Shown piece after piece: positions 1 to 64,000 of a stretch of 64,000 bases of DNA. The stretch spans positions 124,001 through 188,000 of the forward strand of contig JAFIEZ010000006.1 in NCBI GenBank assembly GCA_020832235.1, written 5' to 3'. Origin of the DNA: Bacteroidota bacterium. Its GTDB lineage: Bacteria > Bacteroidota > Rhodothermia > Balneolales > HLUCCA01. Below the pieces are notes generated by a model. It was not told the origin of the DNA. It did no database searches and worked only from the letters and a program-made list of their open reading frames with translations. Every line of letters starts with the position of its first letter. The first letter of the stretch is position 1. The position numbers were made by a program, and so were the translations under genes.

Positions 1-1185
1 CAAAAGAATAACACTGCGCTTAGGACCTACGCCGGCTTCTTTAGCAGCCATTAAAGCACGGGCCTGCGCCAATATATTAACACTTCCACTCCCATTATCA
101 TCCGCACCGTTGTAAATAAAGTCACCATCTGCATTTGGTGTTGACAAACCGAGGTGATCATAGTGTGCGCTTATAACGATATATTCATTTTTCAGCTCCG
201 GATCACTTCCTTCAACCAACCCCACTACATTTCTCACGGGCACTTCCGCTTGTGAAGTCACAGAAGTAGACAATAGATTATGACTAAGGCTAAAAGCCTC
301 AAAATCACGAGGGTTTTTTGAGAATTCGCTAAAGTACTCTTCAATACTCTCGTCTAATCCTATCATCGCTGCAGCCATTGATGGACTTACAGTTAATATA
401 GGTACAGAAAGTCTGCCTCTTGGGGGGTTCCCTGGTAGAGCAAATCCGGTTGGAATTCCCATGAGCCGGGCAAAACTTTCAGATTGCTCAAGGTAATCTT
501 CCTCATCCATTTCACGAATCAATATGAGTCCGCCAGCAGCTCGGTTGAATAGAATATCGCGCGTTCTTTGCCACCCACCAAGACGTGTATCAATTAACGT
601 ATCACCATCAACTACATGTTCGATATCTGAAAAAACCATAACCCATTTATCGGTAAGATCTTCTTCGCCAAAGTGGTTAACTCCTCGATTCGGGTCGTTT
701 ACTCCATATCCTGCAAAGACAATGTCGCCGCTGAAGGTCTGACCGCCTCCGGCTATACGTGTAAATTCATTTCCGAATGAATCTGTTGAAAATACACTAC
801 TGTTAACCACTTGGCTGTTATCTGAATCCGTTGAATGTAATTCGAACTCAATAGCAGTGGTTACATATGCATTGAGGTGAAAATGCTGAAAGTAACTACC
901 GTTATCGCCCAAAGGTTTAACACCGTGCTCTATGTAGAAGTTTTTTATGTACTCAGCAGCTTTTTCAATACCCTCCTGACCTGTTCCGCGGCCTTCAAAT
1001 TCATCACCGGCAAATATATATAGATGTTCACGGAGGAAGTCTTCCGTAATAAGTTCAGCAAAATCGTGTGCGTTTACACCCGTATAAGCTGAATTTGATG
1101 CAGATTGTGTTTCATGGGAAGAAGAGCAGCTCAGAAAGGTGATCCCCAATAGCATGATGGAGACAAATATTTTTGATTGATACAT
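1..1185 (-). CDS. M28 family zinc peptidase, lipoprotein (partial, C-terminus outside window)
   Basis: The reading frame starts at the ATG at 1185 and stays open for 395 codons to the window edge, so the C-terminus is missing. The N-terminus is a lipoprotein-type signal ending FLSC (Cys20) followed by a Ser-rich linker. Residues about 50-90 resemble the start of M28 aminopeptidases (AGDEFEGRGTGQEG). A PA-like insert follows, with FAGYGV near its start. The metal-binding core appears at SAHYDHLG (His341) and GADDNGSG (Asp362/Asp363). The family hydrolyses peptides at the cell surface or periplasm with two zinc ions; the substrate cannot be told. The remaining Glu and His ligands would lie in the missing part. 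It lies downstream of scpA on the same strand, 253 bases away, so it may have its own promoter. Confidence 0.9.
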   Translation of the reverse strand, partial: MYQSKIFVSIMLLGITFLSCSSSHETQSASNSAYTGVNAHDFAELITEDFLREHLYIFAGDEFEGRGTGQEGIEKAAEYIKNFYIEHGVKPLGDNGSYFQHFHLNAYVTTAIEFELHSTDSDNSQVVNSSVFSTDSFGNEFTRIAGGGQTFSGDIVFAGYGVNDPNRGVNHFGEEDLTDKWVMVFSDIEHVVDGDTLIDTRLGGWQRTRDILFNRAAGGLILIREMDEEDYLEQSESFARLMGIPTGFALPGNPPRGRLSVPILTVSPSMAAAMIGLDESIEEYFSEFSKNPRDFEAFSLSHNLLSTSVTSQAEVPVRNVVGLVEGSDPELKNEYIVISAHYDHLGLSTPNADGDFIYNGADDNGSGSVNILAQARALMAAKEAGVGPKRSVILL

Positions 1186-1438
1186 ACTGAAAATTGATTT
1201 GAAGCGATTAAATAATAATAACGTTGCCGGAAGTATGGAGCTTATTTACGGAATAAGGGGTATAGAACAAAAGTCATGAACCTTAAGCTTGTCTTTCTTG
1301 CATTCTCCACGTATGCAGGCAATTGTACGATAAAACATACGTTGCATAAAAATACAGCAACTTGTTTACAGTGGTGCACAAATGTGCGTTAAAAAATGTT
1401 CACGTAAACGTTCTTACAGATAATTGTAAATAAATAGC

Positions 1439-2182
1439 TTATACATTTTTCAGTATAGAATTGGCATCCGGCAGATCAATGCTGAACTGAGTGCCGTCGT
1501 CGCCAACGCTGAGGATCAGCTGCTGCTCCCTAACCATCTCAAGAATTGCGAGAAATGTAACAATAACCACCATCCTAGATGCATTACCTTCAAAAAGTTG
1601 CCAAAATGATTGTTTACCACGCGAACGCAGCTGACTAATGATGTATTTGCTCTGCTGCTCGATGTTGGTTTTTACGAGCTCTACTCGATGAACAACCTCT
1701 TCTCGGGTAACTTTGTTGAGTATTGCTTTGTAAGCGCTTATGAGCTCGAACAATGATACATCTCGTAGAGGCTCATCGTCTTCGGGTTCGGTTACGATGT
1801 CGGGTTTGAAATGCTGCCTACGATATGAACTTCTGATTTTGGCATCCATTTCGGATAATTCATTCCCCATTTCCTTATATTGTTTATACTCAAGAAGGCT
1901 TTGAACAAGTTCATAACGAGGGTCATTTTCATCGAACTCATCATCTTCATTAACCTCTCTTGGTAACATCATTTTCGCTTTAATAGACATAAGAGTGCTG
2001 GCCATAAATATGAACTCGCTGGCAATACCGAGATCCAGTTCTTCCATGTATTGCATGAACTCAAAAAACTGTTCCGTTATATATGAAATAGGGATGTCGT
2101 ATATATCCAGCTCGTCTCTGCGGATAAAAAAAAGAAGCAGATCAAGCGGACCTTCGAAATTTTGAAGTTGGACTCTATACAT
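1439..2182 (-). CDS. scpA: Segregation and condensation protein A
   Basis: The 247-residue product has the usual ScpA length and opens with the family signature LQNFEGPLDLLLFFIRRDE. ScpA is the kleisin that links SMC to ScpB and helps compact and separate the chromosome in the cytoplasm. The N-terminal SMC-binding helices and the C-terminal winged helix (residues about 170-245) are both present. ScpB is not next to it, although the two are often paired in other bacteria. A TATATTTA -7-like element lies in minus orientation at 2212-2205, about 25 bases before the ATG, giving a short leader. An unusual 31-bp palindrome lies further upstream, between this gene and the divergent sigma-factor gene. 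Confidence 0.93.
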   Translation of the reverse strand: MYRVQLQNFEGPLDLLLFFIRRDELDIYDIPISYITEQFFEFMQYMEELDLGIASEFIFMASTLMSIKAKMMLPREVNEDDEFDENDPRYELVQSLLEYKQYKEMGNELSEMDAKIRSSYRRQHFKPDIVTEPEDDEPLRDVSLFELISAYKAILNKVTREEVVHRVELVKTNIEQQSKYIISQLRSRGKQSFWQLFEGNASRMVVIVTFLAILEMVREQQLILSVGDDGTQFSIDLPDANSILKNV

Positions 2183-2204
2183 GTGTTCTATAAGTGAAAT
2201 GATA

Positions 2205-2212
2205 CTTTAAAT
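2205..2212 (-). promoter_or_regulatory. -7-like element TATATTTA upstream of scpA
   Basis: On the minus strand the octamer TATATTTA matches TAnnTTTG except for the last base. The same octamer or a one-base variant stands before several other genes in this window (lipA, nrnA, hslO, the E2 gene, the second sigma factor). No clear TTG box is seen at -33. Confidence 0.45.
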
Positions 2213-2268
2213 ATAATCAGAAGGAAGTTATATAACAGATTTCCTGGAAAATGTAATGTTACAACACA

Positions 2269-2299
2269 ACCTTATATTCACATTATGTGAGTATAAGGT
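2269..2299. repeat. 31-bp near-perfect palindrome between scpA and ECF sigma gene
   Basis: The outer arms ACCTTATA (2269-2276) and TATAAGGT (2292-2299) are perfect inverted repeats. Inside, TCACAT (2278-2283) and ATGTGA (2285-2290) pair across a single T. Only the pair 2277/2291 fails to match. No T-run follows on either strand, so it does not look like an intrinsic terminator. Its place between divergent genes suggests an operator. Confidence 0.75.
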
Positions 2300-2417
2300 G
2301 AAAAAAAATCAACATTTATTTAATTTGATATTGACAATTATTTCAAATGTTAATTTATTTGTTGGCGTTGTAGAGCTGGGTTTAAGTAAAATTTAAAAAC
2401 GTCTTAATCGTACATCG

Positions 2418-2984
2418 ATGATCTTGAAAAATTTTGTCATGTCGCTGCTCAATAATGGCAGATTTAGTAGCACATCAGAACACCTGGAAAACCACAAGAG
2501 AGTGGTCGATTATTTGATAAATAAGTTCCGTATTTGCCAGGAAGATGCCGAGGATGCTGTGCAAAGTGCTGTACTTATAATCTTGGAAAAAAAACATAAT
2601 AAATCTCTTGATAGTCTCGAAAATACAGTTGGGTACACGTACTCTGTGTTGAAAAATGAATGCTTCAAAATTATCAGAAATGACCGAAGAATAAGCTATT
2701 CTGTAGAGGAAAAAACGAATGATTATGTGGTTCCTAACCAGCTAAATGATATAGATAAAGCAGAAAAAATGAGACTGTTGGATGGGTGTTTGTCACATAT
2801 GAATGAATTTAATAAATCCTTTTTTCAGTACATCCTTGACCATCCTGAAAAATCAGTAAATGAAGTAGCTACGTACTTTGGAATAAAGAAACATAGTGTG
2901 TACACAAGAAGGCATCGATTGCAAAAAATTATCAGTACGTGTGTTGCCAGGAAAATTAATTATTATGCACAACGAAATTTATAA
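2418..2984 (+). CDS. ECF-like RNA polymerase sigma factor
   Basis: The 188-residue protein has a sigma-70 region 2 at residues about 25-90 (EDAEDAVQSAVLIILEKK, then a YSVLKNECFKIIRND segment) and a region 4 helix-turn-helix at about 145-175 (VNEVATYFGIKKHSVYTRRH). Such proteins direct RNA polymerase to a small set of promoters. The gene is visibly richer in A and T than its neighbours, with many AAA, AAT and ATA codons, which hints at acquisition or relaxed selection. A 78-codon gene follows after 6 bases and may encode its partner. A second methionine codon (residue 8) could be the real start. The 31-bp palindrome upstream is a plausible control site. Identification as a sigma factor is firm; its regulon is unknown. 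Confidence 0.82.
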   Translation: MILKNFVMSLLNNGRFSSTSEHLENHKRVVDYLINKFRICQEDAEDAVQSAVLIILEKKHNKSLDSLENTVGYTYSVLKNECFKIIRNDRRISYSVEEKTNDYVVPNQLNDIDKAEKMRLLDGCLSHMNEFNKSFFQYILDHPEKSVNEVATYFGIKKHSVYTRRHRLQKIISTCVARKINYYAQRNL

Positions 2985-2990
2985 TACATC

Positions 2991-3227
2991 ATGAAAGAAG
3001 AGAGAATTATAGAAAGCACTTCTGCTTTAATCGAGGCTTACCTTGAATGTCAGTTGCCCGAAAGCTTATACGAAGAACTTTGGAACAGAATAGCAACGTA
3101 TCCAGATGCATATCATTTATTTTTGGCCCATATACAATTGCATAGAACTACTGCTGAAGCCAAATTGATTTATAATATGGAACAGACTGTACGGCAGTTA
3201 AAATCAAGCAAAAGAGACATGAATTAG
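2991..3227 (+). CDS. Small acidic protein following the ECF sigma factor, function unknown
   Basis: This 78-residue protein begins 6 bases after the sigma-factor stop and is almost certainly cotranscribed. It contains two predicted helices (ALIEAYLECQLPESLYEELWNRIATYPDAY and an AHIQLHRTTAEAKLI stretch), shows no membrane span, no HxxxCxxC zinc anti-sigma motif and no signal peptide. An EAYLxxxLP(E) opening followed by a short helix resembles the first part of anti-sigma factors whose membrane part is absent, so a soluble regulator of the sigma factor is a reasonable guess, not an assignment. It ends 5 bases before the convergent ppk1 gene. Confidence 0.65.
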   Translation: MKEERIIESTSALIEAYLECQLPESLYEELWNRIATYPDAYHLFLAHIQLHRTTAEAKLIYNMEQTVRQLKSSKRDMN

Positions 3228-3232
3228 TTGGT

Positions 3233-5458
3233 TTAATCCTGGTTTTGACTAGTATACTTCATGAGATACTGCTGAATAGCATAGGGTTCTGAATGGCGAG
3301 TTCCTATTGCATTTGAGTGATCATCGGTTGCTTCTGAACGGGAAGATGTATAAATAGATGATTCGTTTTCGACTTCAAGATAACGACCATTTTGCTCAAG
3401 AAACCATCTCTGATGTGAGCTATGAATATATCTATCTAGCACATGGTACAGGTATTTCCGTAATGGCGGACATTCAACGGGTGTTATGGCTTCTACTCGT
3501 GCGTCAAGGTTTCTATGCATCATGTCTGCCGAACCAAGGAATACCTGTTCTTCACCGGCGTGGTTGAAATAGTATAGGCGGGAGTGTTCTAAAAACCGTC
3601 CAATTACCGAGTGTATACGAATATTTTCACTTAAACCCGGTATCCCGGGTCGTAACCTGCACACACTTCGTACAATACAGTCAATTTCAACTCCTGCTTT
3701 TGAAGCTTCGTATAATTCACCAATAACGAGCGGGTCTTCAAGGTTATTCATTTTCATGATAATCCGACCTTTTCGTCCGGCCCGGGCTTCCTCCGCTTCA
3801 TAGCGAATTCTCTCCGTGATCTCACTACGCATATATTTGGGTGCCACAAGTAGTTTGCGATAGCGCTGCATCGGTGCAAAACCAGTAAGGAAGTTAAATA
3901 AGTCGGATACATCAGCGGTAATTTGCTCGTCGCAGGTAAACAGACCTACATCCTCATAAAGCTGTGCCGTATCTGGATGGTAATTACCGGTTCCGATATG
4001 TGCATAGCGCTTTAACGTGTCTCCCTCCTGCCTCACAACAACGGTCATTTTGCTATGGATTTTCAGGCCCGCAATGCCATAGGCTACGTGGACCCCTGCC
4101 TGCTCCAGTCGCTGCGCCCATTCAATATTCCGCTCTTCATCAAAGCGCGCTTTTAACTCAATCAAAACAGCCACCTGTTTTCCGTCTTCGGCCGCCCGCA
4201 TCAAAGCATGCATAAGCGGAGAATCTTTGGAGGTTCTGTAGAGCGTCTGCTTAATGGCGAGTACATTGGGGTCGTTAGCCGCCTCTTCAATGAAGCGCTG
4301 AACGGAGGTTGCAAAACTGTGATACGGATGGTGTACCAGAATATCTCCCCGACTTATTGCATCCATTACCCCGGTAGCACTTTCTTCCAGTCTTAAAGCA
4401 GGATGAACAACGGGCACCCAGACAGGAAACTTCAATTCATTGAATCCCTTAAGCTTGTAAAGCTCCGTGGCGTCTGATAAACCGATGGCACCCTCCATCT
4501 CAAATACGTCCAGTTTCTTCACCTTCATGCGGTCTATGAGCAGCGACTTAACATGTTGTGGCATCTGCTTATCTACCTCCAGGCGTACTACTGCCGCAAA
4601 TCGGCGCTCTCTCAACTCTTCTTCAATCATCTCCAGCAAGTCATCGGCCTCCTCTTCGTTTCGGGCAACATCCGCATTGCGGGTAATTCGAAAAACATTG
4701 GCTGAGACTACCTTCGCACCCGGAAACAGTAAGTCCATTTTGGCCCGTATGAGTTCATCAATCAATAGTAACTTCACACCTTTTTTGCCCTTAGAAACGG
4801 TAATCCACCGCGGACGGTTTGCCGGGATTTTTACCCTTGCAAAAACGAACTCACCGGTAACCGGATCCTCCAGCTCAACAGCGAACGATCTGCTTTTATT
4901 CGATATGAACGGGAACGGGTGGGAGTGGTCAACTACAAGCGGTGTGAGAATGGGATACAACTGATGTTGAAAGTATTCATCCATTTTTGCTCTATGCTTA
5001 TCAGACAGGGAGGCATAGTTTGTAAACTCAATTCCATGTTCTGCCATCTCGGGTACCAAGATGTCAAAAAAAACACTTCTTACCCGCTTTATCATCTGCT
5101 CAACTTCGGCATTAATCGCTTTAAGCTGCTCTCCCGGCATCATCCCATCCATCGAAAGACTTTCAATTCCTGCATCCAGCTGCCTTTTTAATCCACCCAC
5201 ACGCTTCTGGAAAAACTCGTCTAAATTACTCTTTACAATGCCAATGAATTTTACCCGCTCAAGTAATGGATTATTGATGTCGGTAGCCTGATGTAAAACC
5301 CTCCAGTTAAACTGCAGCCAACTAAGCTCATAATTTGTGTAAAGGTCAGGATTTGGCTCGGGCCTTGAAGGCGGATCGAACGATTGTAACATGCGCAGAC
5401 CTACCCTGCCATGTGGAATATCGGATTGTTCGTAACCGGGATGCTTACTAGAAGACAT
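3233..5458 (-). CDS. ppk1: Polyphosphate kinase 1
   Basis: The 741-residue product covers all four PPK1 domains: N-terminal helical bundle (NYELSWLQFNWRVLHQA), head domain, and two phospholipase-D-like catalytic domains. Visible catalytic segments include IKQTLYRTSKDS, the phosphorylated-histidine region GLKIHSKMTVVVR and GSADMMHRNLDARVEAI near the C-terminus. PPK1 reversibly polymerises the gamma phosphate of ATP into polyphosphate. The protein carries a roughly 40-residue N-terminal and a roughly 50-residue Ser-rich C-terminal extension compared with the shortest family members. The gene is single, convergent with the preceding sigma-factor pair and divergent from ruvB. Confidence 0.95.
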   Translation of the reverse strand: MSSSKHPGYEQSDIPHGRVGLRMLQSFDPPSRPEPNPDLYTNYELSWLQFNWRVLHQATDINNPLLERVKFIGIVKSNLDEFFQKRVGGLKRQLDAGIESLSMDGMMPGEQLKAINAEVEQMIKRVRSVFFDILVPEMAEHGIEFTNYASLSDKHRAKMDEYFQHQLYPILTPLVVDHSHPFPFISNKSRSFAVELEDPVTGEFVFARVKIPANRPRWITVSKGKKGVKLLLIDELIRAKMDLLFPGAKVVSANVFRITRNADVARNEEEADDLLEMIEEELRERRFAAVVRLEVDKQMPQHVKSLLIDRMKVKKLDVFEMEGAIGLSDATELYKLKGFNELKFPVWVPVVHPALRLEESATGVMDAISRGDILVHHPYHSFATSVQRFIEEAANDPNVLAIKQTLYRTSKDSPLMHALMRAAEDGKQVAVLIELKARFDEERNIEWAQRLEQAGVHVAYGIAGLKIHSKMTVVVRQEGDTLKRYAHIGTGNYHPDTAQLYEDVGLFTCDEQITADVSDLFNFLTGFAPMQRYRKLLVAPKYMRSEITERIRYEAEEARAGRKGRIIMKMNNLEDPLVIGELYEASKAGVEIDCIVRSVCRLRPGIPGLSENIRIHSVIGRFLEHSRLYYFNHAGEEQVFLGSADMMHRNLDARVEAITPVECPPLRKYLYHVLDRYIHSSHQRWFLEQNGRYLEVENESSIYTSSRSEATDDHSNAIGTRHSEPYAIQQYLMKYTSQNQD

Positions 5459-5604
5459 AGCTTAAACGTTTCAAATTACAGAAATGGTTATTTCATTCAG
5501 AATTAACGAAATCCCTACTACATATATGTATATTTTATGGTAATTATAATATTAAATCTTTTTCTTGCCAGTGAATGATATACAACTGATAACCGGAATC
5601 TGCC

Positions 5605-6630
5605 TTGAGTAACCCACTACTAAACTCATCCGATAAAGATCAGGTATTTGAACAAACTGTTCGGCCCCTGCAGCTTGGCGACTTCGTTGGTCAGCGAAAG
5701 CTCGTTGAAAACCTTCAGGTTTTTATTAAGGCCGCCTCTATGCGTGAGGAGGCCCTCGATCATGTGCTGTTGTCCGGTCCGCCCGGGCTTGGCAAAACGA
5801 CGCTTGCTGCTATCATTGCCAATGAGATGGGAGTAAGTTTCAAAGCCACTACCGGTCCGGTTCTTGAAAAACCCGGTGATTTAGCCGGTCTCCTTACTTC
5901 GCTGGATCAGGGTGATGTACTGTTTATAGATGAAATTCACCGATTAAACCCCGTGGTGGAGGAGTACCTCTATTCGGCAATGGAAGATTTCAAGCTGGAT
6001 ATCATCATTGACTCCGGTCCGAACGCCCGAAGTGTGCAAATTGACCTGCGAAAATTCACGCTGGTTGGAGCCACCACCCGAAAAGGGCTCCTCACAGCTC
6101 CCCTTCGTGCCCGATTTGGTATTGATTTACGCCTCGATTACTACGAAACAGAAACGTTACAGCAAATTGCCGAGCGAACATCCGGCATTTTGGGGTATAA
6201 CATTACCCAGAAAGGCTCCTTCGAAATCGCCCGTCGAAGCAGGGGAACACCCCGAATTGTGAACCGCCTGCTGCGCAGAACCCGAGATTTTGCCGAAGTA
6301 GAGGGCCTGCCATCAATTGACGACCGCATAGCCGATAAAGCGCTCAATGCGCTGGATGTAGATCAGCATGGGCTCGACGATATGGATCAACGTATTCTGA
6401 ATGCCCTGGTCAACACCTTTGCCGGAAAACCCACTGGTTTGGGCACACTGGCTGTTGCCGTTGGCGAAGACAAGGGCACTATCGAAGAGGTCTACGAGCC
6501 TTACCTAATCCAGGAGGGGTTCTTACAGCGAACTCCTAAAGGCAGAACGCCAACCCCCAAAGCCTATCGTTATCTTGGCGTTAAAATGCCCGGTGTGGCA
6601 CAATCACTTTTTGATAATTCAGGGGAATAG
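5605..6630 (+). CDS. ruvB: Holliday junction branch migration ATPase RuvB
   Basis: The 341-residue product shows the RuvB AAA+ module with Walker A GPPGLGKT (58-65), Walker B FIDEIH (108-112), sensor 1 GATTRKG, an arginine-finger region APLRARFG, and the C-terminal winged helix that binds DNA (FLQRTPKGRTPTPKAY). RuvB drives branch migration of Holliday junctions with RuvA. The start is a TTG at 5605; no ATG in frame lies upstream close enough and the first downstream ATG would cut off the N-terminal segment typical of the family. ruvA and ruvC are not adjacent. Upstream is the intergenic region shared with divergent ppk1. Confidence 0.95.
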   Translation: MSNPLLNSSDKDQVFEQTVRPLQLGDFVGQRKLVENLQVFIKAASMREEALDHVLLSGPPGLGKTTLAAIIANEMGVSFKATTGPVLEKPGDLAGLLTSLDQGDVLFIDEIHRLNPVVEEYLYSAMEDFKLDIIIDSGPNARSVQIDLRKFTLVGATTRKGLLTAPLRARFGIDLRLDYYETETLQQIAERTSGILGYNITQKGSFEIARRSRGTPRIVNRLLRRTRDFAEVEGLPSIDDRIADKALNALDVDQHGLDDMDQRILNALVNTFAGKPTGLGTLAVAVGEDKGTIEEVYEPYLIQEGFLQRTPKGRTPTPKAYRYLGVKMPGVAQSLFDNSGE

Positions 6631-6742
6631 TGACCACTGCTGCCCACAGATGCTGGTTGTTACACAAGAAAAACTCAGAATTAATGCGTATTTTCTGAGG
6701 CTGAAAATCATGTTACTACTCATTTAAATCTCTGCATGCTTA

Positions 6743-7876
6743 ATGAAAAATCTCTTCACATCTGAGTCTGTATCCGAAGGACATCCCGACAAAGTTTCCG
6801 ACCAAATATCCGACGCGATTCTTGATGCCCTCCTGAAAGACGATCCAAAATCACGCGTAGCCGTTGAAACCCTCGTAACAACCGGTCTTGTGGTGGTTTC
6901 GGGCGAGGTTACCACCAATTCTTATGTGGATGTTCAGGAACTGGTTCGTGGTGTAATCCGCGATATTGGTTATACCAAATCCACGTATCGTTTTGATGCA
7001 GACTCCTGTGGCGTGATGGTTACCATTCATCAGCAAAGCCCCGACATCGCTCAGGGTGTTGATGTTGAAGGTGCCGGTGACCAGGGTATGATGTTTGGCT
7101 ATGCCTGTACAGAAACAGACAGTTTGATGCCGTTGAGTATTCAGCTTTCGCATGACCTCGTTCGTGAACTTGCGAATATCCGAAAAAACACAGATTTAAT
7201 GCCTTATCTGGCACCTGATAGCAAGAGCCAGGTTACCATCGAGTATGATGATGCCGGAAAACCTGTCCGTGTACACACCATCGTTGTTTCCACGCAGCAT
7301 GATGAAGGTGTATCGCAAGATAAAATCAAATCCGACATCGTGGAGCACTTGCTTCCACGTGTGGTTCCAGCCGGAATGATGGACGAAAACACCATCATTC
7401 ACGTAAATCCAACCGGTAAATTCGTAATCGGTGGACCTCACGGCGATACCGGTCTCACAGGCAGAAAGATTATCGTGGATACCTATGGTGGTCACGGAGC
7501 GCATGGCGGTGGTGCATTCTCCGGTAAGGATGCTACCAAAGTTGACCGAAGTGCAGCGTATGCCGCCCGCCACATCGCCAAAAACGTTGTAGCCGCTGGT
7601 TTGGCCGAAAGAGTACTGGTTCAGCTGGCTTATGCCATTGGTGTTGCCGAACCGGTATCTATCAACGTGAATACGTACGGAACCGGTAAGAAGTCAGATG
7701 CGGAACTCGCTCAGATTATCAGCGAAGTGTTTGACTGTAAACCGGCTTCTATTATTAACCGATTTGACCTCAGAAAGCCGATTTTCAGAAATACAGCAGC
7801 CTACGGTCATTTTGGCAGACCAGAATTTCCATGGGAGCAGCTGGATTACGTAGATGCCCTTAAAGCCAAAGCGTAA
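6743..7876 (+). CDS. metK: S-adenosylmethionine synthetase
   Basis: The 377-residue protein carries the MetK hallmarks: [20 protein letters not shown] at the N-terminus (ATP binding), [12 protein letters not shown], and [19 protein letters not shown]. It makes S-adenosylmethionine from methionine and ATP. Length is slightly below the 383-residue E. coli enzyme. The ATG at 6743 is preferred because it places the conserved motif eleven residues in. I looked for a SAM riboswitch in the 112 bases upstream and see none. A weak hairpin (TGACGAA, 7878-7884, with TTCGTCA, 7898-7904) follows the stop codon. Confidence 0.96.
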
Positions 7877-7984
7877 GTGACGAATAATGTGTATTTTTTC
7901 GTCAGACTATTTTCAGGAACATTTTGCTAGAAGCGCAGAATAGTACACCCATTATAACATTTCAATCCCTTACCACTCATTATT

Positions 7985-9406
7985 ATGGCTAAAGAAGTTG
8001 ATGTTTGCGTAATCGGTAGTGGACCTGGCGGCTATGTAGCTGCTATCCGCGCCTCGCAACTAGGATTCAAAACAGCAATTATTGAAAAACGTGATTTAGG
8101 CGGAGTTTGCCTCAATATTGGTTGTATTCCGACCAAAGCGCTCCTCAAATCTGCAGAGACCCTCGACAGTCTAAAGCATGCTGAAGACTTCGGTTTTACT
8201 GTGGGCGAAATCAAAGCTGACTTCGAGAAGATTATCAAACGAAGCCGTGGCGTAGCCGACAAGCAGAGTAAAGGTATTCAGTTCCTCATGAAAACCAATA
8301 AAATTGATGTTCTCATGGGCCATGGTTCGTTCAAATCGGCGAAAGAGCTTGTTGTAACTGATGAAGATGGCAAAACCGTTGAGACGGTTAAAGCCAAGCA
8401 CTTTATTATCGCAACGGGTGCCCGAAGCCGAGAACTCCCGAATCTGAAATTTGATGGTGAGACCATCATCAATTCAGAGCGTGCGATGAAGCTTGAGAAG
8501 CAGCCCAAGCGCATGGTTATTGTAGGTGCCGGAGCCATTGGGGTTGAGTTTGCCTATTTCTACAAAACTCTCGGAACCGAAGTAACCATCGTTGAGATGC
8601 AGAAAACCCTGGTACCGATTGAAGACGAAGATGTAGGCAAGGAACTCGGTAAGATTTACAAGAGAGCCGGTTACAACCTCATGCTTGAAAGCACCGTTGA
8701 GAAGGTGGAGAAAAAAGGCAAGAATGTTGTTGTAACGGTGAAAACACCAAAAGGAAGCGAAACCATTGAGACCGATGTGGTACTCAGCGCGGTTGGTGTG
8801 GTAGGAAATATCGAGAATCTTGGTCTCGAAGAGATTGGCGTAAAAACCGAAAAAGGTGCAATCATTGCCGATAAGGTTACCTACGAAACATCGGTTAAAG
8901 GTATTTACGCCATTGGTGATGTGGCTGGAGCGCCATGGCTCGCGCATAAGGCATCGCACGAAGCCCTGCGTTGTATCGAGAAATTGGCCGGACATCACCC
9001 GAAGCCGATTCGCTACGACAACATTCCGGGCTGTACGTATTGCAAGCCGGAAATCGCTTCGGTGGGTATGACCGAAAAAGCGGCTAAAGAAGCCGGACAT
9101 GAAATCATCGTGGGTAAATTCCCCTTCATGCCGAACGGAAAAGCGCAGGCTGCAGGTCACACCGAAGGTTTCGTTAAGGTAATTTTTGATGCCAAATATG
9201 GCGAGTGGTTAGGCTGTCATATGATTGGTCACTCCGTTACCGATATGATTGCCGAGGCCGTTGTTGCTCGTGATCTGGAAACCACCGGACATGAAATCAT
9301 TGCTGCGGTTCACCCGCACCCGACGCTTTCTGAAGCCGTGATGGAAGCCGTAGCGGAAGCCTACAACGAAGGCGTTCACCTCGGAACCCCGGTTAAGAAG
9401 AAGTAA
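7985..9406 (+). CDS. lpdA: Dihydrolipoyl dehydrogenase (E3)
   Basis: The 473-residue flavoprotein has the N-terminal FAD-binding GSGPGGY, the redox disulfide in GGVCLNIGCIPTKAL (Cys42 and Cys47), a second dinucleotide-binding GAGAIGVEFA, the FAD-contacting AIGDVAGAPWLAHKA, and the C-terminal active-site His-Glu region HPHPTLSEA. It reoxidises dihydrolipoamide of 2-oxoacid dehydrogenases (and the glycine cleavage system) with NAD. It is followed by lipB and lipA, which make and attach the lipoyl cofactor, so the region forms a lipoate cluster. A strong intrinsic terminator follows at 9454-9482. Confidence 0.96.
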   Translation: MAKEVDVCVIGSGPGGYVAAIRASQLGFKTAIIEKRDLGGVCLNIGCIPTKALLKSAETLDSLKHAEDFGFTVGEIKADFEKIIKRSRGVADKQSKGIQFLMKTNKIDVLMGHGSFKSAKELVVTDEDGKTVETVKAKHFIIATGARSRELPNLKFDGETIINSERAMKLEKQPKRMVIVGAGAIGVEFAYFYKTLGTEVTIVEMQKTLVPIEDEDVGKELGKIYKRAGYNLMLESTVEKVEKKGKNVVVTVKTPKGSETIETDVVLSAVGVVGNIENLGLEEIGVKTEKGAIIADKVTYETSVKGIYAIGDVAGAPWLAHKASHEALRCIEKLAGHHPKPIRYDNIPGCTYCKPEIASVGMTEKAAKEAGHEIIVGKFPFMPNGKAQAAGHTEGFVKVIFDAKYGEWLGCHMIGHSVTDMIAEAVVARDLETTGHEIIAAVHPHPTLSEAVMEAVAEAYNEGVHLGTPVKKK

Positions 9407-9453
9407 TGCTTGTTTGGCAGAACCTTTTGCCCAACGATGTAAACAGTTGATAT

Positions 9454-9482
9454 GCGCCCGGTTCATGCCGGGCGTTATTTTT
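9454..9482 (+). terminator. Intrinsic terminator after lpdA
   Basis: A perfect 7-bp stem CGCCCGG (9455-9461) with CCGGGCG (9468-9474), six-base loop, followed by TTATTTTT. It separates lpdA from lipB, so lipB needs its own promoter downstream. Confidence 0.8.
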
Positions 9483-9519
9483 CCCGCCCCATCGGTACAA
9501 ATCGCAGCTGCCTGTTGTT

Positions 9520-10518
9520 ATGAACACTATTGTCTGCTATGATCTCGGCCGGGCACCCTACCGCGAAACCTGGGAACTGCAGGCTGCTATTCAAAAGCGC
9601 CTGATTGAGGAAAAACTGCAGCGAAATGCGAAGGCGAATGCCTTACAACAGGTCAACAAAGACGGATTGGATGTAAACACTGATGAAGGGATAGACATAA
9701 CACCAAATGGTACTACATCGTCGGATGCAGACACAGGTGCTGAACCCGTCGGCTTGAAGTCTTCGTCCACCGTGGCGGATACTCATTCGATTGCTCGCTC
9801 GGGTAACACAGCTTCGGCCGACGCAAACGTAGGGGATGCTTCACCCGAAAAGACGACATCCAAACCTGAAGAAGCGTTCACTTCCCACGACGTACTCCTT
9901 TTTGTAGAACATCCGCACGTGTACACGCTGGGAAAAAGCGGTGATGCGGCGAATTTGCTAAAAAATGACGCCGAACTGGCCGACCTTGAAGCAACCTACG
10001 TGAAAATCGATCGCGGAGGGGACATTACCTACCATGGTCCGGGGCAAATTGTGGGTTATCCCATTCTCGACCTCGATCGCTACTTCACGGATATCCACAA
10101 GTACCTGCGTCTTCTCGAAGAAACCATAATTCGTGTTTGTGCCGATTATGGCATTACCGCCGGACGGATTGATAAACTCACCGGAGTCTGGGTAGGCGAC
10201 GCCAAAATCTGTGCCTTTGGAATTAAATGTTCACGATGGGTTACGATGCACGGCTTCGCACTCAATGTGAATACAAAACTCGATTACTTCGGGCATATTG
10301 TACCATGTGGCATCACGAACAAGGCTGTGACCAGTTTATCGGAGCTTCTTGGTCGTCAAATTGATGAACATGAGGTAAAAGAGAACATATTGCATCACTT
10401 TGGGGATGTTTTCGGTGCAACAATCAAGCGTTTACCTGGCCTTCCGCCCGAAGCGGCATCAATGAACGGATTGCCTCAGTCAACCGTTAATTTGAATCAT
10501 TCTCCAGGTCAAGCTTGA
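9520..10518 (+). CDS. lipB: Octanoyltransferase LipB with a long N-terminal insertion
   Basis: LipB moves octanoate from acyl carrier protein to lipoyl domains. The catalytic core is intact: [14 protein letters not shown] (129-141), [13 protein letters not shown] (164-176), the conserved Lys in [12 protein letters not shown] (Lys229) and the catalytic Cys in HIVPCGI (Cys263). The protein is 332 residues, about 100 longer than usual. The excess is a polar, Thr/Ser/Asp/Ala-rich, probably disordered insert at residues about 34-120, between the first helix and the first catalytic strand; a short tail of about 30 residues is also extra. The insert stays in frame and has no stop codons. The gene is followed by lipA after 150 bases. 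Confidence 0.93.
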
Positions 10519-10654
10519 AATAGAGATATAGAAAAACACATACATAGAACCGACATACGTAATACGCTGCCTCGTATTATTGGAATACTCATTAGAACTC
10601 GTATTTAAAATTGAACTTTTGATTGCGGATACCCATTCCAAGCCGCAAAAACCG

Positions 10655-10662
10655 TATATTTA
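10655..10662 (+). promoter_or_regulatory. -7-like element TATATTTA six bases before the lipA start codon
   Basis: TATATTTA at 10655-10662 is followed by six bases and the lipA ATG at 10669. If used, the mRNA would start at or within a few bases of the start codon. No good -33 TTG is seen at the usual distance. Confidence 0.45.
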
Positions 10663-10668
10663 ACCATT

Positions 10669-11550
10669 ATGATTAAAGAACTCGACGTAATACCATCTGA
10701 GGTTAAAGACACCTCCCGCCGTCCTGAGTGGCTGCGCGTGAAACTGCCAACTGGCCGTACATTTCGCGAAGTTGCAGACATTATACGTGATCACAAGTTA
10801 AACACGGTCTGTGGTGAAGCGCGTTGTCCGAACATGGGCGAGTGCTGGGGTAACGGTACGGCAACGTTCATGATATTGGGTGATGTTTGTACGCGTTCGT
10901 GCGGTTTTTGTGCTATAAAAACCGGTCGTCCTGTTCAGGGGCTCGACTGGGATGAGCCTAACCGTGTTGCAAACGCAGCAAAACTCATGAACCTAAAGCA
11001 TGTAGTAATTACATCAGTAAATAGAGACGAACGAAAAGATGGCGGCGCTCCTATTTTCGCAGAAACACTCAAACGTCTTCGTGAAGAAATAGAAGGTGTA
11101 ACAATTGAGGTTCTCATTCCCGATTTCCGAGGCGTCTGGGAAGCATTACAGATTGTTATTGATGCCAAGCCGGAAGTACTCAATCATAATCTGGAAACCG
11201 TACCCAGCTTATATCGAATTGTGCGTCCACAGGCTAAGTATCACAGATCCCTTGAACTACTTCGTCGTTGTAAAGACCAGGGCCTTCGCACCAAAACCGG
11301 TATCATGGTAGGTCTTGGTGAAACCAAAGAAGAGGTATATCAGCTGATGGACGATGTTGTTAAAGCGGGTGTAGATGTGCTTACTATCGGGCAATATATG
11401 CAACCCACCAAGATGCACCTCCCCGTAAAGGAATGGGTTCACCCGGATGTATTCGCAGAATACAAGCGAATTGGCGAAGCTAAAGGAATTGATCATGTAG
11501 AAAGCGGACCGCTTGTTCGTTCATCTTACCATGCAGAGCGCCATCTCTGA
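10669..11550 (+). CDS. lipA: Lipoyl synthase
   Basis: The 293-residue radical-SAM enzyme inserts two sulfur atoms into octanoyl groups. The auxiliary cluster cysteines are C48, C53 and C59 ([15 protein letters not shown]); the radical-SAM CxxxCxxC is C74, C78 and C81 ([12 protein letters not shown]); and the C-terminal RSSYHA serine that ligates the auxiliary cluster is present. Length matches the family. The gene ends before a clear intrinsic terminator (11584-11621). It works with lipB just upstream and with the E2 and E3 genes elsewhere in the window. Confidence 0.97.
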
Positions 11551-11583
11551 GATATTAAGGTGCCTGAATTTGATAAACTCGAC

Positions 11584-11621
11584 AAAAGGAGTAGGAACGC
11601 AAGTTGTTACTCCTTTTTTTT
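11584..11621 (+). terminator. Intrinsic terminator after lipA
   Basis: AAAGGAGTA (left arm) pairs with TACTCCTTT (right arm); the loop can form an inner AAC-GCAA-GTT mini-stem with a GCAA tetraloop. Eight T follow. Confidence 0.88.
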
Positions 11622-11681
11622 GTTCTTTTGACTGTACCTCTATTTCAGCAGACAGGTATTAAAATATGTCAACTTTCATAT

Positions 11682-11697
11682 TAAAAAAGCGCTTTTA
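11682..11697. promoter_or_regulatory. Operator-like inverted repeat TAAAA-AAGCGC-TTTTA upstream of plsY
   Basis: Arms TAAAA (11682-11686) and TTTTA (11693-11697) flank AAGCGC; the inner AAAAGCGCTTTT is itself a perfect palindrome. Related sites lie at 18283-18300 and 22685-22698. It sits about 95 bases before the plsY start. Confidence 0.4.
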
Positions 11698-11792
11698 GTA
11701 ATGACAAGTGATGTATTGCCGAAAAATGTGTATCATTGGTACAGATATTACTGCACATGTTGCAGCACCAAAAAACTTGAAAAACAATTGGT

Positions 11793-12488
11793 TTGCTTTC
11801 ATTCACCTTCATCATCGTACTGAGTTATTTAATAGGGTCTATCCCAACATCTGTATGGGTCGGAAAACTCACCAAGGGAGTAGATATTCGGGATCATGGA
11901 AGTGGAAATGCTGGCGCTACTAATACATTCAGAGTGCTTGGCTGGAAAGCCGGGGCGGTTGTTTCACTAATTGATCTGAGTAAGGGCTTTGTAGCGGCTT
12001 TTTATATAAGCCAGATAGGTTTTGCATTTGGAGAAATGCCCGAAGTGCTATTTGGAGTCTGGAATATTGACTCTACGATGCGTGTGATTGCCGGTACATC
12101 GGCAGTAATTGGTCATATGTATCCACTCTATGCTAATTTTAAAGGGGGTAAGGGCGTTATCACAGCCGCCGGCATGCTGTATGGAATTGAACCTGTTTCT
12201 ATTTCGCTTGCCTTGAGTATATTTTTAATTGTGATGTTTGCAAGCCGGTATGTTTCGTTGGCATCCATAATCGCCTCCATTAGTTATCCTTTGTTTTTAA
12301 TTATGCTGCGATATGCATTTGGCTATAATCATATTGATGGAAGTCTAATGGTAATAAGCTCAGCAATAGCCTTGTTCATCGTAGTTAAACATCACGGAAA
12401 CATAAAGCGGTTAATGAATGGAACAGAAAACCGTGTAAATTCATTTGCCCCGGCTAAGGGTAAACTTAACGAGGAGCAGTCGGCGTGA
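11793..12488 (+). CDS. plsY: Glycerol-3-phosphate acyltransferase PlsY
   Basis: The 231-residue membrane protein has the PlsY signatures GSIPTSVWVGK, DIRDHGSGNAGATNTFRV and FKGGKGV (HMYPLYANFKGGKGVIT), with about six hydrophobic spans. It transfers acyl groups from acyl-phosphate to glycerol-3-phosphate, the first step of phospholipid synthesis. The start is a TTG at 11793: an in-frame stop lies at 11778 and no ATG is available before the first membrane span. The next gene, gpsA, makes its substrate and overlaps it by 4 bases, so the two are translationally coupled. The operator-like site at 11682 lies in its presumed promoter region. Confidence 0.93.
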   Translation: MLSFTFIIVLSYLIGSIPTSVWVGKLTKGVDIRDHGSGNAGATNTFRVLGWKAGAVVSLIDLSKGFVAAFYISQIGFAFGEMPEVLFGVWNIDSTMRVIAGTSAVIGHMYPLYANFKGGKGVITAAGMLYGIEPVSISLALSIFLIVMFASRYVSLASIIASISYPLFLIMLRYAFGYNHIDGSLMVISSAIALFIVVKHHGNIKRLMNGTENRVNSFAPAKGKLNEEQSA

Positions 12489-13492
12489 AAGTATCCGTAA
12501 TAGGCGCAGGCAGTTGGGGCACAGCGCTATCTGTAGTTCTTCAAAGTAACGGACACGACGTTCTCCTTTGGGCTCGTGAACCCGAAATCGTATCTGCAAT
12601 TAATACAATTCATCGCAACCCAACGTATTTGCCCGACCTCGTACTTCCCGGGTCCGTCAGGGCCACCTCCACATTTGAAGACACTTTTGCCGGACGGGAC
12701 ATGATTGTTTTTGCAACGCCATCGCATACGATGAGGGAAGTTGCACAGCGAGCCCGAAACCAGTTAAATGGTACTGAAATTATCGTTACGGTGTCTAAAG
12801 GTATAGAAAAAGATACCTTCATGTCCATGACGCAGGTTTTAACGGAAGTACTTAAAGATGTAATATCTGAGGACCATATCGGTACATTAAGTGGACCTAG
12901 CCATGCTGAGGAAGTGGCCAGAGGCAAACCTACGGTTGTTGTTTCGGCAGCCAATTCACGAACAACTTCACGGCTCGTGCAGGAAGCTTTTATGACTCCA
13001 ATGTTCAGAGTCTATGTGAACCATGATGTGATTGGCGTGGAAGTTGCCGGTGCCGTTAAAAATATTATGGCAATTGCCGCTGGAATTGTGGATGGAGCTG
13101 ACCTGGGCGACAACGCCAAAGCTGCACTCCTGACCAGGGGACTTCTCGAAATTAAACGCCTGGGTACTAGACTAGGCGCTTCGCAAGACACGTTTTCCGG
13201 ACTTGCCGGAGTTGGGGACCTTATCGTTACCTGCACAAGTGAACATAGTCGTAATCGCTATGTAGGGTATCACATAGGTAAAGGTGAAAAGCTTAACGAC
13301 ATCCGTCAACGCATGAGTATGATAGCAGAAGGTGTAAAAACAACCCGTTCAGTATATGAGTGGAGCCAACATCTTGGGATAGAAATGCCGATTACAGAAA
13401 TGGTTTATAAGGTTCTGTTTGAAGAAAAAAACCCTATGGAAGCGATGTATGAGCTTATGACTCGTGAGTCTAAAGAGGAAATTTTAATTTAA
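12485..13492 (+). CDS. gpsA: Glycerol-3-phosphate dehydrogenase [NAD(P)+]
   Basis: The 335-residue enzyme reduces dihydroxyacetone phosphate to glycerol-3-phosphate. The Rossmann motif GAGSWGTAL (8-16), the GPSHAEEVARGKPT segment, the catalytic Lys region VAGAVKNIMAIAAGI and the substrate-binding TCTSEHSRNRYVG are all present. It starts with GTG at 12485 inside the plsY stop codon (GTGA overlap), a sign of an operon supplying and using glycerol-3-phosphate in phospholipid synthesis. Confidence 0.96.
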   Translation: MKVSVIGAGSWGTALSVVLQSNGHDVLLWAREPEIVSAINTIHRNPTYLPDLVLPGSVRATSTFEDTFAGRDMIVFATPSHTMREVAQRARNQLNGTEIIVTVSKGIEKDTFMSMTQVLTEVLKDVISEDHIGTLSGPSHAEEVARGKPTVVVSAANSRTTSRLVQEAFMTPMFRVYVNHDVIGVEVAGAVKNIMAIAAGIVDGADLGDNAKAALLTRGLLEIKRLGTRLGASQDTFSGLAGVGDLIVTCTSEHSRNRYVGYHIGKGEKLNDIRQRMSMIAEGVKTTRSVYEWSQHLGIEMPITEMVYKVLFEEKNPMEAMYELMTRESKEEILI

Positions 13493-13708
13493 TACACGGT
13501 CTGTTTTAATCCTCGCGAAGTATTTTCTAAATTCAGTGAATCAGATGAACGAACTTCTTTGTTCTTCTCGTTAATCTGTTGAAATACTTTGTAGATTGTA
13601 CTGTGAAATAAAGCAAATCAGGTAGTATAAAGCCTGAGATAACTCTAAAATCGCAGCATAATCAACTAAAGGATAGTAAAACTCATTCTTTGAAAAACGT
13701 GCAGCGTT

Positions 13709-14380
13709 ATGAACTTCACGCCCCCTGTTCCTTCGCAAATGTCTGTTGGTGACCTCAAGCGACTGGTAAAAACCGGTGAGGGAACGTACCTCGAATTCAA
13801 GCGAATTATTTCATCACCAGAAAAAATTGCACGTGAACTCGCTGCATTCGCCAACACAAGAGGTGGAACCATGCTTATCGGTGTTGACGATGACAAACGC
13901 ATATTAGGTGTTGAAAGCTTCTATGAACAAGATTTCCTGTTGGATAAAGCGATAAACTACTGTTGCATCCCTCCACTGCAGGCAGATGTTGAAACCGTTA
14001 CCTATAAAGACAGGGATGTAATTATTGTAAAGGTTAAAGAGGCGGAAATTAAGCCCGTTTATGTGGAACAGGATGGACGTAGATTCGTGTATGTACGCGA
14101 AAAAGACAAAAGTATGCAAGCGAGCAGAGAGGTAGAACAAGTTCTCAAAAATATGACTTCAACCAGTGGCATAACGTTTGAATACGGCCCTAACGAGCAG
14201 CGTCTTTTTCGTTATCTAAATGAATATCAAAGAATTACTGTAAAAGAGTATTCCAATCTGGTAAACATATCACCGCGGAGAGCCAGCAGAATACTGGTTA
14301 ACCTGGTAAGTGCTGGCGTGTTGCGGTTATTTAGTCATGAACGTAGAGAGTACTTTACATTAACCGCAGAACCGGTGTAG
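13709..14380 (+). CDS. AlbA_2/Schlafen-type domain protein with C-terminal winged helix
   Basis: The 223-residue protein has an AlbA_2 domain at residues about 10-125, recognised by EGTYLEFKR, IARELAAFANTRGGTMLIGVDDD and GRRFVYVREKDKSMQAS. The C-terminal 60 residues (QRITVKEYSNLVNISPRRASRILVNLVSAGVLRLF) form a winged helix. This layout is known in putative transcriptional regulators and nucleic-acid-binding proteins; what it binds is unknown. It stands alone, 216 bases after gpsA and 165 bases before the Fe-S carrier gene. The intervening DNA shows no firm terminator. Confidence 0.8.
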   Translation: MNFTPPVPSQMSVGDLKRLVKTGEGTYLEFKRIISSPEKIARELAAFANTRGGTMLIGVDDDKRILGVESFYEQDFLLDKAINYCCIPPLQADVETVTYKDRDVIIVKVKEAEIKPVYVEQDGRRFVYVREKDKSMQASREVEQVLKNMTSTSGITFEYGPNEQRLFRYLNEYQRITVKEYSNLVNISPRRASRILVNLVSAGVLRLFSHERREYFTLTAEPV

Positions 14381-14545
14381 ATAATCCCCTAGGTATCCGC
14401 CCTCGCACCTGTAGTAGCAAATGCTAGCCAAATATCTTTAAGAGCGCATAAAAAATGCTTATCTTTATTTAGAATCAATAAACGATATAGCCTTTATGTC
14501 AGTTTACTACACAGGAACACACGTATCACTTAACACTATTTAGTT

Positions 14546-14986
14546 TTGGACGATTTAGACAAAACAATTGCCGACATTCTCGGTGATGATGATGAGATTA
14601 AGGAAACAGCGACTGCTACACCTGCAGAAACGGATTTTATGTCACTTGATGACATAGACAACGCGGTTCAGCTAACGTCACGTGCAGCAAAACAAATTCA
14701 AAAAATTCGTGCTGATGAGTCAACACCAGAAGATCAGTTTCTAAGGGTTGGTGTAAAGGGCGGAGGGTGCTCCGGTATGAGTTATGTGCTCGGGTTTGAT
14801 CACAAAAACGATTTCGACACCCAGATTGAGCGTGAAGGAATACAAATCATTGTAGACAAAAGACATTTGATGTATCTGAGCGGAACTGTGGTTGACTTCC
14901 GCGATGGACTGGATGCTCGTGGGTTCACTTTTGAAAATCCACAGGCTACCAGTACCTGCGGGTGTGGCTCTTCATTCAGTACTTGA
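14546..14986 (+). CDS. A-type iron-sulfur carrier (HesB/IscA/SufA family)
   Basis: The core (residues about 40-146) matches A-type carriers: VQLTSRAAKQIQKIR, GVKGGGCSGMSYVLGFD and the C-terminal TCGCGSSF, giving the three cluster-binding cysteines. These proteins hand Fe-S clusters to target enzymes, which here could include LipA. The start is uncertain: a TTG at 14546 gives a 31-residue acidic N-terminal extension, while the ATG at 14639 gives a standard 115-residue protein. Neither has a clear ribosome binding site. The M20 gene starts one base after the stop codon, so the two are coupled. Confidence 0.88.
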   Translation: MDDLDKTIADILGDDDEIKETATATPAETDFMSLDDIDNAVQLTSRAAKQIQKIRADESTPEDQFLRVGVKGGGCSGMSYVLGFDHKNDFDTQIEREGIQIIVDKRHLMYLSGTVVDFRDGLDARGFTFENPQATSTCGCGSSFST

Positions 14987-14987
14987 T

Positions 14988-16241
14988 ATGCCGGCTCTAT
15001 TCGATGCTCTGCGGGTAACCTCTCAAGCTATTGAGAAAGATCTTATAGCCTTGCGCCGTCACCTTCACCAAAATCCCGAACTAAGCTGGCAAGAGACAAA
15101 CACAGCTGCTCATATCAAAAAATTACTTGCGGCCAAAGGAATTAAGACCAGTAAAACGGTAGCACGCACAGGTTTTTTTGTAGATATTGAGGGAAGTTTG
15201 AAAGACGAAGGCCTGCCTGGGGATGCAGCGGCCACAAAAGAAGATGCGTCACAGCTGAAAAGGTGTGTAGCTTATCGGGCTGACATGGATGCGTTGGCTA
15301 TACATGACGCTAAAACAGCCCCTTACAAATCTCAGCATGATGGTGTCGCCCATTTATGCGGTCACGATGTTCATTCAACTATAGCCTATGGCGTAGCTTG
15401 TTTACTGTACGAGCATCGCAACAAATTTACGGGTACGGTCAGGGTATTCTGGCAACCTGCGGAAGAGACTACGCCAAGCGGTGCGCCCGAGATGATTCAG
15501 GATGGTGTTCTGGATGGAGTTGAAGCGGTTTATGGGATGCATGTAGATCCTACTATTGGAATAGGAAAAATTGCCCTTAAGTACGGTCCTGATACGGCAT
15601 CATTTGATGCATTTGAAATTACCGTAAAAGCCCCAACAACTACGCATTCAGCCCGTCCACATACAGGCAAAGATACGATCTGGATTGCTCATACAATTGT
15701 GCAGCAAATGTACCAGCTTTCAACACGAATAACAGACTCAAGGTCACCGGTTGTCATTGCCGTAAGCATGTTTCATGGTGGCGACGTTCTCAATGTGATT
15801 CCGGAAAATGTCACATTTGGCGGTACTATCAGAGCGTCGGCTGAAAGTGAGCGATTAAGAATCCGAAATTATGTAGCTACACTAGCTTCTCAGATGGAAG
15901 AGCTGCATGGCGTAAAAATAGAAGTTAACATGATGCATGGTGCGCCTCCGGTTGAAAATAATGGTCAACTGGTGGAATTTGCCCGTGAACATCTCTCACA
16001 AATTCTGTCAGCAGAACAAATTTTGGACAGAGATCAGAGTATGGGTGCCGAAGATTTTGGTTATTATACACAAGAGATTCCTGCACTATTTACCAGGGTA
16101 GGCAGCGCCAGCAGCGTAGAAACCTCCTACCCGCTGCATGCCAGGAGTTTTGACATAGATGAAACAATAATTACTCCAACTACAGCCATACAAGCTTTTC
16201 TGTTAATGCAGCACCTCAATTCAGGCTCGCTTAAACTCTAA
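14988..16241 (+). CDS. M20-family amidohydrolase (IAA-amino acid hydrolase type)
   Basis: Start chosen at the ATG at 14988, one base after the preceding stop; the frame is open further upstream but that part lies inside the Fe-S carrier gene. The 417-residue product has metal-binding segments CGHDVHST, WQPAEET, YGMHVDP and MGAEDFGYY, as in M20D amidohydrolases that split N-acyl amino acids. A stretch of about 20 polar residues (71-92) is inserted between the DIEG strand and the conserved YRADMDAL. Natural substrate is unknown; since dapB follows after 11 bases, an N-acetyl-diaminopimelate deacetylase role in lysine synthesis is possible. Confidence 0.88.
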   Translation: MPALFDALRVTSQAIEKDLIALRRHLHQNPELSWQETNTAAHIKKLLAAKGIKTSKTVARTGFFVDIEGSLKDEGLPGDAAATKEDASQLKRCVAYRADMDALAIHDAKTAPYKSQHDGVAHLCGHDVHSTIAYGVACLLYEHRNKFTGTVRVFWQPAEETTPSGAPEMIQDGVLDGVEAVYGMHVDPTIGIGKIALKYGPDTASFDAFEITVKAPTTTHSARPHTGKDTIWIAHTIVQQMYQLSTRITDSRSPVVIAVSMFHGGDVLNVIPENVTFGGTIRASAESERLRIRNYVATLASQMEELHGVKIEVNMMHGAPPVENNGQLVEFAREHLSQILSAEQILDRDQSMGAEDFGYYTQEIPALFTRVGSASSVETSYPLHARSFDIDETIITPTTAIQAFLLMQHLNSGSLKL

Positions 16242-16252
16242 AGGAGACCGTT

Positions 16253-17026
16253 GTGAATATAGCACTTATTGGCTACGGTAAAATGGGTAGACGATTACAC
16301 GCTCTTGCCAAAGAGCACAACATAACCGTTGGCCTCGTAGTTATTGGTAAATTGAATAAGGATGGTGCTTCCATTAGAGAAGAGAAGTTCACCAATATCG
16401 ATCTTGCGATAGATTTTTCTCATCCGGATGGAGTAGTTACCAATATCCGAAAACTTACCGAACTGGGTGTACCGGTAGTAGTAGGTACAACGGGGTGGTG
16501 TACAGAGGAGAGTGAACAGGAAGTTACTGCGCTGAGCAATGAGTCAGAAGTACCTGTTTTATATGGATCAAATTTCTCGCTTGGTGTTCAACTATATTTG
16601 AAAATCATAGAGCAAGCAGCTGCTTCTATGGGTAGGTTATCGGAGTTTAAGGCCTCTTTTCACGAGGTTCATCACATGGATAAGGCCGATGCGCCGAGTG
16701 GAACAGCTCAAACCGCGGCAACGATATGGAAAAAACATGTTGAGGATACTGCCACCACTATAGAGTACGGTATATCGCCGTCGGTGAAGCCAACCAAAGA
16801 GGCTATCTACATCACGTCTCAGCGTATACCGGGTGTTTATGGTGAACATGAGTTGCGCATCCGCTCGCCATTTGACGATATACGAATATCACATACGGCG
16901 CTTTCGCGCGACGCATTTGCGGCCGGTGCACTAAAAGCTGCCCACTGGCTGAAACAACAATCGGCTGGGTTTTATAAGCTCGAAGATGTGGTAGAAGATA
17001 TCTTGAGGAAGAGCGACACCAGATAA
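16253..17026 (+). CDS. dapB: 4-hydroxy-tetrahydrodipicolinate reductase
   Basis: The 257-residue enzyme has the N-terminal nucleotide-binding GYGKMGRR, the conserved VVGTTGW, GSNFSLGV, and the substrate-binding EVHHMDKADAPSGTA. It performs the second dedicated step of lysine and diaminopimelate synthesis. The start is a GTG at 16253, backed by an unusually good ribosome binding site AAAGGAG at 16240-16246 that overlaps the stop codon of the M20 gene, which argues for an operon. Confidence 0.95.
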   Translation: MNIALIGYGKMGRRLHALAKEHNITVGLVVIGKLNKDGASIREEKFTNIDLAIDFSHPDGVVTNIRKLTELGVPVVVGTTGWCTEESEQEVTALSNESEVPVLYGSNFSLGVQLYLKIIEQAAASMGRLSEFKASFHEVHHMDKADAPSGTAQTAATIWKKHVEDTATTIEYGISPSVKPTKEAIYITSQRIPGVYGEHELRIRSPFDDIRISHTALSRDAFAAGALKAAHWLKQQSAGFYKLEDVVEDILRKSDTR

Positions 17027-17083
17027 CCGCTCTACAACGGTCATAAATAACGATGGAATGTAGTCCTGTCGAGCATCCAGTAA

Positions 17084-17115
17084 CTAGATTGGTTTCTTAT
17101 AGATATTCAATCTAG
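17084..17115. repeat. Inverted repeat CTAGATTG/CAATCTAG between convergent dapB and hslO
   Basis: Perfect 8-bp arms at 17084-17091 and 17108-17115 with a 16-base spacer, without a T-run. It lies in the 180-base gap between convergent genes and could be a weak bidirectional stop or a binding site. Confidence 0.4.
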
Positions 17116-17206
17116 CGATAGTACTACGCGAGTGAGCTTAGCGTAAACTTATCACCACTGAATTCGTCTGCCGGCTACTGTAACAATCTATTGTAGAATC
17201 CCTTGC

Positions 17207-18112
17207 TCAATTCATTTTAATACGCATTTCTTCCACTATATTTTTAATCTCGGGAGAAGATATTATGTATTTTTTTGAGCAGTAATGACAAACCAGTTCC
17301 TGGTCTTCGTCTTTCATATTGTCTAGCTCATCTATACTAAGTAAGGCCATGGCGTCTACAAATCGGTCTTTTGTACATCGGCAGAAAAAGTGTACAGGAA
17401 CACGATTTAACTCTTTGCTGTCGAATGGCATGAGGACAGTTTTCATGAGGTCGTCAATATACTCATCTTGCGAAAAGTGGTGGGATAATGGAATTAGTTG
17501 CTGCAGATTTGCCTCAAGTGTATCAATCTGTTTTTCAGGAGCACCGGGTAATGCCTGGATAAGAATACCGCCAGCGTGCGTTACTTCACCAGTATCATCA
17601 ATACCAACGTCGAGTGTAATTGCTGAAGGAATTTGTTCCGACTGAAACAGATAAAAGGCAACATCCTCCGTAATATTTCCATTGCGCAATTCAACTGTAC
17701 CGGTGATCGCCTGAGCTTCGTTGTACAACATTTTAGAAAAGGTAAGTAATCCAATTCCGAGACCATCGCCAATTTGAGGATTATCCTTAGTAAAGTCTAG
17801 TTCAGCAAGCGGGTTGTGAACGTAACCCCTTGCCTCTCCAACCGCGTTTGCTTCCGCAATAATAGTTCCAACAGGACCATTTCCTTGTAGTTGTAGTCGT
17901 ATTCGCTCTTCTCCTTTCAGTTCGGATGCGAGCAGAAGCGCTGCAGTGAGTGTTCGCCCGAGTAAAACCGTTGCAAGCGGAGATAAATTATGATTTGCTT
18001 TTGCGGCCTTAACTACATCGGTCGTTTTAACAACCGACACGCGGAAGTGTCCGTCTGTGGTGATGCCTTTTACGAGGCGATCTTTAAATAAATAGCGTTT
18101 TTTTGCGTCCAT
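17207..18112 (-). CDS. hslO: Redox-regulated chaperone Hsp33
   Basis: The 301-residue protein has the Hsp33 N-terminal fold (RLVKGITTDGHFRVSVVKTTD, GNGPVGTIIAEA, GYVHNP) and the C-terminal zinc redox switch: CxC at Cys244/Cys246 and CxxC at Cys275/Cys278. On oxidation the cysteines release zinc and the protein becomes a holding chaperone. A perfect TAnnTTTG element (TATATTTG, minus strand 18124-18117) is followed by only four bases and then the ATG, so the message is probably leaderless. Confidence 0.95.
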   Translation of the reverse strand: MDAKKRYLFKDRLVKGITTDGHFRVSVVKTTDVVKAAKANHNLSPLATVLLGRTLTAALLLASELKGEERIRLQLQGNGPVGTIIAEANAVGEARGYVHNPLAELDFTKDNPQIGDGLGIGLLTFSKMLYNEAQAITGTVELRNGNITEDVAFYLFQSEQIPSAITLDVGIDDTGEVTHAGGILIQALPGAPEKQIDTLEANLQQLIPLSHHFSQDEYIDDLMKTVLMPFDSKELNRVPVHFFCRCTKDRFVDAMALLSIDELDNMKDEDQELVCHYCSKKYIISSPEIKNIVEEMRIKMN

Positions 18113-18116
18113 GCCT

Positions 18117-18124
18117 CAAATATA
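18117..18124 (-). promoter_or_regulatory. Perfect -7 element TATATTTG four bases before the hslO ATG
   Basis: The octamer matches the Bacteroidota TAnnTTTG consensus exactly and is followed by AGGC and the start codon. The same four-base spacing is seen at panC and at the alpha/beta hydrolase gene. A -33 TTG is not evident. Confidence 0.6.
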
Positions 18125-18190
18125 CGAAGGTTTTATAGGAGATACGCTTTGCTAACATGCTTGTGTGAATGGTAATTCCCAGCTTATACA

Positions 18191-18228
18191 AATAAAAAAA
18201 GGCGAGCTGTTTCACCAGGTCGCCTTTT
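18191..18228 (-). terminator. Intrinsic terminator (minus strand) in the hslO upstream region
   Basis: Arms 18197-18205 and 18220-18228 form a 9-bp stem; on the minus strand it is followed by seven T. It can end both read-through from the methyltransferase operon and the candidate small RNA. Confidence 0.85.
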
Positions 18229-18257
18229 GTGTTAGGGATGTTAGGGTAATTACTAGA
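18194..18257 (-). ncRNA. Candidate small RNA with duplicated CCCTAACA and its own terminator
   Basis: Read on the minus strand: a TATATTTA element (18271-18264), a start point expected near 18257, an unstructured segment containing two direct copies of CCCTAACA (18246-18239 and 18236-18229), then an intrinsic terminator with the stem AAAAGGCGA/TCGCCTTTT and seven T. The predicted transcript is about 60-65 bases. A protein reading frame is not present. The layout (short unpaired C-rich region then terminator hairpin) is that of small base-pairing RNAs. This is inference from layout only. Confidence 0.4.
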
Positions 18258-18282
18258 ACAGTTTAAATATACACAAATTTTG

Positions 18283-18300
18283 ATGGAAAAGCGCTTCCAT
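18283..18300. promoter_or_regulatory. Operator-like inverted repeat ATGGAA-AAGCGC-TTCCAT
   Basis: Perfect 6-bp arms at 18283-18288 and 18295-18300 around AAGCGC. It lies about 12 bases upstream of the -7-like element of the candidate small RNA, covering the -33 area. Arms and core resemble sites at 11682-11697 and 22685-22698 and the general look of LacI-family operators. Confidence 0.45.
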
Positions 18301-18542
18301 AAAAGAAAATGCGTGTATTTTTTTTTATGGGTTGCTGGTGTGCTGTACCTGCTGTGATGCACGTATTATGATCGGTTCCGTACAGGCAGATTGGAGTTAC
18401 AGAAATCTGCTATTTTATCGTCTAGTAAGCGGTATCTGCATTCACTAAACGTTGTCGGTTCATCGGTTTTGCACGCACTAGAGAACGAAAAGAGCGACCC
18501 AAACTGAGAACCGGTTATGAATATGTACCGGATTTCTTAATA

Positions 18543-19682
18543 TCAAGAACCATGAATGCTATACTCAAGATAGTCGCAGGGAATAGTGCCATTCAAAAGC
18601 TCCATTGATCGGTCGGGCTTCAGTCCGAACACATTTTTGAACTCTTTGTCTCCGGTAAATACAACCAGCTTATAACCGGAGGCATACTTTTTCAAATGGG
18701 TGAGTATTTTCGGATAGAGCGACCGCAATGTAGACATGTCTCCGATACGCTCACCATAAGGCGGGTTCATAATAATGACCCCTTTTCTCTCGGGCGGAAC
18801 ATAGATCTGATCTACTTTCCCTACACGCACCTTCACATTCTGCGACAATCGTGCACGCTTGAGGTTTTTAATCGTCGAATCAATGGCTCTGTCGTTAATA
18901 TCACTCCCGAATATCCAATCCACATCTTTGCGAGTGGCATCGCGAGCATCTTTTTGAATCTGTAACCACAAAATACTTCGAAACCCTGGCCATCGTTTAA
19001 TGCCAAATCCATCATGCAACAGCCCCGGGGCTTTGTTTTTGGCCATAAGAGCGCCTTCGATCAGGAATGTTCCTGTTCCGCACATCGGGTCGATGAGTGT
19101 TGTTGAGGGGTCCCATCCCGACATTTTCAGCAATCCCGCCGCGAGCACTTCGTTCAACGGAGCCGGGCCTGTTGCAACCCTATAGCCGCGCTGATTCATC
19201 GACTTCCCGGATGCATCCAACGAAACCGTAACGGTACCGTCTTGACCCACATGTAAATTAATCAGTACATCGGGATCTTTGGGTGAAACACTGGGCCGGA
19301 GCTCATAGCGTTCGCGAAACTGATCAACAATGGCATCCTTCGACTTTTGCGACAAAAAGATATTGTGATTCATTTCCGGGTGGAAGGTGTCGCAGTCGAT
19401 AGCAAACGTCGTTTTGAGCGTTAGCGGACCATGCCACTCCACAGTCTTTATGAAATCGTACAGCTCCTGCTCGTTGCTTACCTTACCTACGGCGATGGGT
19501 TTGAGAATACGCAACGCAATCCGTGAATACATCAGAATGCGATACAACGTGTGGTCATCGGCCTCAAACGCAACCCCACGCTTGCGAACCTGCGCGTTAA
19601 TGGCACCCAATTCAGTGAGCTCTTGTTGCAGGACGGGCTCAAGGCCTTGCAACGTCTTGGAAAAATAGTCGGATGTATTCAA
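18543..19682 (-). CDS. THUMP-domain class I RNA methyltransferase (RlmL N-module/YpsC type)
   Basis: The 379-residue protein has an N-terminal ferredoxin-like and THUMP region (residues about 5-160) and a Rossmann methyltransferase with DPMCGTGTFLIEGALMA (SAM binding), GSDINDRAID, and the amino-methyltransferase motif NPPYGER. Relatives modify guanine in 23S rRNA (m2G2445 by the RlmL half in E. coli); this protein has only that half, as is common outside gamma-proteobacteria. It starts 3 bases after panD stops and is probably cotranscribed with panC-panD. Confidence 0.87.
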   Translation of the reverse strand: MNTSDYFSKTLQGLEPVLQQELTELGAINAQVRKRGVAFEADDHTLYRILMYSRIALRILKPIAVGKVSNEQELYDFIKTVEWHGPLTLKTTFAIDCDTFHPEMNHNIFLSQKSKDAIVDQFRERYELRPSVSPKDPDVLINLHVGQDGTVTVSLDASGKSMNQRGYRVATGPAPLNEVLAAGLLKMSGWDPSTTLIDPMCGTGTFLIEGALMAKNKAPGLLHDGFGIKRWPGFRSILWLQIQKDARDATRKDVDWIFGSDINDRAIDSTIKNLKRARLSQNVKVRVGKVDQIYVPPERKGVIIMNPPYGERIGDMSTLRSLYPKILTHLKKYASGYKLVVFTGDKEFKNVFGLKPDRSMELLNGTIPCDYLEYSIHGS

Positions 19683-19685
19683 AAT

Positions 19686-20090
19686 TTACTTCAACCCTAC
19701 TTCTTCAGCGAAATTTTGCCGGTAAACAGACTCGGTAACGGTTTTAACGGGCTCATTATCTTTGTTCAAAATCACAATCTGAGGCTTATGCTCGCGAGCT
19801 TCTTCCGGTGTTAAATGCGTGTATGAAATAATGATTACGCGATCGCCAACGGCATGCATGCGGGCGGCCGGACCGTTCAGGCATATCACTTTACTTCCCC
19901 GTGGACCCGGAATGGTGTAGGTTTCTAGCCGGGAACCGTTGTTCACGTTTACTACCTGCACTTTTTCGTAGGGAAGCAGATGGGCTGCATCCAATAAGTC
20001 CTGGTCAATCGTGATGCTGCCTTCGTAATAAAGGTCGGCCTCCGTCACGGTTGCCATGTGCAGTTTAGATTTAAACATTTCAATAGTCAT
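19686..20090 (-). CDS. panD: Aspartate 1-decarboxylase precursor
   Basis: The 134-residue proenzyme shows the self-cleavage site Gly24-Ser25 in [10 protein letters not shown], which creates the pyruvoyl cofactor, and the conserved [22 protein letters not shown]. It makes beta-alanine for pantothenate. The order panC-panD places two steps of one pathway together. A TATATTTT element at 20176-20169 (minus) lies in the 77 bases between panC and panD and could give panD an extra promoter. Confidence 0.96.
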
Positions 20091-20167
20091 AATTCAGACA
20101 GCGTAATGAAATAATACTTTGTTCAAATGGTTTCAGCCCGAGTTCGTCCCCCGTTGGAAGGCTATAT

Positions 20168-21025
20168 TTAAAATATAATGTTGTCTATCAGTCGGGTGTT
20201 CCCAATCTTTGCGGCCACCGCTATGATGTACGTTCTATCTGAATAAACACGTTGTTGTGGCTGTAGGTTTCGTACATCTACAATGGAAAGATAATCAATT
20301 TTAAAACCAATTTCTGTAAGGCGGTATCTGGCCGCTGCCAGGGTGCGATCCAGGTCTTCTGCGGTGATATCTCCGCCATGCTTGAGATAATCTCGGATGG
20401 AGGTGATTTCTGCATACAATTGCGGTGCTATCGCCCGCTCTTGTGCGCTCAGGTATCGATTTCTGGAGCTCATGGCCAGTCCATCCGCTTCCCGGATGGT
20501 TTTCCCGCGGTGTATGCGCACCGGAATATTGAACTCGCGAACCATGGTCTCCAGCAGGATGAGCTGCTGGATGTCTTTCTGGCCAAACCAGGCATCGGTT
20601 GGTTGAACGATGTTGAAGAGTTTGTTTACGATCTGCAGAACTCCGTTGAAATGCCCGGGACGGGTGGCTCCGCACAGGTGGTCGGTCAGTTCTGCGATGC
20701 GAATGGATAGAAACTGGGCTTCCGGGGGATATAGTTCTGTTGTTTCGGGGGTGAAAACGAAGTCAACGCCGGCTTCCTTGCAGGCTTCCAGATCTTGTTT
20801 CAGCGTACGGGGGTAGCGGTCGAGGTCTTCGTTAGGACCAAATTGGGTTGGGTTAACGAAAATCGTGGTAACAACCACATCGCAAACCTGCCGGGCTTCC
20901 GCTATTAACGAGAGGTGACCTTCGTGCAGGGCCCCCATGGTGGGGACAAGACCGATGCGTTTACCGGCCTGGCGGGCGGGCTTCAAAGCCTCGCGAAGAG
21001 ATGTGATCGAGTTAATGGTCATCAT
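20168..21025 (-). CDS. panC: Pantothenate synthetase
   Basis: The 285-residue enzyme joins pantoate and beta-alanine using ATP. Motifs: PTMGALHEGHLSLI (28-41), TTIFVNPTQFGPNEDLDRYPR, FGQKDIQQL and the KMSKS-like MSSRNRYLS. Two successive ATG codons occur at the start; the first, at 21025, follows a perfect TAnnTTTG element (TAATTTTG) by four bases, predicting a leaderless message. The intrinsic terminator at 21051-21091 separates it from the upstream E2 gene. Confidence 0.96.
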   Translation of the reverse strand: MMTINSITSLREALKPARQAGKRIGLVPTMGALHEGHLSLIAEARQVCDVVVTTIFVNPTQFGPNEDLDRYPRTLKQDLEACKEAGVDFVFTPETTELYPPEAQFLSIRIAELTDHLCGATRPGHFNGVLQIVNKLFNIVQPTDAWFGQKDIQQLILLETMVREFNIPVRIHRGKTIREADGLAMSSRNRYLSAQERAIAPQLYAEITSIRDYLKHGGDITAEDLDRTLAAARYRLTEIGFKIDYLSIVDVRNLQPQQRVYSDRTYIIAVAAKIGNTRLIDNIIF

Positions 21026-21029
21026 GACC

Positions 21030-21037
21030 CAAAATTA
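21030..21037 (-). promoter_or_regulatory. Perfect -7 element TAATTTTG four bases before the panC ATG
   Basis: Same element and spacing as at hslO. A T-run belonging to the upstream terminator lies at the -33 distance and may serve as the upstream box. Confidence 0.6.
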
Positions 21038-21050
21038 CAGGGATATATGC

Positions 21051-21091
21051 AAAAAAACGGCATGAAGCGCTGTGCAACATGCCGTTTTTTT
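21051..21091 (-). terminator. Strong bidirectional-looking terminator between the E2 gene and panC
   Basis: Perfect 14-bp arms, A7-CGGCATG (21051-21064) and CATGCCG-T7 (21078-21091), with a 13-base loop. On the minus strand it follows the E2 gene by about 85 bases. Confidence 0.92.
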
Positions 21092-21176
21092 ATGAGATGT
21101 TGTTGGCGTGTGAGACTTATGATATAAAACGAGACGTTTTTTTACCGCAAAAGCCTTTGGGATACGCCACACAGAT

Positions 21177-22580
21177 TTAGATGGTACGATTAGGATCGAA
21201 ACTTTCCAGTAGCTGAACCACGCGTTGCACAAATGCTCCACCCAGGGCACCATCAATAATTCGATGATCGTAGCTCATGGAGAGATAAAGCATGTGTCGA
21301 ACGGCAATCACATCACCTATTTCGGTTTCCATCACAACGGGGCGCTTCTTAATGGCGCCGGTACCAAATATGGCTACCTGAGGCTGATTGATGATTGGGG
21401 TACCCATCAGATTTCCTACAGAGCCATAGTTCGTGAGGGTGAAGGTTCCACCCACCAGATCATCTGGCGATAACTGCTTGCTACGGGCCTTACGGGCCAG
21501 ATCGTTGGTGGCGCGCGCCAGTCCGTGCAGGTTCATTTCGCCTGCATTCTTAATTACAGGAACGATGAGTCCACCACTGCCCGACTCGCCCAACGATACA
21601 GCAATACCGTAGTTAATATCACGCTTGAGTACAATATTTTCTCCATCCACAGAGCTGTTCATGAGCGGATACTCGCGCAGCGCCTGAATGGTTGCCTCAA
21701 TAATAAACGGGGTGAAGGTGAGTTTAAATCCGTTTTCTTGCTGGAATCGCCCTTTATTTTTCTCACGGAAGTTAACCAGGTTGGTCACATCGGCTTCAGC
21801 GAAAGTTGTTACATGCGCTGAAGTCTGCTTTGATTTCACCATATGGTCGGCAATCAGCTTTCGCATCCGATCCATTTTGATGATTTCAACGTTCTCGCTT
21901 GGCCAGTTGACCTTAATTTCACCGGCAGAGATTCGGTCTCCTGCAGATGGTGAAGACGAAGATGAGGGTTGAGCAGCTGGTTTATCTACCGGCTTGCTAA
22001 GTTTCGGAGCTTCAGACTTGCTTGACTTTTTCTTGTTCAGATAGTCGAGTACATCCTGCTTGTTTACACGTCCTTGTGCGCCGGAGCCTTCAATAGACTC
22101 CAGTTCTTCCATGGAAACACCTTCTTCTTTGGCGATAGAACGCACCAGCGGGGAGTAGAATCGCCCGTCAGAACCTTCGCGTTGCGGCGGAGTGTCGCCT
22201 TCAACGTTAGCCGATGGTTTATCGTCGGATGCATCCTCATTATCTTCAGCGGCTGCAGTGGGTTCTTCTTCCTCAGCAGGTGCTTCGTCTTTAGCGGGAG
22301 CTTCCTCTTTGGCAGATCCGGCATCACCGGCAGCAGAAGCATCGGTCTCTATGATGGCTATAACATTCCCTACTTCAATAGTATCATTTACTTCAGCCAG
22401 AATTTCCACCAGAACTCCGGATGCCGGCGAGGGCACTTCCGAGTCGACCTTATCGGTGGCAATTTCCAGAAGGGTTTCGTCTTGTTCAATAGTATCACCT
22501 ATGGACTTTGACCATTCAATAACGGTTCCTTCCATAATGGATTCACCCATTTTGGGCATCACAACTTCAACACGTGCCAT
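21177..22580 (-). CDS. 2-oxoacid dehydrogenase E2 (dihydrolipoyl acyltransferase)
   Basis: The 467-residue protein has one lipoyl domain (1-78; lipoylated Lys44 in ATDKVDSEVPS), an acidic Ala/Glu linker, an E1/E3-binding domain (141-181, FYSPLVRSIAKEEG), a second Ser/Lys linker and the catalytic acyltransferase domain with the terminal SYDHRIIDGALGG. Which complex it serves is open: the E1 genes are not in the window, and the sequence could fit branched-chain, pyruvate or 2-oxoglutarate complexes. It needs LipA/LipB for its cofactor and LpdA as partner, both present at 8-11.5 kb. Upstream lie a TATATTTA element and an operator-like site. Confidence 0.93.
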   Translation of the reverse strand: MARVEVVMPKMGESIMEGTVIEWSKSIGDTIEQDETLLEIATDKVDSEVPSPASGVLVEILAEVNDTIEVGNVIAIIETDASAAGDAGSAKEEAPAKDEAPAEEEEPTAAAEDNEDASDDKPSANVEGDTPPQREGSDGRFYSPLVRSIAKEEGVSMEELESIEGSGAQGRVNKQDVLDYLNKKKSSKSEAPKLSKPVDKPAAQPSSSSSPSAGDRISAGEIKVNWPSENVEIIKMDRMRKLIADHMVKSKQTSAHVTTFAEADVTNLVNFREKNKGRFQQENGFKLTFTPFIIEATIQALREYPLMNSSVDGENIVLKRDINYGIAVSLGESGSGGLIVPVIKNAGEMNLHGLARATNDLARKARSKQLSPDDLVGGTFTLTNYGSVGNLMGTPIINQPQVAIFGTGAIKKRPVVMETEIGDVIAVRHMLYLSMSYDHRIIDGALGGAFVQRVVQLLESFDPNRTI

Positions 22581-22625
22581 TTTTTAATACTGTATGTGTG
22601 TATGATTAAAGAAATTTCAATTCGG

Positions 22626-22633
22626 TAAATATA
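22626..22633 (-). promoter_or_regulatory. -7-like element TATATTTA upstream of the E2 gene
   Basis: Minus-strand TATATTTA lies 46 bases before the ATG, with a TTGAC box 12 bases further upstream (spacing shorter than usual). Confidence 0.45.
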
Positions 22634-22684
22634 AGGCTTCGTAAAGTCAATAGTACTATGATTTGCGTGTACTTTTGATGTTGT

Positions 22685-22698
22685 GGAAACGCTTTTCC
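22685..22698. promoter_or_regulatory. Operator-like inverted repeat GGAA-ACGCTT-TTCC
   Basis: Four-base arms around ACGCTT. Aligned with the minus-strand reading of the site at 18283-18300 it agrees in 14 of 16 bases. It lies between the kinase stop codon and the promoter of the E2 gene. Confidence 0.4.
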
Positions 22699-22705
22699 TT
22701 AGTAA

Positions 22706-23938
22706 TTAGTCGGCTTTTGGAAAGATGACAGTAAAGGTGGTATCATCAGCGTTGCTAAACTTCACTTTGCCATTGAGCTGTTGTGTGAGACCGTAGACTA
22801 TAGTAAAACCAAAGGATGTTGCATCTGCAGGATTGAAATCATCTGGTAATCCAACTCCGTTATCACTAACCGTTAAGACGTAGTTTTCTCTTTTTTCCGT
22901 GAAGCGCACGATGATTTCTCCCCTTTCAACGCCATTAAAGGCATGCTTATAAGCATTTGTGAGCAGTTCATTTAAAATCAGGGCACAGGGTATAGCCTTA
23001 TTAAGATTCAGGTAAATATTGTAGGCCTCATTTGTAATATTAATAGCATGTTGTTTATCGCTGTACATGTCTGCCAAGATGCTTTGAAACGCTTTGAGGT
23101 AGCTATCTATTTCAACAACTTCGTAGCTATCATTTTTATACACCAGTTCATGAATGAGCGACATCGACCGTATGCGCCCTTCCGTTTCGGTAAGAAGGTT
23201 TTTTGCTTCCTGATCTCGTATTAAGTCACTTTGTAATGAGATAAGACTGGAAACAATTGCCAGGTTATTTTTAACCCGATGGTGAATTTCAGCAAGCAAT
23301 ATCTTTTTTTCTTTCAGGCTTGTATTCAGCTGAGCTTTACTATTCTGCAGGTCATTGATTAGCTTTTTGCCAAGAAAGTGGTCGTTAAGTACTTTTCCTA
23401 TAAGTATGGTAGCTAGCGGATAAAAGACGATTACTGTAATGCCGAACTGCCTCAAAAAAGGTTCTCTTGCGTAATCGGGTAGTAGAATAGCAAGCAGAAT
23501 TAGCATCACAATGTGTACAGAGATACCCATTGAGTAGAGCAAGCCGATGGAGTAATTATACGTTGTGGAGCTTTTATGCAGTGTGTAAAAGACATATCCA
23601 ATAAGAAAAGAGGATGAAATAACAACTATTCCAGGAATCATGGCTTCTCCACCTACATATACACGAGCCAAAATAGAGATTGCTACGGTAATGAGTCCTG
23701 CAACGGGACCAAAAAACAATGTGACCACACTAATTACTACTGTTCTGGCATCGAAAATGGCCTCCCCAATTACGGAATACGGAAATATCATTCCGATGGC
23801 GGCTGCGAAGCCAAAAAGGAATCCTTGTAGTATATAACCTGCCCACGTTTCTTTACTGTAGCGCGTATCGATAAATCCGGAAACAACACAAATTGCAACT
23901 AGAATTGCCAGGTTATATAAGAGATCTATAGTCGCCAT
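22706..23938 (-). CDS. Sensor histidine kinase, LytS-type membrane domain plus HisKA_2
   Basis: The 410-residue protein starts with a 5TMR-LYT membrane domain (about residues 5-185), recognised by the FDARTVVISVVTLFFGPVAG and ARVYVGGEAMIPG segments. A short coiled linker leads to a HisKA_2 dimerisation domain with LLAEIHHRVKNNLAIV (phospho-acceptor His219 or His220) and an HATPase domain with ILNELLTNAYKHAF (N box) and VSDNGVGLPDDF (G1). It senses an unknown signal at the membrane and phosphorylates a response regulator that is not adjacent. The gene stands alone. Confidence 0.92.
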   Translation of the reverse strand: MATIDLLYNLAILVAICVVSGFIDTRYSKETWAGYILQGFLFGFAAAIGMIFPYSVIGEAIFDARTVVISVVTLFFGPVAGLITVAISILARVYVGGEAMIPGIVVISSSFLIGYVFYTLHKSSTTYNYSIGLLYSMGISVHIVMLILLAILLPDYAREPFLRQFGITVIVFYPLATILIGKVLNDHFLGKKLINDLQNSKAQLNTSLKEKKILLAEIHHRVKNNLAIVSSLISLQSDLIRDQEAKNLLTETEGRIRSMSLIHELVYKNDSYEVVEIDSYLKAFQSILADMYSDKQHAINITNEAYNIYLNLNKAIPCALILNELLTNAYKHAFNGVERGEIIVRFTEKRENYVLTVSDNGVGLPDDFNPADATSFGFTIVYGLTQQLNGKVKFSNADDTTFTVIFPKAD

Positions 23939-24300
23939 ATTGGCTTTGTTAACTATAATTTAATAACTCAGAAAGCTATGGGTATCTAATCGTTTAATTC
24001 TATCCACTTAATCGAGTTACCTTTTATTTAAAATACATCCATTTGAACAAATAACAGGTCATGATTCGGCGCCTTATACTGCAGTGTTTTTTTAAGTTAC
24101 GCAAAGATGTGCAGATGGGTTTTGACGTTGACCATTCATCGATAAACGGTTAACAGAGACCTGTGTAAACACCCGGCTATCAACAGAAAAAGGAATCCCG
24201 TATCTTAGTCAGATAACCAACCGGACTGAGGTTTCTTGAACCTTCGCAAATCGTTTACCGGAATTCCAACAGCACCATTTTACGCGTACGAATTGATATT
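23939..24300. other. 362-base intergenic region between divergent kinase and AMP nucleosidase genes
   Basis: It must hold the promoters of both genes. I find no perfect TAnnTTTG element, no terminator hairpin, no repeat and no reading frame of interest. Confidence 0.5.
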
Positions 24301-25479
24301 ATGAAAGAGCTTATGATGCTTTCACCAATTAAAGGTGAGCCAATTGAAGATACCAACAACCGAATTAACGACCTCCTGGCGTATATGGAGGAGGTTGACA
24401 ACGGTGGGTACTATCCCCAGTTAACCGTCATCCGGGCATGGTCGGAGCACAACCCCCGTATTTCCGGTGAGTTTGCCAAGCCCAGGGTGTTTAACTGGTA
24501 TCTGAGCCGGGAAATTCGCCGCCTCCTGCAAAAAGGAGCGGAAATTGAAGTGAAGCCTAGTCGCAAGAAAATCGCACTGAACGACCCGGTTTTGCTGGAT
24601 AATCTGGATGAAGATGTGTGGGATTTCACGCAGAAGAAGTTATTCCTTTTTAAAGCCGAGCGAATTGACTTATCCATCGACCGCCTCCAGCATTATACCG
24701 GTACCTCGGCGGAAGATTTTCAGCGCTACATTCTGTTTACCAACTACGATATGCATGTGGAGGTATTCAAGCAAAAATTCCCGGACTGTGTTCAGCCATC
24801 GCGAGCGGGAGTGCAGATGCCGGCCTATCACCACAAGCTGGATGATAATCTCGGGGTGACGTTGGTTAACATCGGGGTTGGTCCCTCTAATGCCAAAACC
24901 TGCACAGATCACGTAGCGGTTTTACGTCCGGATGTAATGATTATGGTCGGGCATTGTGGCGGACTTCGCAATCATCAGGAAATCGGCGACTTTGTTCTGG
25001 CGTCCGGTTATATGCGCTCGGATGCTGTTTTTGATGAGATTCTGCCGAAAAGTGTGCCGCTAACGCCGAATTATCTACTCAACATTCACCTGCAGAACGC
25101 CCTGGAAAAATACGAGCTTAACTACCGGCTCGGTACGGTGTACACAACCGATAACCGCAATTGGGAGTTTGTTAAAAAACGCACGGTTGAGGAAATCAAC
25201 ATGAGCAGGTCAATCGCTATCGACATGGAGTCGGCAACAGTGGCTACGAACGGATTTCGTTATCGCGTTCCCAACGCAACGCTGCTTTGTGTAAGTGATA
25301 AACCCTTGCACGGCAAGCCAAAACTGTCTGGTGCAGCACAGAATTTCTATCAAAACTCAAAGGAGAAGCATCTGGAGGTTGTTCTATCGGCCATTGAGCA
25401 GATTAAAAAGGCTAATCCGTCCGGACTCCCCAACGATTCACTTCGTGCGGCTGATGAACCGCTTATGGGAGGAATCTGA
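24301..25479 (+). CDS. amn: AMP nucleosidase
   Basis: The 392-residue protein matches AMP nucleosidases in its N-terminal domain (YYPQLTVIRAWSEHNPRISG) and phosphorylase-like catalytic domain (VGPSNAKTCTDHVAVLRPD, MVGHCGG, SIAIDMESATVATNGFRY, VSDKPLHGKPK). It splits AMP into adenine and ribose-5-phosphate and helps set adenylate levels. It is shorter than the 484-residue E. coli enzyme, as in many Bacteroidota-like homologues. A GNAT gene begins 3 bases after the stop, so the pair form an operon. Confidence 0.92.
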   Translation: MKELMMLSPIKGEPIEDTNNRINDLLAYMEEVDNGGYYPQLTVIRAWSEHNPRISGEFAKPRVFNWYLSREIRRLLQKGAEIEVKPSRKKIALNDPVLLDNLDEDVWDFTQKKLFLFKAERIDLSIDRLQHYTGTSAEDFQRYILFTNYDMHVEVFKQKFPDCVQPSRAGVQMPAYHHKLDDNLGVTLVNIGVGPSNAKTCTDHVAVLRPDVMIMVGHCGGLRNHQEIGDFVLASGYMRSDAVFDEILPKSVPLTPNYLLNIHLQNALEKYELNYRLGTVYTTDNRNWEFVKKRTVEEINMSRSIAIDMESATVATNGFRYRVPNATLLCVSDKPLHGKPKLSGAAQNFYQNSKEKHLEVVLSAIEQIKKANPSGLPNDSLRAADEPLMGGI

Positions 25480-25482
25480 CGA

Positions 25483-26022
25483 ATGGAGATGCGTCGTTGC
25501 AAGGTGGATGAAATCCTGTCGCTTCGTCATGACGTGCTTCGTGCCGAAAAACCCTTTGAAACGGCCCGTTTCCAGGGAGACGATGAGTCTTCATCGCGGC
25601 ATTACGCTTTGTTTGAAGGCGGTTCAGCTCGGGTTTGTTTGAGTTTGCTTCAGCGCAATCTGTCAATCATCGACGATTCAACCGAGATTGCGGCAGATAA
25701 TCTATGTGTTCGGAGGCATCAGCTATCGGAGATCTCTGAAGCAGCTCATTCTGAAATGGCAGCGGGGACCTTAAACGCATGGCAACTTCGCGGTATGGCA
25801 ACGGCTACAGAGGTTCAGGGTCGAGGGCTGGGAACCATACTGATTCAATATGCCTTAAACGATGCCTCCTCCATCGGGTATTCCTCATACTTTTGGTGCA
25901 ATGCCAGGCTCAAAGCTGTGCCATTTTATGAAAAAAACGGCTGGAAGTGCATTTCAGAGGAGTTTGACGTTCCCGGAATAGGTCCGCATTTTCGCATGAT
26001 AACCCGATTTGTTAATAGATAA
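25483..26022 (+). CDS. GNAT family N-acetyltransferase
   Basis: The 179-residue protein has the GNAT fold: LRHDVLRAEKPFETARFQGD near the N-terminus resembles small-molecule acetyltransferases, the acetyl-CoA loop is VQGRGLGTILIQYAL, and NARLKAVPFYEKNGW is the classical C-terminal motif. The acceptor is unknown. It follows amn by 3 bases. A 28-base palindrome lies just after the stop codon and a histidine-kinase remnant follows. Confidence 0.85.
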   Translation: MEMRRCKVDEILSLRHDVLRAEKPFETARFQGDDESSSRHYALFEGGSARVCLSLLQRNLSIIDDSTEIAADNLCVRRHQLSEISEAAHSEMAAGTLNAWQLRGMATATEVQGRGLGTILIQYALNDASSIGYSSYFWCNARLKAVPFYEKNGWKCISEEFDVPGIGPHFRMITRFVNR

Positions 26023-26026
26023 TAGC

Positions 26027-26054
26027 TTGACTTATTAACCCGGGTTTAAGTCAA
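26027..26054. repeat. 28-base palindrome after the GNAT gene
   Basis: Outer arms TTGACTTA (26027-26034) and TAAGTCAA (26047-26054) and inner arms AACCC and GGGTT pair perfectly; the two T at 26035-26036 are the only unpaired bases. With no loop and no T-run it is more like a protein-binding site than a terminator. Confidence 0.65.
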
Positions 26055-26104
26055 TAAAAACAATATTTGGCTAGTGTTGAGTTGGGAGTCTGGCCGGAAA
26101 TTGA

Positions 26105-26218
26105 ATGAATTCAGTTAAGGATATGGGCGGGAATCTTACGGTTCGGGGCGACGAATCGGGCACGGAAATACGGTTCAAACTACCCGCTATTCAGAAAAAA
26201 ACTGTGAGTTTTGTGTAA
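26105..26218 (+). pseudogene. Remnant of a histidine-kinase ATPase domain (C-terminal tail only)
   Basis: The 37-codon frame reads MNSVKDMGGNLTVRGDESGT followed by EIRFKLPAIQKKTVSFV and a stop. The VKDMGGNLTV, GT and RFKLP elements are the G2 box and last strand of HATPase_c domains of sensor kinases. A stop codon precedes the ATG in frame; in another frame just upstream, ELGVWPEIE could be the preceding part, with a frameshift between. The kinase at 22.7 kb ends differently, so this is not a copy of it. No functional kinase could be made. Confidence 0.6.
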
Positions 26219-26259
26219 ATCGTGTAAGAAATCCGGGTCTTTTTACTCATTTATGTAGT
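26201..26259 (+). repeat. Segment related to 37085-37145 (18-bp block inverted, about 35-bp block direct)
   Basis: ACTGTGAGTTTTGTGTAA (26201-26218) is the exact reverse complement of 37085-37102. The following 26222-26259 aligns in direct orientation with 37110-37145 with about four fifths identity and small gaps. Confidence 0.6.
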
Positions 26260-26344
26260 CTTACCTGCCAGTAAACAGGCTTTCTGGTCCACTAGGATGG
26301 AGGCGTGGGTGTTGCTCTGGCAAGCTTACTTAAATGAATGTACT

Positions 26345-27064
26345 ATGGAAAATATGACACGGTCCGACAACCTGGTGATGCCGCCAAGGGTTGTCAAAGA
26401 TATGCCTCCCGACGATCAACCCCGGGAAAAACTGCTTCGCCATGGCGCGGAAGTACTCTCGAATGCAGAACTGTTGGCTATTTTGCTGCGAACAGGCACG
26501 AAACAAATGAATGTAATTGATACGGCTCGCTCGGTTTTGGACGTGAGTGGCGGATTACACAACCTGGCCAGAAAGGAGCATCGAGATTTATGTAGGGTGA
26601 GTGGCATTGGATCGGTGAAGGCGGTTACCATTTTGGCAGCCCTCGAACTGGGAAGGCGACTGCAAAGCGCCTCGCTCGATGAGAAGGTGTTTTTTCGATC
26701 TCCTGATGATGTATATGCCTATTTTGGTCCGAAAATGAGGGATTTACGCAAGGAGGTATTTATCATCGCATTTATGAATGCCGCAAAGCGTATGATTGGC
26801 TATGAACGCATGAGCATAGGCGGACAAACAGCTACCATAGTAGATCCATCTGAAGCGATGAGGCAAGCTATTTTGAATGATGCACACAGCGTGGTGTTGC
26901 TGCATAACCATCCTTCCGGAAATGCTGCGGCCTCGCAGGCCGACATCCAGCTTACCAAACGCCTTTACGATGCCGGGCGCATTTTAGGCGTTTATGTAGA
27001 AGACCATATTATCGTAGCGGGATATGAATATGTAAGTCTGCGCAGTAAAGGGTTGATTGGCTGA
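26345..27064 (+). CDS. radC: JAB-domain protein RadC
   Basis: Start placed at the ATG at 26345 (239 residues); the frame is open 16 codons further upstream but those residues are not typical. The N-terminal helix-hairpin-helix (ILLRTGTKQMNVIDTAR, VSGIGSVKAVTILAALELGRR) is followed by the JAB metalloprotease-like domain with the zinc motif LHNHPSGNAAASQAD and SDxxxT-like spacing. The family name comes from an old DNA-repair phenotype; the true role is unsettled. argS follows. Confidence 0.93.
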   Translation: MENMTRSDNLVMPPRVVKDMPPDDQPREKLLRHGAEVLSNAELLAILLRTGTKQMNVIDTARSVLDVSGGLHNLARKEHRDLCRVSGIGSVKAVTILAALELGRRLQSASLDEKVFFRSPDDVYAYFGPKMRDLRKEVFIIAFMNAAKRMIGYERMSIGGQTATIVDPSEAMRQAILNDAHSVVLLHNHPSGNAAASQADIQLTKRLYDAGRILGVYVEDHIIVAGYEYVSLRSKGLIG

Positions 27065-27071
27065 ACTTCCG

Positions 27072-27079
27072 TATATTTC
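27072..27079 (+). promoter_or_regulatory. -7-like element TATATTTC upstream of argS
   Basis: TATATTTC at 27072-27079, 8 bases after the radC stop and about 90 bases before argS. It fits the local -7 pattern except for the last base. Confidence 0.3.
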
Positions 27080-27168
27080 TCGGATAAATTGATTCAGAAA
27101 CGGCAACTCTTCCGGTTGAGATCAATCGCCTTTGTCGCCTTTCCGACCACGTACACCCGAGTTTTTAT

Positions 27169-28800
27169 ATGAACGATTACCTGAAACACATCATTAGCGA
27201 AGCATTACAACGCCTGTACCCCGATCTTGAACTGCCTGAGGTTGTTCTGGAAAAACCTCGGATTGCCGAGCATGGGGATCTGGCGACCAATGTGGCCATG
27301 ACCCTTGCGAAGCCCTTGCGTAAGCCTCCTCGTGCTATAGCCGAAGAACTGGTTAATACCTTGAATTATGATGCAGGTCAGTTGGAGGGGATTGAAATCG
27401 CCGGACCCGGGTTTATAAACTTCCGCTTTGCCCCCAATTGGCTCTATACGGCACTGAAAGGCGCATTAGAGCAGGGGGAAACATATGGAAAAGGGCGTCA
27501 GCTCGCCGGGAAACGTTATCAGGTTGAGTTTGTAAGTGCCAATCCTACCGGACCGTTAACCGTTGGACATGGCCGAAACGCGGTTTTGGGTGATACCGTT
27601 GCCCGCTTGTACGAGTGGGTTGGCGCCGATGTTGACAGAGAGTACTATTTCAACAATGCCGGTCGACAAATGCGCGTGTTGGGCAATAGTGTAGCGGTAC
27701 GATATCAGCAATTGCTTGGTCGCGAAGTCGACTTGCCGGAGGGGAGCTATGAGGGCGAGTATATTGTAGATATTGCTCGAACCCTGATTGAGGAACATAA
27801 AGATGCATTCATCGACCAGCCCGATCATCTCATTTTCAAGGAAACCGCAGAGCGGGTCATTTTTGATGACATTAGCAGAACCCTCGACCGGATGAACATC
27901 CGAATGAATACCTATTTCAACGAGAATGATCTCTACGAAAACGGGTCGATTGATGATGTGCTCAAGCGTCTCGATGAAAAAGGACTCACCTACAAAGAGG
28001 ACGGAGCTCTTTGGTTCAAAACGACTTCTTTCGGAAAAGAAAAAGATACCGTTCTGGTGAAAAGCTCCGGTGAGCCGACCTATCGCCTGCCCGATATCGC
28101 ATACCATGCCCATAAACTGGATCGAGGTTACGATGTGTGTGTGGATATTTTTGGAGCTGACCATATTGCCACTTACCCGGATGTATTGTCCGCCCTCGGT
28201 GTGCTGGGGTATGATCAAAACCGTGTAGATGTACTGGTATATCAGTTTGTGACCATCGTAATGGACGGTAAACCTTTTAAAATGAGTACCCGAAAGGCCA
28301 ATTTCGTAACACTTGACGAGCTGATGGACGAAGTTGGGTCGGATGTTACACGATTTTTCTTCCTGATGCGATCTCCGGGTACCCATCTTGAGTTTGATAT
28401 TGCTCAGGCTAAAGAGAGTGGTGAGAAGAATCCGGTGTTCTATCTGCAGTATGCGCATGCCCGAATTAAAAGCATTATGCGTAAAGTAGAAGAAACGATG
28501 CAATTCGATGGTGAGGTGGACTTGCCGTTACTTCAGCACGAAACAGAAATCAAGCTCATGAAAGACTTACTGGATTTTCCGCATTGGGTTATCAGTGCGG
28601 CAATGAGTAAGGAGCCACATCGACTCATTAATTACCTAAACGATGTAGCGGCCGGGTTTCATAAGTTTTATCACGATTGCCGCATTATGGGCGAGGAAGC
28701 TAAACTCGCACAGGCTCGGATAGCATTGCTGACCGGCGTTGCAACGGTTATGGCGAATGGACTCACAATTCTGGGTATAGATGCGCCCGACCGAATGTAA
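27169..28800 (+). CDS. argS: Arginyl-tRNA synthetase
   Basis: The 543-residue class I synthetase has the ArgS N-terminal add-1 domain (EKPRIAEHGDLATNVAM), SANPTGPLTVGHGRNAVLGD with the HIGH-type HGRN, a degenerate KMSKS region FKMSTRKANFVTLDEL, and the C-terminal DALR anticodon-binding domain (FYLQYAHARIKSIMRK). It charges tRNA-Arg. Length is normal. It is convergent with the secreted protease genes, 70 bases apart, without a clear terminator in the gap. Confidence 0.97.
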   Translation: MNDYLKHIISEALQRLYPDLELPEVVLEKPRIAEHGDLATNVAMTLAKPLRKPPRAIAEELVNTLNYDAGQLEGIEIAGPGFINFRFAPNWLYTALKGALEQGETYGKGRQLAGKRYQVEFVSANPTGPLTVGHGRNAVLGDTVARLYEWVGADVDREYYFNNAGRQMRVLGNSVAVRYQQLLGREVDLPEGSYEGEYIVDIARTLIEEHKDAFIDQPDHLIFKETAERVIFDDISRTLDRMNIRMNTYFNENDLYENGSIDDVLKRLDEKGLTYKEDGALWFKTTSFGKEKDTVLVKSSGEPTYRLPDIAYHAHKLDRGYDVCVDIFGADHIATYPDVLSALGVLGYDQNRVDVLVYQFVTIVMDGKPFKMSTRKANFVTLDELMDEVGSDVTRFFFLMRSPGTHLEFDIAQAKESGEKNPVFYLQYAHARIKSIMRKVEETMQFDGEVDLPLLQHETEIKLMKDLLDFPHWVISAAMSKEPHRLINYLNDVAAGFHKFYHDCRIMGEEAKLAQARIALLTGVATVMANGLTILGIDAPDRM

Positions 28801-28870
28801 CGTACTTATTTAAGCAACGGCATTATTTCATCAGGCCCTCAATGCAACGGCTACCTTGGATATAGCGTGT

Positions 28871-30676
28871 TTACTTTAGCAACAGCATTTTTCCGCTCTC
28901 GCGATTTCGTCCGGCTCGCAATATGTACACATAAACACCGCTCGCCAGGTTGTCCGGGGTAAAAGGGATGTCGTAAAACCCCCTGTTGAGCTCCTGATTG
29001 ACCAGTTCGGCCACCAGGCGGCCTGTTACATCATACACATTCAATGAAACAAAGGCGCTTTCAGGAAGCGCAAATGGTATGGTAGTGCCAGCGTTAAAAG
29101 GATTTGGATAATTTGGCGTAAGAGTCAACCGTTCGGGGAGCTCACGAGCCTCCAGCTTGTACGACATCTGCTGTATGCTATTCGTGGGATTGGCGAATAT
29201 AATTGCCAATGATGTGAGCTCTTGCCATTGCACATCGGTTGTTATTCGTATGGCCCCTGTGCCGGCAGAAGCCTGACTGGATTGCTGCCAGTACTGAAAC
29301 GATCCGTCCGGGAAGCGTCCTATGAGGGCAACTCCGGCTGCTGATCCGGTAAATTCAACGGTTACGGCCATTTCCCCCACGATATTGGATAGGTCGTCGA
29401 TAACCAGGTACTGTGCTGCGCGAGGGTTTGACGAAACGGCCAGTGCAATTAATGAATCCGGCACAGGCAATCTGAATATTCGGGAGGGCGTAGGGTAGAA
29501 TGCGGCTTCCTCAAAGCCGAATCCCGGCAGGGTTAAGTTCCCCGAAGCATAGTGCCAGGCATGATTCTCCGTAAAAAGATCATCAAAATTCAGGTTTCGT
29601 TCTGCCAGCACATCCCGCATAACGGCAGGCATATTTGCCGTTCGGGGCAACGTTGCAAGTTCTTCCCAAACCGACACCCAGAAGTCAATACCAACGGATT
29701 CAGCGAAATATAAACTCCAGGTAACATGATCGTAAGCCACAGGAGTACTGCCGTTGGGTCGACCAAAAATGGAGGTATTTCCTCGGATGTAGTTGTAGTA
29801 ATCGTTCACCTCATCGTACACAATTTCTTCCATCATGGTGGCATCCATTTCAAGCCAATCTAAGCTGATATTGAAATTTGCCCAGTACTCATTGTTATAC
29901 GCGAACTGAATGGCGTGCATCATTTCATGGGCGATGGTTACCTTCATGGCACCAATGGCATTGCCTTCGGGACTGTCGTTCGGAGGGAATCCCTGGAAGT
30001 TGTTGTGGATTACAATAAAGGTTGTGGTTGTGCCAACCGATTGGGTAAATCCATACGCATTAATATTCTGGAATCGCATCTCGTAAAAACTGCCGGGCAG
30101 AACGAAGTCGCGATAACCCAGGGTACCGACCAGGTATTCATAGCTCTCATCCGCAATTTCCCCCGCTCGCTCCACAAAATCGGGCACCCCCGAACTGTTG
30201 GTGTCATTCAGGGGAACGGCATTGTTCCCGGTCCGTGTGTACTGAAACCGAAATGTTCCGGATGGAGAAAAATGGTATTCAATGTTAGCAATGTGGTCGT
30301 CAACCAGGGAGCGCATCTGAGCCAACTCAAGCCGAAGCGCTTCGCGGTAATCAGACGGTGGTGCATTCTCGGCAGCAATGATGAATGGCGTGAGGCATTT
30401 AACGGGTTGTTCGGTTTGCTGCATGTGCTGCAGAAAAAGATGCATTTGCCGGGTAAGTGGGGCCGCGCTGGTGGTATCGAACTGCGCAAGTGGGTTGTCC
30501 TCACCAGCTGTTGTATCCAGAATGCCCTTCCCAAGCGTGGTAACCTGTACAGTAGGAATATCCAGCATGCCCTGTCCAGGCGTTGTATCTTGCCCACCCA
30601 GCACACCCCTATCTTGCCCAACAAGAGGGTTTTGCACAAGCAGGAGGAGAAAAGTAAAGGTTAAAAAACGACTCAC
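28871..30676 (-). CDS. Secreted metalloprotease (MXAN_6640-like) with type IX sorting tail
   Basis: The 601-residue protein has a signal peptide (FLTFTFLLLLVQNPLVGQ), a catalytic region with the zinc motif TIAHEMMHAIQF (HEMMH 250-254) and a preceding conserved NDTNSSGVPDFVE motif that may bind calcium, then a beta-rich region and a C-terminal sorting domain (LTPNYPNPFNAGTTIPFALP to the end) of the type IX system. It should be exported and attached or released at the cell surface. It begins with GTG inside the stop codon of the upstream paralogue (GTGA overlap), so both come from one message. The catalytic core is shared but the first has extra modules this one lacks. Confidence 0.85.
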   Translation of the reverse strand: MSRFLTFTFLLLLVQNPLVGQDRGVLGGQDTTPGQGMLDIPTVQVTTLGKGILDTTAGEDNPLAQFDTTSAAPLTRQMHLFLQHMQQTEQPVKCLTPFIIAAENAPPSDYREALRLELAQMRSLVDDHIANIEYHFSPSGTFRFQYTRTGNNAVPLNDTNSSGVPDFVERAGEIADESYEYLVGTLGYRDFVLPGSFYEMRFQNINAYGFTQSVGTTTTFIVIHNNFQGFPPNDSPEGNAIGAMKVTIAHEMMHAIQFAYNNEYWANFNISLDWLEMDATMMEEIVYDEVNDYYNYIRGNTSIFGRPNGSTPVAYDHVTWSLYFAESVGIDFWVSVWEELATLPRTANMPAVMRDVLAERNLNFDDLFTENHAWHYASGNLTLPGFGFEEAAFYPTPSRIFRLPVPDSLIALAVSSNPRAAQYLVIDDLSNIVGEMAVTVEFTGSAAGVALIGRFPDGSFQYWQQSSQASAGTGAIRITTDVQWQELTSLAIIFANPTNSIQQMSYKLEARELPERLTLTPNYPNPFNAGTTIPFALPESAFVSLNVYDVTGRLVAELVNQELNRGFYDIPFTPDNLASGVYVYILRAGRNRESGKMLLLK

Positions 30677-33168
30677 TTAATCAGCGTAATTTTCTGCGTT
30701 AGCGTAACAGCACCGGACCCATCCAGATATTGCCCATCCAGTCGTATAAGGTAAACGCCGGAGGAAAGCCTGCCTGCATCAAACCGAACCTGATGTAAAC
30801 CGGCAGAAACATCAGATGCATGCAAGGTCTCGATTTTCCTGCCGAGCTGGTCAAAAACGGTGATTTCAACAAAGGCCGGCCGGTCCGACCGAAAGGGAAT
30901 TGTAGCCAAGGGATTGAACGGGTTCGGATAAACCGACATCAGCTCAATAGCTGCAGGAATTTCTACCAAATATGGTACACTAACTCCTTCTTTTGGCTGA
31001 GCCCGCGCACTGACTTCGGGCACGCCCTCAATTACCGTTCGCTCATCAAGATGAACAGCGTTGAAAGCAATAGTTACGGTAGTGTCTTGAAGCGGACTAA
31101 ATACCAGTTCAAGAATGGTATTCTTTATTGAGTAATCACTTGCTAACCCTCCTATCCGAGCCCCGGTGGCGGTTTCAAAGAACAGAGTGGCCTGAAATTC
31201 GTCCTCAATTGAAGGGATAGCTACGCGTTCGAGTTTAACAAGGCTCGAGTCATACAAAATTTCCGTAAAAATTGATGAGTAGGTATCACGTTGTTGCAAG
31301 TCTAGATAAACCCAGAGGCTATCATTATCTGGCGATGCAGATAGCTCAATGCGAGTTGAAATTTCAGAACTGACGGAGATGTCCAGCAACGATGATGTCT
31401 GGTTGGGAGGCATGGCATTTTTTGGGCTTACCGAATGCATCATACTCGCTGCAGGGAACCATCCTCTTCCATCCGGATCAGCCGGAAATGTAGTATTACT
31501 CCCAGATCGTATATGTCGTTTTATGAGTGCTGCATCGTACAATGTGGTAGTTCCGTTTCCGCTAACGTCACTAATTTTTCGGTCTACCAGCGAGTTGTTA
31601 GGTTGAATGGAAGGTCCTGGAGTCTGCAAAACACGCATCATGATTTCATCCATATCAGCGCTATTTGTTCTTCCATCCCGATTCATATCGCCGTAGGGCA
31701 TGATACTTCGGTTTTCGCTGGCCATGCCGGCCAGAAATTGTGTAGTAGATCCGGTACTACCACCGGTATTAACTAAAATAAGACCGAGGTTGTCCAGCGT
31801 TTCCCAGTCCCAATCGGTGTGAACGGCTTCGAAAGTGGGGTGATCTGTACTGTTCAGCAGGGTGGATTGCACAGACGCATCTGAGCCGAAACCCAGCGCA
31901 GCAAGCGATTGATTGGAGCTCGCCCGCAGAATGCCCATTGCAGCAGAGCCTTCAGGTACTTCGGGGGCTGATACTTCATAAAATCGGGCTGAGTAGGCAC
32001 GCATAGTAGGCATGGGAGATACGTAGGGCAACGCACTGGCCGACTGTGACAAGGTTACATTCGGGTATAATGCGCGGTCTTGAAAACCAAACCCCGGGCG
32101 GGATCGCGTACCCGCTGCCATGTGCCATTTCATGTTGTTGGCAAATTCCGTTGCGAAGTCATATCCACGTGCTGAGAGCACGCGTTGCATCGCGGTAAAC
32201 ATATTCAACAAAGGTGATCTGTAAATTTCATCCCAGACGTCAACCCAAAACGCTGGACCGAACCGCTCCACATAGTAGAGTCCGAACGTGGCCTGCTCGT
32301 AGGAGCCGGGGATACCGTTATGGGCGCCTCGAAAAACCGAACCGGAGGAGCTCAAGTAGTTTATGTAGTCTTTAACCGTTGGAAAAACAATTTCTTCGGT
32401 CATGGTTGCATCCAGTTCTACCCAGTTAATAGTACCCGCATTCCCCCTCCATTGGTTGGTGGCATATTGAATGGCGTGCTTCATTTCATGGGCAATGGTA
32501 ACCTTTAATGAACCCAGCTGCTGACTATCGGGATCTTGATTTGGGGGAAAGCCGTTAAAGTTATGGTGCACCTCAATATGCGTAGTGCTGATACTGTTAC
32601 CATTCTCGCTTATCGTAATGGTACGCGTAAGACCGTAAAAGGGGAAGTTTCTAAAAAATATATCGTAGGGTCGGTCCTCAATCAGAAAATCAACAAAACC
32701 AAGTTCTAGCACGAGGTAGTTATAACTCGAATCTGCGTAAATGGCAGCAAATTCCACATAGTCGGGAACCCCACTTTCGTTGGTATCATCAAGTGGTACA
32801 GCATGTGTACCGGTAATGTCGTAATGAAGCACAAATCTTCCTGACGGACTCATGTATTGAGCCTGTGCAATTTCTGGCGCAGCTTTCATGAATTCCTGAA
32901 GCTGAGGATGCATTTTTTGCGTCGATGTTTTACCCTGCTCCACTTCTATGAGCAGTGGCGTAAGGCAACGCAAAATGGTTGGATGTCCGTCATGAGTAGA
33001 CAGGTTATGAAAGTCTACTTCCGATAACAACACAGGGAACTGCTGCTGAGCAGACTGTGCCTGTGCACCTGATGGCAATAGTGTAGGAAGCAGTATCAGC
33101 ACCAAAGAGCAGAAAAAAGTACCAATAAAGCGTTTTTGAATTGAATCGCGCTTGCGCCCGGCCACCAT
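30673..33168 (-). CDS. Secreted metalloprotease with dockerin, cohesin-like and type IX sorting modules
   Basis: I place the start at the ATG at 33168 (831 residues), because a signal peptide (RFIGTFFCSLVLILL, cleavage near SGAQAQ) follows directly; the frame is open 82 codons further to 33414. Modules: metalloprotease with LDDTNESGVPDYVE and HEMKH (227-231); a dockerin-like pair of calcium loops (GDMNRDGRTNSADMDEIM and SDVSGNGTTTLYDAALIKRH, about 493-556); a cohesin-like domain (about 595-720, with FTEILYDSSLVKLERVAI); and the C-terminal NPFNPLATIPF sorting domain. A dockerin plus a cohesin fold in one secreted protease suggests assembly with other surface proteins. It is the upstream partner of the shorter paralogue. 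Confidence 0.82.
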   Translation of the reverse strand: MVAGRKRDSIQKRFIGTFFCSLVLILLPTLLPSGAQAQSAQQQFPVLLSEVDFHNLSTHDGHPTILRCLTPLLIEVEQGKTSTQKMHPQLQEFMKAAPEIAQAQYMSPSGRFVLHYDITGTHAVPLDDTNESGVPDYVEFAAIYADSSYNYLVLELGFVDFLIEDRPYDIFFRNFPFYGLTRTITISENGNSISTTHIEVHHNFNGFPPNQDPDSQQLGSLKVTIAHEMKHAIQYATNQWRGNAGTINWVELDATMTEEIVFPTVKDYINYLSSSGSVFRGAHNGIPGSYEQATFGLYYVERFGPAFWVDVWDEIYRSPLLNMFTAMQRVLSARGYDFATEFANNMKWHMAAGTRSRPGFGFQDRALYPNVTLSQSASALPYVSPMPTMRAYSARFYEVSAPEVPEGSAAMGILRASSNQSLAALGFGSDASVQSTLLNSTDHPTFEAVHTDWDWETLDNLGLILVNTGGSTGSTTQFLAGMASENRSIMPYGDMNRDGRTNSADMDEIMMRVLQTPGPSIQPNNSLVDRKISDVSGNGTTTLYDAALIKRHIRSGSNTTFPADPDGRGWFPAASMMHSVSPKNAMPPNQTSSLLDISVSSEISTRIELSASPDNDSLWVYLDLQQRDTYSSIFTEILYDSSLVKLERVAIPSIEDEFQATLFFETATGARIGGLASDYSIKNTILELVFSPLQDTTVTIAFNAVHLDERTVIEGVPEVSARAQPKEGVSVPYLVEIPAAIELMSVYPNPFNPLATIPFRSDRPAFVEITVFDQLGRKIETLHASDVSAGLHQVRFDAGRLSSGVYLIRLDGQYLDGSGAVTLTQKITLIK

Positions 33169-33650
33169 ATTCACCACTAAGAACATCCACTGATCAAAAA
33201 ATGATGTCAAAATCAGCTTCATTGAATTTTTATATCCCGTAACAGGGAGCTTTGGCAGTGCAGAATCTGGAAGGTCTGACTGAAGTTTGTTTCTCTTCAT
33301 GCCTATAGACGATACAAAATCCCGTACCCCTGCCCCGCAGCCTCTTCGAAAGATCGCCTTTTGTCGGGTTATCGACGGTTTGTATGATTCATGTTCAGAC
33401 AAAGCAATATCCATTTGATTAAAAATAACCGTATTTTTGCAACTTCTTATAAATCATCGTTTAAAAACACATGTTGACGATAAATCAAGGCCACTGCAGG
33501 CACATTTCATGAACGGCAATTATCGGAAAACAGAGGGTACCTGATAAGGTTTAGTCTCGTTTGTTCACCTACGATTTAAGCCAGATCAATACTACACTTC
33601 AAAAGCCAGTGAAATGCTAATCCACTGCGCAGGAACGACATTCAGGATTT

Positions 33651-34628
33651 ATGTACAGCGTAATTTTATATTATAATTTTAAACCCATCGCCGATGTTCA
33701 GTCTTTCATAGCCGACCATCGTACGGTGTGTAAAGAGCTTGAACTCAAAGGACGCATTTACGTTTCCGATGAAGGTATAAACGGAACACTTGCCGGAAAA
33801 AGTACCGACGTTGAGTCATATAAGATCTATCTGCGCGGAAAACCCGGATTTTCGGATACCGCATTCAAGCAAGACGACAGCGATCATATTCCCTTTGCCA
33901 AGATGATCGTGAAGAAGCGTCCTGAAATCGTATCGCTTAAGGCCGATGAATTCATCGAGCCCGGTACGGAGGGTGTTGTGTACCTGGAACCTTCTGAGTG
34001 GAGAAGGGTTATGGAATCAGGTGAAGATTACGTAATGATTGACGTCCGCAATGATTATGAATCGAAAATTGGTCATTTCGAAGGGGCCTTGCTTCCCGAC
34101 GTGAAGAATTTTTATGATTTTCCAAAATGGCTGGACGAAGCCGACATCGACAAGGATAAAAAAGTACTGATGTATTGCACCGGCGGTATTCGATGCGAGA
34201 AGTTTTCGGTGTACATGAGAAAACAGGGTTACAAAGATGTGAATCAGCTTCATGGTGGCATTATTAACTATGGAAAGCTGGAGGGAGGCGTTCACTTCAA
34301 AGGCAAATGCTTCGTATTCGACGACCGTCTTGTAGTGCCAGTAAACCCTGATGACGAAGAACCTATTTCGAACTGTGAAATTACGGGTGTACCCTGCGAT
34401 ACGTATATCAACTGCGCGAATATGGAGTGTAATAAGCTCTTTATCTGTTCGGAAGAGGGTGCTGTTCAGATGGAAGGGTGTTGCAGTGAAAGCTGTAAAA
34501 ACAGCGAGAAGCGCAGGCCTTTTAACCCCGAAAATGCGTATGCCCCGTTTCGGAAATGGTATCATTATTTTGGTCCTGAGTTTAAGGATCGTCAGCGCGC
34601 GCGTGCAGCCTCACCGAGCAAAGGATGA
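33651..34628 (+). CDS. trhO: tRNA uridine(34) hydroxylase TrhO (rhodanese family)
   Basis: The 325-residue protein has the YceA/TrhO layout: N-terminal acylphosphatase-like domain (YVSDEGINGTLAG), a rhodanese domain with catalytic Cys in MYCTGGIRCEK, and a Cys-rich C-terminal zinc region (CANMECNKLFICSEE, GCCSESCKNS). TrhO makes 5-hydroxyuridine at position 34 of several tRNAs using oxygen. The last four bases overlap the start of the pseudouridine synthase gene, so two RNA-modification enzymes are coupled. Confidence 0.94.
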   Translation: MYSVILYYNFKPIADVQSFIADHRTVCKELELKGRIYVSDEGINGTLAGKSTDVESYKIYLRGKPGFSDTAFKQDDSDHIPFAKMIVKKRPEIVSLKADEFIEPGTEGVVYLEPSEWRRVMESGEDYVMIDVRNDYESKIGHFEGALLPDVKNFYDFPKWLDEADIDKDKKVLMYCTGGIRCEKFSVYMRKQGYKDVNQLHGGIINYGKLEGGVHFKGKCFVFDDRLVVPVNPDDEEPISNCEITGVPCDTYINCANMECNKLFICSEEGAVQMEGCCSESCKNSEKRRPFNPENAYAPFRKWYHYFGPEFKDRQRARAASPSKG

Positions 34629-35710
34629 TGCTGCCCGATTGGCTGCATATACCAGCGGAGGCCTACACCCAGGCGGATCTTCACAGGCATCTTCGCTTTC
34701 CACATCAATCGGAGTCGGGGTTATGTTGTCCGGTGCGTATTGTGGCCCCGTACGATTACACGCATACCTTTCGTGTTAAGCCTTCCGAAGCCGATATGCG
34801 CCTAATAGAGTTGTTGCGGTATCGGTTTCCATTCCGAAATCAAACAGCATGGGAGCAAAAAATCCAGGATGCATACGTACTTCTGAATGATGCGGCGGTT
34901 GAGCCGGACCAAATCCTGCGCCAAAACGACCGAATATCGCACCGGAATATCGCGGTAAAAGAACCCTCCATTCCCGACGACATCCGCATTTTATACGAAA
35001 ACAAGCACATTTTACTGGTAGATAAACCGGCCCCGGTTCCGGTCCACCCTGGCGGTCGCTACAATAAAAACACCGTTATTTCGGTGCTTGATGCGATGGG
35101 CTATCCGAATCTGCGGGTAGTACACCGACTTGATGCGGTTACGGCCGGTCTTCTATTACTTGCAAAGTCTGCGGATGCAGCTAACCAATTGAAAGACATA
35201 TTTATAAATGGATCTGTTTATAAATACTATGAAGCAATTGTTCACGGAGTACCCGATAAGGATGAGGTTACTATACGGGCCGCAATCAAGCGAAAGCATG
35301 GAATTCAGTTTATGTGTTCGGAGGATGCCGACAGTAAGCCCGCTCTTACCCATTTCAAGGTATTGGAACGGGGAGAAAACTGGACTCGGGTAGGCTGCGA
35401 ACCCGTTACCGGCCGAACCCACCAGATTAGGCTTCATCTACAGCAATGGGGATATCCGATTTGGGACGATCCGTTGTATGGTCCAGCTGCGGAACGTGAT
35501 CTGACACGACCAGATGCCAAATCGGAAAAATGGCTAAGGGATGTAGGCCTCGATGCAGGAGATCAGCTTCTTACAGAAGCCCCTGATTTCGTGGATGAGA
35601 CGAGACCAACTTCTTTGGCTTCAGGAGGAGTAATTCCCGCGATGCAGAAACGAGCGATAAGCCTGGTAAATATGCAGATTGCGTTTAATCGACTAAGAAA
35701 CTCGCCCTAA
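34625..35710 (+). CDS. RluA-family pseudouridine synthase
   Basis: The 361-residue protein carries an S4-like segment (residues about 55-110), the catalytic HRLDAVTAGLLLLAK with the conserved Asp, and the GRTHQIRLHLQQWGYPIWDDPLYG motif of the RluA family. The target, 23S rRNA or tRNA, cannot be told. It starts in the trhO stop codon (ATGA). Its 3' end overlaps the convergent lipoprotein gene by 26 bases. Confidence 0.92.
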   Translation: MMLPDWLHIPAEAYTQADLHRHLRFPHQSESGLCCPVRIVAPYDYTHTFRVKPSEADMRLIELLRYRFPFRNQTAWEQKIQDAYVLLNDAAVEPDQILRQNDRISHRNIAVKEPSIPDDIRILYENKHILLVDKPAPVPVHPGGRYNKNTVISVLDAMGYPNLRVVHRLDAVTAGLLLLAKSADAANQLKDIFINGSVYKYYEAIVHGVPDKDEVTIRAAIKRKHGIQFMCSEDADSKPALTHFKVLERGENWTRVGCEPVTGRTHQIRLHLQQWGYPIWDDPLYGPAAERDLTRPDAKSEKWLRDVGLDAGDQLLTEAPDFVDETRPTSLASGGVIPAMQKRAISLVNMQIAFNRLRNSP

Positions 35711-36290
35711 GGTCGCTCCAGGAGAAGCTCTGTCCAGCGCCAACATCCGACCAGCGCACGATGCTCCACAAACCGTCTTCGCCCGACTCCAGAACCAGTA
35801 CAAATCGTCCTGTTATACTCGTTGGCACCCCTACATTGGCCCGATTGTGAATGAGCGTGAGGGAATAATCGGCCACAATCTGCTGCTCACTCACGGAAAT
35901 CGATTCACTGCTGATGTTACTCAGCCGTAATTGGTGGCCTGTGGTATTTTCCGCAGCTGCACGGAGGTTGTTAAAATACAACTGTTCTTCATCCCTGCTC
36001 CAGCGTGCCCACAACTCGGGATTAGACTCCAAAGCCGGCAGGGAAGGATTGTACTCAAACAAATCGGGATGGAGGTTTCGCAGGTAGTTCTGGGTATTAA
36101 GGTTCTCGATGGCATTTACGAGATTATCGAGTACCACATCGGCACGATCGGGCTGCATAAACACGCCGGTTACGGCTCCGTCGGGAGGCTCCGCCGAACG
36201 GGTTTCAAACAAAGAACATCCTCCAGCTATCAAAAGCAATACCAAAGCATACGGCATTAGCGTGGTGCTATATTTTAAAAAGCAGGTCAC
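35685..36290 (-). CDS. Lipoprotein of unknown function, possible NTF2-like fold
   Basis: The 201-residue product starts with GTG and has a lipoprotein signal ending LLLIAGGC (Cys25). The mature part begins with a helical segment (VVLDNLVNAIENLNTQNYLRNLHPD) followed by beta strands, the arrangement seen in NTF2-like/SnoaL folds (YFNNLRAAAEN, RFVLVLESGEDGLWSIVRWSD). It overlaps the alpha/beta hydrolase stop by 4 bases, suggesting a shared message, and the convergent RluA gene by 26 bases. No catalytic residues can be named. Confidence 0.78.
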   Translation of the reverse strand: MTCFLKYSTTLMPYALVLLLIAGGCSLFETRSAEPPDGAVTGVFMQPDRADVVLDNLVNAIENLNTQNYLRNLHPDLFEYNPSLPALESNPELWARWSRDEEQLYFNNLRAAAENTTGHQLRLSNISSESISVSEQQIVADYSLTLIHNRANVGVPTSITGRFVLVLESGEDGLWSIVRWSDVGAGQSFSWSDLRASFLVD

Positions 36291-37075
36291 TTAAAGAATG
36301 TTTCAGTAATGATTTTGAACTGATGGCTGCGATCCAGAAAGGCGTAGTGACCAGCACCGTCAATAACGGCTAATCCGGCGTTTTTTATACCCTTTTCCAT
36401 CCGTCGAGCCTGATAAAGCGGGGTCGCATCGTCATCTTTTCCCCAAAGCAAAAGGACTTCCTGATCAATTTTAGGTAGTGTAGATTCCAGATATTCCGAT
36501 ACCGTTTTTACAAAAACCTCCCTCATCACGCCGTTTAGCGTCTTATAGTCGGATGAGCCCAATAGTTTCCACAGTTTTGTACTACGAAGCCAGCTTAATC
36601 CACGCTCCGAGAGCGGCTGTGGAAGCAAGGTAAAGGGAAATTTCAGGGATTTAGCGGTGTATTTTCGGATGTAATACATAACTGGTCGGTTCGGTTTCAT
36701 ACCGGCCCCTCCGGTTATGAGGACTTTATCGATCAGGCTGGTGCTACCTTCGCGGGCGCAGAGCTTCAATGTTACCCTGCCACCGAAGGAATGTGCAAGA
36801 ATGTCGACCGGGCGCTCGAGCTGCTGTATGTAAGTCTGAACCATGTCTGCATAATCATCAATTGCCCAGGCTTTTGGCGGAGGCGGGGATTGACCGAACC
36901 CCGGAAAATCAAGCAGATGGAAAGTTCTTTTAAGTTTAAGCGACGTGGTAATGGGCTTCATAACATCACTGTTTGCACCCCATCCATGTAACACGATTAA
37001 TGGCTTCCCTTTGCCAAAGCTGCACGATTTCACAGACAAGCCGTTAAAATCGAATGTCGATTCATTTATTTCCAT
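36287..37075 (-). CDS. Alpha/beta hydrolase
   Basis: The 262-residue protein has the alpha/beta hydrolase features: LHGWGANSDV near the oxyanion hole, nucleophile elbow LAHSFGGRV (Ser), acid WGKDDDATP (Asp) and GAGHYAFLDR (His). Substrate is unknown; relatives include BioH-like esterases, but no biotin genes are near. A perfect TAACTTTG element lies four bases before the ATG, predicting leaderless translation. The lipoprotein gene follows with a 4-base overlap. Confidence 0.88.
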   Translation of the reverse strand: MEINESTFDFNGLSVKSCSFGKGKPLIVLHGWGANSDVMKPITTSLKLKRTFHLLDFPGFGQSPPPPKAWAIDDYADMVQTYIQQLERPVDILAHSFGGRVTLKLCAREGSTSLIDKVLITGGAGMKPNRPVMYYIRKYTAKSLKFPFTLLPQPLSERGLSWLRSTKLWKLLGSSDYKTLNGVMREVFVKTVSEYLESTLPKIDQEVLLLWGKDDDATPLYQARRMEKGIKNAGLAVIDGAGHYAFLDRSHQFKIITETFFK

Positions 37076-37079
37076 ATTT

Positions 37080-37087
37080 CAAAGTTA
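37080..37087 (-). promoter_or_regulatory. Perfect -7 element TAACTTTG four bases before the hydrolase ATG
   Basis: Same TAnnTTTG-N4-ATG layout as at hslO and panC. It overlaps the 18-bp block that recurs inverted at 26201-26218. Confidence 0.6.
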
Positions 37088-37145
37088 CACAAAACTCACA
37101 GTAAAAGTAGTGTAAGGAATCGGGCCTTTATGACTCATTATAGTA
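37085..37145 (+). repeat. Segment related to 26201-26259
   Basis: Partner of the segment before radC: 18-bp block inverted, neighbouring block direct. See the finding for this pair. Confidence 0.6.
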
Positions 37146-37317
37146 AGGGCAGGGTAGCCCTGACGACAAGTAAAGAATGGTGCGAAGGGTTGGTTCGTCC
37201 GGCCCGACGCCCATTTTTATGCGAACTCGGGGCTATAAACTTGTCGGATGTTAACGAATTCTGGTTTAAGTGATGTATTTCATTTCGAAGTATTGAATAC
37301 AATATTTATCCGTATAC

Positions 37318-38064
37318 ATGAATAAAAATCAATGGTTCTTCTGGATTGACCGCTTGCATATATCGTCTTCTGAGCGATATTTCGTGAGTGGGCTCCTGAT
37401 TTTATATGTTTTGTTGTGGCTGATACAGCCGCTGGTTTCATTTAAGAATACGTTCGACGAAACGTATTATGCACCTCTGATGACGGCATTCGCTGAGCAC
37501 ACCGCCGATCGATATGAAGCCAAAATTGCTTTGTTGGAGCAATACTATCCTGGTCAGACCGATACCATTCAGGTATTGGCAACACAGCTGATTCCACCAG
37601 AGTTTACACCGATCGTGATGGATGTACTTCGCAGAAGGCATGCCGAGGAGAGCAGGTTAGCGGAATTGAATGATGGCTATGAGCTTATGGGTGTACGTAC
37701 ACCTTCTGATCCAGCAGCTGCCACGATTACATCTGATACTTCAGATGGTGAATCAACTTCTGTTACATCAAGTTCACAAACGGGCGTAAATGCACCCGTA
37801 TATGTAAGGGGTGTGCAATCTGGTACGCCAACGTCTCCAGCTGCGGCAGATACACTCAATGACAGTAACGGGCAATTGGTAAATATCAATACGGCCTCAG
37901 CAACGGAATTAACACAACTACCGGGAATAGGTCCGTCAATTGCGCAGCGAATTGTAGATCATCGCACAGAAAACGGTCGATTTAATCGAATTGAAGACAT
38001 TATGAACGTGCGAGGTATAGGCCACGCACGATTTGAGCAGATCAGGGAATTGCTTACAGTTTAA
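37318..38064 (+). CDS. ComEA-like helix-hairpin-helix protein, membrane-anchored
   Basis: The 248-residue protein has one membrane span (residues about 21-42, FVSGLLILYVLLWLIQPLV), a helical region, a Ser/Thr-rich linker (about 125-180) and a C-terminal double helix-hairpin-helix (VNINTASATELTQLPGIGPSIAQRI, MNVRGIGHARFEQI). ComEA-type domains bind double-stranded DNA and serve in DNA uptake. The membrane anchor puts the DNA-binding part on the outer side. No other competence genes are near. Confidence 0.83.
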   Translation: MNKNQWFFWIDRLHISSSERYFVSGLLILYVLLWLIQPLVSFKNTFDETYYAPLMTAFAEHTADRYEAKIALLEQYYPGQTDTIQVLATQLIPPEFTPIVMDVLRRRHAEESRLAELNDGYELMGVRTPSDPAAATITSDTSDGESTSVTSSSQTGVNAPVYVRGVQSGTPTSPAAADTLNDSNGQLVNINTASATELTQLPGIGPSIAQRIVDHRTENGRFNRIEDIMNVRGIGHARFEQIRELLTV

Positions 38065-38170
38065 CTGAGGTACACAATTTTTTGCTGAAATTGGTGGTTA
38101 TACACTGTACTATTGGATGTATCTACATCATGTAGTTATATCTCAATTTCATAATGTAAACAACGCGTGT

Positions 38171-39721
38171 ATGCAAAATCAGATTCTCTGGGCCGACGAT
38201 GAAATCGAACAACTCCGTCCACACATTATTTTTCTGGAAAACAAGGGGTTTTCGGTCACACCCGTCACCAACGGTGAAGATGCGCTGGCATTAATTCACT
38301 CGAACAATTATGATTTGGTTTTTCTTGATGAACAGATGCCCGGGATGGATGGATTAACTACACTGGGTCATATCAAAGAAATGAAGCCCAGTCTTCCCGT
38401 GGTTATGATAACCAAAAGTGAAGAAGAACATATCATGGAAGATGCCATCGGATCGCGCATATCCGATTATCTGATTAAACCGGTGAATCCAAACCAGATT
38501 TTGCTCACGATAAAGCGGATACTCGATAAGCAGCGACTTCGAAACGAACACACGGCTCAAGTATATCTGCGCAGTTTCAACCAGCTCTCCGAGCAAATCA
38601 ATACCTCCGGTGATTGGAACGACTGGGTGGCTATTTACAAACAATTGACACAATGGGAGATTGAGCTGGAGTCCGGCGATGAGGCGCTAAGGCAGGTGCT
38701 GCTCGACCAATTTCAGCAGGCAAACCGGGAATTCGGCAAGTATATCCAGGAAGACTATGTGTACTGGCTTAAGGAGGGTACCCGAAATCGACCTCGTTTG
38801 TCGCCCGATGTTATGGAATCATACGTTTTCCCACTGTTAAAGGAGGAGAAGCCCCTCTTTTTTATCATCATTGATTGTATGCGATACGATCAATGGCTTG
38901 TTTTTGAGAGTGTTTTAAGTGAATATTATTCAATAAGCACCGATTTCTACTACAGTATTCTACCCACGGCTACCCCGTATTCACGCAACGCCATATTTTC
39001 TGGTCTTTACCCAGATGCGATAGCCCGTAATTATCCCGAGTTATGGTCGATGCAAGACGATAACGAAAGTTCGTTGAATCGGCATGAAGACCAGCTTCTT
39101 GCTGAGTTTCTGAACCGGAAAGAAATCCCGGTTAAAGCAAAGTACGAAAAGCTACTTACCGCTGAAGATAACAAGCGCGTTAGCGATAAAATTAAAAACT
39201 ATCTCCAACAGCCATTTAACGCTTTTGTATTCAATTTTGTAGATACACTGGTTCATTCACGATCCGATTCTGATGTGCTCAAGGAAATTGCCCCGGACGT
39301 AGCAGCATTCCGTTCTCTTACCCGATCGTGGTTTATGCACTCCCATCTGCTTCAGATCCTGAAAACACTCTCTAAAGAGGATGTTAACATTGTGATAACT
39401 ACAGATCATGGTGCGGTTAGAGCCTTGCGCGATACAAAAGTAATTGGCGACCGCGATACCAGCACAAGTTTGCGATACAAGTACGGCAAGCATCTGAAAG
39501 CCGATCGTGATGGTGCTATTCTGGTGAAAGACCCGTCGGTATATCGTCTTCCCCGCAATTCTATGTCGCTCAATTATCTTTTCGCTCTGGAAGATTACTA
39601 TTTTGTATATCCGACTAACTACAACAAATATCAGAACAAGTACAAAGATACCTTTCAGCACGGAGGGGCTACGATGGAAGAGATGATATTACCTGTTGTT
39701 CATATGAAACCTAGAAAGTAA
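38171..39721 (+). CDS. porX: PorX-type response regulator with PglZ domain
   Basis: Start placed at the ATG at 38171 (516 residues); 18 codons upstream are in frame but atypical. The receiver domain (1-120) has the acid pair Asp9/Asp10, the phosphorylation site Asp53 in [12 protein letters not shown] and the switch DYLIKPVN. The C-terminal PglZ/alkaline-phosphatase-like part has [31 protein letters not shown] and TTDHGAVR. PorX, with the kinase PorY, controls expression of type IX secretion genes; the second half can hydrolyse nucleotide phosphodiesters in studied members. porY is not adjacent. tsaE follows 3 bases later. Confidence 0.93.
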
Positions 39722-39724
39722 TTC

Positions 39725-40165
39725 ATGAAACTCGCGGATGACATATTGGTAACCACTTCTGATCCCTCCGAAACCCATATGTTTGGACTCACGTTGGCAG
39801 CTCATGCAGAGCCGGGCGATATTATCTGTCTTCATGGCGACCTCGGTGCGGGAAAAACGGCCTTTGTTAAAGGCTTTGCTGAGGGGATGGGTGTTAATCC
39901 CGACAAGGTGAACTCACCTACGTTTACCCTTATTCATGAATATCGCGAAGGCAGCATCCCCCTTTTTCACTTTGACGCATACCGGATAAAAAACATTCAG
40001 GAAGCACTCGAAATCGGTACGGAAGACTACCTGTATGACGATGGAATCTGCCTGATTGAGTGGCCCGACAAGATGGGATCATTGATTCCGAAGGAAGCCA
40101 TCCATATTTACATTGAGAAGGCAGGACCTGAAATCAGAACATTTCGAGTTACAAGGGGTACGTAA
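39725..40165 (+). CDS. tsaE: tRNA N6-threonylcarbamoyladenosine ATPase TsaE
   Basis: The 146-residue protein has Walker A GDLGAGKTAFVKG (38-50), SPTFTLIHEY and LFHFDAYRI, typical of TsaE. It powers the TsaB-TsaD complex that places t6A at position 37 of ANN-decoding tRNAs. It begins 3 bases after porX stops and is probably cotranscribed, a pairing that joins a secretion regulator with a housekeeping gene. Confidence 0.93.
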   Translation: MKLADDILVTTSDPSETHMFGLTLAAHAEPGDIICLHGDLGAGKTAFVKGFAEGMGVNPDKVNSPTFTLIHEYREGSIPLFHFDAYRIKNIQEALEIGTEDYLYDDGICLIEWPDKMGSLIPKEAIHIYIEKAGPEIRTFRVTRGT

Positions 40166-40393
40166 GTAGTGCGGCCGTTAGCAGTTTCTTGATGATAATT
40201 CGAGTCAAAAAGTCAACTAAATGAGGGTTGCAAAGGGTAGTATATGGATGGTAATTCCACTCATAAATCTTGATTGATTCATGTTGAAAAACGCAAATAA
40301 CGTGAAATGGGTGAAAAAAGGAATGATTTTTCGGGTCAACAAGTTTTCCCCTGCTCACGAATCGTTGTCTATACTGTTTCGTAACACATTTTC

Positions 40394-40669
40394 ATGATTA
40401 AGAAAAAACCATTATACAAAACCGACAAGCTGCCGGTAATCATGCCGTATCATTTCCGGGCTCATAACGAACTTAAGCCCGGCGACCTGGTATACTATGG
40501 TCCTTGTCCGGAGTTTTATGGCATAGGAGAGGTTTTGCAAGTGGTTGACAAGCTATGTGTTGTAGACTTTCGTGGAACAGGTGAGCTTGGTATTCACAAA
40601 GATGCCGTTGATAAGAAGTATCTCATTCCAATTCACAAACTTGGCTTATCTCATCTTCTCAAAGAATAG
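40394..40669 (+). CDS. Small conserved-looking protein, function unknown
   Basis: The 91-residue protein has a basic N-terminus (KKKPLYKTDK) and a predicted beta-rich middle (ELKPGDLVYYGPCPEFYGIGEVLQVVDKLCVVDFRGTGELGI) that looks like a small SH3-like or KOW-type barrel. No signal peptide or membrane span. It stands alone and its end overlaps the convergent symporter gene by 24 bases. I do not recognise a named family. Confidence 0.65.
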   Translation: MIKKKPLYKTDKLPVIMPYHFRAHNELKPGDLVYYGPCPEFYGIGEVLQVVDKLCVVDFRGTGELGIHKDAVDKKYLIPIHKLGLSHLLKE

Positions 40670-42106
40670 AATGTTTGCTTTGGCAAGGGTAAAGAGGCCT
40701 ATTGAGGCTGCCATACCCGGGTAAAATGGCTCTACACCAAGCCATGCATACCCGTAGGTCTCTTGACTCAACAGTCCGCCAACAAGCCATAAGAATGCCA
40801 CCAATACCGGTACTAAAAAGAGCCAGGGTGAAGCTTGTGCCCTGACCCGAAACCAGGGGTAATAGATGCCAACGACCGGTAGCAGTAAGCCGGGAATCAC
40901 CACCGACCCGATCACGTACCAGAGTTCTATTACACTTGGAAACAGCCAGACAAGCAGGAGGCCAAGAACGGCTGCAACGCCAATACCTGCTTGAGTTTTC
41001 TGTATGATATTGCCAGGTTTTTGTGTCGATACCGCTAGGGAAGCTTCTTTTTTGGATTTGTAGTTGAAATCGCGCCCAAGAGTTTGACCAGCCAGAAACA
41101 GGAAGCTGTCGAGCGTTGACATTACGGTTGCGAGCAGGGTTAAGATGAAAAGTCCCAGTAGGCCGGCAGGAAGCAGATGGCTGGCTAAGGCCGGGTAGAC
41201 AAGTACTGCGTCGGGGAGGTCGGTAAGAACAGCAACGGCATAGAGGGCGGTGATGAGGGTGGCCATGTCGAAGATGAACCAGGCGCCGATGGCGACAAAG
41301 ATGCCGTTTCGGGCGGTTTTGGGTGATTTGGCTGCTGCTGCGCGCTGGTGGAAGCCCGGGTCTACGAAGGTCCAGAGGGCAATGAAGAACCATACCAGCA
41401 GGTAGCTTATAGGTTGCCCGCCTGTGGGTTGCAGGTGGGATGCGGGGAGTTGGGGGGGGAGTGTGGCCGGGCTGCCATATGCAGACCAGGCAAACATCAG
41501 CAGTATGCCAAAGCCCGCATACATCAAAACAACCTGTAGCATATCTGTTCGAACAACAGCTCCAAATCCACCCCATGCCACATACACAGCAGAAAAAACG
41601 GCTACACCAACAGTAACATAAAACCCGTCGATGCCCAGCATGAATTTCGCAATCATGGCAACCATCAGTATATACGGAGCCGGATTTACCAGCAGAAAGA
41701 TCAAGGCCGCACTGATACGTGATGCCAAAGGTCCATAAGCATTTCCAACAGCTTCAGGAATAGAAATGGCTTTGTTCTCCCTAATTTTTCCGGCAAAGAA
41801 AAAGGCAAACAGCATGGCAAACAGGTAATACGGAAGCCCCATCACAATCCACTGAGAAATACCGAAAAGGTAACTAAACTCTCCGACTCCCAAAATTCCC
41901 CCATACCATGTTGAAACCAACGTTGCAACAAATGCCGGAAGCGATAACCTTCTGCCCGACAATAAATAACGCTCTTCCCCATCAGCATCTTTTAAAAATC
42001 GCCCAGCCCGCCAGCTGAGTACAATCAGCAATAAAAAATACCCTCCAATCAAGCTGAAGTCCATCCAGTTCAGAACAGGATTCATACTAATGAGCGAGTT
42101 ATCCAT
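40646..42106 (-). CDS. Sodium:solute symporter (SSS family)
   Basis: The 486-residue membrane protein has about 13 hydrophobic spans and SSS-family signatures such as YLLSGRRLSLPAFVATLVSTWYG at the first helices, VGVAVFSAVYVAWGGFGAVVRTDMLQ, and DSFLFLAGQTLGRDF. It imports an organic solute with sodium. Compared with typical members a short Pro-rich loop (PATLPPQLPASHLQPTGGQP) is inserted near residue 220; its DNA is C-rich on the coding strand. No neighbouring metabolic genes indicate the substrate. Confidence 0.9.
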   Translation of the reverse strand: MDNSLISMNPVLNWMDFSLIGGYFLLLIVLSWRAGRFLKDADGEERYLLSGRRLSLPAFVATLVSTWYGGILGVGEFSYLFGISQWIVMGLPYYLFAMLFAFFFAGKIRENKAISIPEAVGNAYGPLASRISAALIFLLVNPAPYILMVAMIAKFMLGIDGFYVTVGVAVFSAVYVAWGGFGAVVRTDMLQVVLMYAGFGILLMFAWSAYGSPATLPPQLPASHLQPTGGQPISYLLVWFFIALWTFVDPGFHQRAAAAKSPKTARNGIFVAIGAWFIFDMATLITALYAVAVLTDLPDAVLVYPALASHLLPAGLLGLFILTLLATVMSTLDSFLFLAGQTLGRDFNYKSKKEASLAVSTQKPGNIIQKTQAGIGVAAVLGLLLVWLFPSVIELWYVIGSVVIPGLLLPVVGIYYPWFRVRAQASPWLFLVPVLVAFLWLVGGLLSQETYGYAWLGVEPFYPGMAASIGLFTLAKANILFFEKMR

Positions 42107-42327
42107 AATTGTGGTTAAAAATTGTTATCAACGGTAAGCATGAACAAAGTGTGGAGCTTTACAATCCCATGTTGCATGACAAGCGGAATTCAATCCCCGT
42201 TACGTTCGGGTACTTTTGTCAGGGGTAAACATACTAAATACTATTGTTTGAGGAGGTTCGTCACGCAGATTTTTTAGCCCCTGCGGCTGGAATCGATGGA
42301 AGGTACTTACGCAACCATGACAGAAGA

Positions 42328-42975
42328 TTACATAGATGGGTTATCAAAGAGGGATCTGTTGCCATCATATACCATCAATAACAAATCTCCCTTTTCATGG
42401 GAAATATAGACCGAATCAGCCACGGCTACATTGGAAGATCCATCTCGCACGCCATTGAGCAAGAACTCATTGTTCAAGGCGTATTGCAGACCCTCCGTTC
42501 GGATGCCATCTACCCTTCCGGAAACAGGAAAAAGTGAAATGGTGGTTCCCGGTGTTGTGTTGAAGTGAAATTCCTTCGGTAAGATCATCATCCATCCATA
42601 TTCATCAACCATTTTCAGGGATTCAAAATCTGACCGAAACTGTACTAATACGGAAATATTCTTCAGTGTCTGGTCGAGCCGGGCCCCGGTTGTACCCAAC
42701 ATCAGTACGTGTTGTGCCCCCCGCGTTAAGGCCTCTTTGAGCGCCTTTTCAAGGTCGTTGGTTTCCTGGTCGGCATTCTTAATGATGTTCACATCAGGGT
42801 ATTTCGACGTATTAAAGCTGTCGATGTCGCCTGTTACCAGATCGGGTACCCATCCGTTTTCCATGCACCAGTTACCCCCTCCGTCTGCGGCTATAAGTAA
42901 ATCACACGAGCTACGTAAAGCTTGAAACAGGGGTAATGGCGGTGGATTTCCGTTACCAATTAGTAAAACTATCAT
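42328..42975 (-). CDS. Thiamine diphosphokinase
   Basis: Start chosen at the ATG at 42975 (215 residues), since MIVLLIGNGNPP is the usual opening; 26 upstream codons in frame are atypical. Recognised by LLIAADGGGNWCMENGWVPDLVTGDIDSF, DQETNDLEKAL and GTTGARLDQTL. It phosphorylates thiamine to thiamine diphosphate, the cofactor of 2-oxoacid dehydrogenase E1. A TPP riboswitch is not seen upstream. Confidence 0.9.
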   Translation of the reverse strand: MIVLLIGNGNPPPLPLFQALRSSCDLLIAADGGGNWCMENGWVPDLVTGDIDSFNTSKYPDVNIIKNADQETNDLEKALKEALTRGAQHVLMLGTTGARLDQTLKNISVLVQFRSDFESLKMVDEYGWMMILPKEFHFNTTPGTTISLFPVSGRVDGIRTEGLQYALNNEFLLNGVRDGSSNVAVADSVYISHEKGDLLLMVYDGNRSLFDNPSM

Positions 42976-43134
42976 TCTGTGGTTTGGTTGAGTTATGACA
43001 TTTGTTGCCAGGTTTCTACCTGCAGGGTAGTTACAGTAAACGGATTGCTTCATTTAACTTTGGAAAGCTCATTTTGTGCAATCATCACGTGCAACTGTGT
43101 GGATGCAGGTCGATGCAGATTCGCGGAAATTCGG

Positions 43135-43142
43135 TATATTTG
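43135..43142 (+). promoter_or_regulatory. Perfect -7 element TATATTTG upstream of nrnA
   Basis: TATATTTG matches TAnnTTTG; the predicted start leaves a leader of about 55 bases before the ATG at 43204. Confidence 0.5.
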
Positions 43143-43203
43143 CTCTTAAATTACCCTTCTTTAAATAAAACACACAGTTTATCTGTTGTTTGAAAGCGAA
43201 TTC

Positions 43204-44199
43204 ATGTCAGAAACCCGTCCCGAAACGCAACACCTTATAAAAGCCCTCAAATCGTATAAGAATAAAAAGGTTGCTGTTATTTCACATGTAAGACCCGATG
43301 CCGACTGCATAGGCTCGCAGGTAGCACTATGTAGATGGTTGGGAAAACATAAGGTTACGGCATTTGCTTTCAACGACGACACGCTCCCGCCAAGCATTAA
43401 CTGGCTGGGTGATCACTATCCTATTAAGCAAACAGCCATGAATAAAATGGCCGAATGTGATGCGATTGTTTTTGTGGATGGAAATCATCCGTCCCGTTTT
43501 GGACTAGCGGGGGAGTTTGCTGAGCGTTCAAACAAGCCTTTGTACATGATTGACCATCATCCCGGTCCGGCCGAGAAATTATTTAAGGATTTTGTATCGG
43601 TGATTACGGCCTCTTCAACCTGTGAGCTTGTTTACGAACTGTATGCAAGTGAAGATCTTGAGCATCTGGATCTGGCTTCGGCTGAAGCTCTTTATGCCGG
43701 AATTACAACAGATACAGGTTCTTTTCGTTTTGATAGTGTAACAGCATCAACGCACGAGGCGGTTGCCCGAATGATTCGGAAAGTGAATTTGAAAACAGAG
43801 CCCATCCATAGAAAAATTTATGATGGCAAAACAGTTAACCAGCTTCATTTGATGGCTAAAGTGCTTGAAACGGTGGAAACGCATCATGGGAACCGCATAG
43901 CATCGTTGCGGGTGCCTGCCGACTTTCTGCGTGAAACCAAAACATCGTATCACGACCTCGAAGGATTCGTTAGCTATGCCCTTGCCATCCGCGGGGTTAT
44001 GGCAGCCGTCATCTTCACCGAAATGGACAACAAAATAAAACTTAGCCTCCGCTCCAACTCCGATGAAATCAATGTCAACACCTGGGCGCGTGCCTTTAAC
44101 GGCGGCGGTCACGCGAAGGCAGCCGGTGGATTTCACGAAGGTCCGCTTGAAAAAGCCGTGCAAGAAGTACTCGCCTTCGGAGCCCGTCAGCTTCACTAA
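43204..44199 (+). CDS. nrnA: DHH-family nanoRNase/pAp phosphatase
   Basis: Start placed at the ATG at 43204 (331 residues). The DHH domain shows ISHVRPDADCIGSQ, VDGNHPSRFG, MIDHHPGP; the DHHA1 domain ends in GGGHAKAAGG. The family degrades very short RNAs and converts 3',5'-pAp to AMP, a by-product of sulfate activation and CoA-dependent carrier loading. It is a single gene with a perfect -7 element upstream. Confidence 0.93.
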   Translation: MSETRPETQHLIKALKSYKNKKVAVISHVRPDADCIGSQVALCRWLGKHKVTAFAFNDDTLPPSINWLGDHYPIKQTAMNKMAECDAIVFVDGNHPSRFGLAGEFAERSNKPLYMIDHHPGPAEKLFKDFVSVITASSTCELVYELYASEDLEHLDLASAEALYAGITTDTGSFRFDSVTASTHEAVARMIRKVNLKTEPIHRKIYDGKTVNQLHLMAKVLETVETHHGNRIASLRVPADFLRETKTSYHDLEGFVSYALAIRGVMAAVIFTEMDNKIKLSLRSNSDEINVNTWARAFNGGGHAKAAGGFHEGPLEKAVQEVLAFGARQLH

Positions 44200-44345
44200 C
44201 AACAACATCTATGAATTCGCAATTCCTTACGGTATTCGGAAACCAGTACGCTGCCAACAAACATTTGGCGTACAGCAGCAAACAAAATCTAAGACCAAAC
44301 GCTAAACTATCACCAGGCCTCTGACTCATTAACAGGCGCAGCAGC

Positions 44346-45578
44346 ATGAATACAACGCATACACTATTTACCTGCCACACGGGTCTGAAAGCGCTGCTCG
44401 GTGCAACCCTGCTTTCGGTCACCCTCCTGGCCTGCCAGGCCCCCGGCACACAACCAGCCACCGAAACTGCTCCGTCGGGTTCTGAATCAACACAATACTT
44501 CCTGGAACCCCCGGCTCCACGGTCGTACGATGCCTTTATAGATACCGAAATCAATGTCAGCCGCGAAAACGCCATAACCCGCGCGGTACAAAGGGTAAGC
44601 CCATCCGTTGTGAGTGTTTCAGTTAGCGGAGTACGGGAAAGTGCCGCCTCACGTGATCCTTTCTTCGATTTTTTCTTCAATCCGGGTTTCGTTCGTGAAT
44701 TTACCAACATGGGCAGTGGATTTATCATCAGCGAAGACGGGCATGTACTCACCAATGAACATGTCATTGGTCGAAATGCTCGTACGATACAAATCATCCT
44801 CTCCGACGGCAGAACATACGATGCCATGCTGGTTGGACGCGATGAATATGCCGATCTTGCCTTGCTCAAAATTAACTCCGACGAAAAGTTTCCGCACGTT
44901 ACCTTTGGTAATTCCGACGATCTCATGGTTGGCGAGTGGGCCATCGCCGTTGGCAACCCATTCGGACTCTTTGAAGACGGTCAGCCATCGGTAACAGTAG
45001 GTGTTATCAGCGCCCTGAAACGCGATTTTCGTCCCAATCCACAAGAGCCCAGGGTATACCTGAACATGATTCAGACCGATGCGGCAATCAACAGAGGCAA
45101 TTCAGGCGGACCGTTGGTAAATAGTATGGGTGAAGTCATTGGCATCAATACCTTTATTTACACCGGAGGAACCAGCTTCGGATTTGTAGGACTCGGTTTT
45201 GCCATACCGAGTAACACCGTAATTCGTATTCTCAACATGTTGGTTGAAGACGGAGAGGTACGGCTCGACTACGACGCCGGAATGGAGTGGACGGGCATAA
45301 CCCGCGGTCTGGCATTTCGCTATAATCTGCCTACATTGCAGGGATTATTGGTAGTGAGCGTGAACAGAGACGGACCAGCATTTGAGGCTGGTATTCTGCC
45401 GGGCGACATCATTTTGCGGATTGGTACTGAGCCGGTTTATAGTCAAAATCACGCCTGGGCGCTCCTGCGCGAGTATAATGAGGGAGATCTTATGAGCATA
45501 GAGCTCTTCCGTGAAGGAAGAAGATACCAAACGGAAATGCTGCTCAGAAAACGTCAGGCCATGCTACCTGTACCCTAG
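44346..45578 (+). CDS. HtrA/Deg-type serine protease, lipoprotein
   Basis: The 410-residue protein has a lipoprotein signal ending TLLAC (Cys30), a trypsin-like domain with His139 (LTNEHV), Asp170 (YADLALLK) and Ser253 (RGNSGGP), and one C-terminal PDZ domain (about 300-400, LQGLLVVSVNRDGPAFEAGILPGD). It likely degrades or refolds damaged envelope proteins. Most HtrA proteins are soluble or inner-membrane anchored; a lipid anchor is less common. The gene is single; a pseudopilin-like gene follows after 95 bases. Confidence 0.92.
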   Translation: MNTTHTLFTCHTGLKALLGATLLSVTLLACQAPGTQPATETAPSGSESTQYFLEPPAPRSYDAFIDTEINVSRENAITRAVQRVSPSVVSVSVSGVRESAASRDPFFDFFFNPGFVREFTNMGSGFIISEDGHVLTNEHVIGRNARTIQIILSDGRTYDAMLVGRDEYADLALLKINSDEKFPHVTFGNSDDLMVGEWAIAVGNPFGLFEDGQPSVTVGVISALKRDFRPNPQEPRVYLNMIQTDAAINRGNSGGPLVNSMGEVIGINTFIYTGGTSFGFVGLGFAIPSNTVIRILNMLVEDGEVRLDYDAGMEWTGITRGLAFRYNLPTLQGLLVVSVNRDGPAFEAGILPGDIILRIGTEPVYSQNHAWALLREYNEGDLMSIELFREGRRYQTEMLLRKRQAMLPVP

Positions 45579-45673
45579 CAACCTTATTTTCCAAACTGAA
45601 TTGCATATCAGCATAAGTGAATGTATTTTCGTAGACCATAACCATTTCAAAAAATTGCTGCAAAACCTTACAG

Positions 45674-46141
45674 ATGGATATTGAAAATAGAAACCGCGTA
45701 ATCGGGTTATTCCTTTGGGTCGTAATTATTGGACTCGGATACCTGTTATTTGATTCAATCTGGTCACCATACCAGGAAGTTCTTGAACAACGTCGTGAAC
45801 AGGCCGAGGTAAGAGACCGAATGGAGTCTATCCGTGATGCATTGATTGCATATAACAGAGCGAATGAGGAATTCCCCGAAGATCTGGATCAACTTGTTGA
45901 GTTTCTTCGAACCGATTCCTTAATGGTAGCACAGCGTGACTCGTTGTTTGCCAAGGCGTTTCGTAACGGATTTGATCTCGACCGGTTTACATATACACCG
46001 CGAGCAACCGGTAACAGGTTTGAATATGCCCGCAATGACACCTTGCGTCCGCAAATTTACCTGCTGACAGATCCCGACAGTGATGATAGAATCGGTAGTT
46101 TGCAGCGTACTACACTGCTAAACGCCTCAAACTGGGATTAA
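45674..46141 (+). CDS. Membrane-anchored protein resembling type II pseudopilins, function unknown
   Basis: The 155-residue protein has an N-terminal membrane span (VIGLFLWVVIIGLGYLLF, residues about 9-26), a charged coiled coil (EQRREQAEVRDRMESIRDALIAYNRAN) and a region like GspG pseudopilins, in which small residues are counted by LIAYNRANEEFPEDLDQLVEFLRTD. The prepilin peptidase site (G-F-T) is missing, so it is not a standard pseudopilin. It stands 6 bases before the actin-like gene, probably one operon with rsmD. Confidence 0.7.
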   Translation: MDIENRNRVIGLFLWVVIIGLGYLLFDSIWSPYQEVLEQRREQAEVRDRMESIRDALIAYNRANEEFPEDLDQLVEFLRTDSLMVAQRDSLFAKAFRNGFDLDRFTYTPRATGNRFEYARNDTLRPQIYLLTDPDSDDRIGSLQRTTLLNASNWD

Positions 46142-46147
46142 TGTCCC

Positions 46148-47002
46148 ATGAGTGATATTCCCGTAAGTTTAGGAGTATGTTTTTCAGACAGGCAACTGTA
46201 CTATGCAGTCTCCAGTAATGAAGAAACTCAGGCCTTAGCGCGCATCGGGAAAATCGATTTCAACTTTGATCTTCTGTCTTGCATCCTGGGTAACGACCAG
46301 GATGCTTTTCAAGCTATAGTTGATAACATAGATCGCATTGTTAAAAAGTATGAGGTAACAAATTTTCGTTGTCTTGTACCCTCCTTTCTTGAAACGTGGT
46401 CTGCCCTGCCTAAGTCTGTTTACGATCAATCTTCTGAGCGTGAAGCGTATCTGCGCATCCTCAAACACGGGGAAAACAGGCAACATCTGGAAGCGTATTG
46501 GTTCGATATGAGCAACCGCGACTTCCGGTTTTTAACGGTTCGAAACAGAATCCAGTCTGATCGTTTCGCACAACTCGGGGACATCTGCTCTTCAACCGAA
46601 TTATGCACCGAATTTGAAATCGGTACTAAGTGGATGGGCATTACCGGTTCTACAGATTCTTTTAAAGCTATCGGCTGTTATAACGACTACATCAGTGTAT
46701 CATCGTATGTAATGGGTAAACTCAGAGCTGCTACGTTCATTCGGTATCGCTACATCGAAGACCTCAGCTATCTTTGGCTGCAGCAGGCCTCTAACCTCGG
46801 GTGGATGAACGGAGTTCATGATATGGTGTGTTATTACGGCACTAATGTATACAAGGTGAACGAAGTATTGCAGCACGTAACCGATGGCGATTCTCGCCAG
46901 CTTCGGTTCGATTCTCTTGCCAATATGCAAGTGAATGCACCAGAAGAAACCTATGGATTCAATCTGGAAGAAGCCTTCCCGGCCATCATTTTAGCTCATT
47001 AA
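46148..47002 (+). CDS. Actin-like (DUF3822-type) protein of unknown function
   Basis: The 284-residue protein lacks catalytic motifs I know. Its position directly before rsmD (4 bases) and coaD is where Bacteroidota carry DUF3822 genes, whose products have an actin-like fold similar to PilM. The start ISLGVCFSDRQLYYAVSS-like strand pattern and the central DYISVSSYVMGKLRAATFIRYR fit such a fold. Together with the membrane protein before it, a PilM/PilN-like pair is conceivable. Family assignment rests on position and length, not on a search. Confidence 0.6.
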   Translation: MSDIPVSLGVCFSDRQLYYAVSSNEETQALARIGKIDFNFDLLSCILGNDQDAFQAIVDNIDRIVKKYEVTNFRCLVPSFLETWSALPKSVYDQSSEREAYLRILKHGENRQHLEAYWFDMSNRDFRFLTVRNRIQSDRFAQLGDICSSTELCTEFEIGTKWMGITGSTDSFKAIGCYNDYISVSSYVMGKLRAATFIRYRYIEDLSYLWLQQASNLGWMNGVHDMVCYYGTNVYKVNEVLQHVTDGDSRQLRFDSLANMQVNAPEETYGFNLEEAFPAIILAH

Positions 47003-47005
47003 GCT

Positions 47006-47605
47006 ATGCGAATAATTACCGGAACGTTAAAAGGGCGCAGAATCAAAGTGCCCGATTCGGGTGTAATAAGACCCACCTCCGACCGCACAAAAGAAGGTAT
47101 GTTCGGGGTTATTGATGCACGTCGATATTTTGATAACCTGCAGGTGCTCGATCTTTTTGCCGGTTCAGGAAATCTGGGCTTTGAGGCTATATCACGTGGT
47201 GCCGCTCATGTAACTTTTGTAGACGACAATCGGTTGTCGTCAAAAATCATTGCCGAGAATGCGGAAACGTTTGGAGTAACCGATAAAATTCGGTCGTTTC
47301 AGGCGGATGTCATGCGATTTTTGAGTGGTCCATCAAGGCCATATGATCTTATTTTTTGCGACCCACCATACGATTTTCCGGAAATGGATGAGATGGTTGA
47401 GCTGGTAATGACTTCCGGCTGGTTGGAACCCGACGGGTGGTTTCTGCTTGAACATGATAAATACAAAGACTTTACAGGCCATCCGAACTGTGTATTCTCC
47501 AAGCCCTATGGTCGTACCATTGTTACCATATTTAAGTTGGCGGGCAGCGTAGACAGCGACGAAGATGATGGTGCTCCGGAGAACGATGAACCGCATGTTG
47601 TTTAG
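47006..47605 (+). CDS. rsmD: 16S rRNA m2G966 methyltransferase RsmD
   Basis: The 199-residue enzyme shows IITGTLKGRRIKVPD, RPTSDRTKEGMF, the SAM-binding LDLFAGSGNLGFEAISRGA and the catalytic FCDPPYDFPEM. It methylates G966 of 16S rRNA. It is in an apparent operon with the two genes before it; coaD follows, as in many bacteria. The acidic tail (about 20 residues, DSDEDDGAPENDEP) is extra. Confidence 0.95.
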   Translation: MRIITGTLKGRRIKVPDSGVIRPTSDRTKEGMFGVIDARRYFDNLQVLDLFAGSGNLGFEAISRGAAHVTFVDDNRLSSKIIAENAETFGVTDKIRSFQADVMRFLSGPSRPYDLIFCDPPYDFPEMDEMVELVMTSGWLEPDGWFLLEHDKYKDFTGHPNCVFSKPYGRTIVTIFKLAGSVDSDEDDGAPENDEPHVV

Positions 47606-47693
47606 GTTTGGCTGTTAGCGATTCTTCAGGATACTTATTACGTTACGTGCGACATCAGCTTCCAAAAACGGAACATATTAAATTTAATTTGTT

Positions 47694-48182
47694 ATGACTG
47701 CACTTTATGCCGGGTCGTTCGATCCTATCACCTACGGTCACCTCGATATCTTGGAACGGGCTACTCACCTATTCGAGAAGGTGTATGTTACCATAGCGGT
47801 AAACACCCGGAAAAGCTCCATTTTTACTCCCGACGAGCGTCAGGCATTGATTCTAGAGTGCATTAAAGATAAAAAATGGGCGAACAAAGTGGAGGTTGAC
47901 CAGTTTTCCGGTTTGCTTGTTAATCATGCACGCAAGCTCGGCGTAAAAACGCTGGTTCGAGGTGTTCGACAGATTTCAGATTTTGAGTATGAATTTCGTA
48001 TGGCATTGATGAATAGAAAGCTATCACCCGATTTAGACACTGTATTTTTGATGCCACGTGAGGAACTTACGTTCGTTTCGGCGTCGTTGGTAAAGGAGGT
48101 AGCATACTGGAAAGGCGATGTAAAACACTTTGTTCCTGAAAACGTGGCACTTGCTCTGGAATCGAAAAGAGATTTCCTTTAG
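47694..48182 (+). CDS. coaD: Pantetheine-phosphate adenylyltransferase
   Basis: The 162-residue enzyme has YAGSFDPITYGHLDILERA (nucleotide-binding TxGH), VRGVRQISDFEYEFRMALMN and the C-terminal TFVSASLVKEVA. It makes dephospho-CoA and acts in the same CoA route as panC and panD at 20 kb. A long-spaced inverted repeat (AAAAATCC at 48185 and GGATTTTT at 48233) follows the stop and might be part of a terminator. Confidence 0.96.
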   Translation: MTALYAGSFDPITYGHLDILERATHLFEKVYVTIAVNTRKSSIFTPDERQALILECIKDKKWANKVEVDQFSGLLVNHARKLGVKTLVRGVRQISDFEYEFRMALMNRKLSPDLDTVFLMPREELTFVSASLVKEVAYWKGDVKHFVPENVALALESKRDFL

Positions 48183-48257
48183 CGAAAAATCCGTGTGTTT
48201 TCTTAAATTGCCTGCGCTTTAAATGTGTTAAGGGATTTTTAAAATTATTAGAAACTT

Positions 48258-49454
48258 ATGGTATCAAAACGTGCAAACGGACTCGCAGCGTCCGAAACTT
48301 TAAAAATTACTGCGCTTGCCAAGGAAATGAAACGCGCCGGAAAATCTGTCATTTCGCTAAGCGCCGGAGAGCCAGATTTTAAAACACCCGACTACATCTG
48401 TGATGCAGCTGTTAAAGCAATTCGTGATGGTCATCATGGGTATACCATGAATACAGGTACCCCGGAACTTAGAGAAGCTATTGCTGCCAAACTAAAGCGT
48501 GACAATGAATTAGTTTACACACCTGAACAGATCATTGTATCTAACGGAGCAAAACAATCGGTTGGTTTCACCCTGCTTGCAACCGTAGATAAGGGCGATG
48601 AGGTTATCATACCTGCTCCATACTGGGTTTCGTATCCTGAAATGGTTAAGCTGGCAGAAGGTACTCCTGTAGTTGTTAAAACAGCCTTTGAACATCAGTA
48701 TAAACTAACGCCCGAACAGTTAGAAGCCGCTATCACACCGAAAACAAAGGTACTTATACTGTGCTCGCCCTCCAATCCGACCGGGAGTTGTTACAGCAAA
48801 GAGGAGTTGAAGGCGCTTGCTGCCGTTCTGTTGAAACACCCTCAGATATACGTGATTTCAGATGAAATTTACGAATACATCGTTTTTGATGACAAGCACG
48901 TGAGTATTGGTCAGGCTGAACCGGCAATTATACCCCAGCTCCTGCTGATAAATGGATTTTCTAAAGGATTTGCCATGACGGGATGGAGACTTGGGTATCT
49001 GGCCGGGCCGTTGGATGTGGTAAAGGCTGTATCCAAAATTCAAAGTCAGGAAACTTCAGCACCCTCCACCATATCGCAGATGGCCGGAGAAGTTGCGTAT
49101 AAGGAATCGCTGGATGCTGTCTGGGCTATGCGCGATTCGTTCAAAGAACGTCGCGACTTTGTGGTGGCCGCCTTGAATGAAATTCCCGGTGTAAACTGCT
49201 TTAATCCAGGTGGTGCATTTTATGTGTTTCCCGAGATTTCAACCTATCTGGGCAGTAAAACACCATCTGGGCAGGTTATTGCAACCTCAACGGACCTGGT
49301 TATGTATCTTCTCGAAAACTATGGGATAGCTACCGTACCCGGTGATGCTTTTGGGGAGCCGGGCGGTATTCGATTGAGCTATGCCATTGCTATGAATGAC
49401 CTTAAAGATGCGGTTGTTCGACTTCGCGAAGGTCTGTTATCATTGCAAAACTGA
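48258..49454 (+). CDS. Class I pyridoxal-phosphate aminotransferase (aspartate aminotransferase type)
   Basis: The 398-residue protein has LSAGEPDFKTPDYI, the substrate-contacting YTMNTGTPELREAIA, LCSPSNPTGSCYS, the cofactor Lys in LLINGFSKGFAMTGWRLGYL and the C-terminal GIRLSYA arginine. It matches bacterial class Ib aspartate (and prephenate) aminotransferases. It is a single gene between coaD and the GbsR-type regulator, with a strong hairpin 50 bases beyond the stop. Confidence 0.94.
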   Translation: MVSKRANGLAASETLKITALAKEMKRAGKSVISLSAGEPDFKTPDYICDAAVKAIRDGHHGYTMNTGTPELREAIAAKLKRDNELVYTPEQIIVSNGAKQSVGFTLLATVDKGDEVIIPAPYWVSYPEMVKLAEGTPVVVKTAFEHQYKLTPEQLEAAITPKTKVLILCSPSNPTGSCYSKEELKALAAVLLKHPQIYVISDEIYEYIVFDDKHVSIGQAEPAIIPQLLLINGFSKGFAMTGWRLGYLAGPLDVVKAVSKIQSQETSAPSTISQMAGEVAYKESLDAVWAMRDSFKERRDFVVAALNEIPGVNCFNPGGAFYVFPEISTYLGSKTPSGQVIATSTDLVMYLLENYGIATVPGDAFGEPGGIRLSYAIAMNDLKDAVVRLREGLLSLQN

Positions 49455-49504
49455 TTGGTGTACATTGCCTTACTGTAAGCCTACTTTATCGGCTAATGAA
49501 CTAT

Positions 49505-49531
49505 AAAAATACCCCGATTTGGGGTATTTTT
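49505..49531. terminator. Perfect 11-bp hairpin between the aminotransferase and GbsR-type genes
   Basis: AAAAATACCCC (49505-49515) and GGGGTATTTTT (49521-49531) with a five-base loop. It suits a terminator of the aminotransferase, but ends only 10 bases before the next ATG and overlaps a -7 element, so it may also be an operator. Confidence 0.7.
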
Positions 49532-49532
49532 G
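49525..49532 (+). promoter_or_regulatory. Perfect -7 element TATTTTTG inside the hairpin, nine bases before the GbsR-type ATG
   Basis: TATTTTTG fits TAnnTTTG. A message starting from it would have no more than a few leader bases. Confidence 0.45.
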
Positions 49533-49541
49533 GTAGTATAT

Positions 49542-50162
49542 ATGGAGCATAAGCAAAAAGCATATCAAGAGGCACTCGAGCAGTTTCTGCTTTTGTGGGG
49601 AGAAATGGCCCCGGCCTGGGGTATCAATAGAACTATGGCTCAGATTCATGCCCTTCTGTATGCGGAAGAAGATATGCTTGATACCGACGCCATTATGGCT
49701 AAACTCGAGATCAGCAGAGGTAATGCAAACATGAACCTGCGCAAACTCACCGAGTGGGGTCTGGTTAGCAAACATCAGCATGATGGGAGTCGGAAAGAGT
49801 ATTTCACTGCAGAAAAAGACGTATGGATTATCGCATCCATCATCATTCAGGAGCGTCAGTACAGAGAGCTTGCTCCGGTTAAACAAAACTTGATTGAGTG
49901 TCTTCAGCTGCTTGAAGATCAGGAAAGCAAAGGAGATGCCGATACGGCCGTATTTCGCGAACGAATTGAAGATTTTATTAAAGTATTGGATTTATTTGAA
50001 GAGTTTTCTGCCGCACTGCTCCCTTATGTTGAATCAAAGAAACTAGGTTCGTTAAGAACGCTTTTGAAGCTTGCGAAAGCTCCTAAGATGCTCATCGATT
50101 CTATAACCGGTGGTACAAAAGAAGAAGCATCATCCAACCGCTTTACAACACCTAAAGAATAA
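49542..50162 (+). CDS. GbsR/MarR-family transcriptional regulator
   Basis: Start placed at the ATG at 49542 (206 residues). The N-terminal winged helix is clear: WGINRTMAQIHALLYAEEDMLDTDAIMAKLEISRGNANMNLRKLTEWGLV, a GbsR-type signature, with DGSRKEYFTAEKD as the wing. The rest is helical and may dimerise. In studied relatives the regulators respond to choline or similar solutes and repress nearby genes; the ligand here is unknown. The perfect palindrome at its own promoter suggests self-control. yraN follows after 7 bases. Confidence 0.88.
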   Translation: MEHKQKAYQEALEQFLLLWGEMAPAWGINRTMAQIHALLYAEEDMLDTDAIMAKLEISRGNANMNLRKLTEWGLVSKHQHDGSRKEYFTAEKDVWIIASIIIQERQYRELAPVKQNLIECLQLLEDQESKGDADTAVFRERIEDFIKVLDLFEEFSAALLPYVESKKLGSLRTLLKLAKAPKMLIDSITGGTKEEASSNRFTTPKE

Positions 50163-50169
50163 TATCCAG

Positions 50170-50535
50170 ATGAAATCGACTGTAGATAAAGGTAAATGGG
50201 CAGAAGACCAGGCGTGTGCCTTTCTGGAATCAGAAGGATATATCGTTTTGGATCGTAACTATCGATTTATGAAAGCGGAGGTTGATATAGTGGCATTTAT
50301 ACCCGATGAAATTGTTTTCATTGAGGTAAGATCACTCAATAACGCACTTTTCGGTCGACCGGAAGAGACCATAACAGAGAAAAAGAAACGACTTCTGTAT
50401 GAAGGAGCAGAGGCATGGCTCTACGAACGTAAAATGGAAGGCGCCCGTATCCGCTTTGATGTTATATCGGTGATTGGGGAACATGGAATAGATAATCCAG
50501 AAATATCTCACTTCAGAAATGCATTTTGGCTATAA
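50170..50535 (+). CDS. YraN/UPF0102 family protein
   Basis: Start placed at the ATG at 50170 (121 residues). GKWAEDQACAFLESEGYIVLDRNYRFMKAEVDIVAF and VFIEVRS give the PD-(D/E)XK nuclease-like core of the family (E, D, ExK-like positions; the usual ExK is replaced by EVRS). Function in the cell is unknown; a nuclease role is suspected. It is coupled to the regulator gene. Confidence 0.88.
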   Translation: MKSTVDKGKWAEDQACAFLESEGYIVLDRNYRFMKAEVDIVAFIPDEIVFIEVRSLNNALFGRPEETITEKKKRLLYEGAEAWLYERKMEGARIRFDVISVIGEHGIDNPEISHFRNAFWL

Positions 50536-50593
50536 CCGTTGTAGATAATCAGTTTTATAAAGCATATTTTGCTAGATTAACTGCATACGAATT

Positions 50594-50896
50594 ATGAAAA
50601 TTAATCCAATCTGGAATCCACTTCGCTGGAAAAAGTCGTTTTTAATGACCCTTTTGGGTCTGTTTCTGATTGTCTGGTTTGGTTTTTTTGATACATATAG
50701 CGTGTGGACACGCCTGAAACTAGAGCGTGAGAAGAGTGATCTAAAGCGTAAAACAGAGCAGCTCGTTAATGATACGGCTGTGCTTAAACAACGCATAGAG
50801 GCATTGCAAAACGATCCCGCCCTTCTCGAACGTATTGCGCGTGAAGAGTATGGGATGAGGCGACCTGGTGAAACAATTTATCGCATTCGAGAATAA
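50594..50896 (+). CDS. FtsB/DivIC septum formation protein
   Basis: The 100-residue protein has a short cytoplasmic start, one membrane span (FLMTLLGLFLIVWFGFF, about 17-33), and a periplasmic coiled coil (LEREKSDLKRKTEQLVNDTAVLKQRIEALQND) ending in LLERIAREEYGMRRPGETIY, the DivIC/FtsB signature. It links FtsL and FtsQ in the divisome. The ROK gene follows after 21 bases. Confidence 0.92.
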   Translation: MKINPIWNPLRWKKSFLMTLLGLFLIVWFGFFDTYSVWTRLKLEREKSDLKRKTEQLVNDTAVLKQRIEALQNDPALLERIAREEYGMRRPGETIYRIRE

Positions 50897-50917
50897 TTAA
50901 AATAGTGTGAGAACATC

Positions 50918-51871
50918 ATGGTAACAATAGGTATTGACCTGGGTGGAACAAATATTAAAGGCGCGCTTATTGACAGTAAGCTTGGGATCCTTTATTCATT
51001 TTCTATTGAAACAGAAGCCGATCGGGGTAAAGATCACGTCATAGATCGTGTAGCTACAGCTATAAAAATGGCCGCTGATAAGGCTGAGTCAGAAATATTC
51101 GGAGTAGGTATTGGTTCTCCCGGAGTCATTTCATACGACAGAACGACGGTTTCGGTACCTCCGAACTTTCCTGGATGGGAAAAAGAAAACCTTGCCGAAA
51201 TCCTCAAGAACAAAACCGGCTATGAGTGCTGGGTAGATAATGACGCCAACCTGATGGCACTGGGTTCTTCTCGCTTCGGGATGGGACAGAAATTTGATAG
51301 TTTTATAATGATTACCCTGGGGACGGGAGTAGGTGGAGGTATTATTTATCAGCGAAAATTGTATCGCGGAGTAACCGGTGGTGCTGCCGAGTTTGGCCAT
51401 GTAATTATTGACCTAAATGGACCAGAGTCGTTGAGCCCTACAAAGGGGGGCATTGAGGCTTATCTCGGTCAGCGATTTCTCAGCAAATTGGCTTGGGATG
51501 AGATTAAAAAAAGGCCTGATAACCCTCTTTATGAGCATTTTGTTGACGATCCAACCCGCCTCGAACCGGTTCATCTGGTTAAAGAAGCTGATAAAGGTAA
51601 TAAACTGGCCACTGAATTGCTGCGCCGGGCCGGTGAAAAACTGGGTGTAGCTATGGTCAACTATGTACATGTTTTAGATATACGTAAAGTTGTAGTGAGT
51701 GGCGGTGTAGCTAAAGCCGGAGAGTACATTCTGGGCCCGGCTCGAGAAATGGCTATGCAACGTCTGCTTAAGCCATTCCGTACCGACTTTGAAATTCTGT
51801 ATGAAGCGCTCGGAAATGATGCCGCGCTGTTAGGAGCCGGCAGCTTACCCCTCGAACATCATAATATCTAA
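50918..51871 (+). CDS. ROK-family sugar kinase without the zinc-binding cysteines
   Basis: The 317-residue protein has the nucleotide-binding GIDLGGTNIKGALID (5-19), catalytic DNDANLMALG (108-117), LGTGVGGGIIYQ and GAAEFGHVII. At residues about 166-178, where ROK proteins usually hold a CxCGxxGC zinc motif, it reads LNGPESLSPTKGG with no cysteine, although EAYLG follows as expected. A glucokinase function is likely but the zinc site is lost. It lies between ftsB and lptD, likely cotranscribed. Confidence 0.9.
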   Translation: MVTIGIDLGGTNIKGALIDSKLGILYSFSIETEADRGKDHVIDRVATAIKMAADKAESEIFGVGIGSPGVISYDRTTVSVPPNFPGWEKENLAEILKNKTGYECWVDNDANLMALGSSRFGMGQKFDSFIMITLGTGVGGGIIYQRKLYRGVTGGAAEFGHVIIDLNGPESLSPTKGGIEAYLGQRFLSKLAWDEIKKRPDNPLYEHFVDDPTRLEPVHLVKEADKGNKLATELLRRAGEKLGVAMVNYVHVLDIRKVVVSGGVAKAGEYILGPAREMAMQRLLKPFRTDFEILYEALGNDAALLGAGSLPLEHHNI

Positions 51872-51886
51872 GAGGATGGTTGCCGA

Positions 51887-54646
51887 ATGAACATCCGCTT
51901 TGCCGGAAGGCTTATAATCCTTGCATGGGTATGCATCCTGCCGGCGGGTGGTACGATTTTGGCACAAAGCACACCCTCACAGGAGAGAGAGGAGTTGTTC
52001 AATCCGGCAGCGGCAGATACCCTTAGGTCTACGTTGCCTCCTGAATTGATAGAAAACGGAGAAACAGATGTTTTGCAGCCCCTGTCGGACGGTGAGTTGC
52101 AAAGTCCTGCCTTAAACGGCACGCTTGCTCCTGGTGGAGGTGAATTACCGGCATTAGTACGGTTTTCAGCCAGCGATTCGCTTACATTTCAGCTTCGGGG
52201 AGGCAGAGAAGCCAGACTATATGGTAATGCCCGGGTTGATCATACAGCCGGACAGTTAACAGCCGGGCGGGTTACGCTTAATCTGGATGAAAAATTGATG
52301 AGCGCCACTACGTTAACCCCCGGCGATACCCTTTCTGAACCGATTTTAATGCGGGATGATGATCGGATACGTTCTCAGCGTATTTTATTCAATTACGAAA
52401 CCGAAAAGGGCAAGTTTGATGTAGCACGCGTACGAATGGACGAGGCCAGTGTTACGGGAAACGAAGTTAAAATGGTGGCCCCGCATGTTATATTTATCCG
52501 TGAAGGGATGTACTCCACCTGCGACCTGGATCATCCTCATTACTATATCCGCGCCGATAGAATGAAAGTGGTTAATGAGGATGAAATCTTTTTTACCCGG
52601 GCGAGACTCTATATTCTGGACATCCCCTATCCTATTATTTTTCCCTTCGGGCTGGTACCCTCCCAGATGAGACGTGAACGTTCAGGAATACTGGAGCCCA
52701 CCTATGTATTTCAAGACCAGAACAATCGCGGTTTAGGCTTGCAAAATCTTGGTTGGTTTCAATATTTCAACGATTATATTACCAGTACACTGCGTGGCGA
52801 TATCTTTACATCCGGTACATTTATGGTAGATTCACGCACTCAGTACAACTATCAGGGTATCTATCGAGGGTCGGTAAACCTTAGCTATAGTCTCGACCGC
52901 GGTCTGGAGTCTACCGATCCCGATTTTGGCAGAAACAGGCAGCAGATGCTGCAGATTAATCATCAGCAAACCTTGTCTCCCTTCGCCAGTCTGAACGCCG
53001 ATATCACACTGCGTACCAGTCAGTTCTTTAGCCGAAACTCCTACGATATCAACGATAGAGCCAATACGAGTACCACAAGCCGGATTTCCTATAACTATCG
53101 TCATCCTGAGGGGCTTTTCACATTTGGATCTAACATTTCTCAAACACAAAACTTCCGCGATAACTCGGTTAGCCTTCAAGGGCCTTCGGCAAATTTCTCT
53201 CTGCGCAGGCAAACGCCTTTTCAACCGGCTGTTCGTCGCGCGAACCCGAAATGGTATGAGTCGTTCTCCTTCGGTTATAACAACCGTCTGAATACTCGAT
53301 TTAACTTCCGCCCATTGGATGGCGCCGACGCCGACATCAGCTGGATTGATGCCCTGCTAAGTCCGTCGAAATATCGGGAGGCAACCGGTGATAATGGGTA
53401 CATCGACTTGGGTTTTATTCAATCGGCAGATGCAACTTCCCAGCTGCTACCCAGCGATTTTGTAAATTTGACCGCGACGGTTAGATTCAATGAATATTGG
53501 TATCCTCAGACGATACGACGTGATTTTATTCCCGAAGAAAACAGGGTTGTTGAGCGATTTGACCGTGGATTTGCGTCGGCACGCGATTTCAACACTTCGC
53601 TCGCACTGAGCACTACCGTTTACGGAATCTCGAATGCACGATTCCGAACATTGGAGGGATTTCGACACACATTGCGTCCATCGGTCAGTTACAATTACAG
53701 GCCTGACTTCTCCTCGTCGTTTTGGGGGTATTACCGTACCGTTCCTACCGACACCCTGGGCGGTACCCAGCAATACAGCATATTTCAACGGGGGATCTTT
53801 GGCGGTCCAGCCGCCGGAGAGCAACAAGCAATTGCTTTCTCGGTAGATAACGTATTTGAAACCAAGCAGGTGCGTCGCGACTCAACAGGAGAACGACGCG
53901 AGCAGATTATTCGAATTATTGACAATCTGAGGGCCAATGTATCGTATAACTTTGCAGCAGAACAATTTAATTTAAGTCCGCTTCAGGCAACCCTGAATTC
54001 CAGTGTGTTGCCCGGAATTAACTTCAATGCGAATGCCAGCTTCAACTTTTATGATACCGATTCGCTGGGGCGGGCCGTGAATGAATACCTATGGGATAAT
54101 CAAAACAGGCTTGCTCGCTTAACCAACTTCCGGTTCAGTGCCAGTACGCAGTTCAGTCAGGGAAGTAGTCGACCACGAACGCCCCCGCCTCCTCCGCACT
54201 TCCCCAGGTTCTATGATCCATTCAACCAGCAGGAATTTCATTATATCGATGAAATGTTTAATGACTATCCAGTGCAACCCCTGGATGTGGCCTGGTCGTT
54301 TAACCTGAGTTTTAGTTACAGCTGGCAAAAAACAAATCTGGATGTCAGAAAGACCGCAGTACTTAATGCAAATAATATCCGATTCAGACTAACACCAGAG
54401 TGGGAGTTTACAACATCGCTGGGTTATGATTTCATACAAAAGGACCTGACACCCAGTCGATTTAGTGTTCGTCGGAATCTGCATTGCTGGCAAATGTCGT
54501 TTGATTGGAACCCGTTTGGGGATTTTCAATTTTACATGTTCCGCTTAAGTGTTACCGACAGCCAGATACAAGGATTGTTCCAAAAATTGCCCGGACTTAA
54601 CAATATGGAGCGCAGCAGTTCGCCAATTAACAGGGGGAGGTTTTAG
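51887..54646 (+). CDS. lptD: LPS-assembly outer membrane protein LptD (Bacteroidota-type)
   Basis: The 919-residue protein has a signal peptide (LIILAWVCILPAGGTILAQ), an OstA-like beta-jellyroll part (about residues 85-215, LTAGRVTLNLDE, IRSQRILFNYETEKG) and a large beta-barrel with the LptD features YSTCDLDHPHYYIRADRM, IPYPIIFPFGLVPSQMRRERSGILEP and repeated aromatic beta strands. It places lipopolysaccharide in the outer leaflet. The Cys-pair of enterobacterial LptD is not obvious. A Pro-rich loop (PRTPPPPPHFPRF) is seen near residue 770. It follows the ROK gene by 15 bases. Confidence 0.9.
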   Translation: MNIRFAGRLIILAWVCILPAGGTILAQSTPSQEREELFNPAAADTLRSTLPPELIENGETDVLQPLSDGELQSPALNGTLAPGGGELPALVRFSASDSLTFQLRGGREARLYGNARVDHTAGQLTAGRVTLNLDEKLMSATTLTPGDTLSEPILMRDDDRIRSQRILFNYETEKGKFDVARVRMDEASVTGNEVKMVAPHVIFIREGMYSTCDLDHPHYYIRADRMKVVNEDEIFFTRARLYILDIPYPIIFPFGLVPSQMRRERSGILEPTYVFQDQNNRGLGLQNLGWFQYFNDYITSTLRGDIFTSGTFMVDSRTQYNYQGIYRGSVNLSYSLDRGLESTDPDFGRNRQQMLQINHQQTLSPFASLNADITLRTSQFFSRNSYDINDRANTSTTSRISYNYRHPEGLFTFGSNISQTQNFRDNSVSLQGPSANFSLRRQTPFQPAVRRANPKWYESFSFGYNNRLNTRFNFRPLDGADADISWIDALLSPSKYREATGDNGYIDLGFIQSADATSQLLPSDFVNLTATVRFNEYWYPQTIRRDFIPEENRVVERFDRGFASARDFNTSLALSTTVYGISNARFRTLEGFRHTLRPSVSYNYRPDFSSSFWGYYRTVPTDTLGGTQQYSIFQRGIFGGPAAGEQQAIAFSVDNVFETKQVRRDSTGERREQIIRIIDNLRANVSYNFAAEQFNLSPLQATLNSSVLPGINFNANASFNFYDTDSLGRAVNEYLWDNQNRLARLTNFRFSASTQFSQGSSRPRTPPPPPHFPRFYDPFNQQEFHYIDEMFNDYPVQPLDVAWSFNLSFSYSWQKTNLDVRKTAVLNANNIRFRLTPEWEFTTSLGYDFIQKDLTPSRFSVRRNLHCWQMSFDWNPFGDFQFYMFRLSVTDSQIQGLFQKLPGLNNMERSSSPINRGRF

Positions 54647-54788
54647 AATTAATTTGCTATTGGTCGAAAAAAGTGGTCTTTTATAGTATGGTACTCTGAT
54701 GTAATAGAGTTAAGAATCAACAGTAGTGGATGTTGATGTTTTTTACAGAAACGACGTTTTTTGGTGACGGAAAGGCGCAAGTAATCCT

Positions 54789-54796
54789 TATATTTA
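54789..54796 (+). promoter_or_regulatory. -7-like element TATATTTA upstream of the second ECF sigma gene
   Basis: TATATTTA at 54789-54796 about 70 bases before the start codon, in the 219-base gap after lptD that otherwise shows no hairpin. Confidence 0.4.
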
Positions 54797-54865
54797 ATTA
54801 GTCTAAGGAAGTACATCGAATCTGTTTAGTTAATTGCGCATATAATAGAACAGGAAGCTCCATTG

Positions 54866-55441
54866 ATGGGAGACTTGACACACGAAGAATTTAAGAAACA
54901 GCAGGATTTTAGAGCAGAGATGATTCCTCATCTGGATGCGTTGTATAATTTTGCCCTGCGACTCACCACAGATCCTACCGATGCTGAAGATTTGGTTCAG
55001 GATACTGTAGTTAAGGCTTTTCGCTTTTTTAACAGTTATGAAAAAGGTACCAATGCCAAGGCATGGCTTTTTCGTATTCTGAAAAACTCCTACATAAATA
55101 ACTATCGAAAGAAGTCAAAACAGCCACACCAGGTTGATTACGACGAGGTTTCTACCTATTACGAAACCGTAAGGAGCGAGCAGTCCGATACGACCGACAT
55201 GGAAGATATCATGTATCGGGAAATGTTAGACGATCAGGTAACCAAGGCTCTGGAAAAGCTCCCCGAAGACTTCAGAACAGTTGTACTGCTTTGCGATGTG
55301 GAAGGCTTTACCTATGAGGAAATCGCCAACATGCTGGATGTTCCGATCGGAACTATCCGGTCGCGATTACACCGGGGGCGCAACTTGTTGCGTACAGCTC
55401 TGATAGATTATGCTGATCAAAAAGGCTATAATCACGACTAG
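54866..55441 (+). CDS. ECF RNA polymerase sigma factor (RpoE-like)
   Basis: Start placed at the ATG at 54866 with an AGGAA ribosome binding site a few bases before it (191 residues). Region 2 is TDPTDAEDLVQDTVVKAFRFFNSYEKGTNAKAWLFRILKN and region 4 EALEKLPEDFRTVVLLCDVEGFTYEEIANMLDVPIGTIRSRLHRGR (positions differ slightly). It belongs to the SigW/RpoE-like group common in this phylum, which runs without an adjacent membrane anti-sigma gene here. Given the neighbouring lptD, envelope control is a fair guess. Confidence 0.92.
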   Translation: MGDLTHEEFKKQQDFRAEMIPHLDALYNFALRLTTDPTDAEDLVQDTVVKAFRFFNSYEKGTNAKAWLFRILKNSYINNYRKKSKQPHQVDYDEVSTYYETVRSEQSDTTDMEDIMYREMLDDQVTKALEKLPEDFRTVVLLCDVEGFTYEEIANMLDVPIGTIRSRLHRGRNLLRTALIDYADQKGYNHD

Positions 55442-55478
55442 GTATTGGCTCTTGTTTTTGGGTGAGCCGTTTGCATAA

Positions 55479-56216
55479 CTAGCTCCAAAGCGTTACCACC
55501 ATAATATCGTAGATGGAATGCGTCCAGGCTGCAATGCCAAATCCACGGTAGATAAGTACGCCGTTTAGAGCGAGCCCGAATAGAAATCGAAATGTGAACG
55601 ATGCCAGGGTAAAGGTGTCGGCCATATTTCCCATGTAGTGAACAGAGCTGAAAATAAGCGCGGCAATAATCATGGCACTTGCATTAATCAGGCCGGGTTT
55701 CATCTTTGTCCAGCGTAAAATATAAAGCAAGGCTCCAACAAGCAGAACGCGGAAAACCAGCTCTTCATAAAGCCCCGCTCCAATAGATAGCGCAATTTTT
55801 TGGATAAAACTAAGCCCTTGGAGGTTTCCATCGGTTGCTCCGTTAAATAAAAAGCCCACAAATCCGGAAATGAGCATGGCCAGAATAACCGCATAAATGG
55901 TTGATTCCAGTATCATATAGCCGAAAAAGCGAGGCCGATAGCTAACGGACTTATGCCTTTCTATTACAAATACTACAATACCCAGAACCGCAGCTACGAC
56001 AAAAGTAAGCAGAAAAGAATCGAGACCCAGATAGGTGAATATATTTTTAAACCACATATCGGCCGTGAGCCGTACCATATACTCCCCTTCAGGAGCAGAG
56101 AGCAGAATGAGTACTTCGTAGAGAATAAGCAGCGGCAGCGCAATAAGATAGCTGTACTTCAACGAGCGTGTCTGACTGAAGTAGGGACTTGTTGCGCGTT
56201 TGAGTTGGCTTATCAT
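55479..56216 (-). CDS. CPBP-family intramembrane protease
   Basis: The 245-residue protein has about seven membrane spans and the CPBP motifs GLYEELVFRVLLVG (EExxxR), FSSVHYMGN (FxxxH) and AWTHSIYDI (HxxxD). Members of the family (Rce1-like) act as glutamate proteases or handle self-immunity and prenylated proteins in other lineages; the substrate here is unknown. It is the last gene in the minus-strand run that begins with porQ. Confidence 0.88.
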   Translation of the reverse strand: MISQLKRATSPYFSQTRSLKYSYLIALPLLILYEVLILLSAPEGEYMVRLTADMWFKNIFTYLGLDSFLLTFVVAAVLGIVVFVIERHKSVSYRPRFFGYMILESTIYAVILAMLISGFVGFLFNGATDGNLQGLSFIQKIALSIGAGLYEELVFRVLLVGALLYILRWTKMKPGLINASAMIIAALIFSSVHYMGNMADTFTLASFTFRFLFGLALNGVLIYRGFGIAAWTHSIYDIMVVTLWS

Positions 56217-56231
56217 ACTGTTGGTGGCAGA

Positions 56232-57500
56232 TTATCGTTCGCTGGCCACCACAACTGCGTTATTCATGCGGTTTTGTTCAAAGCCAAGGGCTTCAAATGC
56301 AGCGTGCGACAGCTTAAGACCGCTGTCTACCATACGATCATTAATTAAAACAAATATACCTTTGTCTGCCTCATGATGTTGCACAAAAACGACACTTCCT
56401 AATGGAAGTCGGTTGTGAGCCGCTGTGTAGGCTGTGGGATTGTACAGATCGCCGCTTGTGGTTGACCTACCTCTATCTGTATCGGCGTATCGAATAATGC
56501 GCATTTCCTCAGCACTCTCCGTTGATTCTGGCTGGATTTCGGTATGAACACGATAGGGGTTTCGGTATGTAATATCAGGCGGTAATAGTACGGTGATCTG
56601 CTGACCCTGACGCAGCTCTGTAACATCAATATCTGGATTTAAGGCCACCAGCTCCATTTCGGTCATAGAAAAGCGCGATAGTACACTGTTGAGGCGATCA
56701 CCACGACGTACTTCATAGATACTGAAGCGTCCTTGCGCTGTTGTACCTTCTGCGCTGTCTGCTATGGACGGTAACCCCTGTGGGCGTCGAACAAGCAGTA
56801 CCTGACCAATGGCCAGCCGGTCGCTCCGGAGCTGATTAAGTTCTCGAAGCTCAGAAGCGGTTATGCCATGGCGTTGAGCAATGCCCGATACCGTATCACC
56901 GGAGCGTACCACATAATAAGCCGATGACACCGGGGCAGAACGTATAGCTTCACCCTCGGGCTCGTCTTTACTCAAGACCATATCATCCCGTGGAATAGCT
57001 TCAATAGTGTCTGTGATAACGGGGCGGGTAATAGGCTGTTCTACCACGTTCTGTGCTGACTCACGAATTTCAAGAACCTGCCCGACCTCGATGAGGTTAG
57101 AACGCAGGTTATTCCATTGTCGCACTTCGTCAACGCTTACGCCATACCTACGGGAGATACTGAAAAGCGTTTCACCCGCCCGCACACGATGTTCTACTCT
57201 GCCTCCCTCACGAGGAGCCGACTGAACACCTTCGCCAGCAGATGGTGGTCTTTGTGTAACAGTTCCGGGCGGCGGTGATACAAATAAACGTTGACCAACA
57301 TTAATCTGATTACCAGAGAGATTATTCCATCCACGGAGATTTTCGATAGAAACATCATACATTCTGGAAATCCGGAATAGTGTTTCTCCTGCCTCCACAG
57401 TATGGGTTCTGCGCTGCTCGCTTTGTGCATGTGTAATTTGGGGTATTACCAAAAAAAGGCAAAAAACTGCAATCCCGAGAAGCTTTTGAACAGTATGCAT
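56232..57500 (-). CDS. Secreted protein with four LysM domains and an RlpA-like end
   Basis: The 422-residue protein has a signal peptide (LLGIAVFCLFLVIPQITHAQ) and four LysM repeats at about 32-75, 103-146, 195-238 and 260-305 (each with VxxGETLF/GDT and NNL/LNQL signatures), which bind peptidoglycan. The C-terminal 80 residues (STTSGDLYNPTAYTAAHNRLPLGSVVFV ... VLINDRMVDSGLKLSHAAFEALG) match the RlpA double-psi barrel. The TAAHxxLP histidine and the NDR aspartate are present, while the usual IDLS reads LKLS. It is probably a cell-wall hydrolase or scaffold. Confidence 0.85.
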   Translation of the reverse strand: MHTVQKLLGIAVFCLFLVIPQITHAQSEQRRTHTVEAGETLFRISRMYDVSIENLRGWNNLSGNQINVGQRLFVSPPPGTVTQRPPSAGEGVQSAPREGGRVEHRVRAGETLFSISRRYGVSVDEVRQWNNLRSNLIEVGQVLEIRESAQNVVEQPITRPVITDTIEAIPRDDMVLSKDEPEGEAIRSAPVSSAYYVVRSGDTVSGIAQRHGITASELRELNQLRSDRLAIGQVLLVRRPQGLPSIADSAEGTTAQGRFSIYEVRRGDRLNSVLSRFSMTEMELVALNPDIDVTELRQGQQITVLLPPDITYRNPYRVHTEIQPESTESAEEMRIIRYADTDRGRSTTSGDLYNPTAYTAAHNRLPLGSVVFVQHHEADKGIFVLINDRMVDSGLKLSHAAFEALGFEQNRMNNAVVVASER

Positions 57501-57517
57501 AAATTAATTACTTCGTA

Positions 57518-57835
57518 TTAGTCATTCCAGTCGAGCTCAACAAGCGCCTGCCGTAACTCTGAAGCGGCGTGGTTGTCGTTCTGCTCAACAGCACATTCAA
57601 TACCTTTTTCGTAAACGAAGCGGGCTTTTTCCGCAGAACCCATTTCCGTGAGCAGCTTACCTAAATGGTAATAAGCTCCTACATAGCCGGGGTCTCGCTT
57701 CAATAAATCTCGAAAAGTGGCAAACGCCTCATCCAGCATTCCTGCTTTCCAATATTCCATCGCCAAAGCAAAGCGGGTGAACCCGTCGTTTGCATCCATT
57801 TCGAGGAAGGCTTTTAGCTGGTTAATCTTACTCAC
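57518..57835 (-). CDS. Small TPR protein
   Basis: I take the GTG at 57835 as the start (105 residues), 28 bases after the aroC stop; a longer frame from 57937 would begin inside aroC. SKINQLKAFLEMDANDGFTRFALAMEYWKAGMLDEAFATF, DPGYVGAYYHLGKLL and AEKARFVYEKGIECA are tetratricopeptide units. Such short TPR proteins mediate protein contacts; the partner is unknown. It sits between aroC and the LysM gene in one run. Confidence 0.82.
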   Translation of the reverse strand: MSKINQLKAFLEMDANDGFTRFALAMEYWKAGMLDEAFATFRDLLKRDPGYVGAYYHLGKLLTEMGSAEKARFVYEKGIECAVEQNDNHAASELRQALVELDWND

Positions 57836-57863
57836 GTTTATCTCGCTATCTGTAATGAACGTA

Positions 57864-59048
57864 TCAGGATGTAGCTTTATGATATCGCTCCAGAATTTCT
57901 TCCAGAGAGTCACCGCCAAACTTTTCAAGGAATGCATTGGCTATTACCGGAGCAATTGCATTTTCAATAACCACTACAGCCCTTGGCAAAGCGCAAACGT
58001 CGGAACGCTCGTAACGGGTATCCATTTCTTCTAGCGTATCGATGTCAACGGTTTTTAGCGGTTTGAGCATCGTAGGAATGGGTTTCATCACCCCTCTGAT
58101 AATAATGGGCATCCCGGTAGACATACCGCCTTCCAGTCCGCCGGCCTTGTTCGTTCTTCTTCGAAACGTAGTACCATCGTGCGTTATTTCGTCGTGTACT
58201 TCGGAACCAGGCAATCCGCCTGACTCAAATCCGAGGCCAAACTCAACTCCTTTCATGGCCTGCGTACCCATAATCACCTGCGCTAACTGACCATCCAGCT
58301 TACGATCCCAGTGCACGTAGCTACCAAGTCCTGCAGGAACACCCGTTACTACAATTTCATATACTCCGCCAAGTGATGAACCAGCCTTCCGGTATTTCTT
58401 GATTTCATCCACCATTCCATTGGTCAGGTCGGCATCCAGGCAGCGCACTTCCGATTCGTCGGCGGATGTAAACAGGTGTTCGGCTCCCTTTGCTGCATAA
58501 GAATCGGCCACTTCACGAATATGCTCCCAGCTATTGTAACCAACGGAGCCAATTCGTAGCACGTGGCCTCCGATTTCAATGCCGACTTCTTTAAGGAGTT
58601 GCCGGGCAACAGCGCCACAAGCAACTCGCATTCCGGTTTCACGGGCGCTTGAGCGCTCAATTACCGGACGAATATCACCAAAACGGTACTTCTGTTCACC
58701 GACCAAATCAGCATGACCCGGACGGGGTACGGTAATGCGTTCTACGTCTTTTCCGTCGCCTTCAACAGCCATTACAACGGGCCAGTTTGCCGCATCTTTT
58801 TCATAAGCACGGTTAACAAGCGACATCGCAATGGGTCCGCCGGATGTTTTTCCGAATCGGATTCCCGAATGTATTCTGGGCACATCTTTTTCAAAGGCCA
58901 TTCTGCCGCCCCTGCCGTAACCCTGTTGGCGTCGTGCCAGATGAAGAGAAATATCATCAGCCGATACAGGTACCCCTGCTGGCATACCCTCAATAATACC
59001 GGTGAGTTCTGGTCCGTGCGACTCTCCGGAAGTGAGATAACGTATCAT
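57864..59048 (-). CDS. aroC: Chorismate synthase
   Basis: The 394-residue enzyme has GESHGPELTGIIEGMPAG, RRQQGYGRGGRM, RPGHADLVGEQKYRFGDIR, SSARET and the C-terminal RSDVCALPRAVVVIENA. It makes chorismate with reduced FMN. It starts 3 bases after porQ stops and is 30 residues longer than the E. coli enzyme, as in long-type members. Confidence 0.96.
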   Translation of the reverse strand: MIRYLTSGESHGPELTGIIEGMPAGVPVSADDISLHLARRQQGYGRGGRMAFEKDVPRIHSGIRFGKTSGGPIAMSLVNRAYEKDAANWPVVMAVEGDGKDVERITVPRPGHADLVGEQKYRFGDIRPVIERSSARETGMRVACGAVARQLLKEVGIEIGGHVLRIGSVGYNSWEHIREVADSYAAKGAEHLFTSADESEVRCLDADLTNGMVDEIKKYRKAGSSLGGVYEIVVTGVPAGLGSYVHWDRKLDGQLAQVIMGTQAMKGVEFGLGFESGGLPGSEVHDEITHDGTTFRRRTNKAGGLEGGMSTGMPIIIRGVMKPIPTMLKPLKTVDIDTLEEMDTRYERSDVCALPRAVVVIENAIAPVIANAFLEKFGGDSLEEILERYHKATS

Positions 59049-59051
59049 AAT

Positions 59052-60029
59052 TTATAGTCGTGTTTGAATCCCTAATTTAAATAAATGGCCCATTTCGCTA
59101 TACGAGTTACGGCTGAACTCAACTCCAATGCCCTTAATATTAATACCTACTCCGAATCCAAAACCTGCCATGTCAATGGTTCGTTCGGTTCGAAGCTCAT
59201 CGTGTAAGAATTGATTGTAGCCCAGACGAACGTGAAAGTTTTGCGAAAATAAAAACTCCCCGCCGAGGGCAATGTGGCGAAATAAGTTAGTAGTAAAGTC
59301 GGGACTATTATCATCAGATGGTACCCTCATTTCCCAGCGATTTAATGAATGAGCGGTAATACTGAGACGCAAGGGCAGGTGTTCCAATTTGTGGGTTGCA
59401 CCGGCACGTAAATCAAATGGGAGCGCTTCACGAATACCATCGAACGTAGAAAGCTGTGTGCCAAGATTTACAAAAGATAGTCCGAAGCTGGTTTCTGCGT
59501 TATGTAGTGTAACCAGGATGCCGCCCGAAAAGGCAATACCACCAGAGCTGAACGAGTCGTATGAACTTTGGATGAAATCAATTCCGACTCCATACTGCAA
59601 TATTTCCGCGTAGGTACGCGAAAGCGATAGCTTGAGTGCAAAATCATACGCATTGAATGTTCCTTGTTGCATACCGGAGGCATCTATGCGATCAAATTCA
59701 CCGTAGTTAAGGTACCGGATGCCACCTCCGAGGGTACCGACGTTAGGCAGGTGCCAGGCACCAGTAAGCAGACCGAAATCCGATTCCGTAAGATATCTCG
59801 ACCAGGTGGCCGATATCATACCCGAATGTGTTCGATTCAAAAAAGCTGGGTTGTTATGGATTTGAGACGGATTTGCATGGGTCAGAGATACCGGTAATCC
59901 GCCCAGTGCAGCAGATTGGGGGGAAACAGGAACGTTTAGAAAGCGAAAAACAGAAGTACCGCCGTACTGTGATAAAGCCACCTGACTAAGGGCAAAGACA
60001 CCAAAAAACAGCAGAAAGGCTTTTTTCAC
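59052..60029 (-). CDS. porQ: Type IX secretion system protein PorQ
   Basis: The 325-residue protein has a signal peptide (FLLFFGVFALSQVALSQ) and an outer-membrane beta-barrel pattern. The start of the mature part (FRFLNVPVSPQSAALGGLPVSLTHANPSQIHNNPAFLN) is a PorQ/PorV-like signature. In the type IX system PorQ is an attachment-complex part that works with PorU/PorV/PorZ; the others are not in the window. It heads the minus-strand run porQ-aroC-TPR-LysM-CPBP. A TATATTTT element lies about 45 bases upstream. Confidence 0.88.
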   Translation of the reverse strand: MKKAFLLFFGVFALSQVALSQYGGTSVFRFLNVPVSPQSAALGGLPVSLTHANPSQIHNNPAFLNRTHSGMISATWSRYLTESDFGLLTGAWHLPNVGTLGGGIRYLNYGEFDRIDASGMQQGTFNAYDFALKLSLSRTYAEILQYGVGIDFIQSSYDSFSSGGIAFSGGILVTLHNAETSFGLSFVNLGTQLSTFDGIREALPFDLRAGATHKLEHLPLRLSITAHSLNRWEMRVPSDDNSPDFTTNLFRHIALGGEFLFSQNFHVRLGYNQFLHDELRTERTIDMAGFGFGVGINIKGIGVEFSRNSYSEMGHLFKLGIQTRL

Positions 60030-60160
60030 AAGTTCCAGGTTAGGATTGTCGTTATATTCAGTTTAAATTACAGTCTTAAAATATAGTAGAAAAAACCGTC
60101 CGAAAAATCACGAATCTCCCCCTCAAGGACATCCTCAAACGCTGAATTCATCACCATTAC

Positions 60161-60898
60161 ATGCAGCTCTTTCTGGAAATCGGCAAATACAGCCGCCTGC
60201 TTTACGAGGCCATTCGATCTGCTACCGAGTTTAAAACCTATCGCAAGAATTTATTCAGTGAAATGGTTAAAACAGGTACCGATTCGCTAGGTATTGTTTC
60301 TGTTGCGGGCTTTTTTACCGGAGCGGTACTCACTATACAAACTTCTTATCAGTTTACCTCGGCCCTTATTCCGAAATCCACTATTGGTGCTATTACTTCC
60401 CAATCTATGATTATTGAGCTGGCAGCCGTAATCAGCGGGCTTGTTTTGTCGGGGAGGGTTGGGGCTCGAATTGCTACAGAACTAGGTAATATGCGCGTAT
60501 CTGAACAGATCGATGCGCTCGAATCTATGGGATTTAATTCGGTAACCTTTCTGGTAATACCGCGTGTGGTGGCGGGTATTTTAACCTTTCCCATTATATA
60601 TATTGCCGCTGCCATCAGCGGGATTACAGGCGGGGTACTTGCCGGAATTATGACCGGTTCAGTTACGGTTCATGAGTTTATGGAAGGAGCCCGGATGTTC
60701 TTCTTCCCCTGGGATGTGGCTTTTGGTATTATAAAATCATTTGTGTTCGGCTTTGTTATCACCTCTATTTCGTGTTATCAGGGCTATTTTGCCAGCGGTG
60801 GGGCCGAAGGTGTTGGTCATGCCACCACGCGGGCTACGGTTTTGAGCTGTATTTATGTACTACTCTCCAGTTTCTTACTTGCAGCCATCCTGTTATGA
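60161..60898 (+). CDS. mlaE: Phospholipid ABC transporter permease MlaE
   Basis: The 245-residue membrane protein has five to six spans and MlaE signatures (FFTGAVLTIQTSYQF, ELAAVISGLVLSGRVGARIATELGNMRVSEQIDALESMG, FVFGFVITSISCYQGY). With MlaF and MlaD it moves phospholipids between membranes and keeps lipid asymmetry. Its stop overlaps the MlaF start by 4 bases. It is divergent from porQ. Confidence 0.94.
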   Translation: MQLFLEIGKYSRLLYEAIRSATEFKTYRKNLFSEMVKTGTDSLGIVSVAGFFTGAVLTIQTSYQFTSALIPKSTIGAITSQSMIIELAAVISGLVLSGRVGARIATELGNMRVSEQIDALESMGFNSVTFLVIPRVVAGILTFPIIYIAAAISGITGGVLAGIMTGSVTVHEFMEGARMFFFPWDVAFGIIKSFVFGFVITSISCYQGYFASGGAEGVGHATTRATVLSCIYVLLSSFLLAAILL

Positions 60899-61629
60899 TC
60901 GAGATCAAAAACTTAAAAAAGTCGTTCGGTGATAATCTTGTGTGGGAGAACGTTAATCTTACCATAGAAGACGGAACAACTCTTGCTATAGTAGGGAAGT
61001 CGGGATGCGGTAAATCTGTATTGCTCAAGCACCTGAATGCATTGCTTTATCCAGATGAGGGAGAGGTACTGATTAAAGGCAGAAATGTTTTTCAACTGAG
61101 TTATGTAGATCTGCGTATAGTACGGCAAAAATTTGGTGTTTTATTTCAGGGGGCGGCTCTATTCGATTCTATTTCCGCTTTTGAAAATATTGCTTTCCCG
61201 TTGAGATATTTTACCAGCAAAACAGAAAAAGAGATACGCAGCCGTGTGATGGACTGCCTTGAAATGGTGAATTTGTCGAACATTGGCAATAAAGGTACGT
61301 CTGAGTTGTCTGGCGGTATGCGTAAGCGGGTAGGTCTGGCCCGTGCTATCGTACTGGAGCCGGAGTATTTGCTCTATGATGAGCCCACTTCCGGACTAGA
61401 TCCTGAAACATCCGACGAAATTAATGATCTCATCATCCATATGACGAAAAATCTTTCCATTACTTCGGTCGTTATTTCGCATGACATGCATAGTGTTTTG
61501 CGCGTAGCCGAACATGTGGTTTTTCTGGATGAGCAGAAGTTAAGCTGGCAAGGCAGTATAGATGAGCTGCGTGTGGCGGACCACAAACGGCTTAAAGAGT
61601 TCACTAAAGCCAGTGAGTATCAAATTTAA
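60895..61629 (+). CDS. mlaF: Phospholipid ABC transporter ATP-binding protein MlaF
   Basis: Start at the ATG at 60895 inside the mlaE stop (ATGA). The 244-residue ATPase has Walker A GKSGCGKSVLLK, Q-loop GVLFQGAALFDS, signature ELSGGMRKRVGLARAI, Walker B YLLYDEPTSGLDP and the switch His in VVISHDMHSV. It powers MlaE/MlaD. MlaD follows 123 bases later. Confidence 0.95.
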   Translation: MIEIKNLKKSFGDNLVWENVNLTIEDGTTLAIVGKSGCGKSVLLKHLNALLYPDEGEVLIKGRNVFQLSYVDLRIVRQKFGVLFQGAALFDSISAFENIAFPLRYFTSKTEKEIRSRVMDCLEMVNLSNIGNKGTSELSGGMRKRVGLARAIVLEPEYLLYDEPTSGLDPETSDEINDLIIHMTKNLSITSVVISHDMHSVLRVAEHVVFLDEQKLSWQGSIDELRVADHKRLKEFTKASEYQI

Positions 61630-61752
61630 CATGAATCCGAGTAATCACTTTTTACGGAATGGTGAATGCCGGCTGATTTTGCGAATTTCCGTTACCTGCC
61701 TGTTTGGCACCGGCCATGAGCAGAACGCAATTAACCTGAAGGAGATATAATC

Positions 61753-62679
61753 TTGAGATTAGGAAACGAACTAAAAATCGGTATTACCATTGTAGTCGCG
61801 GTACTTGTAGGCTTCGCCGGGTTCCGTATTATGAAAGATGCGCCCATTTTCCGACTGGGAACGGTATACTATGTGGATTATGCCAAAGTTGACGGGCTTT
61901 CTGTTGGAACTTCGGTGCTCGTTAGTGGTATTAAGATTGGCTCGGTTCAAAGCCTGCGTTTAATGCCCAGCGACAGCGTACGTGTTGCGCTGAGTTTGAA
62001 TATTCCTCAGGGGCTTCCAGAAGGCTCTGTAGCGGTAATTCGTTCTGTTGACCTGCTGGGCAGCAAGGGAATCGAAATACGCAGAGGTTCCGGTTCCGCT
62101 ATACCGTATGGGGGATTTTTGCAGGGCGAGTTCGATGAAGGATTATTTAGTGAGCTTTCGGAGCGTGGAGAGGAGATAACAGACAATGTGACGGCATCAA
62201 CTGAACGGCTTAGCAGTATACTCTCAGAGGTTGAAGGCATGCTTCGCGATGGGATGCGCGCCGACCTGGAGTCGGGTGTGGGCAATCTTGAGCGAGCAAC
62301 TCGCCAGGCTGATGAACTTATTGCAGAAAGCAGGCGCGATATCGCTGCTTCGCTAGAAAACTTAAACGATCTGCTTGCGAATCTTGAGGCGCTTACTTCT
62401 GAGGAAAGGGGAGAAATTCAGCGTACTATTGCCAATCTGGAAGTTGCCTCCGAAGATTTGCGTGAAATGTCGGGATCGTTAAAAACAGTAAGTGCTGAAT
62501 TATCGGAGATTTTACAGAAAGTGAATCAGGGCGAAGGTACTATCGGGAAAATGATTAACGACCCGTCGTTATATAACAACCTTGATACGCTTACCGTTAA
62601 TTTGAACAACCTGATCAAAGACATCAACGAAAACCCTCGCCACTTTCTGCGGCACTTGCGGTTAATCGATGTGTTTTAG
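61753..62679 (+). CDS. mlaD: MCE-family lipid-binding protein MlaD
   Basis: The 308-residue protein starts with TTG at 61753, supported by a strong ribosome binding site AAGGAG (61739-61744) eight bases before it. One membrane span (ITIVVAVLVGFAGFRI, about 11-26), an MCE domain (about 35-115, YYVDYAKVDGLSVGTSVLVSGIKIGSV) and a long coiled coil (about 140-275) are visible. It is the periplasmic substrate-binding part of the Mla transporter. The long coil and the GEGTIGKMINDPSLYNNLD repeat are typical of large MlaD-like proteins. Confidence 0.93.
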   Translation: MRLGNELKIGITIVVAVLVGFAGFRIMKDAPIFRLGTVYYVDYAKVDGLSVGTSVLVSGIKIGSVQSLRLMPSDSVRVALSLNIPQGLPEGSVAVIRSVDLLGSKGIEIRRGSGSAIPYGGFLQGEFDEGLFSELSERGEEITDNVTASTERLSSILSEVEGMLRDGMRADLESGVGNLERATRQADELIAESRRDIAASLENLNDLLANLEALTSEERGEIQRTIANLEVASEDLREMSGSLKTVSAELSEILQKVNQGEGTIGKMINDPSLYNNLDTLTVNLNNLIKDINENPRHFLRHLRLIDVF

Positions 62680-62738
62680 CGTTGCTTTGAGTTTCAGGCG
62701 AAACACTTGTATATTTCGAGGCTAAGGCTTTATTATTT

Positions 62739-62765
62739 CGTTGCTAAATGGCAACGGTTTTTATT
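62739..62765 (+). terminator. Intrinsic terminator between mlaD and the PpiD-like gene
   Basis: CGTTGC (62739-62744) and GCAACG (62751-62756) with a six-base loop, then GTTTTTATT. A TATATTTC element (62710-62717) precedes it, so it may act on a message of the next gene as well. Confidence 0.7.
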
Positions 62766-62790
62766 CATTTAACTGGTATAGGATTTTTCA

Positions 62791-64000
62791 ATGGCTTTGA
62801 TGGAAAGACTAAGAAACAGTACAAAAATTATCTTTTGGGTACTGATTCTTTCATTTGGTCTTCTTTGGGGACTGGCCGACACCGGCGCTATCGATGCAAT
62901 CATGATCGGACCGCGTTCATTGGCAGAGGTTAATGGCCGCGCGATAACTGCGGAAGAGTACAATGCGCGAGTGAATGCATTCACGCAGCAGTACCAGGAG
63001 CAGACCGGTGAGGCGCCTACGCTTGAAATGCGTGCGTATTACGATGAACTTGCATGGGACGAGCTGGTGCTGGAGCGCATTATCGATTCTGAAATGGAGC
63101 GTTTGGGCATTACAGTAACCGACGATGAAATTGTAGAAATGATTACTGGCGCCCGTCCACACCCTATGGTTGCGCAATTCTTTACAAGAGAAGACGGTTC
63201 AATCGACCGTCTGGCACTTCAGGCAGCCATCGAAGCACAAGAAAACACGCCAATATGGCTCAATATCGAAGCTCAGCTTCGTGAGCAGCGCAGCAGGGAA
63301 AAGCTGAATACATTCATCATGAGTTCGCTTCGTGTTACGGATGCCGAAATTGAAGAAGCGTTTATTCGTGAAAACTCTGTAGCTACCCTTGAGTTTGTAC
63401 GCTTTCCTTTTTCAGCAGTTGATGAAGCTGACATCAGTATTTCCGATGCAGATATTCGCAGGTATTACCGTGCCAACAGTAACCAGTTTCAGCGCGACCG
63501 TTCGTGGAGGTTCAACTTTGTTGAATTTTCCAAACTGCCTACTGCGCAGGATACGGCTCGTATCGTAAATGAAGTAGCCGGATTGCGCGCCAGTTTTGCG
63601 GCGGCAACAAATGATTCTTTATTTGTACGTGATAGCTTTTCTGACCGACCGTTTTTTGGAGGCTGGCTGAATCCTTCCGAAATCAACTGGTTTCTGGCCG
63701 ATGTTGTTTCTATCGCAGATGGTGAAGTAACCGAGCCGATTATCCACGATAATCTTGTATCCATCGCCAAGCGCTCTGAAAGCAGAGCCGGAACGGAGCA
63801 GTTTACACGAGTTAGAAAAATACAGCTTAACTTCACAGCCAGTAATCGTGACGCGCAACTGGCGGCAGCACGTGATATCATTCGTCGTGTAAATGCCGGT
63901 GAATCTTTCGAGGAAATCGCCAGAACGAACTCAACACATGGTTCTTCTGTACGTGGCGGAAATTTAGGTTACGTAGCGCGTGGTGATTATTCGACAGCTG
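62791..64000 (+). CDS. PpiD-like membrane-anchored peptidyl-prolyl isomerase (partial, C-terminus outside window)
   Basis: The frame opens at the ATG at 62791 and runs to the window edge (403 codons and one base). A membrane span (IIFWVLILSFGLLWGLA, about 13-29) follows a basic start. SurA_N-type helices (LAEVNGRAITAEEYNARVNAF, ELVLERIIDSEMERLGITVTDDEIVEMI) lead to a linker and then a PpiC/parvulin domain starting near residue 330 (FTRVRKIQLNF, GESFEEIARTNSTHGSSVRGGNLGYVARGD). It helps fold proteins that leave the inner membrane. The last domain is unseen. Confidence 0.88.
   Translation, partial: MALMERLRNSTKIIFWVLILSFGLLWGLADTGAIDAIMIGPRSLAEVNGRAITAEEYNARVNAFTQQYQEQTGEAPTLEMRAYYDELAWDELVLERIIDSEMERLGITVTDDEIVEMITGARPHPMVAQFFTREDGSIDRLALQAAIEAQENTPIWLNIEAQLREQRSREKLNTFIMSSLRVTDAEIEEAFIRENSVATLEFVRFPFSAVDEADISISDADIRRYYRANSNQFQRDRSWRFNFVEFSKLPTAQDTARIVNEVAGLRASFAAATNDSLFVRDSFSDRPFFGGWLNPSEINWFLADVVSIADGEVTEPIIHDNLVSIAKRSESRAGTEQFTRVRKIQLNFTASNRDAQLAAARDIIRRVNAGESFEEIARTNSTHGSSVRGGNLGYVARGDYSTA

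Follow-up and report, generated by a model that had tools for sequence, protein, structure and literature searches.

Promoter-type boxes lie almost directly against the start codons of several genes in the 64,000-nucleotide stretch analysed here (the window; C2:124001-188000 of a 3.376-Mb source genome in 20 contigs). We consider it probable that these are sigma-A-type -7 boxes abutting the ATG, and that they yield leaderless mRNAs for hslO and an alpha/beta hydrolase gene and a near-leaderless mRNA for lipA; for panC a leaderless mRNA in this genome is uncertain. The sequence-only reading had described three genes in which exactly four bases separate TAnnTTTG from the ATG, and the coordinates bear this out to the base. 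On the minus strand, the hslO octamer TATATTTG (18124-18117) is followed by AGGC and the ATG (18112-18110); the panC octamer TAATTTTG (21037-21030) by GGTC, the ATG (21025-21023) and a second ATG directly after; and the alpha/beta hydrolase octamer TAACTTTG (37087-37080) by AAAT and the ATG (37075-37073). All three start codons are ATG, and the base directly before TA is G in 3/3. The distances given for lipA (TATATTTA, 6 bases) and a GbsR-type gene (TATTTTTG, 9 bases) were also correct, and the gene at 10669 has the Pfam Radical_SAM and LIAS_N domains expected for lipA. The features concerned are:

18117..18125, minus strand: putative hslO promoter box GTATATTTG (octamer plus preceding G), ATG 4 nt downstream.
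17207..18112, minus strand: hslO (Hsp33), predicted leaderless; Pfam HSP33 1.2e-77; N-terminus aligned in relatives.
21030..21038, minus strand: panC box GTAATTTTG, first ATG 4 nt downstream.
20168..21025, minus strand: panC (pantoate-beta-alanine ligase), ATG at 21025 or 21022; Pfam 1.1e-103.
37080..37088, minus strand: alpha/beta hydrolase box GTAACTTTG, ATG 4 nt downstream.
36287..37075, minus strand: alpha/beta hydrolase, predicted leaderless; Pfam Abhydrolase_1 5.6e-21.
10654..10662, plus strand: lipA box GTATATTTA, 6 nt to the ATG at 10669; predicted leader of 1-2 nt.

In published work the -7 promoter element of the phylum is TAnnTTTG (excerpts of PMC7366714, PMC9723704 and PMC6847099), and the octamers would be -7 elements used by the housekeeping sigma factor of Bacteroidota. 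The same excerpts place the box at -12 to -5 in Flavobacterium psychrophilum (PMC9723704) and leave 4 or 5 nt between box and start site in F. johnsoniae (PMC6847099). Because the published distance is 4-5 nt, a spacer of four would make the A of the ATG the +1 base, by extension from other species. RNA polymerase would accordingly begin 4-5 nt downstream of the box, on the A of the ATG in hslO, the hydrolase gene and, in this genome, panC, and 1-2 nt before the ATG in lipA; ribosomes would then initiate on an AUG recognised at the 5' end of the message, and not through a Shine-Dalgarno sequence or an A-rich leader. What we infer from this layout is that the boxes act as promoters, exactly where transcription starts and how the messages are translated.

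Gene starts were sampled from 60 stretches plus the window (1,222,989 bases together). A home-made caller yielded 872 genes, from which we dropped those with no possible ATG start, cut by a stretch end, lacking an upstream neighbour or with <150 nt upstream, leaving 797 ATG starts, 55 inside the window and 742 outside. TAnnTTTG at spacer 4 preceded 4/797 genes, three of the four being the window genes. Inside the window, 3/55 genes had this layout, where 300 shuffles averaged 0.04 and never exceeded 2, a count made on the same set in which the pattern was first noticed; outside it, only 1/742 did (shuffle mean 0.35), which is no excess. Over spacers 3-6, the octamer occurred at 7/797 genes (shuffle mean 1.47, maximum 8 of 300), and at 4/742 outside the window (mean 1.40, maximum 5). 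Raw whole-genome counts, which include matches inside genes, gave no clear excess of TAnnTTTG-N4-ATG over the reversed pattern (40 versus 37); the corresponding counts were 67 versus 51 at spacer 3, 50 versus 35 at spacer 5 and 27 versus 45 at spacer 7, and the N4 to N7 comparison was 40 versus 27 (p 0.07). The raw counts of GTANNTTT also showed no excess over reversed (56 versus 58 at spacer 4, 42 versus 58 at spacer 7). We judged such counts too blunt a test for this genome, because intragenic matches swamp the few real sites, and keep them as results against the leaderless reading. In the noncoding upstream DNA of 552 genes, TA..TTTG was found 57 times versus 41 expected. In its perfect TAnnTTTG form the element does not serve as a signature across this genome.

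The same noncoding DNA (552 genes) was over-represented in poly-T runs, GTATATT, GTATTT, GTATCT and GTATATTT, and a motif fit run with the last 16 nt upstream of the ATG excluded recovered the same core, ccGTATwTTT, which looks like the lineage form of the -7 element. We describe this putative element as (c)GTAtwTTt(g), in which G before TA would be favoured and the final G often missing. GTAnnTT, carried by hslO, panC and the hydrolase gene alike, stood at spacer 4 in 10/797 genes versus 1.08 expected from column composition, and at spacers 3, 5 and 6 in 2, 4 and 2 (1.03, 0.96 and 0.77 expected). Outside the window, 7/742 genes had it at spacer 4 versus 0.96 expected (p 7e-5; shuffle mean 1.0, maximum 5 of 300), and the excess over spacers 3-6 had p 1.8e-5. 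The ratio was 5.2 for GTAnnTT and at most 2.4 for the other words made of its letters (20 in all), and GTAnnTT ranked first of all XXX..XX words at the spacer-4 position (8.6 sd). In-frame stops do not explain this excess, because the same-frame spacers 1, 7 and 10 were nearly empty (1, 0 and 1 of 797). A second, broad excess of GTAnnTT at 26-50 nt from the ATG is what leadered promoters would be expected to give. With a softer weight matrix the motif came out diffuse, and at the thresholds of that matrix spacers 3-6 held no more sites than their neighbours; as this matrix has no near peak, the spacer-4 result rests on the simple word GTAnnTT and the case is somewhat weakened. In a genome of the same genus (G001), GTAnnTT stood at spacer 4 in 2/247 genes versus 0.26 expected, and a motif fit there reached no sharp motif. 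The genome-wide enrichment over shuffled upstream regions that the sequence-only reading looked to was thus missing for the literal TAnnTTTG (1/742 versus 0.35) and present for GTAnnTT (7/742 versus 1.0): a promoter box placed for a start on the start codon occurs above chance as the latter (7/742 versus 0.96) and not as the former.

Box and spacing are kept in the sister genome. Orthologue pairs between the source genome (G000) and G001 required at least 60% identity and a match beginning by residue 6; the resulting 140 pairs fell to 128 once those lacking an ATG at the aligned G001 start were dropped. GTAnnTT stood at spacers 3-6 in both members of 4 pairs, in the source genome only in 1, in G001 only in 0 and in neither in 123 (Fisher p 4.7e-7). 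The common boxes, with their source and G001 spacers, were those of hslO (4/3), lipA (6/6), the alpha/beta hydrolase gene (4/4) and a permease gene (4/3):

L002:4267-5499: LolC/E-like permease (MacB_PCD, FtsX), box 4 nt from the ATG in the source genome and 3 nt in G001; a further good candidate for a leaderless mRNA.

The one near box of five lost in G001 was that of panC. Among distant source-genome boxes in the same pairs (at least 12 nt from the ATG), 1/14 was common to G001 within 1 nt. When the hslO, lipA and permease loci of the two genomes are aligned, the box stays while adjoining bases differ; upstream of the hydrolase gene a longer stretch is alike.

The wider footprints covered 30 loci each, out of 56 (hslO), 55 (panC) and 58 (alpha/beta hydrolase) genomes with a match. 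The hslO box lies at spacer 3-4 in 4/4 family genomes, that is, the source genome and the other three (G001, G002 and G003), taking the form GTACCTTCG in G003; outside the family it occurs at spacer 3 in 2/26 loci, both from one genus. The hydrolase box is GTAACTTGC at the same spacing in G001 and TATCTTCG at spacer 3 in G003, and is absent from G002. The panC box is absent from all three relatives. Taken with the box-to-start distance and the spacer-4 excess, this pattern upholds the leaderless reading for genes whose box is kept in G001: hslO and the alpha/beta hydrolase gene are probably leaderless and lipA probably near-leaderless. For panC, whose box has counterparts in 0/3 relatives, that reading is uncertain. 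As a separate observation, hslO (TACCTTCG) and the hydrolase gene (TATCTTCG) of G003 (loci L069 and L169) both have TAnnTTCG 3-4 nt before the ATG, which may reflect a -7 consensus that has shifted in that genus.

The surroundings of the three genes bear on where their transcripts could begin. The genes upstream of hslO and panC are co-directional with them, and that upstream of the hydrolase gene is divergent; two hairpins lie in the intervening DNA:

18197..18228, minus strand: hairpin resembling an intrinsic terminator, with a U-tract, in the DNA that separates hslO from its upstream neighbour, ~85 nt ahead of the start codon; -16.5 kcal/mol, z -3.8.
21050..21092, minus strand: strong terminator-like hairpin before panC, its U-tract ending 25 nt before the ATG; -22.9 kcal/mol, z -6.4.

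Given these hairpins and the divergent neighbour, each of the three genes would need its own promoter, barring read-through. In our own scan of panC relatives, a terminator-like hairpin preceded panC in 14/30 loci (L112-L141), and in six of these the hairpin or U-tract ended 6-12 nt before the ATG, with no box visible by eye. The relatives' hairpins are so near the ATG that read-through seems likely there, and we therefore dropped the panC hairpin as proof that the mRNA starts after it; panC of the source genome may also receive read-through from its upstream gene. The hairpin could itself terminate transcription incompletely or control panC by attenuation.

Two alternatives bear on the boxes as promoters. 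One, which we regard as unlikely, is that they are bystanders and the genes are transcribed with a normal leader from promoters farther upstream or by read-through. The co-directional neighbours of hslO and panC allow for this, and the six relatives with hairpins 6-12 nt before panC suggest that panC may use read-through; against it, U-tract hairpins separate hslO and panC from their upstream genes in the source genome, the hydrolase gene is divergent from its neighbour, and the distance from a bystander box to the ATG would not be kept. The other, quite unlikely in our estimation, is chance, with octamers falling at random before ATGs and the window's three being a selected coincidence. It draws on the single literal octamer at spacer 4 among 742 genes outside the window, the raw count of 40 versus 37 reversed, and a panC box without counterpart in the other three family genomes, but it is at odds with the GTAnnTT excess outside the window and with box and spacing being kept in 4/5 orthologue pairs versus 0/123. 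The earlier judgement that the shared spacing is unlikely to be chance is thus right for the class, although three perfect cases in one window are partly luck.

Two further alternatives concern translation. That the box is instead a 'non-canonical AT-rich RBS' of the FCB group, acting in a leadered mRNA rather than as a promoter, strikes us as very unlikely. AT-rich non-SD signals upstream of FCB-group genes have been described from gene-finder work (excerpts of PMC9581028), which is in its favour, but TAnnTTTG is the published -7 element and the second GTAnnTT excess, at 26-50 nt, lies too far from the ATG for ribosome binding. Misplaced start codons, by which the true starts would lie downstream and the box would give a short leader, are very improbable indeed: panC has its two successive ATGs, but the hslO, lipA and hydrolase proteins align with those of G001 from residue 1, and the hslO starts agree within one codon in the relatives shown. 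We therefore retain the reading of -7 boxes abutting the ATG.

AGGAG ending 3-10 nt before the ATG was found 22 times in the 797 genes, versus 3 and 2 in control intervals, and in G155, a genome of the same phylum, 2 times versus 0 and 4; the source lineage seems to keep Shine-Dalgarno use for a minority of its genes. A GAGG lies one base from the hslO ATG; neither G001 nor G002 retains it. That no ribosome binding site could fit before these genes, as the sequence-only reading had put it, is not diagnostic alone, since only a minority of genes here have an SD-like sequence in any case.

The GbsR-type gene, offered earlier as close to this layout, is probably not an example of it. Its TATTTTTG overlaps a palindrome and is better read as part of it:

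49505..49531, plus strand: perfect palindrome AAAAATACCCC-GATTT-GGGGTATTTTT, 27 nt, before the GbsR-type gene at 49542.

The only Pfam match of the gene was a sub-threshold MarR_2. Because G001 carries the palindrome unchanged between differing flanks, the palindrome is probably an operator or terminator and not a leaderless box; we note it as a candidate autoregulatory operator or bidirectional terminator.

Across the phylum, where pooling 148 genomes makes the same raw patterns informative, TAnnTTTG-N4-ATG occurred 7672 times versus 5584 for the N7 pattern in the same frame, and the reversed patterns 6195 (N4) versus 5847 (N7). N4 counts were above N7 in 110 genomes, below in 31 and tied in 7. 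The excess was uneven among families: 128 versus 40, 50 versus 15 and 129 versus 55 in three represented by single genomes (f27, f31 and f29), 329 versus 130 in f24 (8 genomes), 243 versus 117 in f20 (2) and 497 versus 279 in f17 (6), with f19 (282 versus 255, 30 genomes) and f18 (908 versus 835, 13 genomes) nearly even. In 16 genomes, the ratio to the reversed pattern was 1.66 at N3, 2.28 at N4, 1.57 at N5 and 1.15 at N7; these genomes were picked partly for a high N4 count, so that only the other spacers are unbiased. Gene-aware analysis of G155, which belongs to these 16 (158 genes; L172-L191), found 2, 7, 0 and 2 perfect octamers at spacers 3-6, with 0.1-0.3 expected at each, along with a leadered group of boxes at 11-30 nt. 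G095 and G179 point the same way in small samples (56 and 46 genes with at least 40 nt of noncoding upstream DNA). Overall, N4 outnumbers the N7 control by a factor of two to seven in several genomes (G155, G095 and G179; f17, f24, f27, f29 and f31), which suggests that lineages with a high N4/N7 have many leaderless genes.

Near boxes made up 0.36 of all excess boxes in both the source genome (5-95%: 0.20-0.70) and G155 (0.23-0.50); other cuts put the share at 0.35-0.52, their intervals extending past 1. These values suggest a leaderless share of about a third among box-bearing promoters in the two genomes, with wide error. A broader proposal, that leaderless transcription is major and conserved in several Bacteroidota lineages, with selection holding the -7 box at N4, with such promoters making up roughly a third of those that bear a box, and with this box accounting for part of the 'AT-rich non-SD' ribosome binding signal described by gene finders, is tentative, and we lean against it. 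The box-at-ATG arrangement is known but uncommon, and looks commoner in some families of the phylum than in others.

Shine-Dalgarno sequences are mostly missing from Bacteroidota, and work on how start codons are located by their ribosomes is still in progress. Conserved genes with a promoter fixed at the ATG could be set against leadered ones in conditions, or with drugs, that discriminate between the two, and the family spread over 148 genomes indicates lineages suited to such a comparison. TAnnTTTG at four bases is also a signal that could be used to correct start-codon annotation. Leaderless mRNAs in Bacteroidota are already a known kind; the parts possibly worth specialist attention are the uneven family spread and the phylum-wide four-base spacing.

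Among known systems, the sigma-ABfr -7 promoters of the phylum are close to these boxes. The six conserved bases are present in all three genes, which also agree with the revised consensus TAHHTTTG, in which positions 3-4 are not G, and the box-to-start distance fits; the -33 TTTG element is weak in F. johnsoniae (both from excerpts of PMC6847099). The source genome differs in its top word, GTAtwTTt, in which a G precedes TA and the last G is weak. Published leaderless mRNAs of the phylum have the same layout as that predicted here from sequence. As excerpted, those reports put leaderless mRNAs at 5.5% in F. psychrophilum (PMC9723704), leaders of 10 nt or less at 13% in F. johnsoniae (PMC6847099) and leaders under 10 nt at 3.7% in Bacteroides thetaiotaomicron (PMC7366714), a minority of 4-13% compared with our estimate of about a third of box-bearing promoters in two genomes. 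Our literature search found no paper combining 'Balneol' and 'leaderless'. A further precedent is Zheng et al. 2011, who, in the excerpts available (PMC3160421), defined TA-led leaderless genes by a Pribnow box ~10 bp before the start, compared signals with the Escherichia coli Pribnow box while allowing that other signals may be missed, and listed Bacteroidetes with many 'atypical' genes. The logic is the same in both studies, a promoter box too near the start codon for a leader; here the box is TAnnTTTG-like, a form that their filter, as excerpted, may not recognise.

Follow-up and report, generated by a model that had tools for sequence, protein, structure and literature searches.

A predicted operator-controlled small RNA, probably derived from the 3′UTR of a deleted amino-acid dehydrogenase gene, in Balneolales

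Introduction

It is well known that small RNAs (sRNAs) can arise from mRNA 3′ ends (review PMC9438474). In a 64,000-nucleotide stretch of a Balneolales genome (the window), a compact locus between hslO and an RlmL-like gene is probably an operator-controlled, 3′UTR-derived base-pairing sRNA that has survived the deletion of an ELFV (Glu/Leu/Phe/Val) dehydrogenase gene. The predicted non-coding RNA, of about 64 nt, would be the surviving 3′UTR of this deleted amino-acid dehydrogenase gene, whose operator and promoter would now directly precede the former 3′UTR and its terminator. Because of this arrangement, a regulator of amino-acid/acyl-CoA catabolism, probably of the LacI family, would control the RNA alone. 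The RNA would most likely be trans-acting, the 30 unpaired nucleotides of its conserved arm, which hold two 9-nt repeats, pairing with mRNAs of related metabolism and its terminator hairpin protecting the 3′ end. It would then be a metabolic sRNA that shares its regulation with amino-acid catabolism.

Anatomy of the element

The operator-like site, a Bacteroidota-type –7 box, the 30-nt unpaired stretch and the terminator all lie within positions 18192-18300 of the minus strand (Table 1). The original prediction had described here a compact, regulated non-coding RNA, with a promoter element set between an inverted repeat and the transcript and an intrinsic terminator with seven T; both parts are present, the T run ending at 18194, and the general description is supported by conservation in relatives. 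The 5′ end of the predicted sRNA was placed at a transcription start expected about 6-7 nt past the –7 box, and its 3′ end at the end of the T run. The C-rich repeat had been proposed to be unpaired, and the fold agrees with this, since positions 18190-18262 form a single hairpin with all the sequence 5′ of it unpaired (-16.5 kcal/mol, z = -3.3). Both copies of the repeated octamer exist, the second one at 18237-18230 and not at 18236-18229 as first given, with a period of 9. Likewise, the inverted repeat is present in full, and only its operator core TGGAAGCGCTTTTC proved to be conserved, the outer arm being variable among relatives.

On the minus strand, CCCTAACA occurs in these two tandem copies and nowhere else in the 64 kb. 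Eight 8-mer tandem repeats at a distance of 8-12 are found in the whole window, so that the repeat alone is mildly unusual; judging from the comparisons below, it is conservation, rather than the repeat itself, that raises the element above chance. It had also been claimed that the transcript holds no reading frame. A GTG frame does cross the element in the window's genome (G000); in the relatives, the matching frame lacks a start codon and is interrupted by a stop in G001, and in G004 it is shifted, so that it does not represent a conserved peptide. A small peptide encoded by the element was ruled out for the same reason, and the claim holds in the sense that no frame is conserved. As far as the sequence tells, the element thus has its own promoter, a terminator and no conserved reading frame, as a free-standing sRNA gene does. 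No Rfam family was matched by the element above its gathering score.

Table 1. Positions of the predicted element, its parts and its neighbours in the window
Feature	Position	Strand	Basis or remark
Inverted repeat ATGGAAGCGCTTTTCCAT	18300-18283	-	sequence
Operator-like site TGGAAGCGCTTTTC with LacI/cre-like centre AAGCGCTT, core of the inverted repeat	18286..18299	-	exact copy upstream of the element in every f1 and f5 locus without the dehydrogenase
–7-type promoter box TATATTTA, 14 nt past the operator	18264..18271	-	sequence; Bacteroidota consensus TAnnTTTG
Predicted free-standing sRNA, about 64 nt	18194..18258	-	conserved in G001, G003, G004
Repeat pair CCCTAACAT, CCCTAACAC in tandem (period 9), predicted to be unpaired; candidate region for a seed or for protein binding	18229..18246	-	sequence, fold
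CCCTAACA, copies 1 and 2	18246-18239, 18237-18230	-	sequence
Intrinsic terminator (hairpin and T7)	18194..18228	-	fold, compensatory changes
GC-rich terminator hairpin AAAGGCGACCTGGTGAAACAGCTCGCCTTT	18227-18198	-	sequence
T7 run	18200-18194	-	sequence
hslO (Hsp33 chaperone), downstream neighbour, outside the unit	17207..18112	-	NCBIfam NF001033, above its cut-off
RlmL-like THUMP methyltransferase, upstream neighbour, outside the unit	18543..19682	-	Pfam UPF0020, RlmL_1st, THUMP
Perfect –7 box TATATTTG of hslO itself, 4 nt before the ATG	18117..18124	-	sequence; similar box at the hslO start in G001, G003

With a box of its own so close to its ATG, hslO probably forms a transcription unit by itself and has almost no leader. 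In the hslO start region (18112-18124, minus strand) the box is equally close in G001 and G003, which suggests a conserved leaderless hslO mRNA.

Conservation and selection

The comparison covered 129 genomes of the order Balneolales, many or most of which are MAGs. Besides the window's genome, the element was found in three others, G001 (Bacteroidetes bacterium HLUCCA01), G003 (UBA11400) and G004 (Balneolales bin RX1_metabat.bin.55), all belonging, like G000, to the window's family f1. A pattern scan across the GTDB collection likewise matched these three only, and a model search of the 129 genomes gave no convincing further match to the window element. Weak model-search matches elsewhere in the order were rejected, since those inspected were generic terminator hairpins lacking the 30-mer. 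A further genome of the window's genus, G002, shows neither the locus nor hslO and is uninformative here because its assembly is fragmented into 410 contigs.

The original prediction had named conservation in related genomes as a check, and it was borne out. The 26 unpaired nucleotides AGTAATTACCCTAACATCCCTAACAC are 100% identical across G000, G001 and G003, against 50-54% identity in the upstream flanks (the 100 bases before the operator), 32-37% in the stretch from the terminator to hslO and 37% at hslO third codon positions between G000 and G001. By this comparison, strong selection acts on the transcript segment. Additionally, 3 of the 12 pairs of the f1 stem show compensatory change, and the conserved unpaired segment directly adjoins the terminator, as in the 3′UTR-derived class of sRNAs.

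Probable origin from a dehydrogenase 3′UTR in the window's family

For about 50 genomes of the order, the DNA upstream of hslO was inspected. Many have an ELFV dehydrogenase gene there, which in some follows an RlmL-like gene; several carry TGGAAGCGCTTTTC or a close variant ahead of the dehydrogenase. The succession rlmL-like gene, operator, ELFV dehydrogenase, terminator and hslO is frequent in Balneolales. The enzyme carries the Pfam domains PF02812/PF00208, and its top NCBIfam model is tryptophan dehydrogenase, scoring below the cut-off of that model.

One member of f1, G004, retains the whole arrangement: rlmL, the operator, a TATCTTTC box, the dehydrogenase, the element in the form CATCCCTAACAC, the terminator and hslO, with the element beginning about 10-20 nt past the dehydrogenase stop codon. 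At this locus the dehydrogenase is absent from G000, G001 and G003, close homologues were not found elsewhere in these three genomes, and what is left consists of the operator, the promoter box and the former 3′UTR of the dehydrogenase. The remaining dehydrogenase relatives are only 28-33% identical in G000, G001, G002 and the six genomes of genus g7 of family f5, and are probably other glutamate dehydrogenases; G003 has none. The operator-to-box spacing is 12 nt both before the dehydrogenase of G004 and before the TATATTTG box of G001, and 14 nt in the window, while in G003 the operator stands 136 nt from the element and the promoter box is weaker. A 3′UTR position, with a terminator shared with the coding gene, is thus found in the relatives G004 and, in f5, G029; the window copy is a descendant and not a current member of the 3′UTR-derived class, because its gene is gone.

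A parallel case in family f5 and a contrast in f3

In G029, of family f5, the dehydrogenase 3′UTR holds TCTCATATCTGCACTCATAGCACGAAGG and a terminator a few bases past the stop codon. The coding part of this dehydrogenase is intact; apparent internal stops in it were traced to an untranslated 5′ extension of the query and to the normal stop codon. The 30-mer CTCATATCTGCACTCATAGCACnAAGG that lies just after the dehydrogenase stop in this genome is free-standing, with the same operator ahead of it, in six genomes of g7, a different f5 genus (G008, G011, G014, G017, G020 and G032), and in G038, and was not found in other genomes among the 129 of the order. The six g7 genomes have lost the dehydrogenase and retain rlmL, the operator, the same 30-mer as G029 and the terminator; their 30-mer copies are 99% identical and the flanks about 50%. 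The f5 stem covaries strongly, with 98% of cells paired and both partners altered in 5 of 15 pairs, a level reached by 0-2 of 500 shuffles. The count of two independent gene losses takes f1 and f5 as monophyletic, following the database grouping, and relies on the fact that the gene-bearing and gene-less members of each family have that family's own 3′UTR sequence in common.

The order in G038 is rlmL, operator, a 53-codon frame, the 30-mer, the terminator and then an unrelated gene, with hslO on another contig. The frame (MSIVINNSSGVTERFPLYQIEETGYDYLTICSDSD..., locus L234, G038:C242), lying between operator and element, is a candidate relic of the dehydrogenase N-terminus: 0-9 of 1000 shuffles were as good for the best 5 of 12 homologues, a similarity that is weak and short and, for some of the 12, falls short of significance. 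It is possible that this relic marks an apparent intermediate of gene loss. On the other hand, in two f3 genomes (G006, G027) rlmL abuts hslO, the dehydrogenase, operator and element having all been lost; retention of operator and element is therefore not automatic after gene loss. Two species of one genus of f3 (G048 and G052, loci L085 and L095) carry, past the dehydrogenase stop, a third and longer 3′UTR, GACTACGCCTAACCCGTAAACTTTTCCCTTAAGTAGACCAAAGGCGG, which is possibly another 3′UTR-derived RNA.

Repeats with a period of 9 are found in both arms, the f1 pair listed in Table 1 and, in f5, GCACTCATA and GCACTAAGG, where two GCACT copies lie 9 nt apart. When the unpaired arms of f1 and f5 are compared without gaps, 17 of 30 positions agree, as matched by 17 of 5000 shuffles, and the gapped score is not significant (654/5000), so that homology of the two arms is marginal.

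The operator and its putative regulon

In the window's genome, 13 operator sites were found at no more than one mismatch, versus 2 for the reversed pattern. A LacI-family operator would be AAnCGnTT-centred, would recur before co-functional genes and would be bound by a LacI-family protein, of which the genome encodes five; the site is a candidate for such an operator. Its centre AAGCGCTT is LacI-like. The sites lie before or near genes for a beta-eliminating lyase, an electron-transfer flavoprotein (EtfB), an acyl-CoA dehydrogenase and an acyl-CoA carboxylase subunit, as well as a 2-oxoacid:ferredoxin oxidoreductase and a glutamate synthase, the last named from its sequence only. Such recurrence suggests an undescribed global regulon.

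The Cre/LacI-like TGNAAGCGCTTTTC at window positions 22684-22697 (plus strand) was noted together with 12 other sites of the same genome (loci L033-L045), near genes of amino-acid/acyl-CoA catabolism. This second in-window site, with one mismatch, lies between genes for a dihydrolipoamide acyltransferase-like protein (21177-22580) and a histidine kinase-like protein (22706-23938).

As for geometry, the –7 box lies 12-14 nt past the operator in f1, and in genus g7 of f5, as in some genomes of f4, the 5′ edge of the operator is in direct contact with a TAnnnTATGG-like box. Both arrangements would be compatible with repression.

Search for targets

It had been proposed that the repeat acts as a double seed against G-rich leaders, and a search for targets with the repeat complement had been suggested. 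In the related genomes this gave no overall excess over the control, and the double seed is not supported: whether or not G:U pairs were allowed, complements of the repeat pair did not exceed the reversed-pattern control in f1 and did not do so consistently in f5. As long complementary sites are not enriched in either family, base pairing is supported by no target. Near-complements of the CCCTAACA pair were observed in or near the leaders of gltB in G001 (L151, G001:C3:215144) and argG in G003 (L148, G003:C331:2531), both genes being named from sequence. Although suggestive, these hits to nitrogen-metabolism genes are not common to the two genomes, and the near-complements are overall not above chance.

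Alternative explanations

Other readings of the locus were weighed against a base-pairing sRNA. The conserved arm could be a protein-binding RNA, a sponge with two 9-nt sites, instead of a seed for pairing, which would fit the two tandem 9-nt units of f1, the two GCACT of f5 and the lack of enrichment of complementary sites. This is unlikely, given that the repeat sequence differs between f1 and f5, which would be odd for a conserved protein partner, and we know of no such partner. It is quite unlikely that the locus is a fossil, a promoter and terminator left behind with any transcript inert: the dehydrogenase is indeed gone and the leftover parts are those expected from a coding-sequence deletion, but the unpaired 26-30 nt are 99-100% identical while neighbouring intergenic DNA is unalignable and hslO third positions reach 37% (G000-G001), and pair changes in the stems compensate each other.

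Two further readings would move the function to DNA or to the neighbouring gene. The direct repeats, which recur every 9 bp and follow closely on a promoter-like box, could serve a second regulator as a DNA-level binding site; yet in G004 and G029 the 30-mer lies behind the stop codon of the gene, far from that gene's promoter, and it is always directly joined to a terminator hairpin with a covarying stem, which makes a site of this kind very improbable. In each of the four f1 genomes with the locus, moreover, hslO begins 23-82 nt past the element, as it would if the element were its cis-acting leader or attenuator. There is hardly any chance of this, and the candidate was rejected: hslO has its own –7 box in the window, the f5 element lies up to 815 nt from hslO, and in G038 an unrelated gene follows the operator and element, with hslO not downstream of them at all.

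Relation to known systems and significance

The C-rich RsaI-type sRNAs of Firmicutes are carbon-catabolite-controlled, with a C-rich single-stranded stretch and a cre-type (LacI-family) operator. The element resembles them in design, being a predicted short RNA with such a stretch and a putative operator of this type.

GlnZ, an sRNA derived from the 3′UTR of glnA in Enterobacteriaceae, links nitrogen and carbon metabolism (PMC9731577). It shares with the element a short conserved segment and a terminator in the 3′UTR of a gene for nitrogen metabolism, and the segment varies in position by lineage (PMC9731577). However, GlnZ depends on Hfq and is released by RNase E from a host mRNA that still exists (PMC9731577), whereas here the host gene is lost and operator and promoter abut the element; it also belongs to a different phylum. 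MalH and MicX are, at the same genomic position, an sRNA processed from a 3′UTR in one bacterium and an sRNA with its own promoter in another (PMC9438474), and here too one genomic place holds either a 3′UTR form or a form with a promoter of its own. That case was presented as divergent sRNA evolution between two bacteria and not as host-gene loss (PMC9438474), while in Balneolales it is deletion of the coding sequence that gives rise to the own-promoter form, on two occasions as it appears. In a literature search conducted mostly outside subscription journals, neither a 3′UTR sRNA that was kept together with its operator once the coding sequence had been deleted nor sRNA work in Balneolaeota was found.

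The origin of free-standing sRNA genes is an open question. There is perhaps an even chance that deletion of the coding sequence between promoter and 3′UTR represents a repeatable birth route of independent sRNA genes, and that in two Balneolales families selection kept the sRNA and not the enzyme, each with its own seed and the same operator-controlled design. Across two lineages, the related genomes display the element both within a 3′UTR and standing free, as well as a probable intermediate that keeps a fragment of the dehydrogenase, and the clean deletions that left nothing offer a natural contrast. The case sets the function of a 3′UTR sRNA apart from that of the gene that hosted it, and it suggests that amino-acid catabolism is under riboregulation in Balneolaeota.
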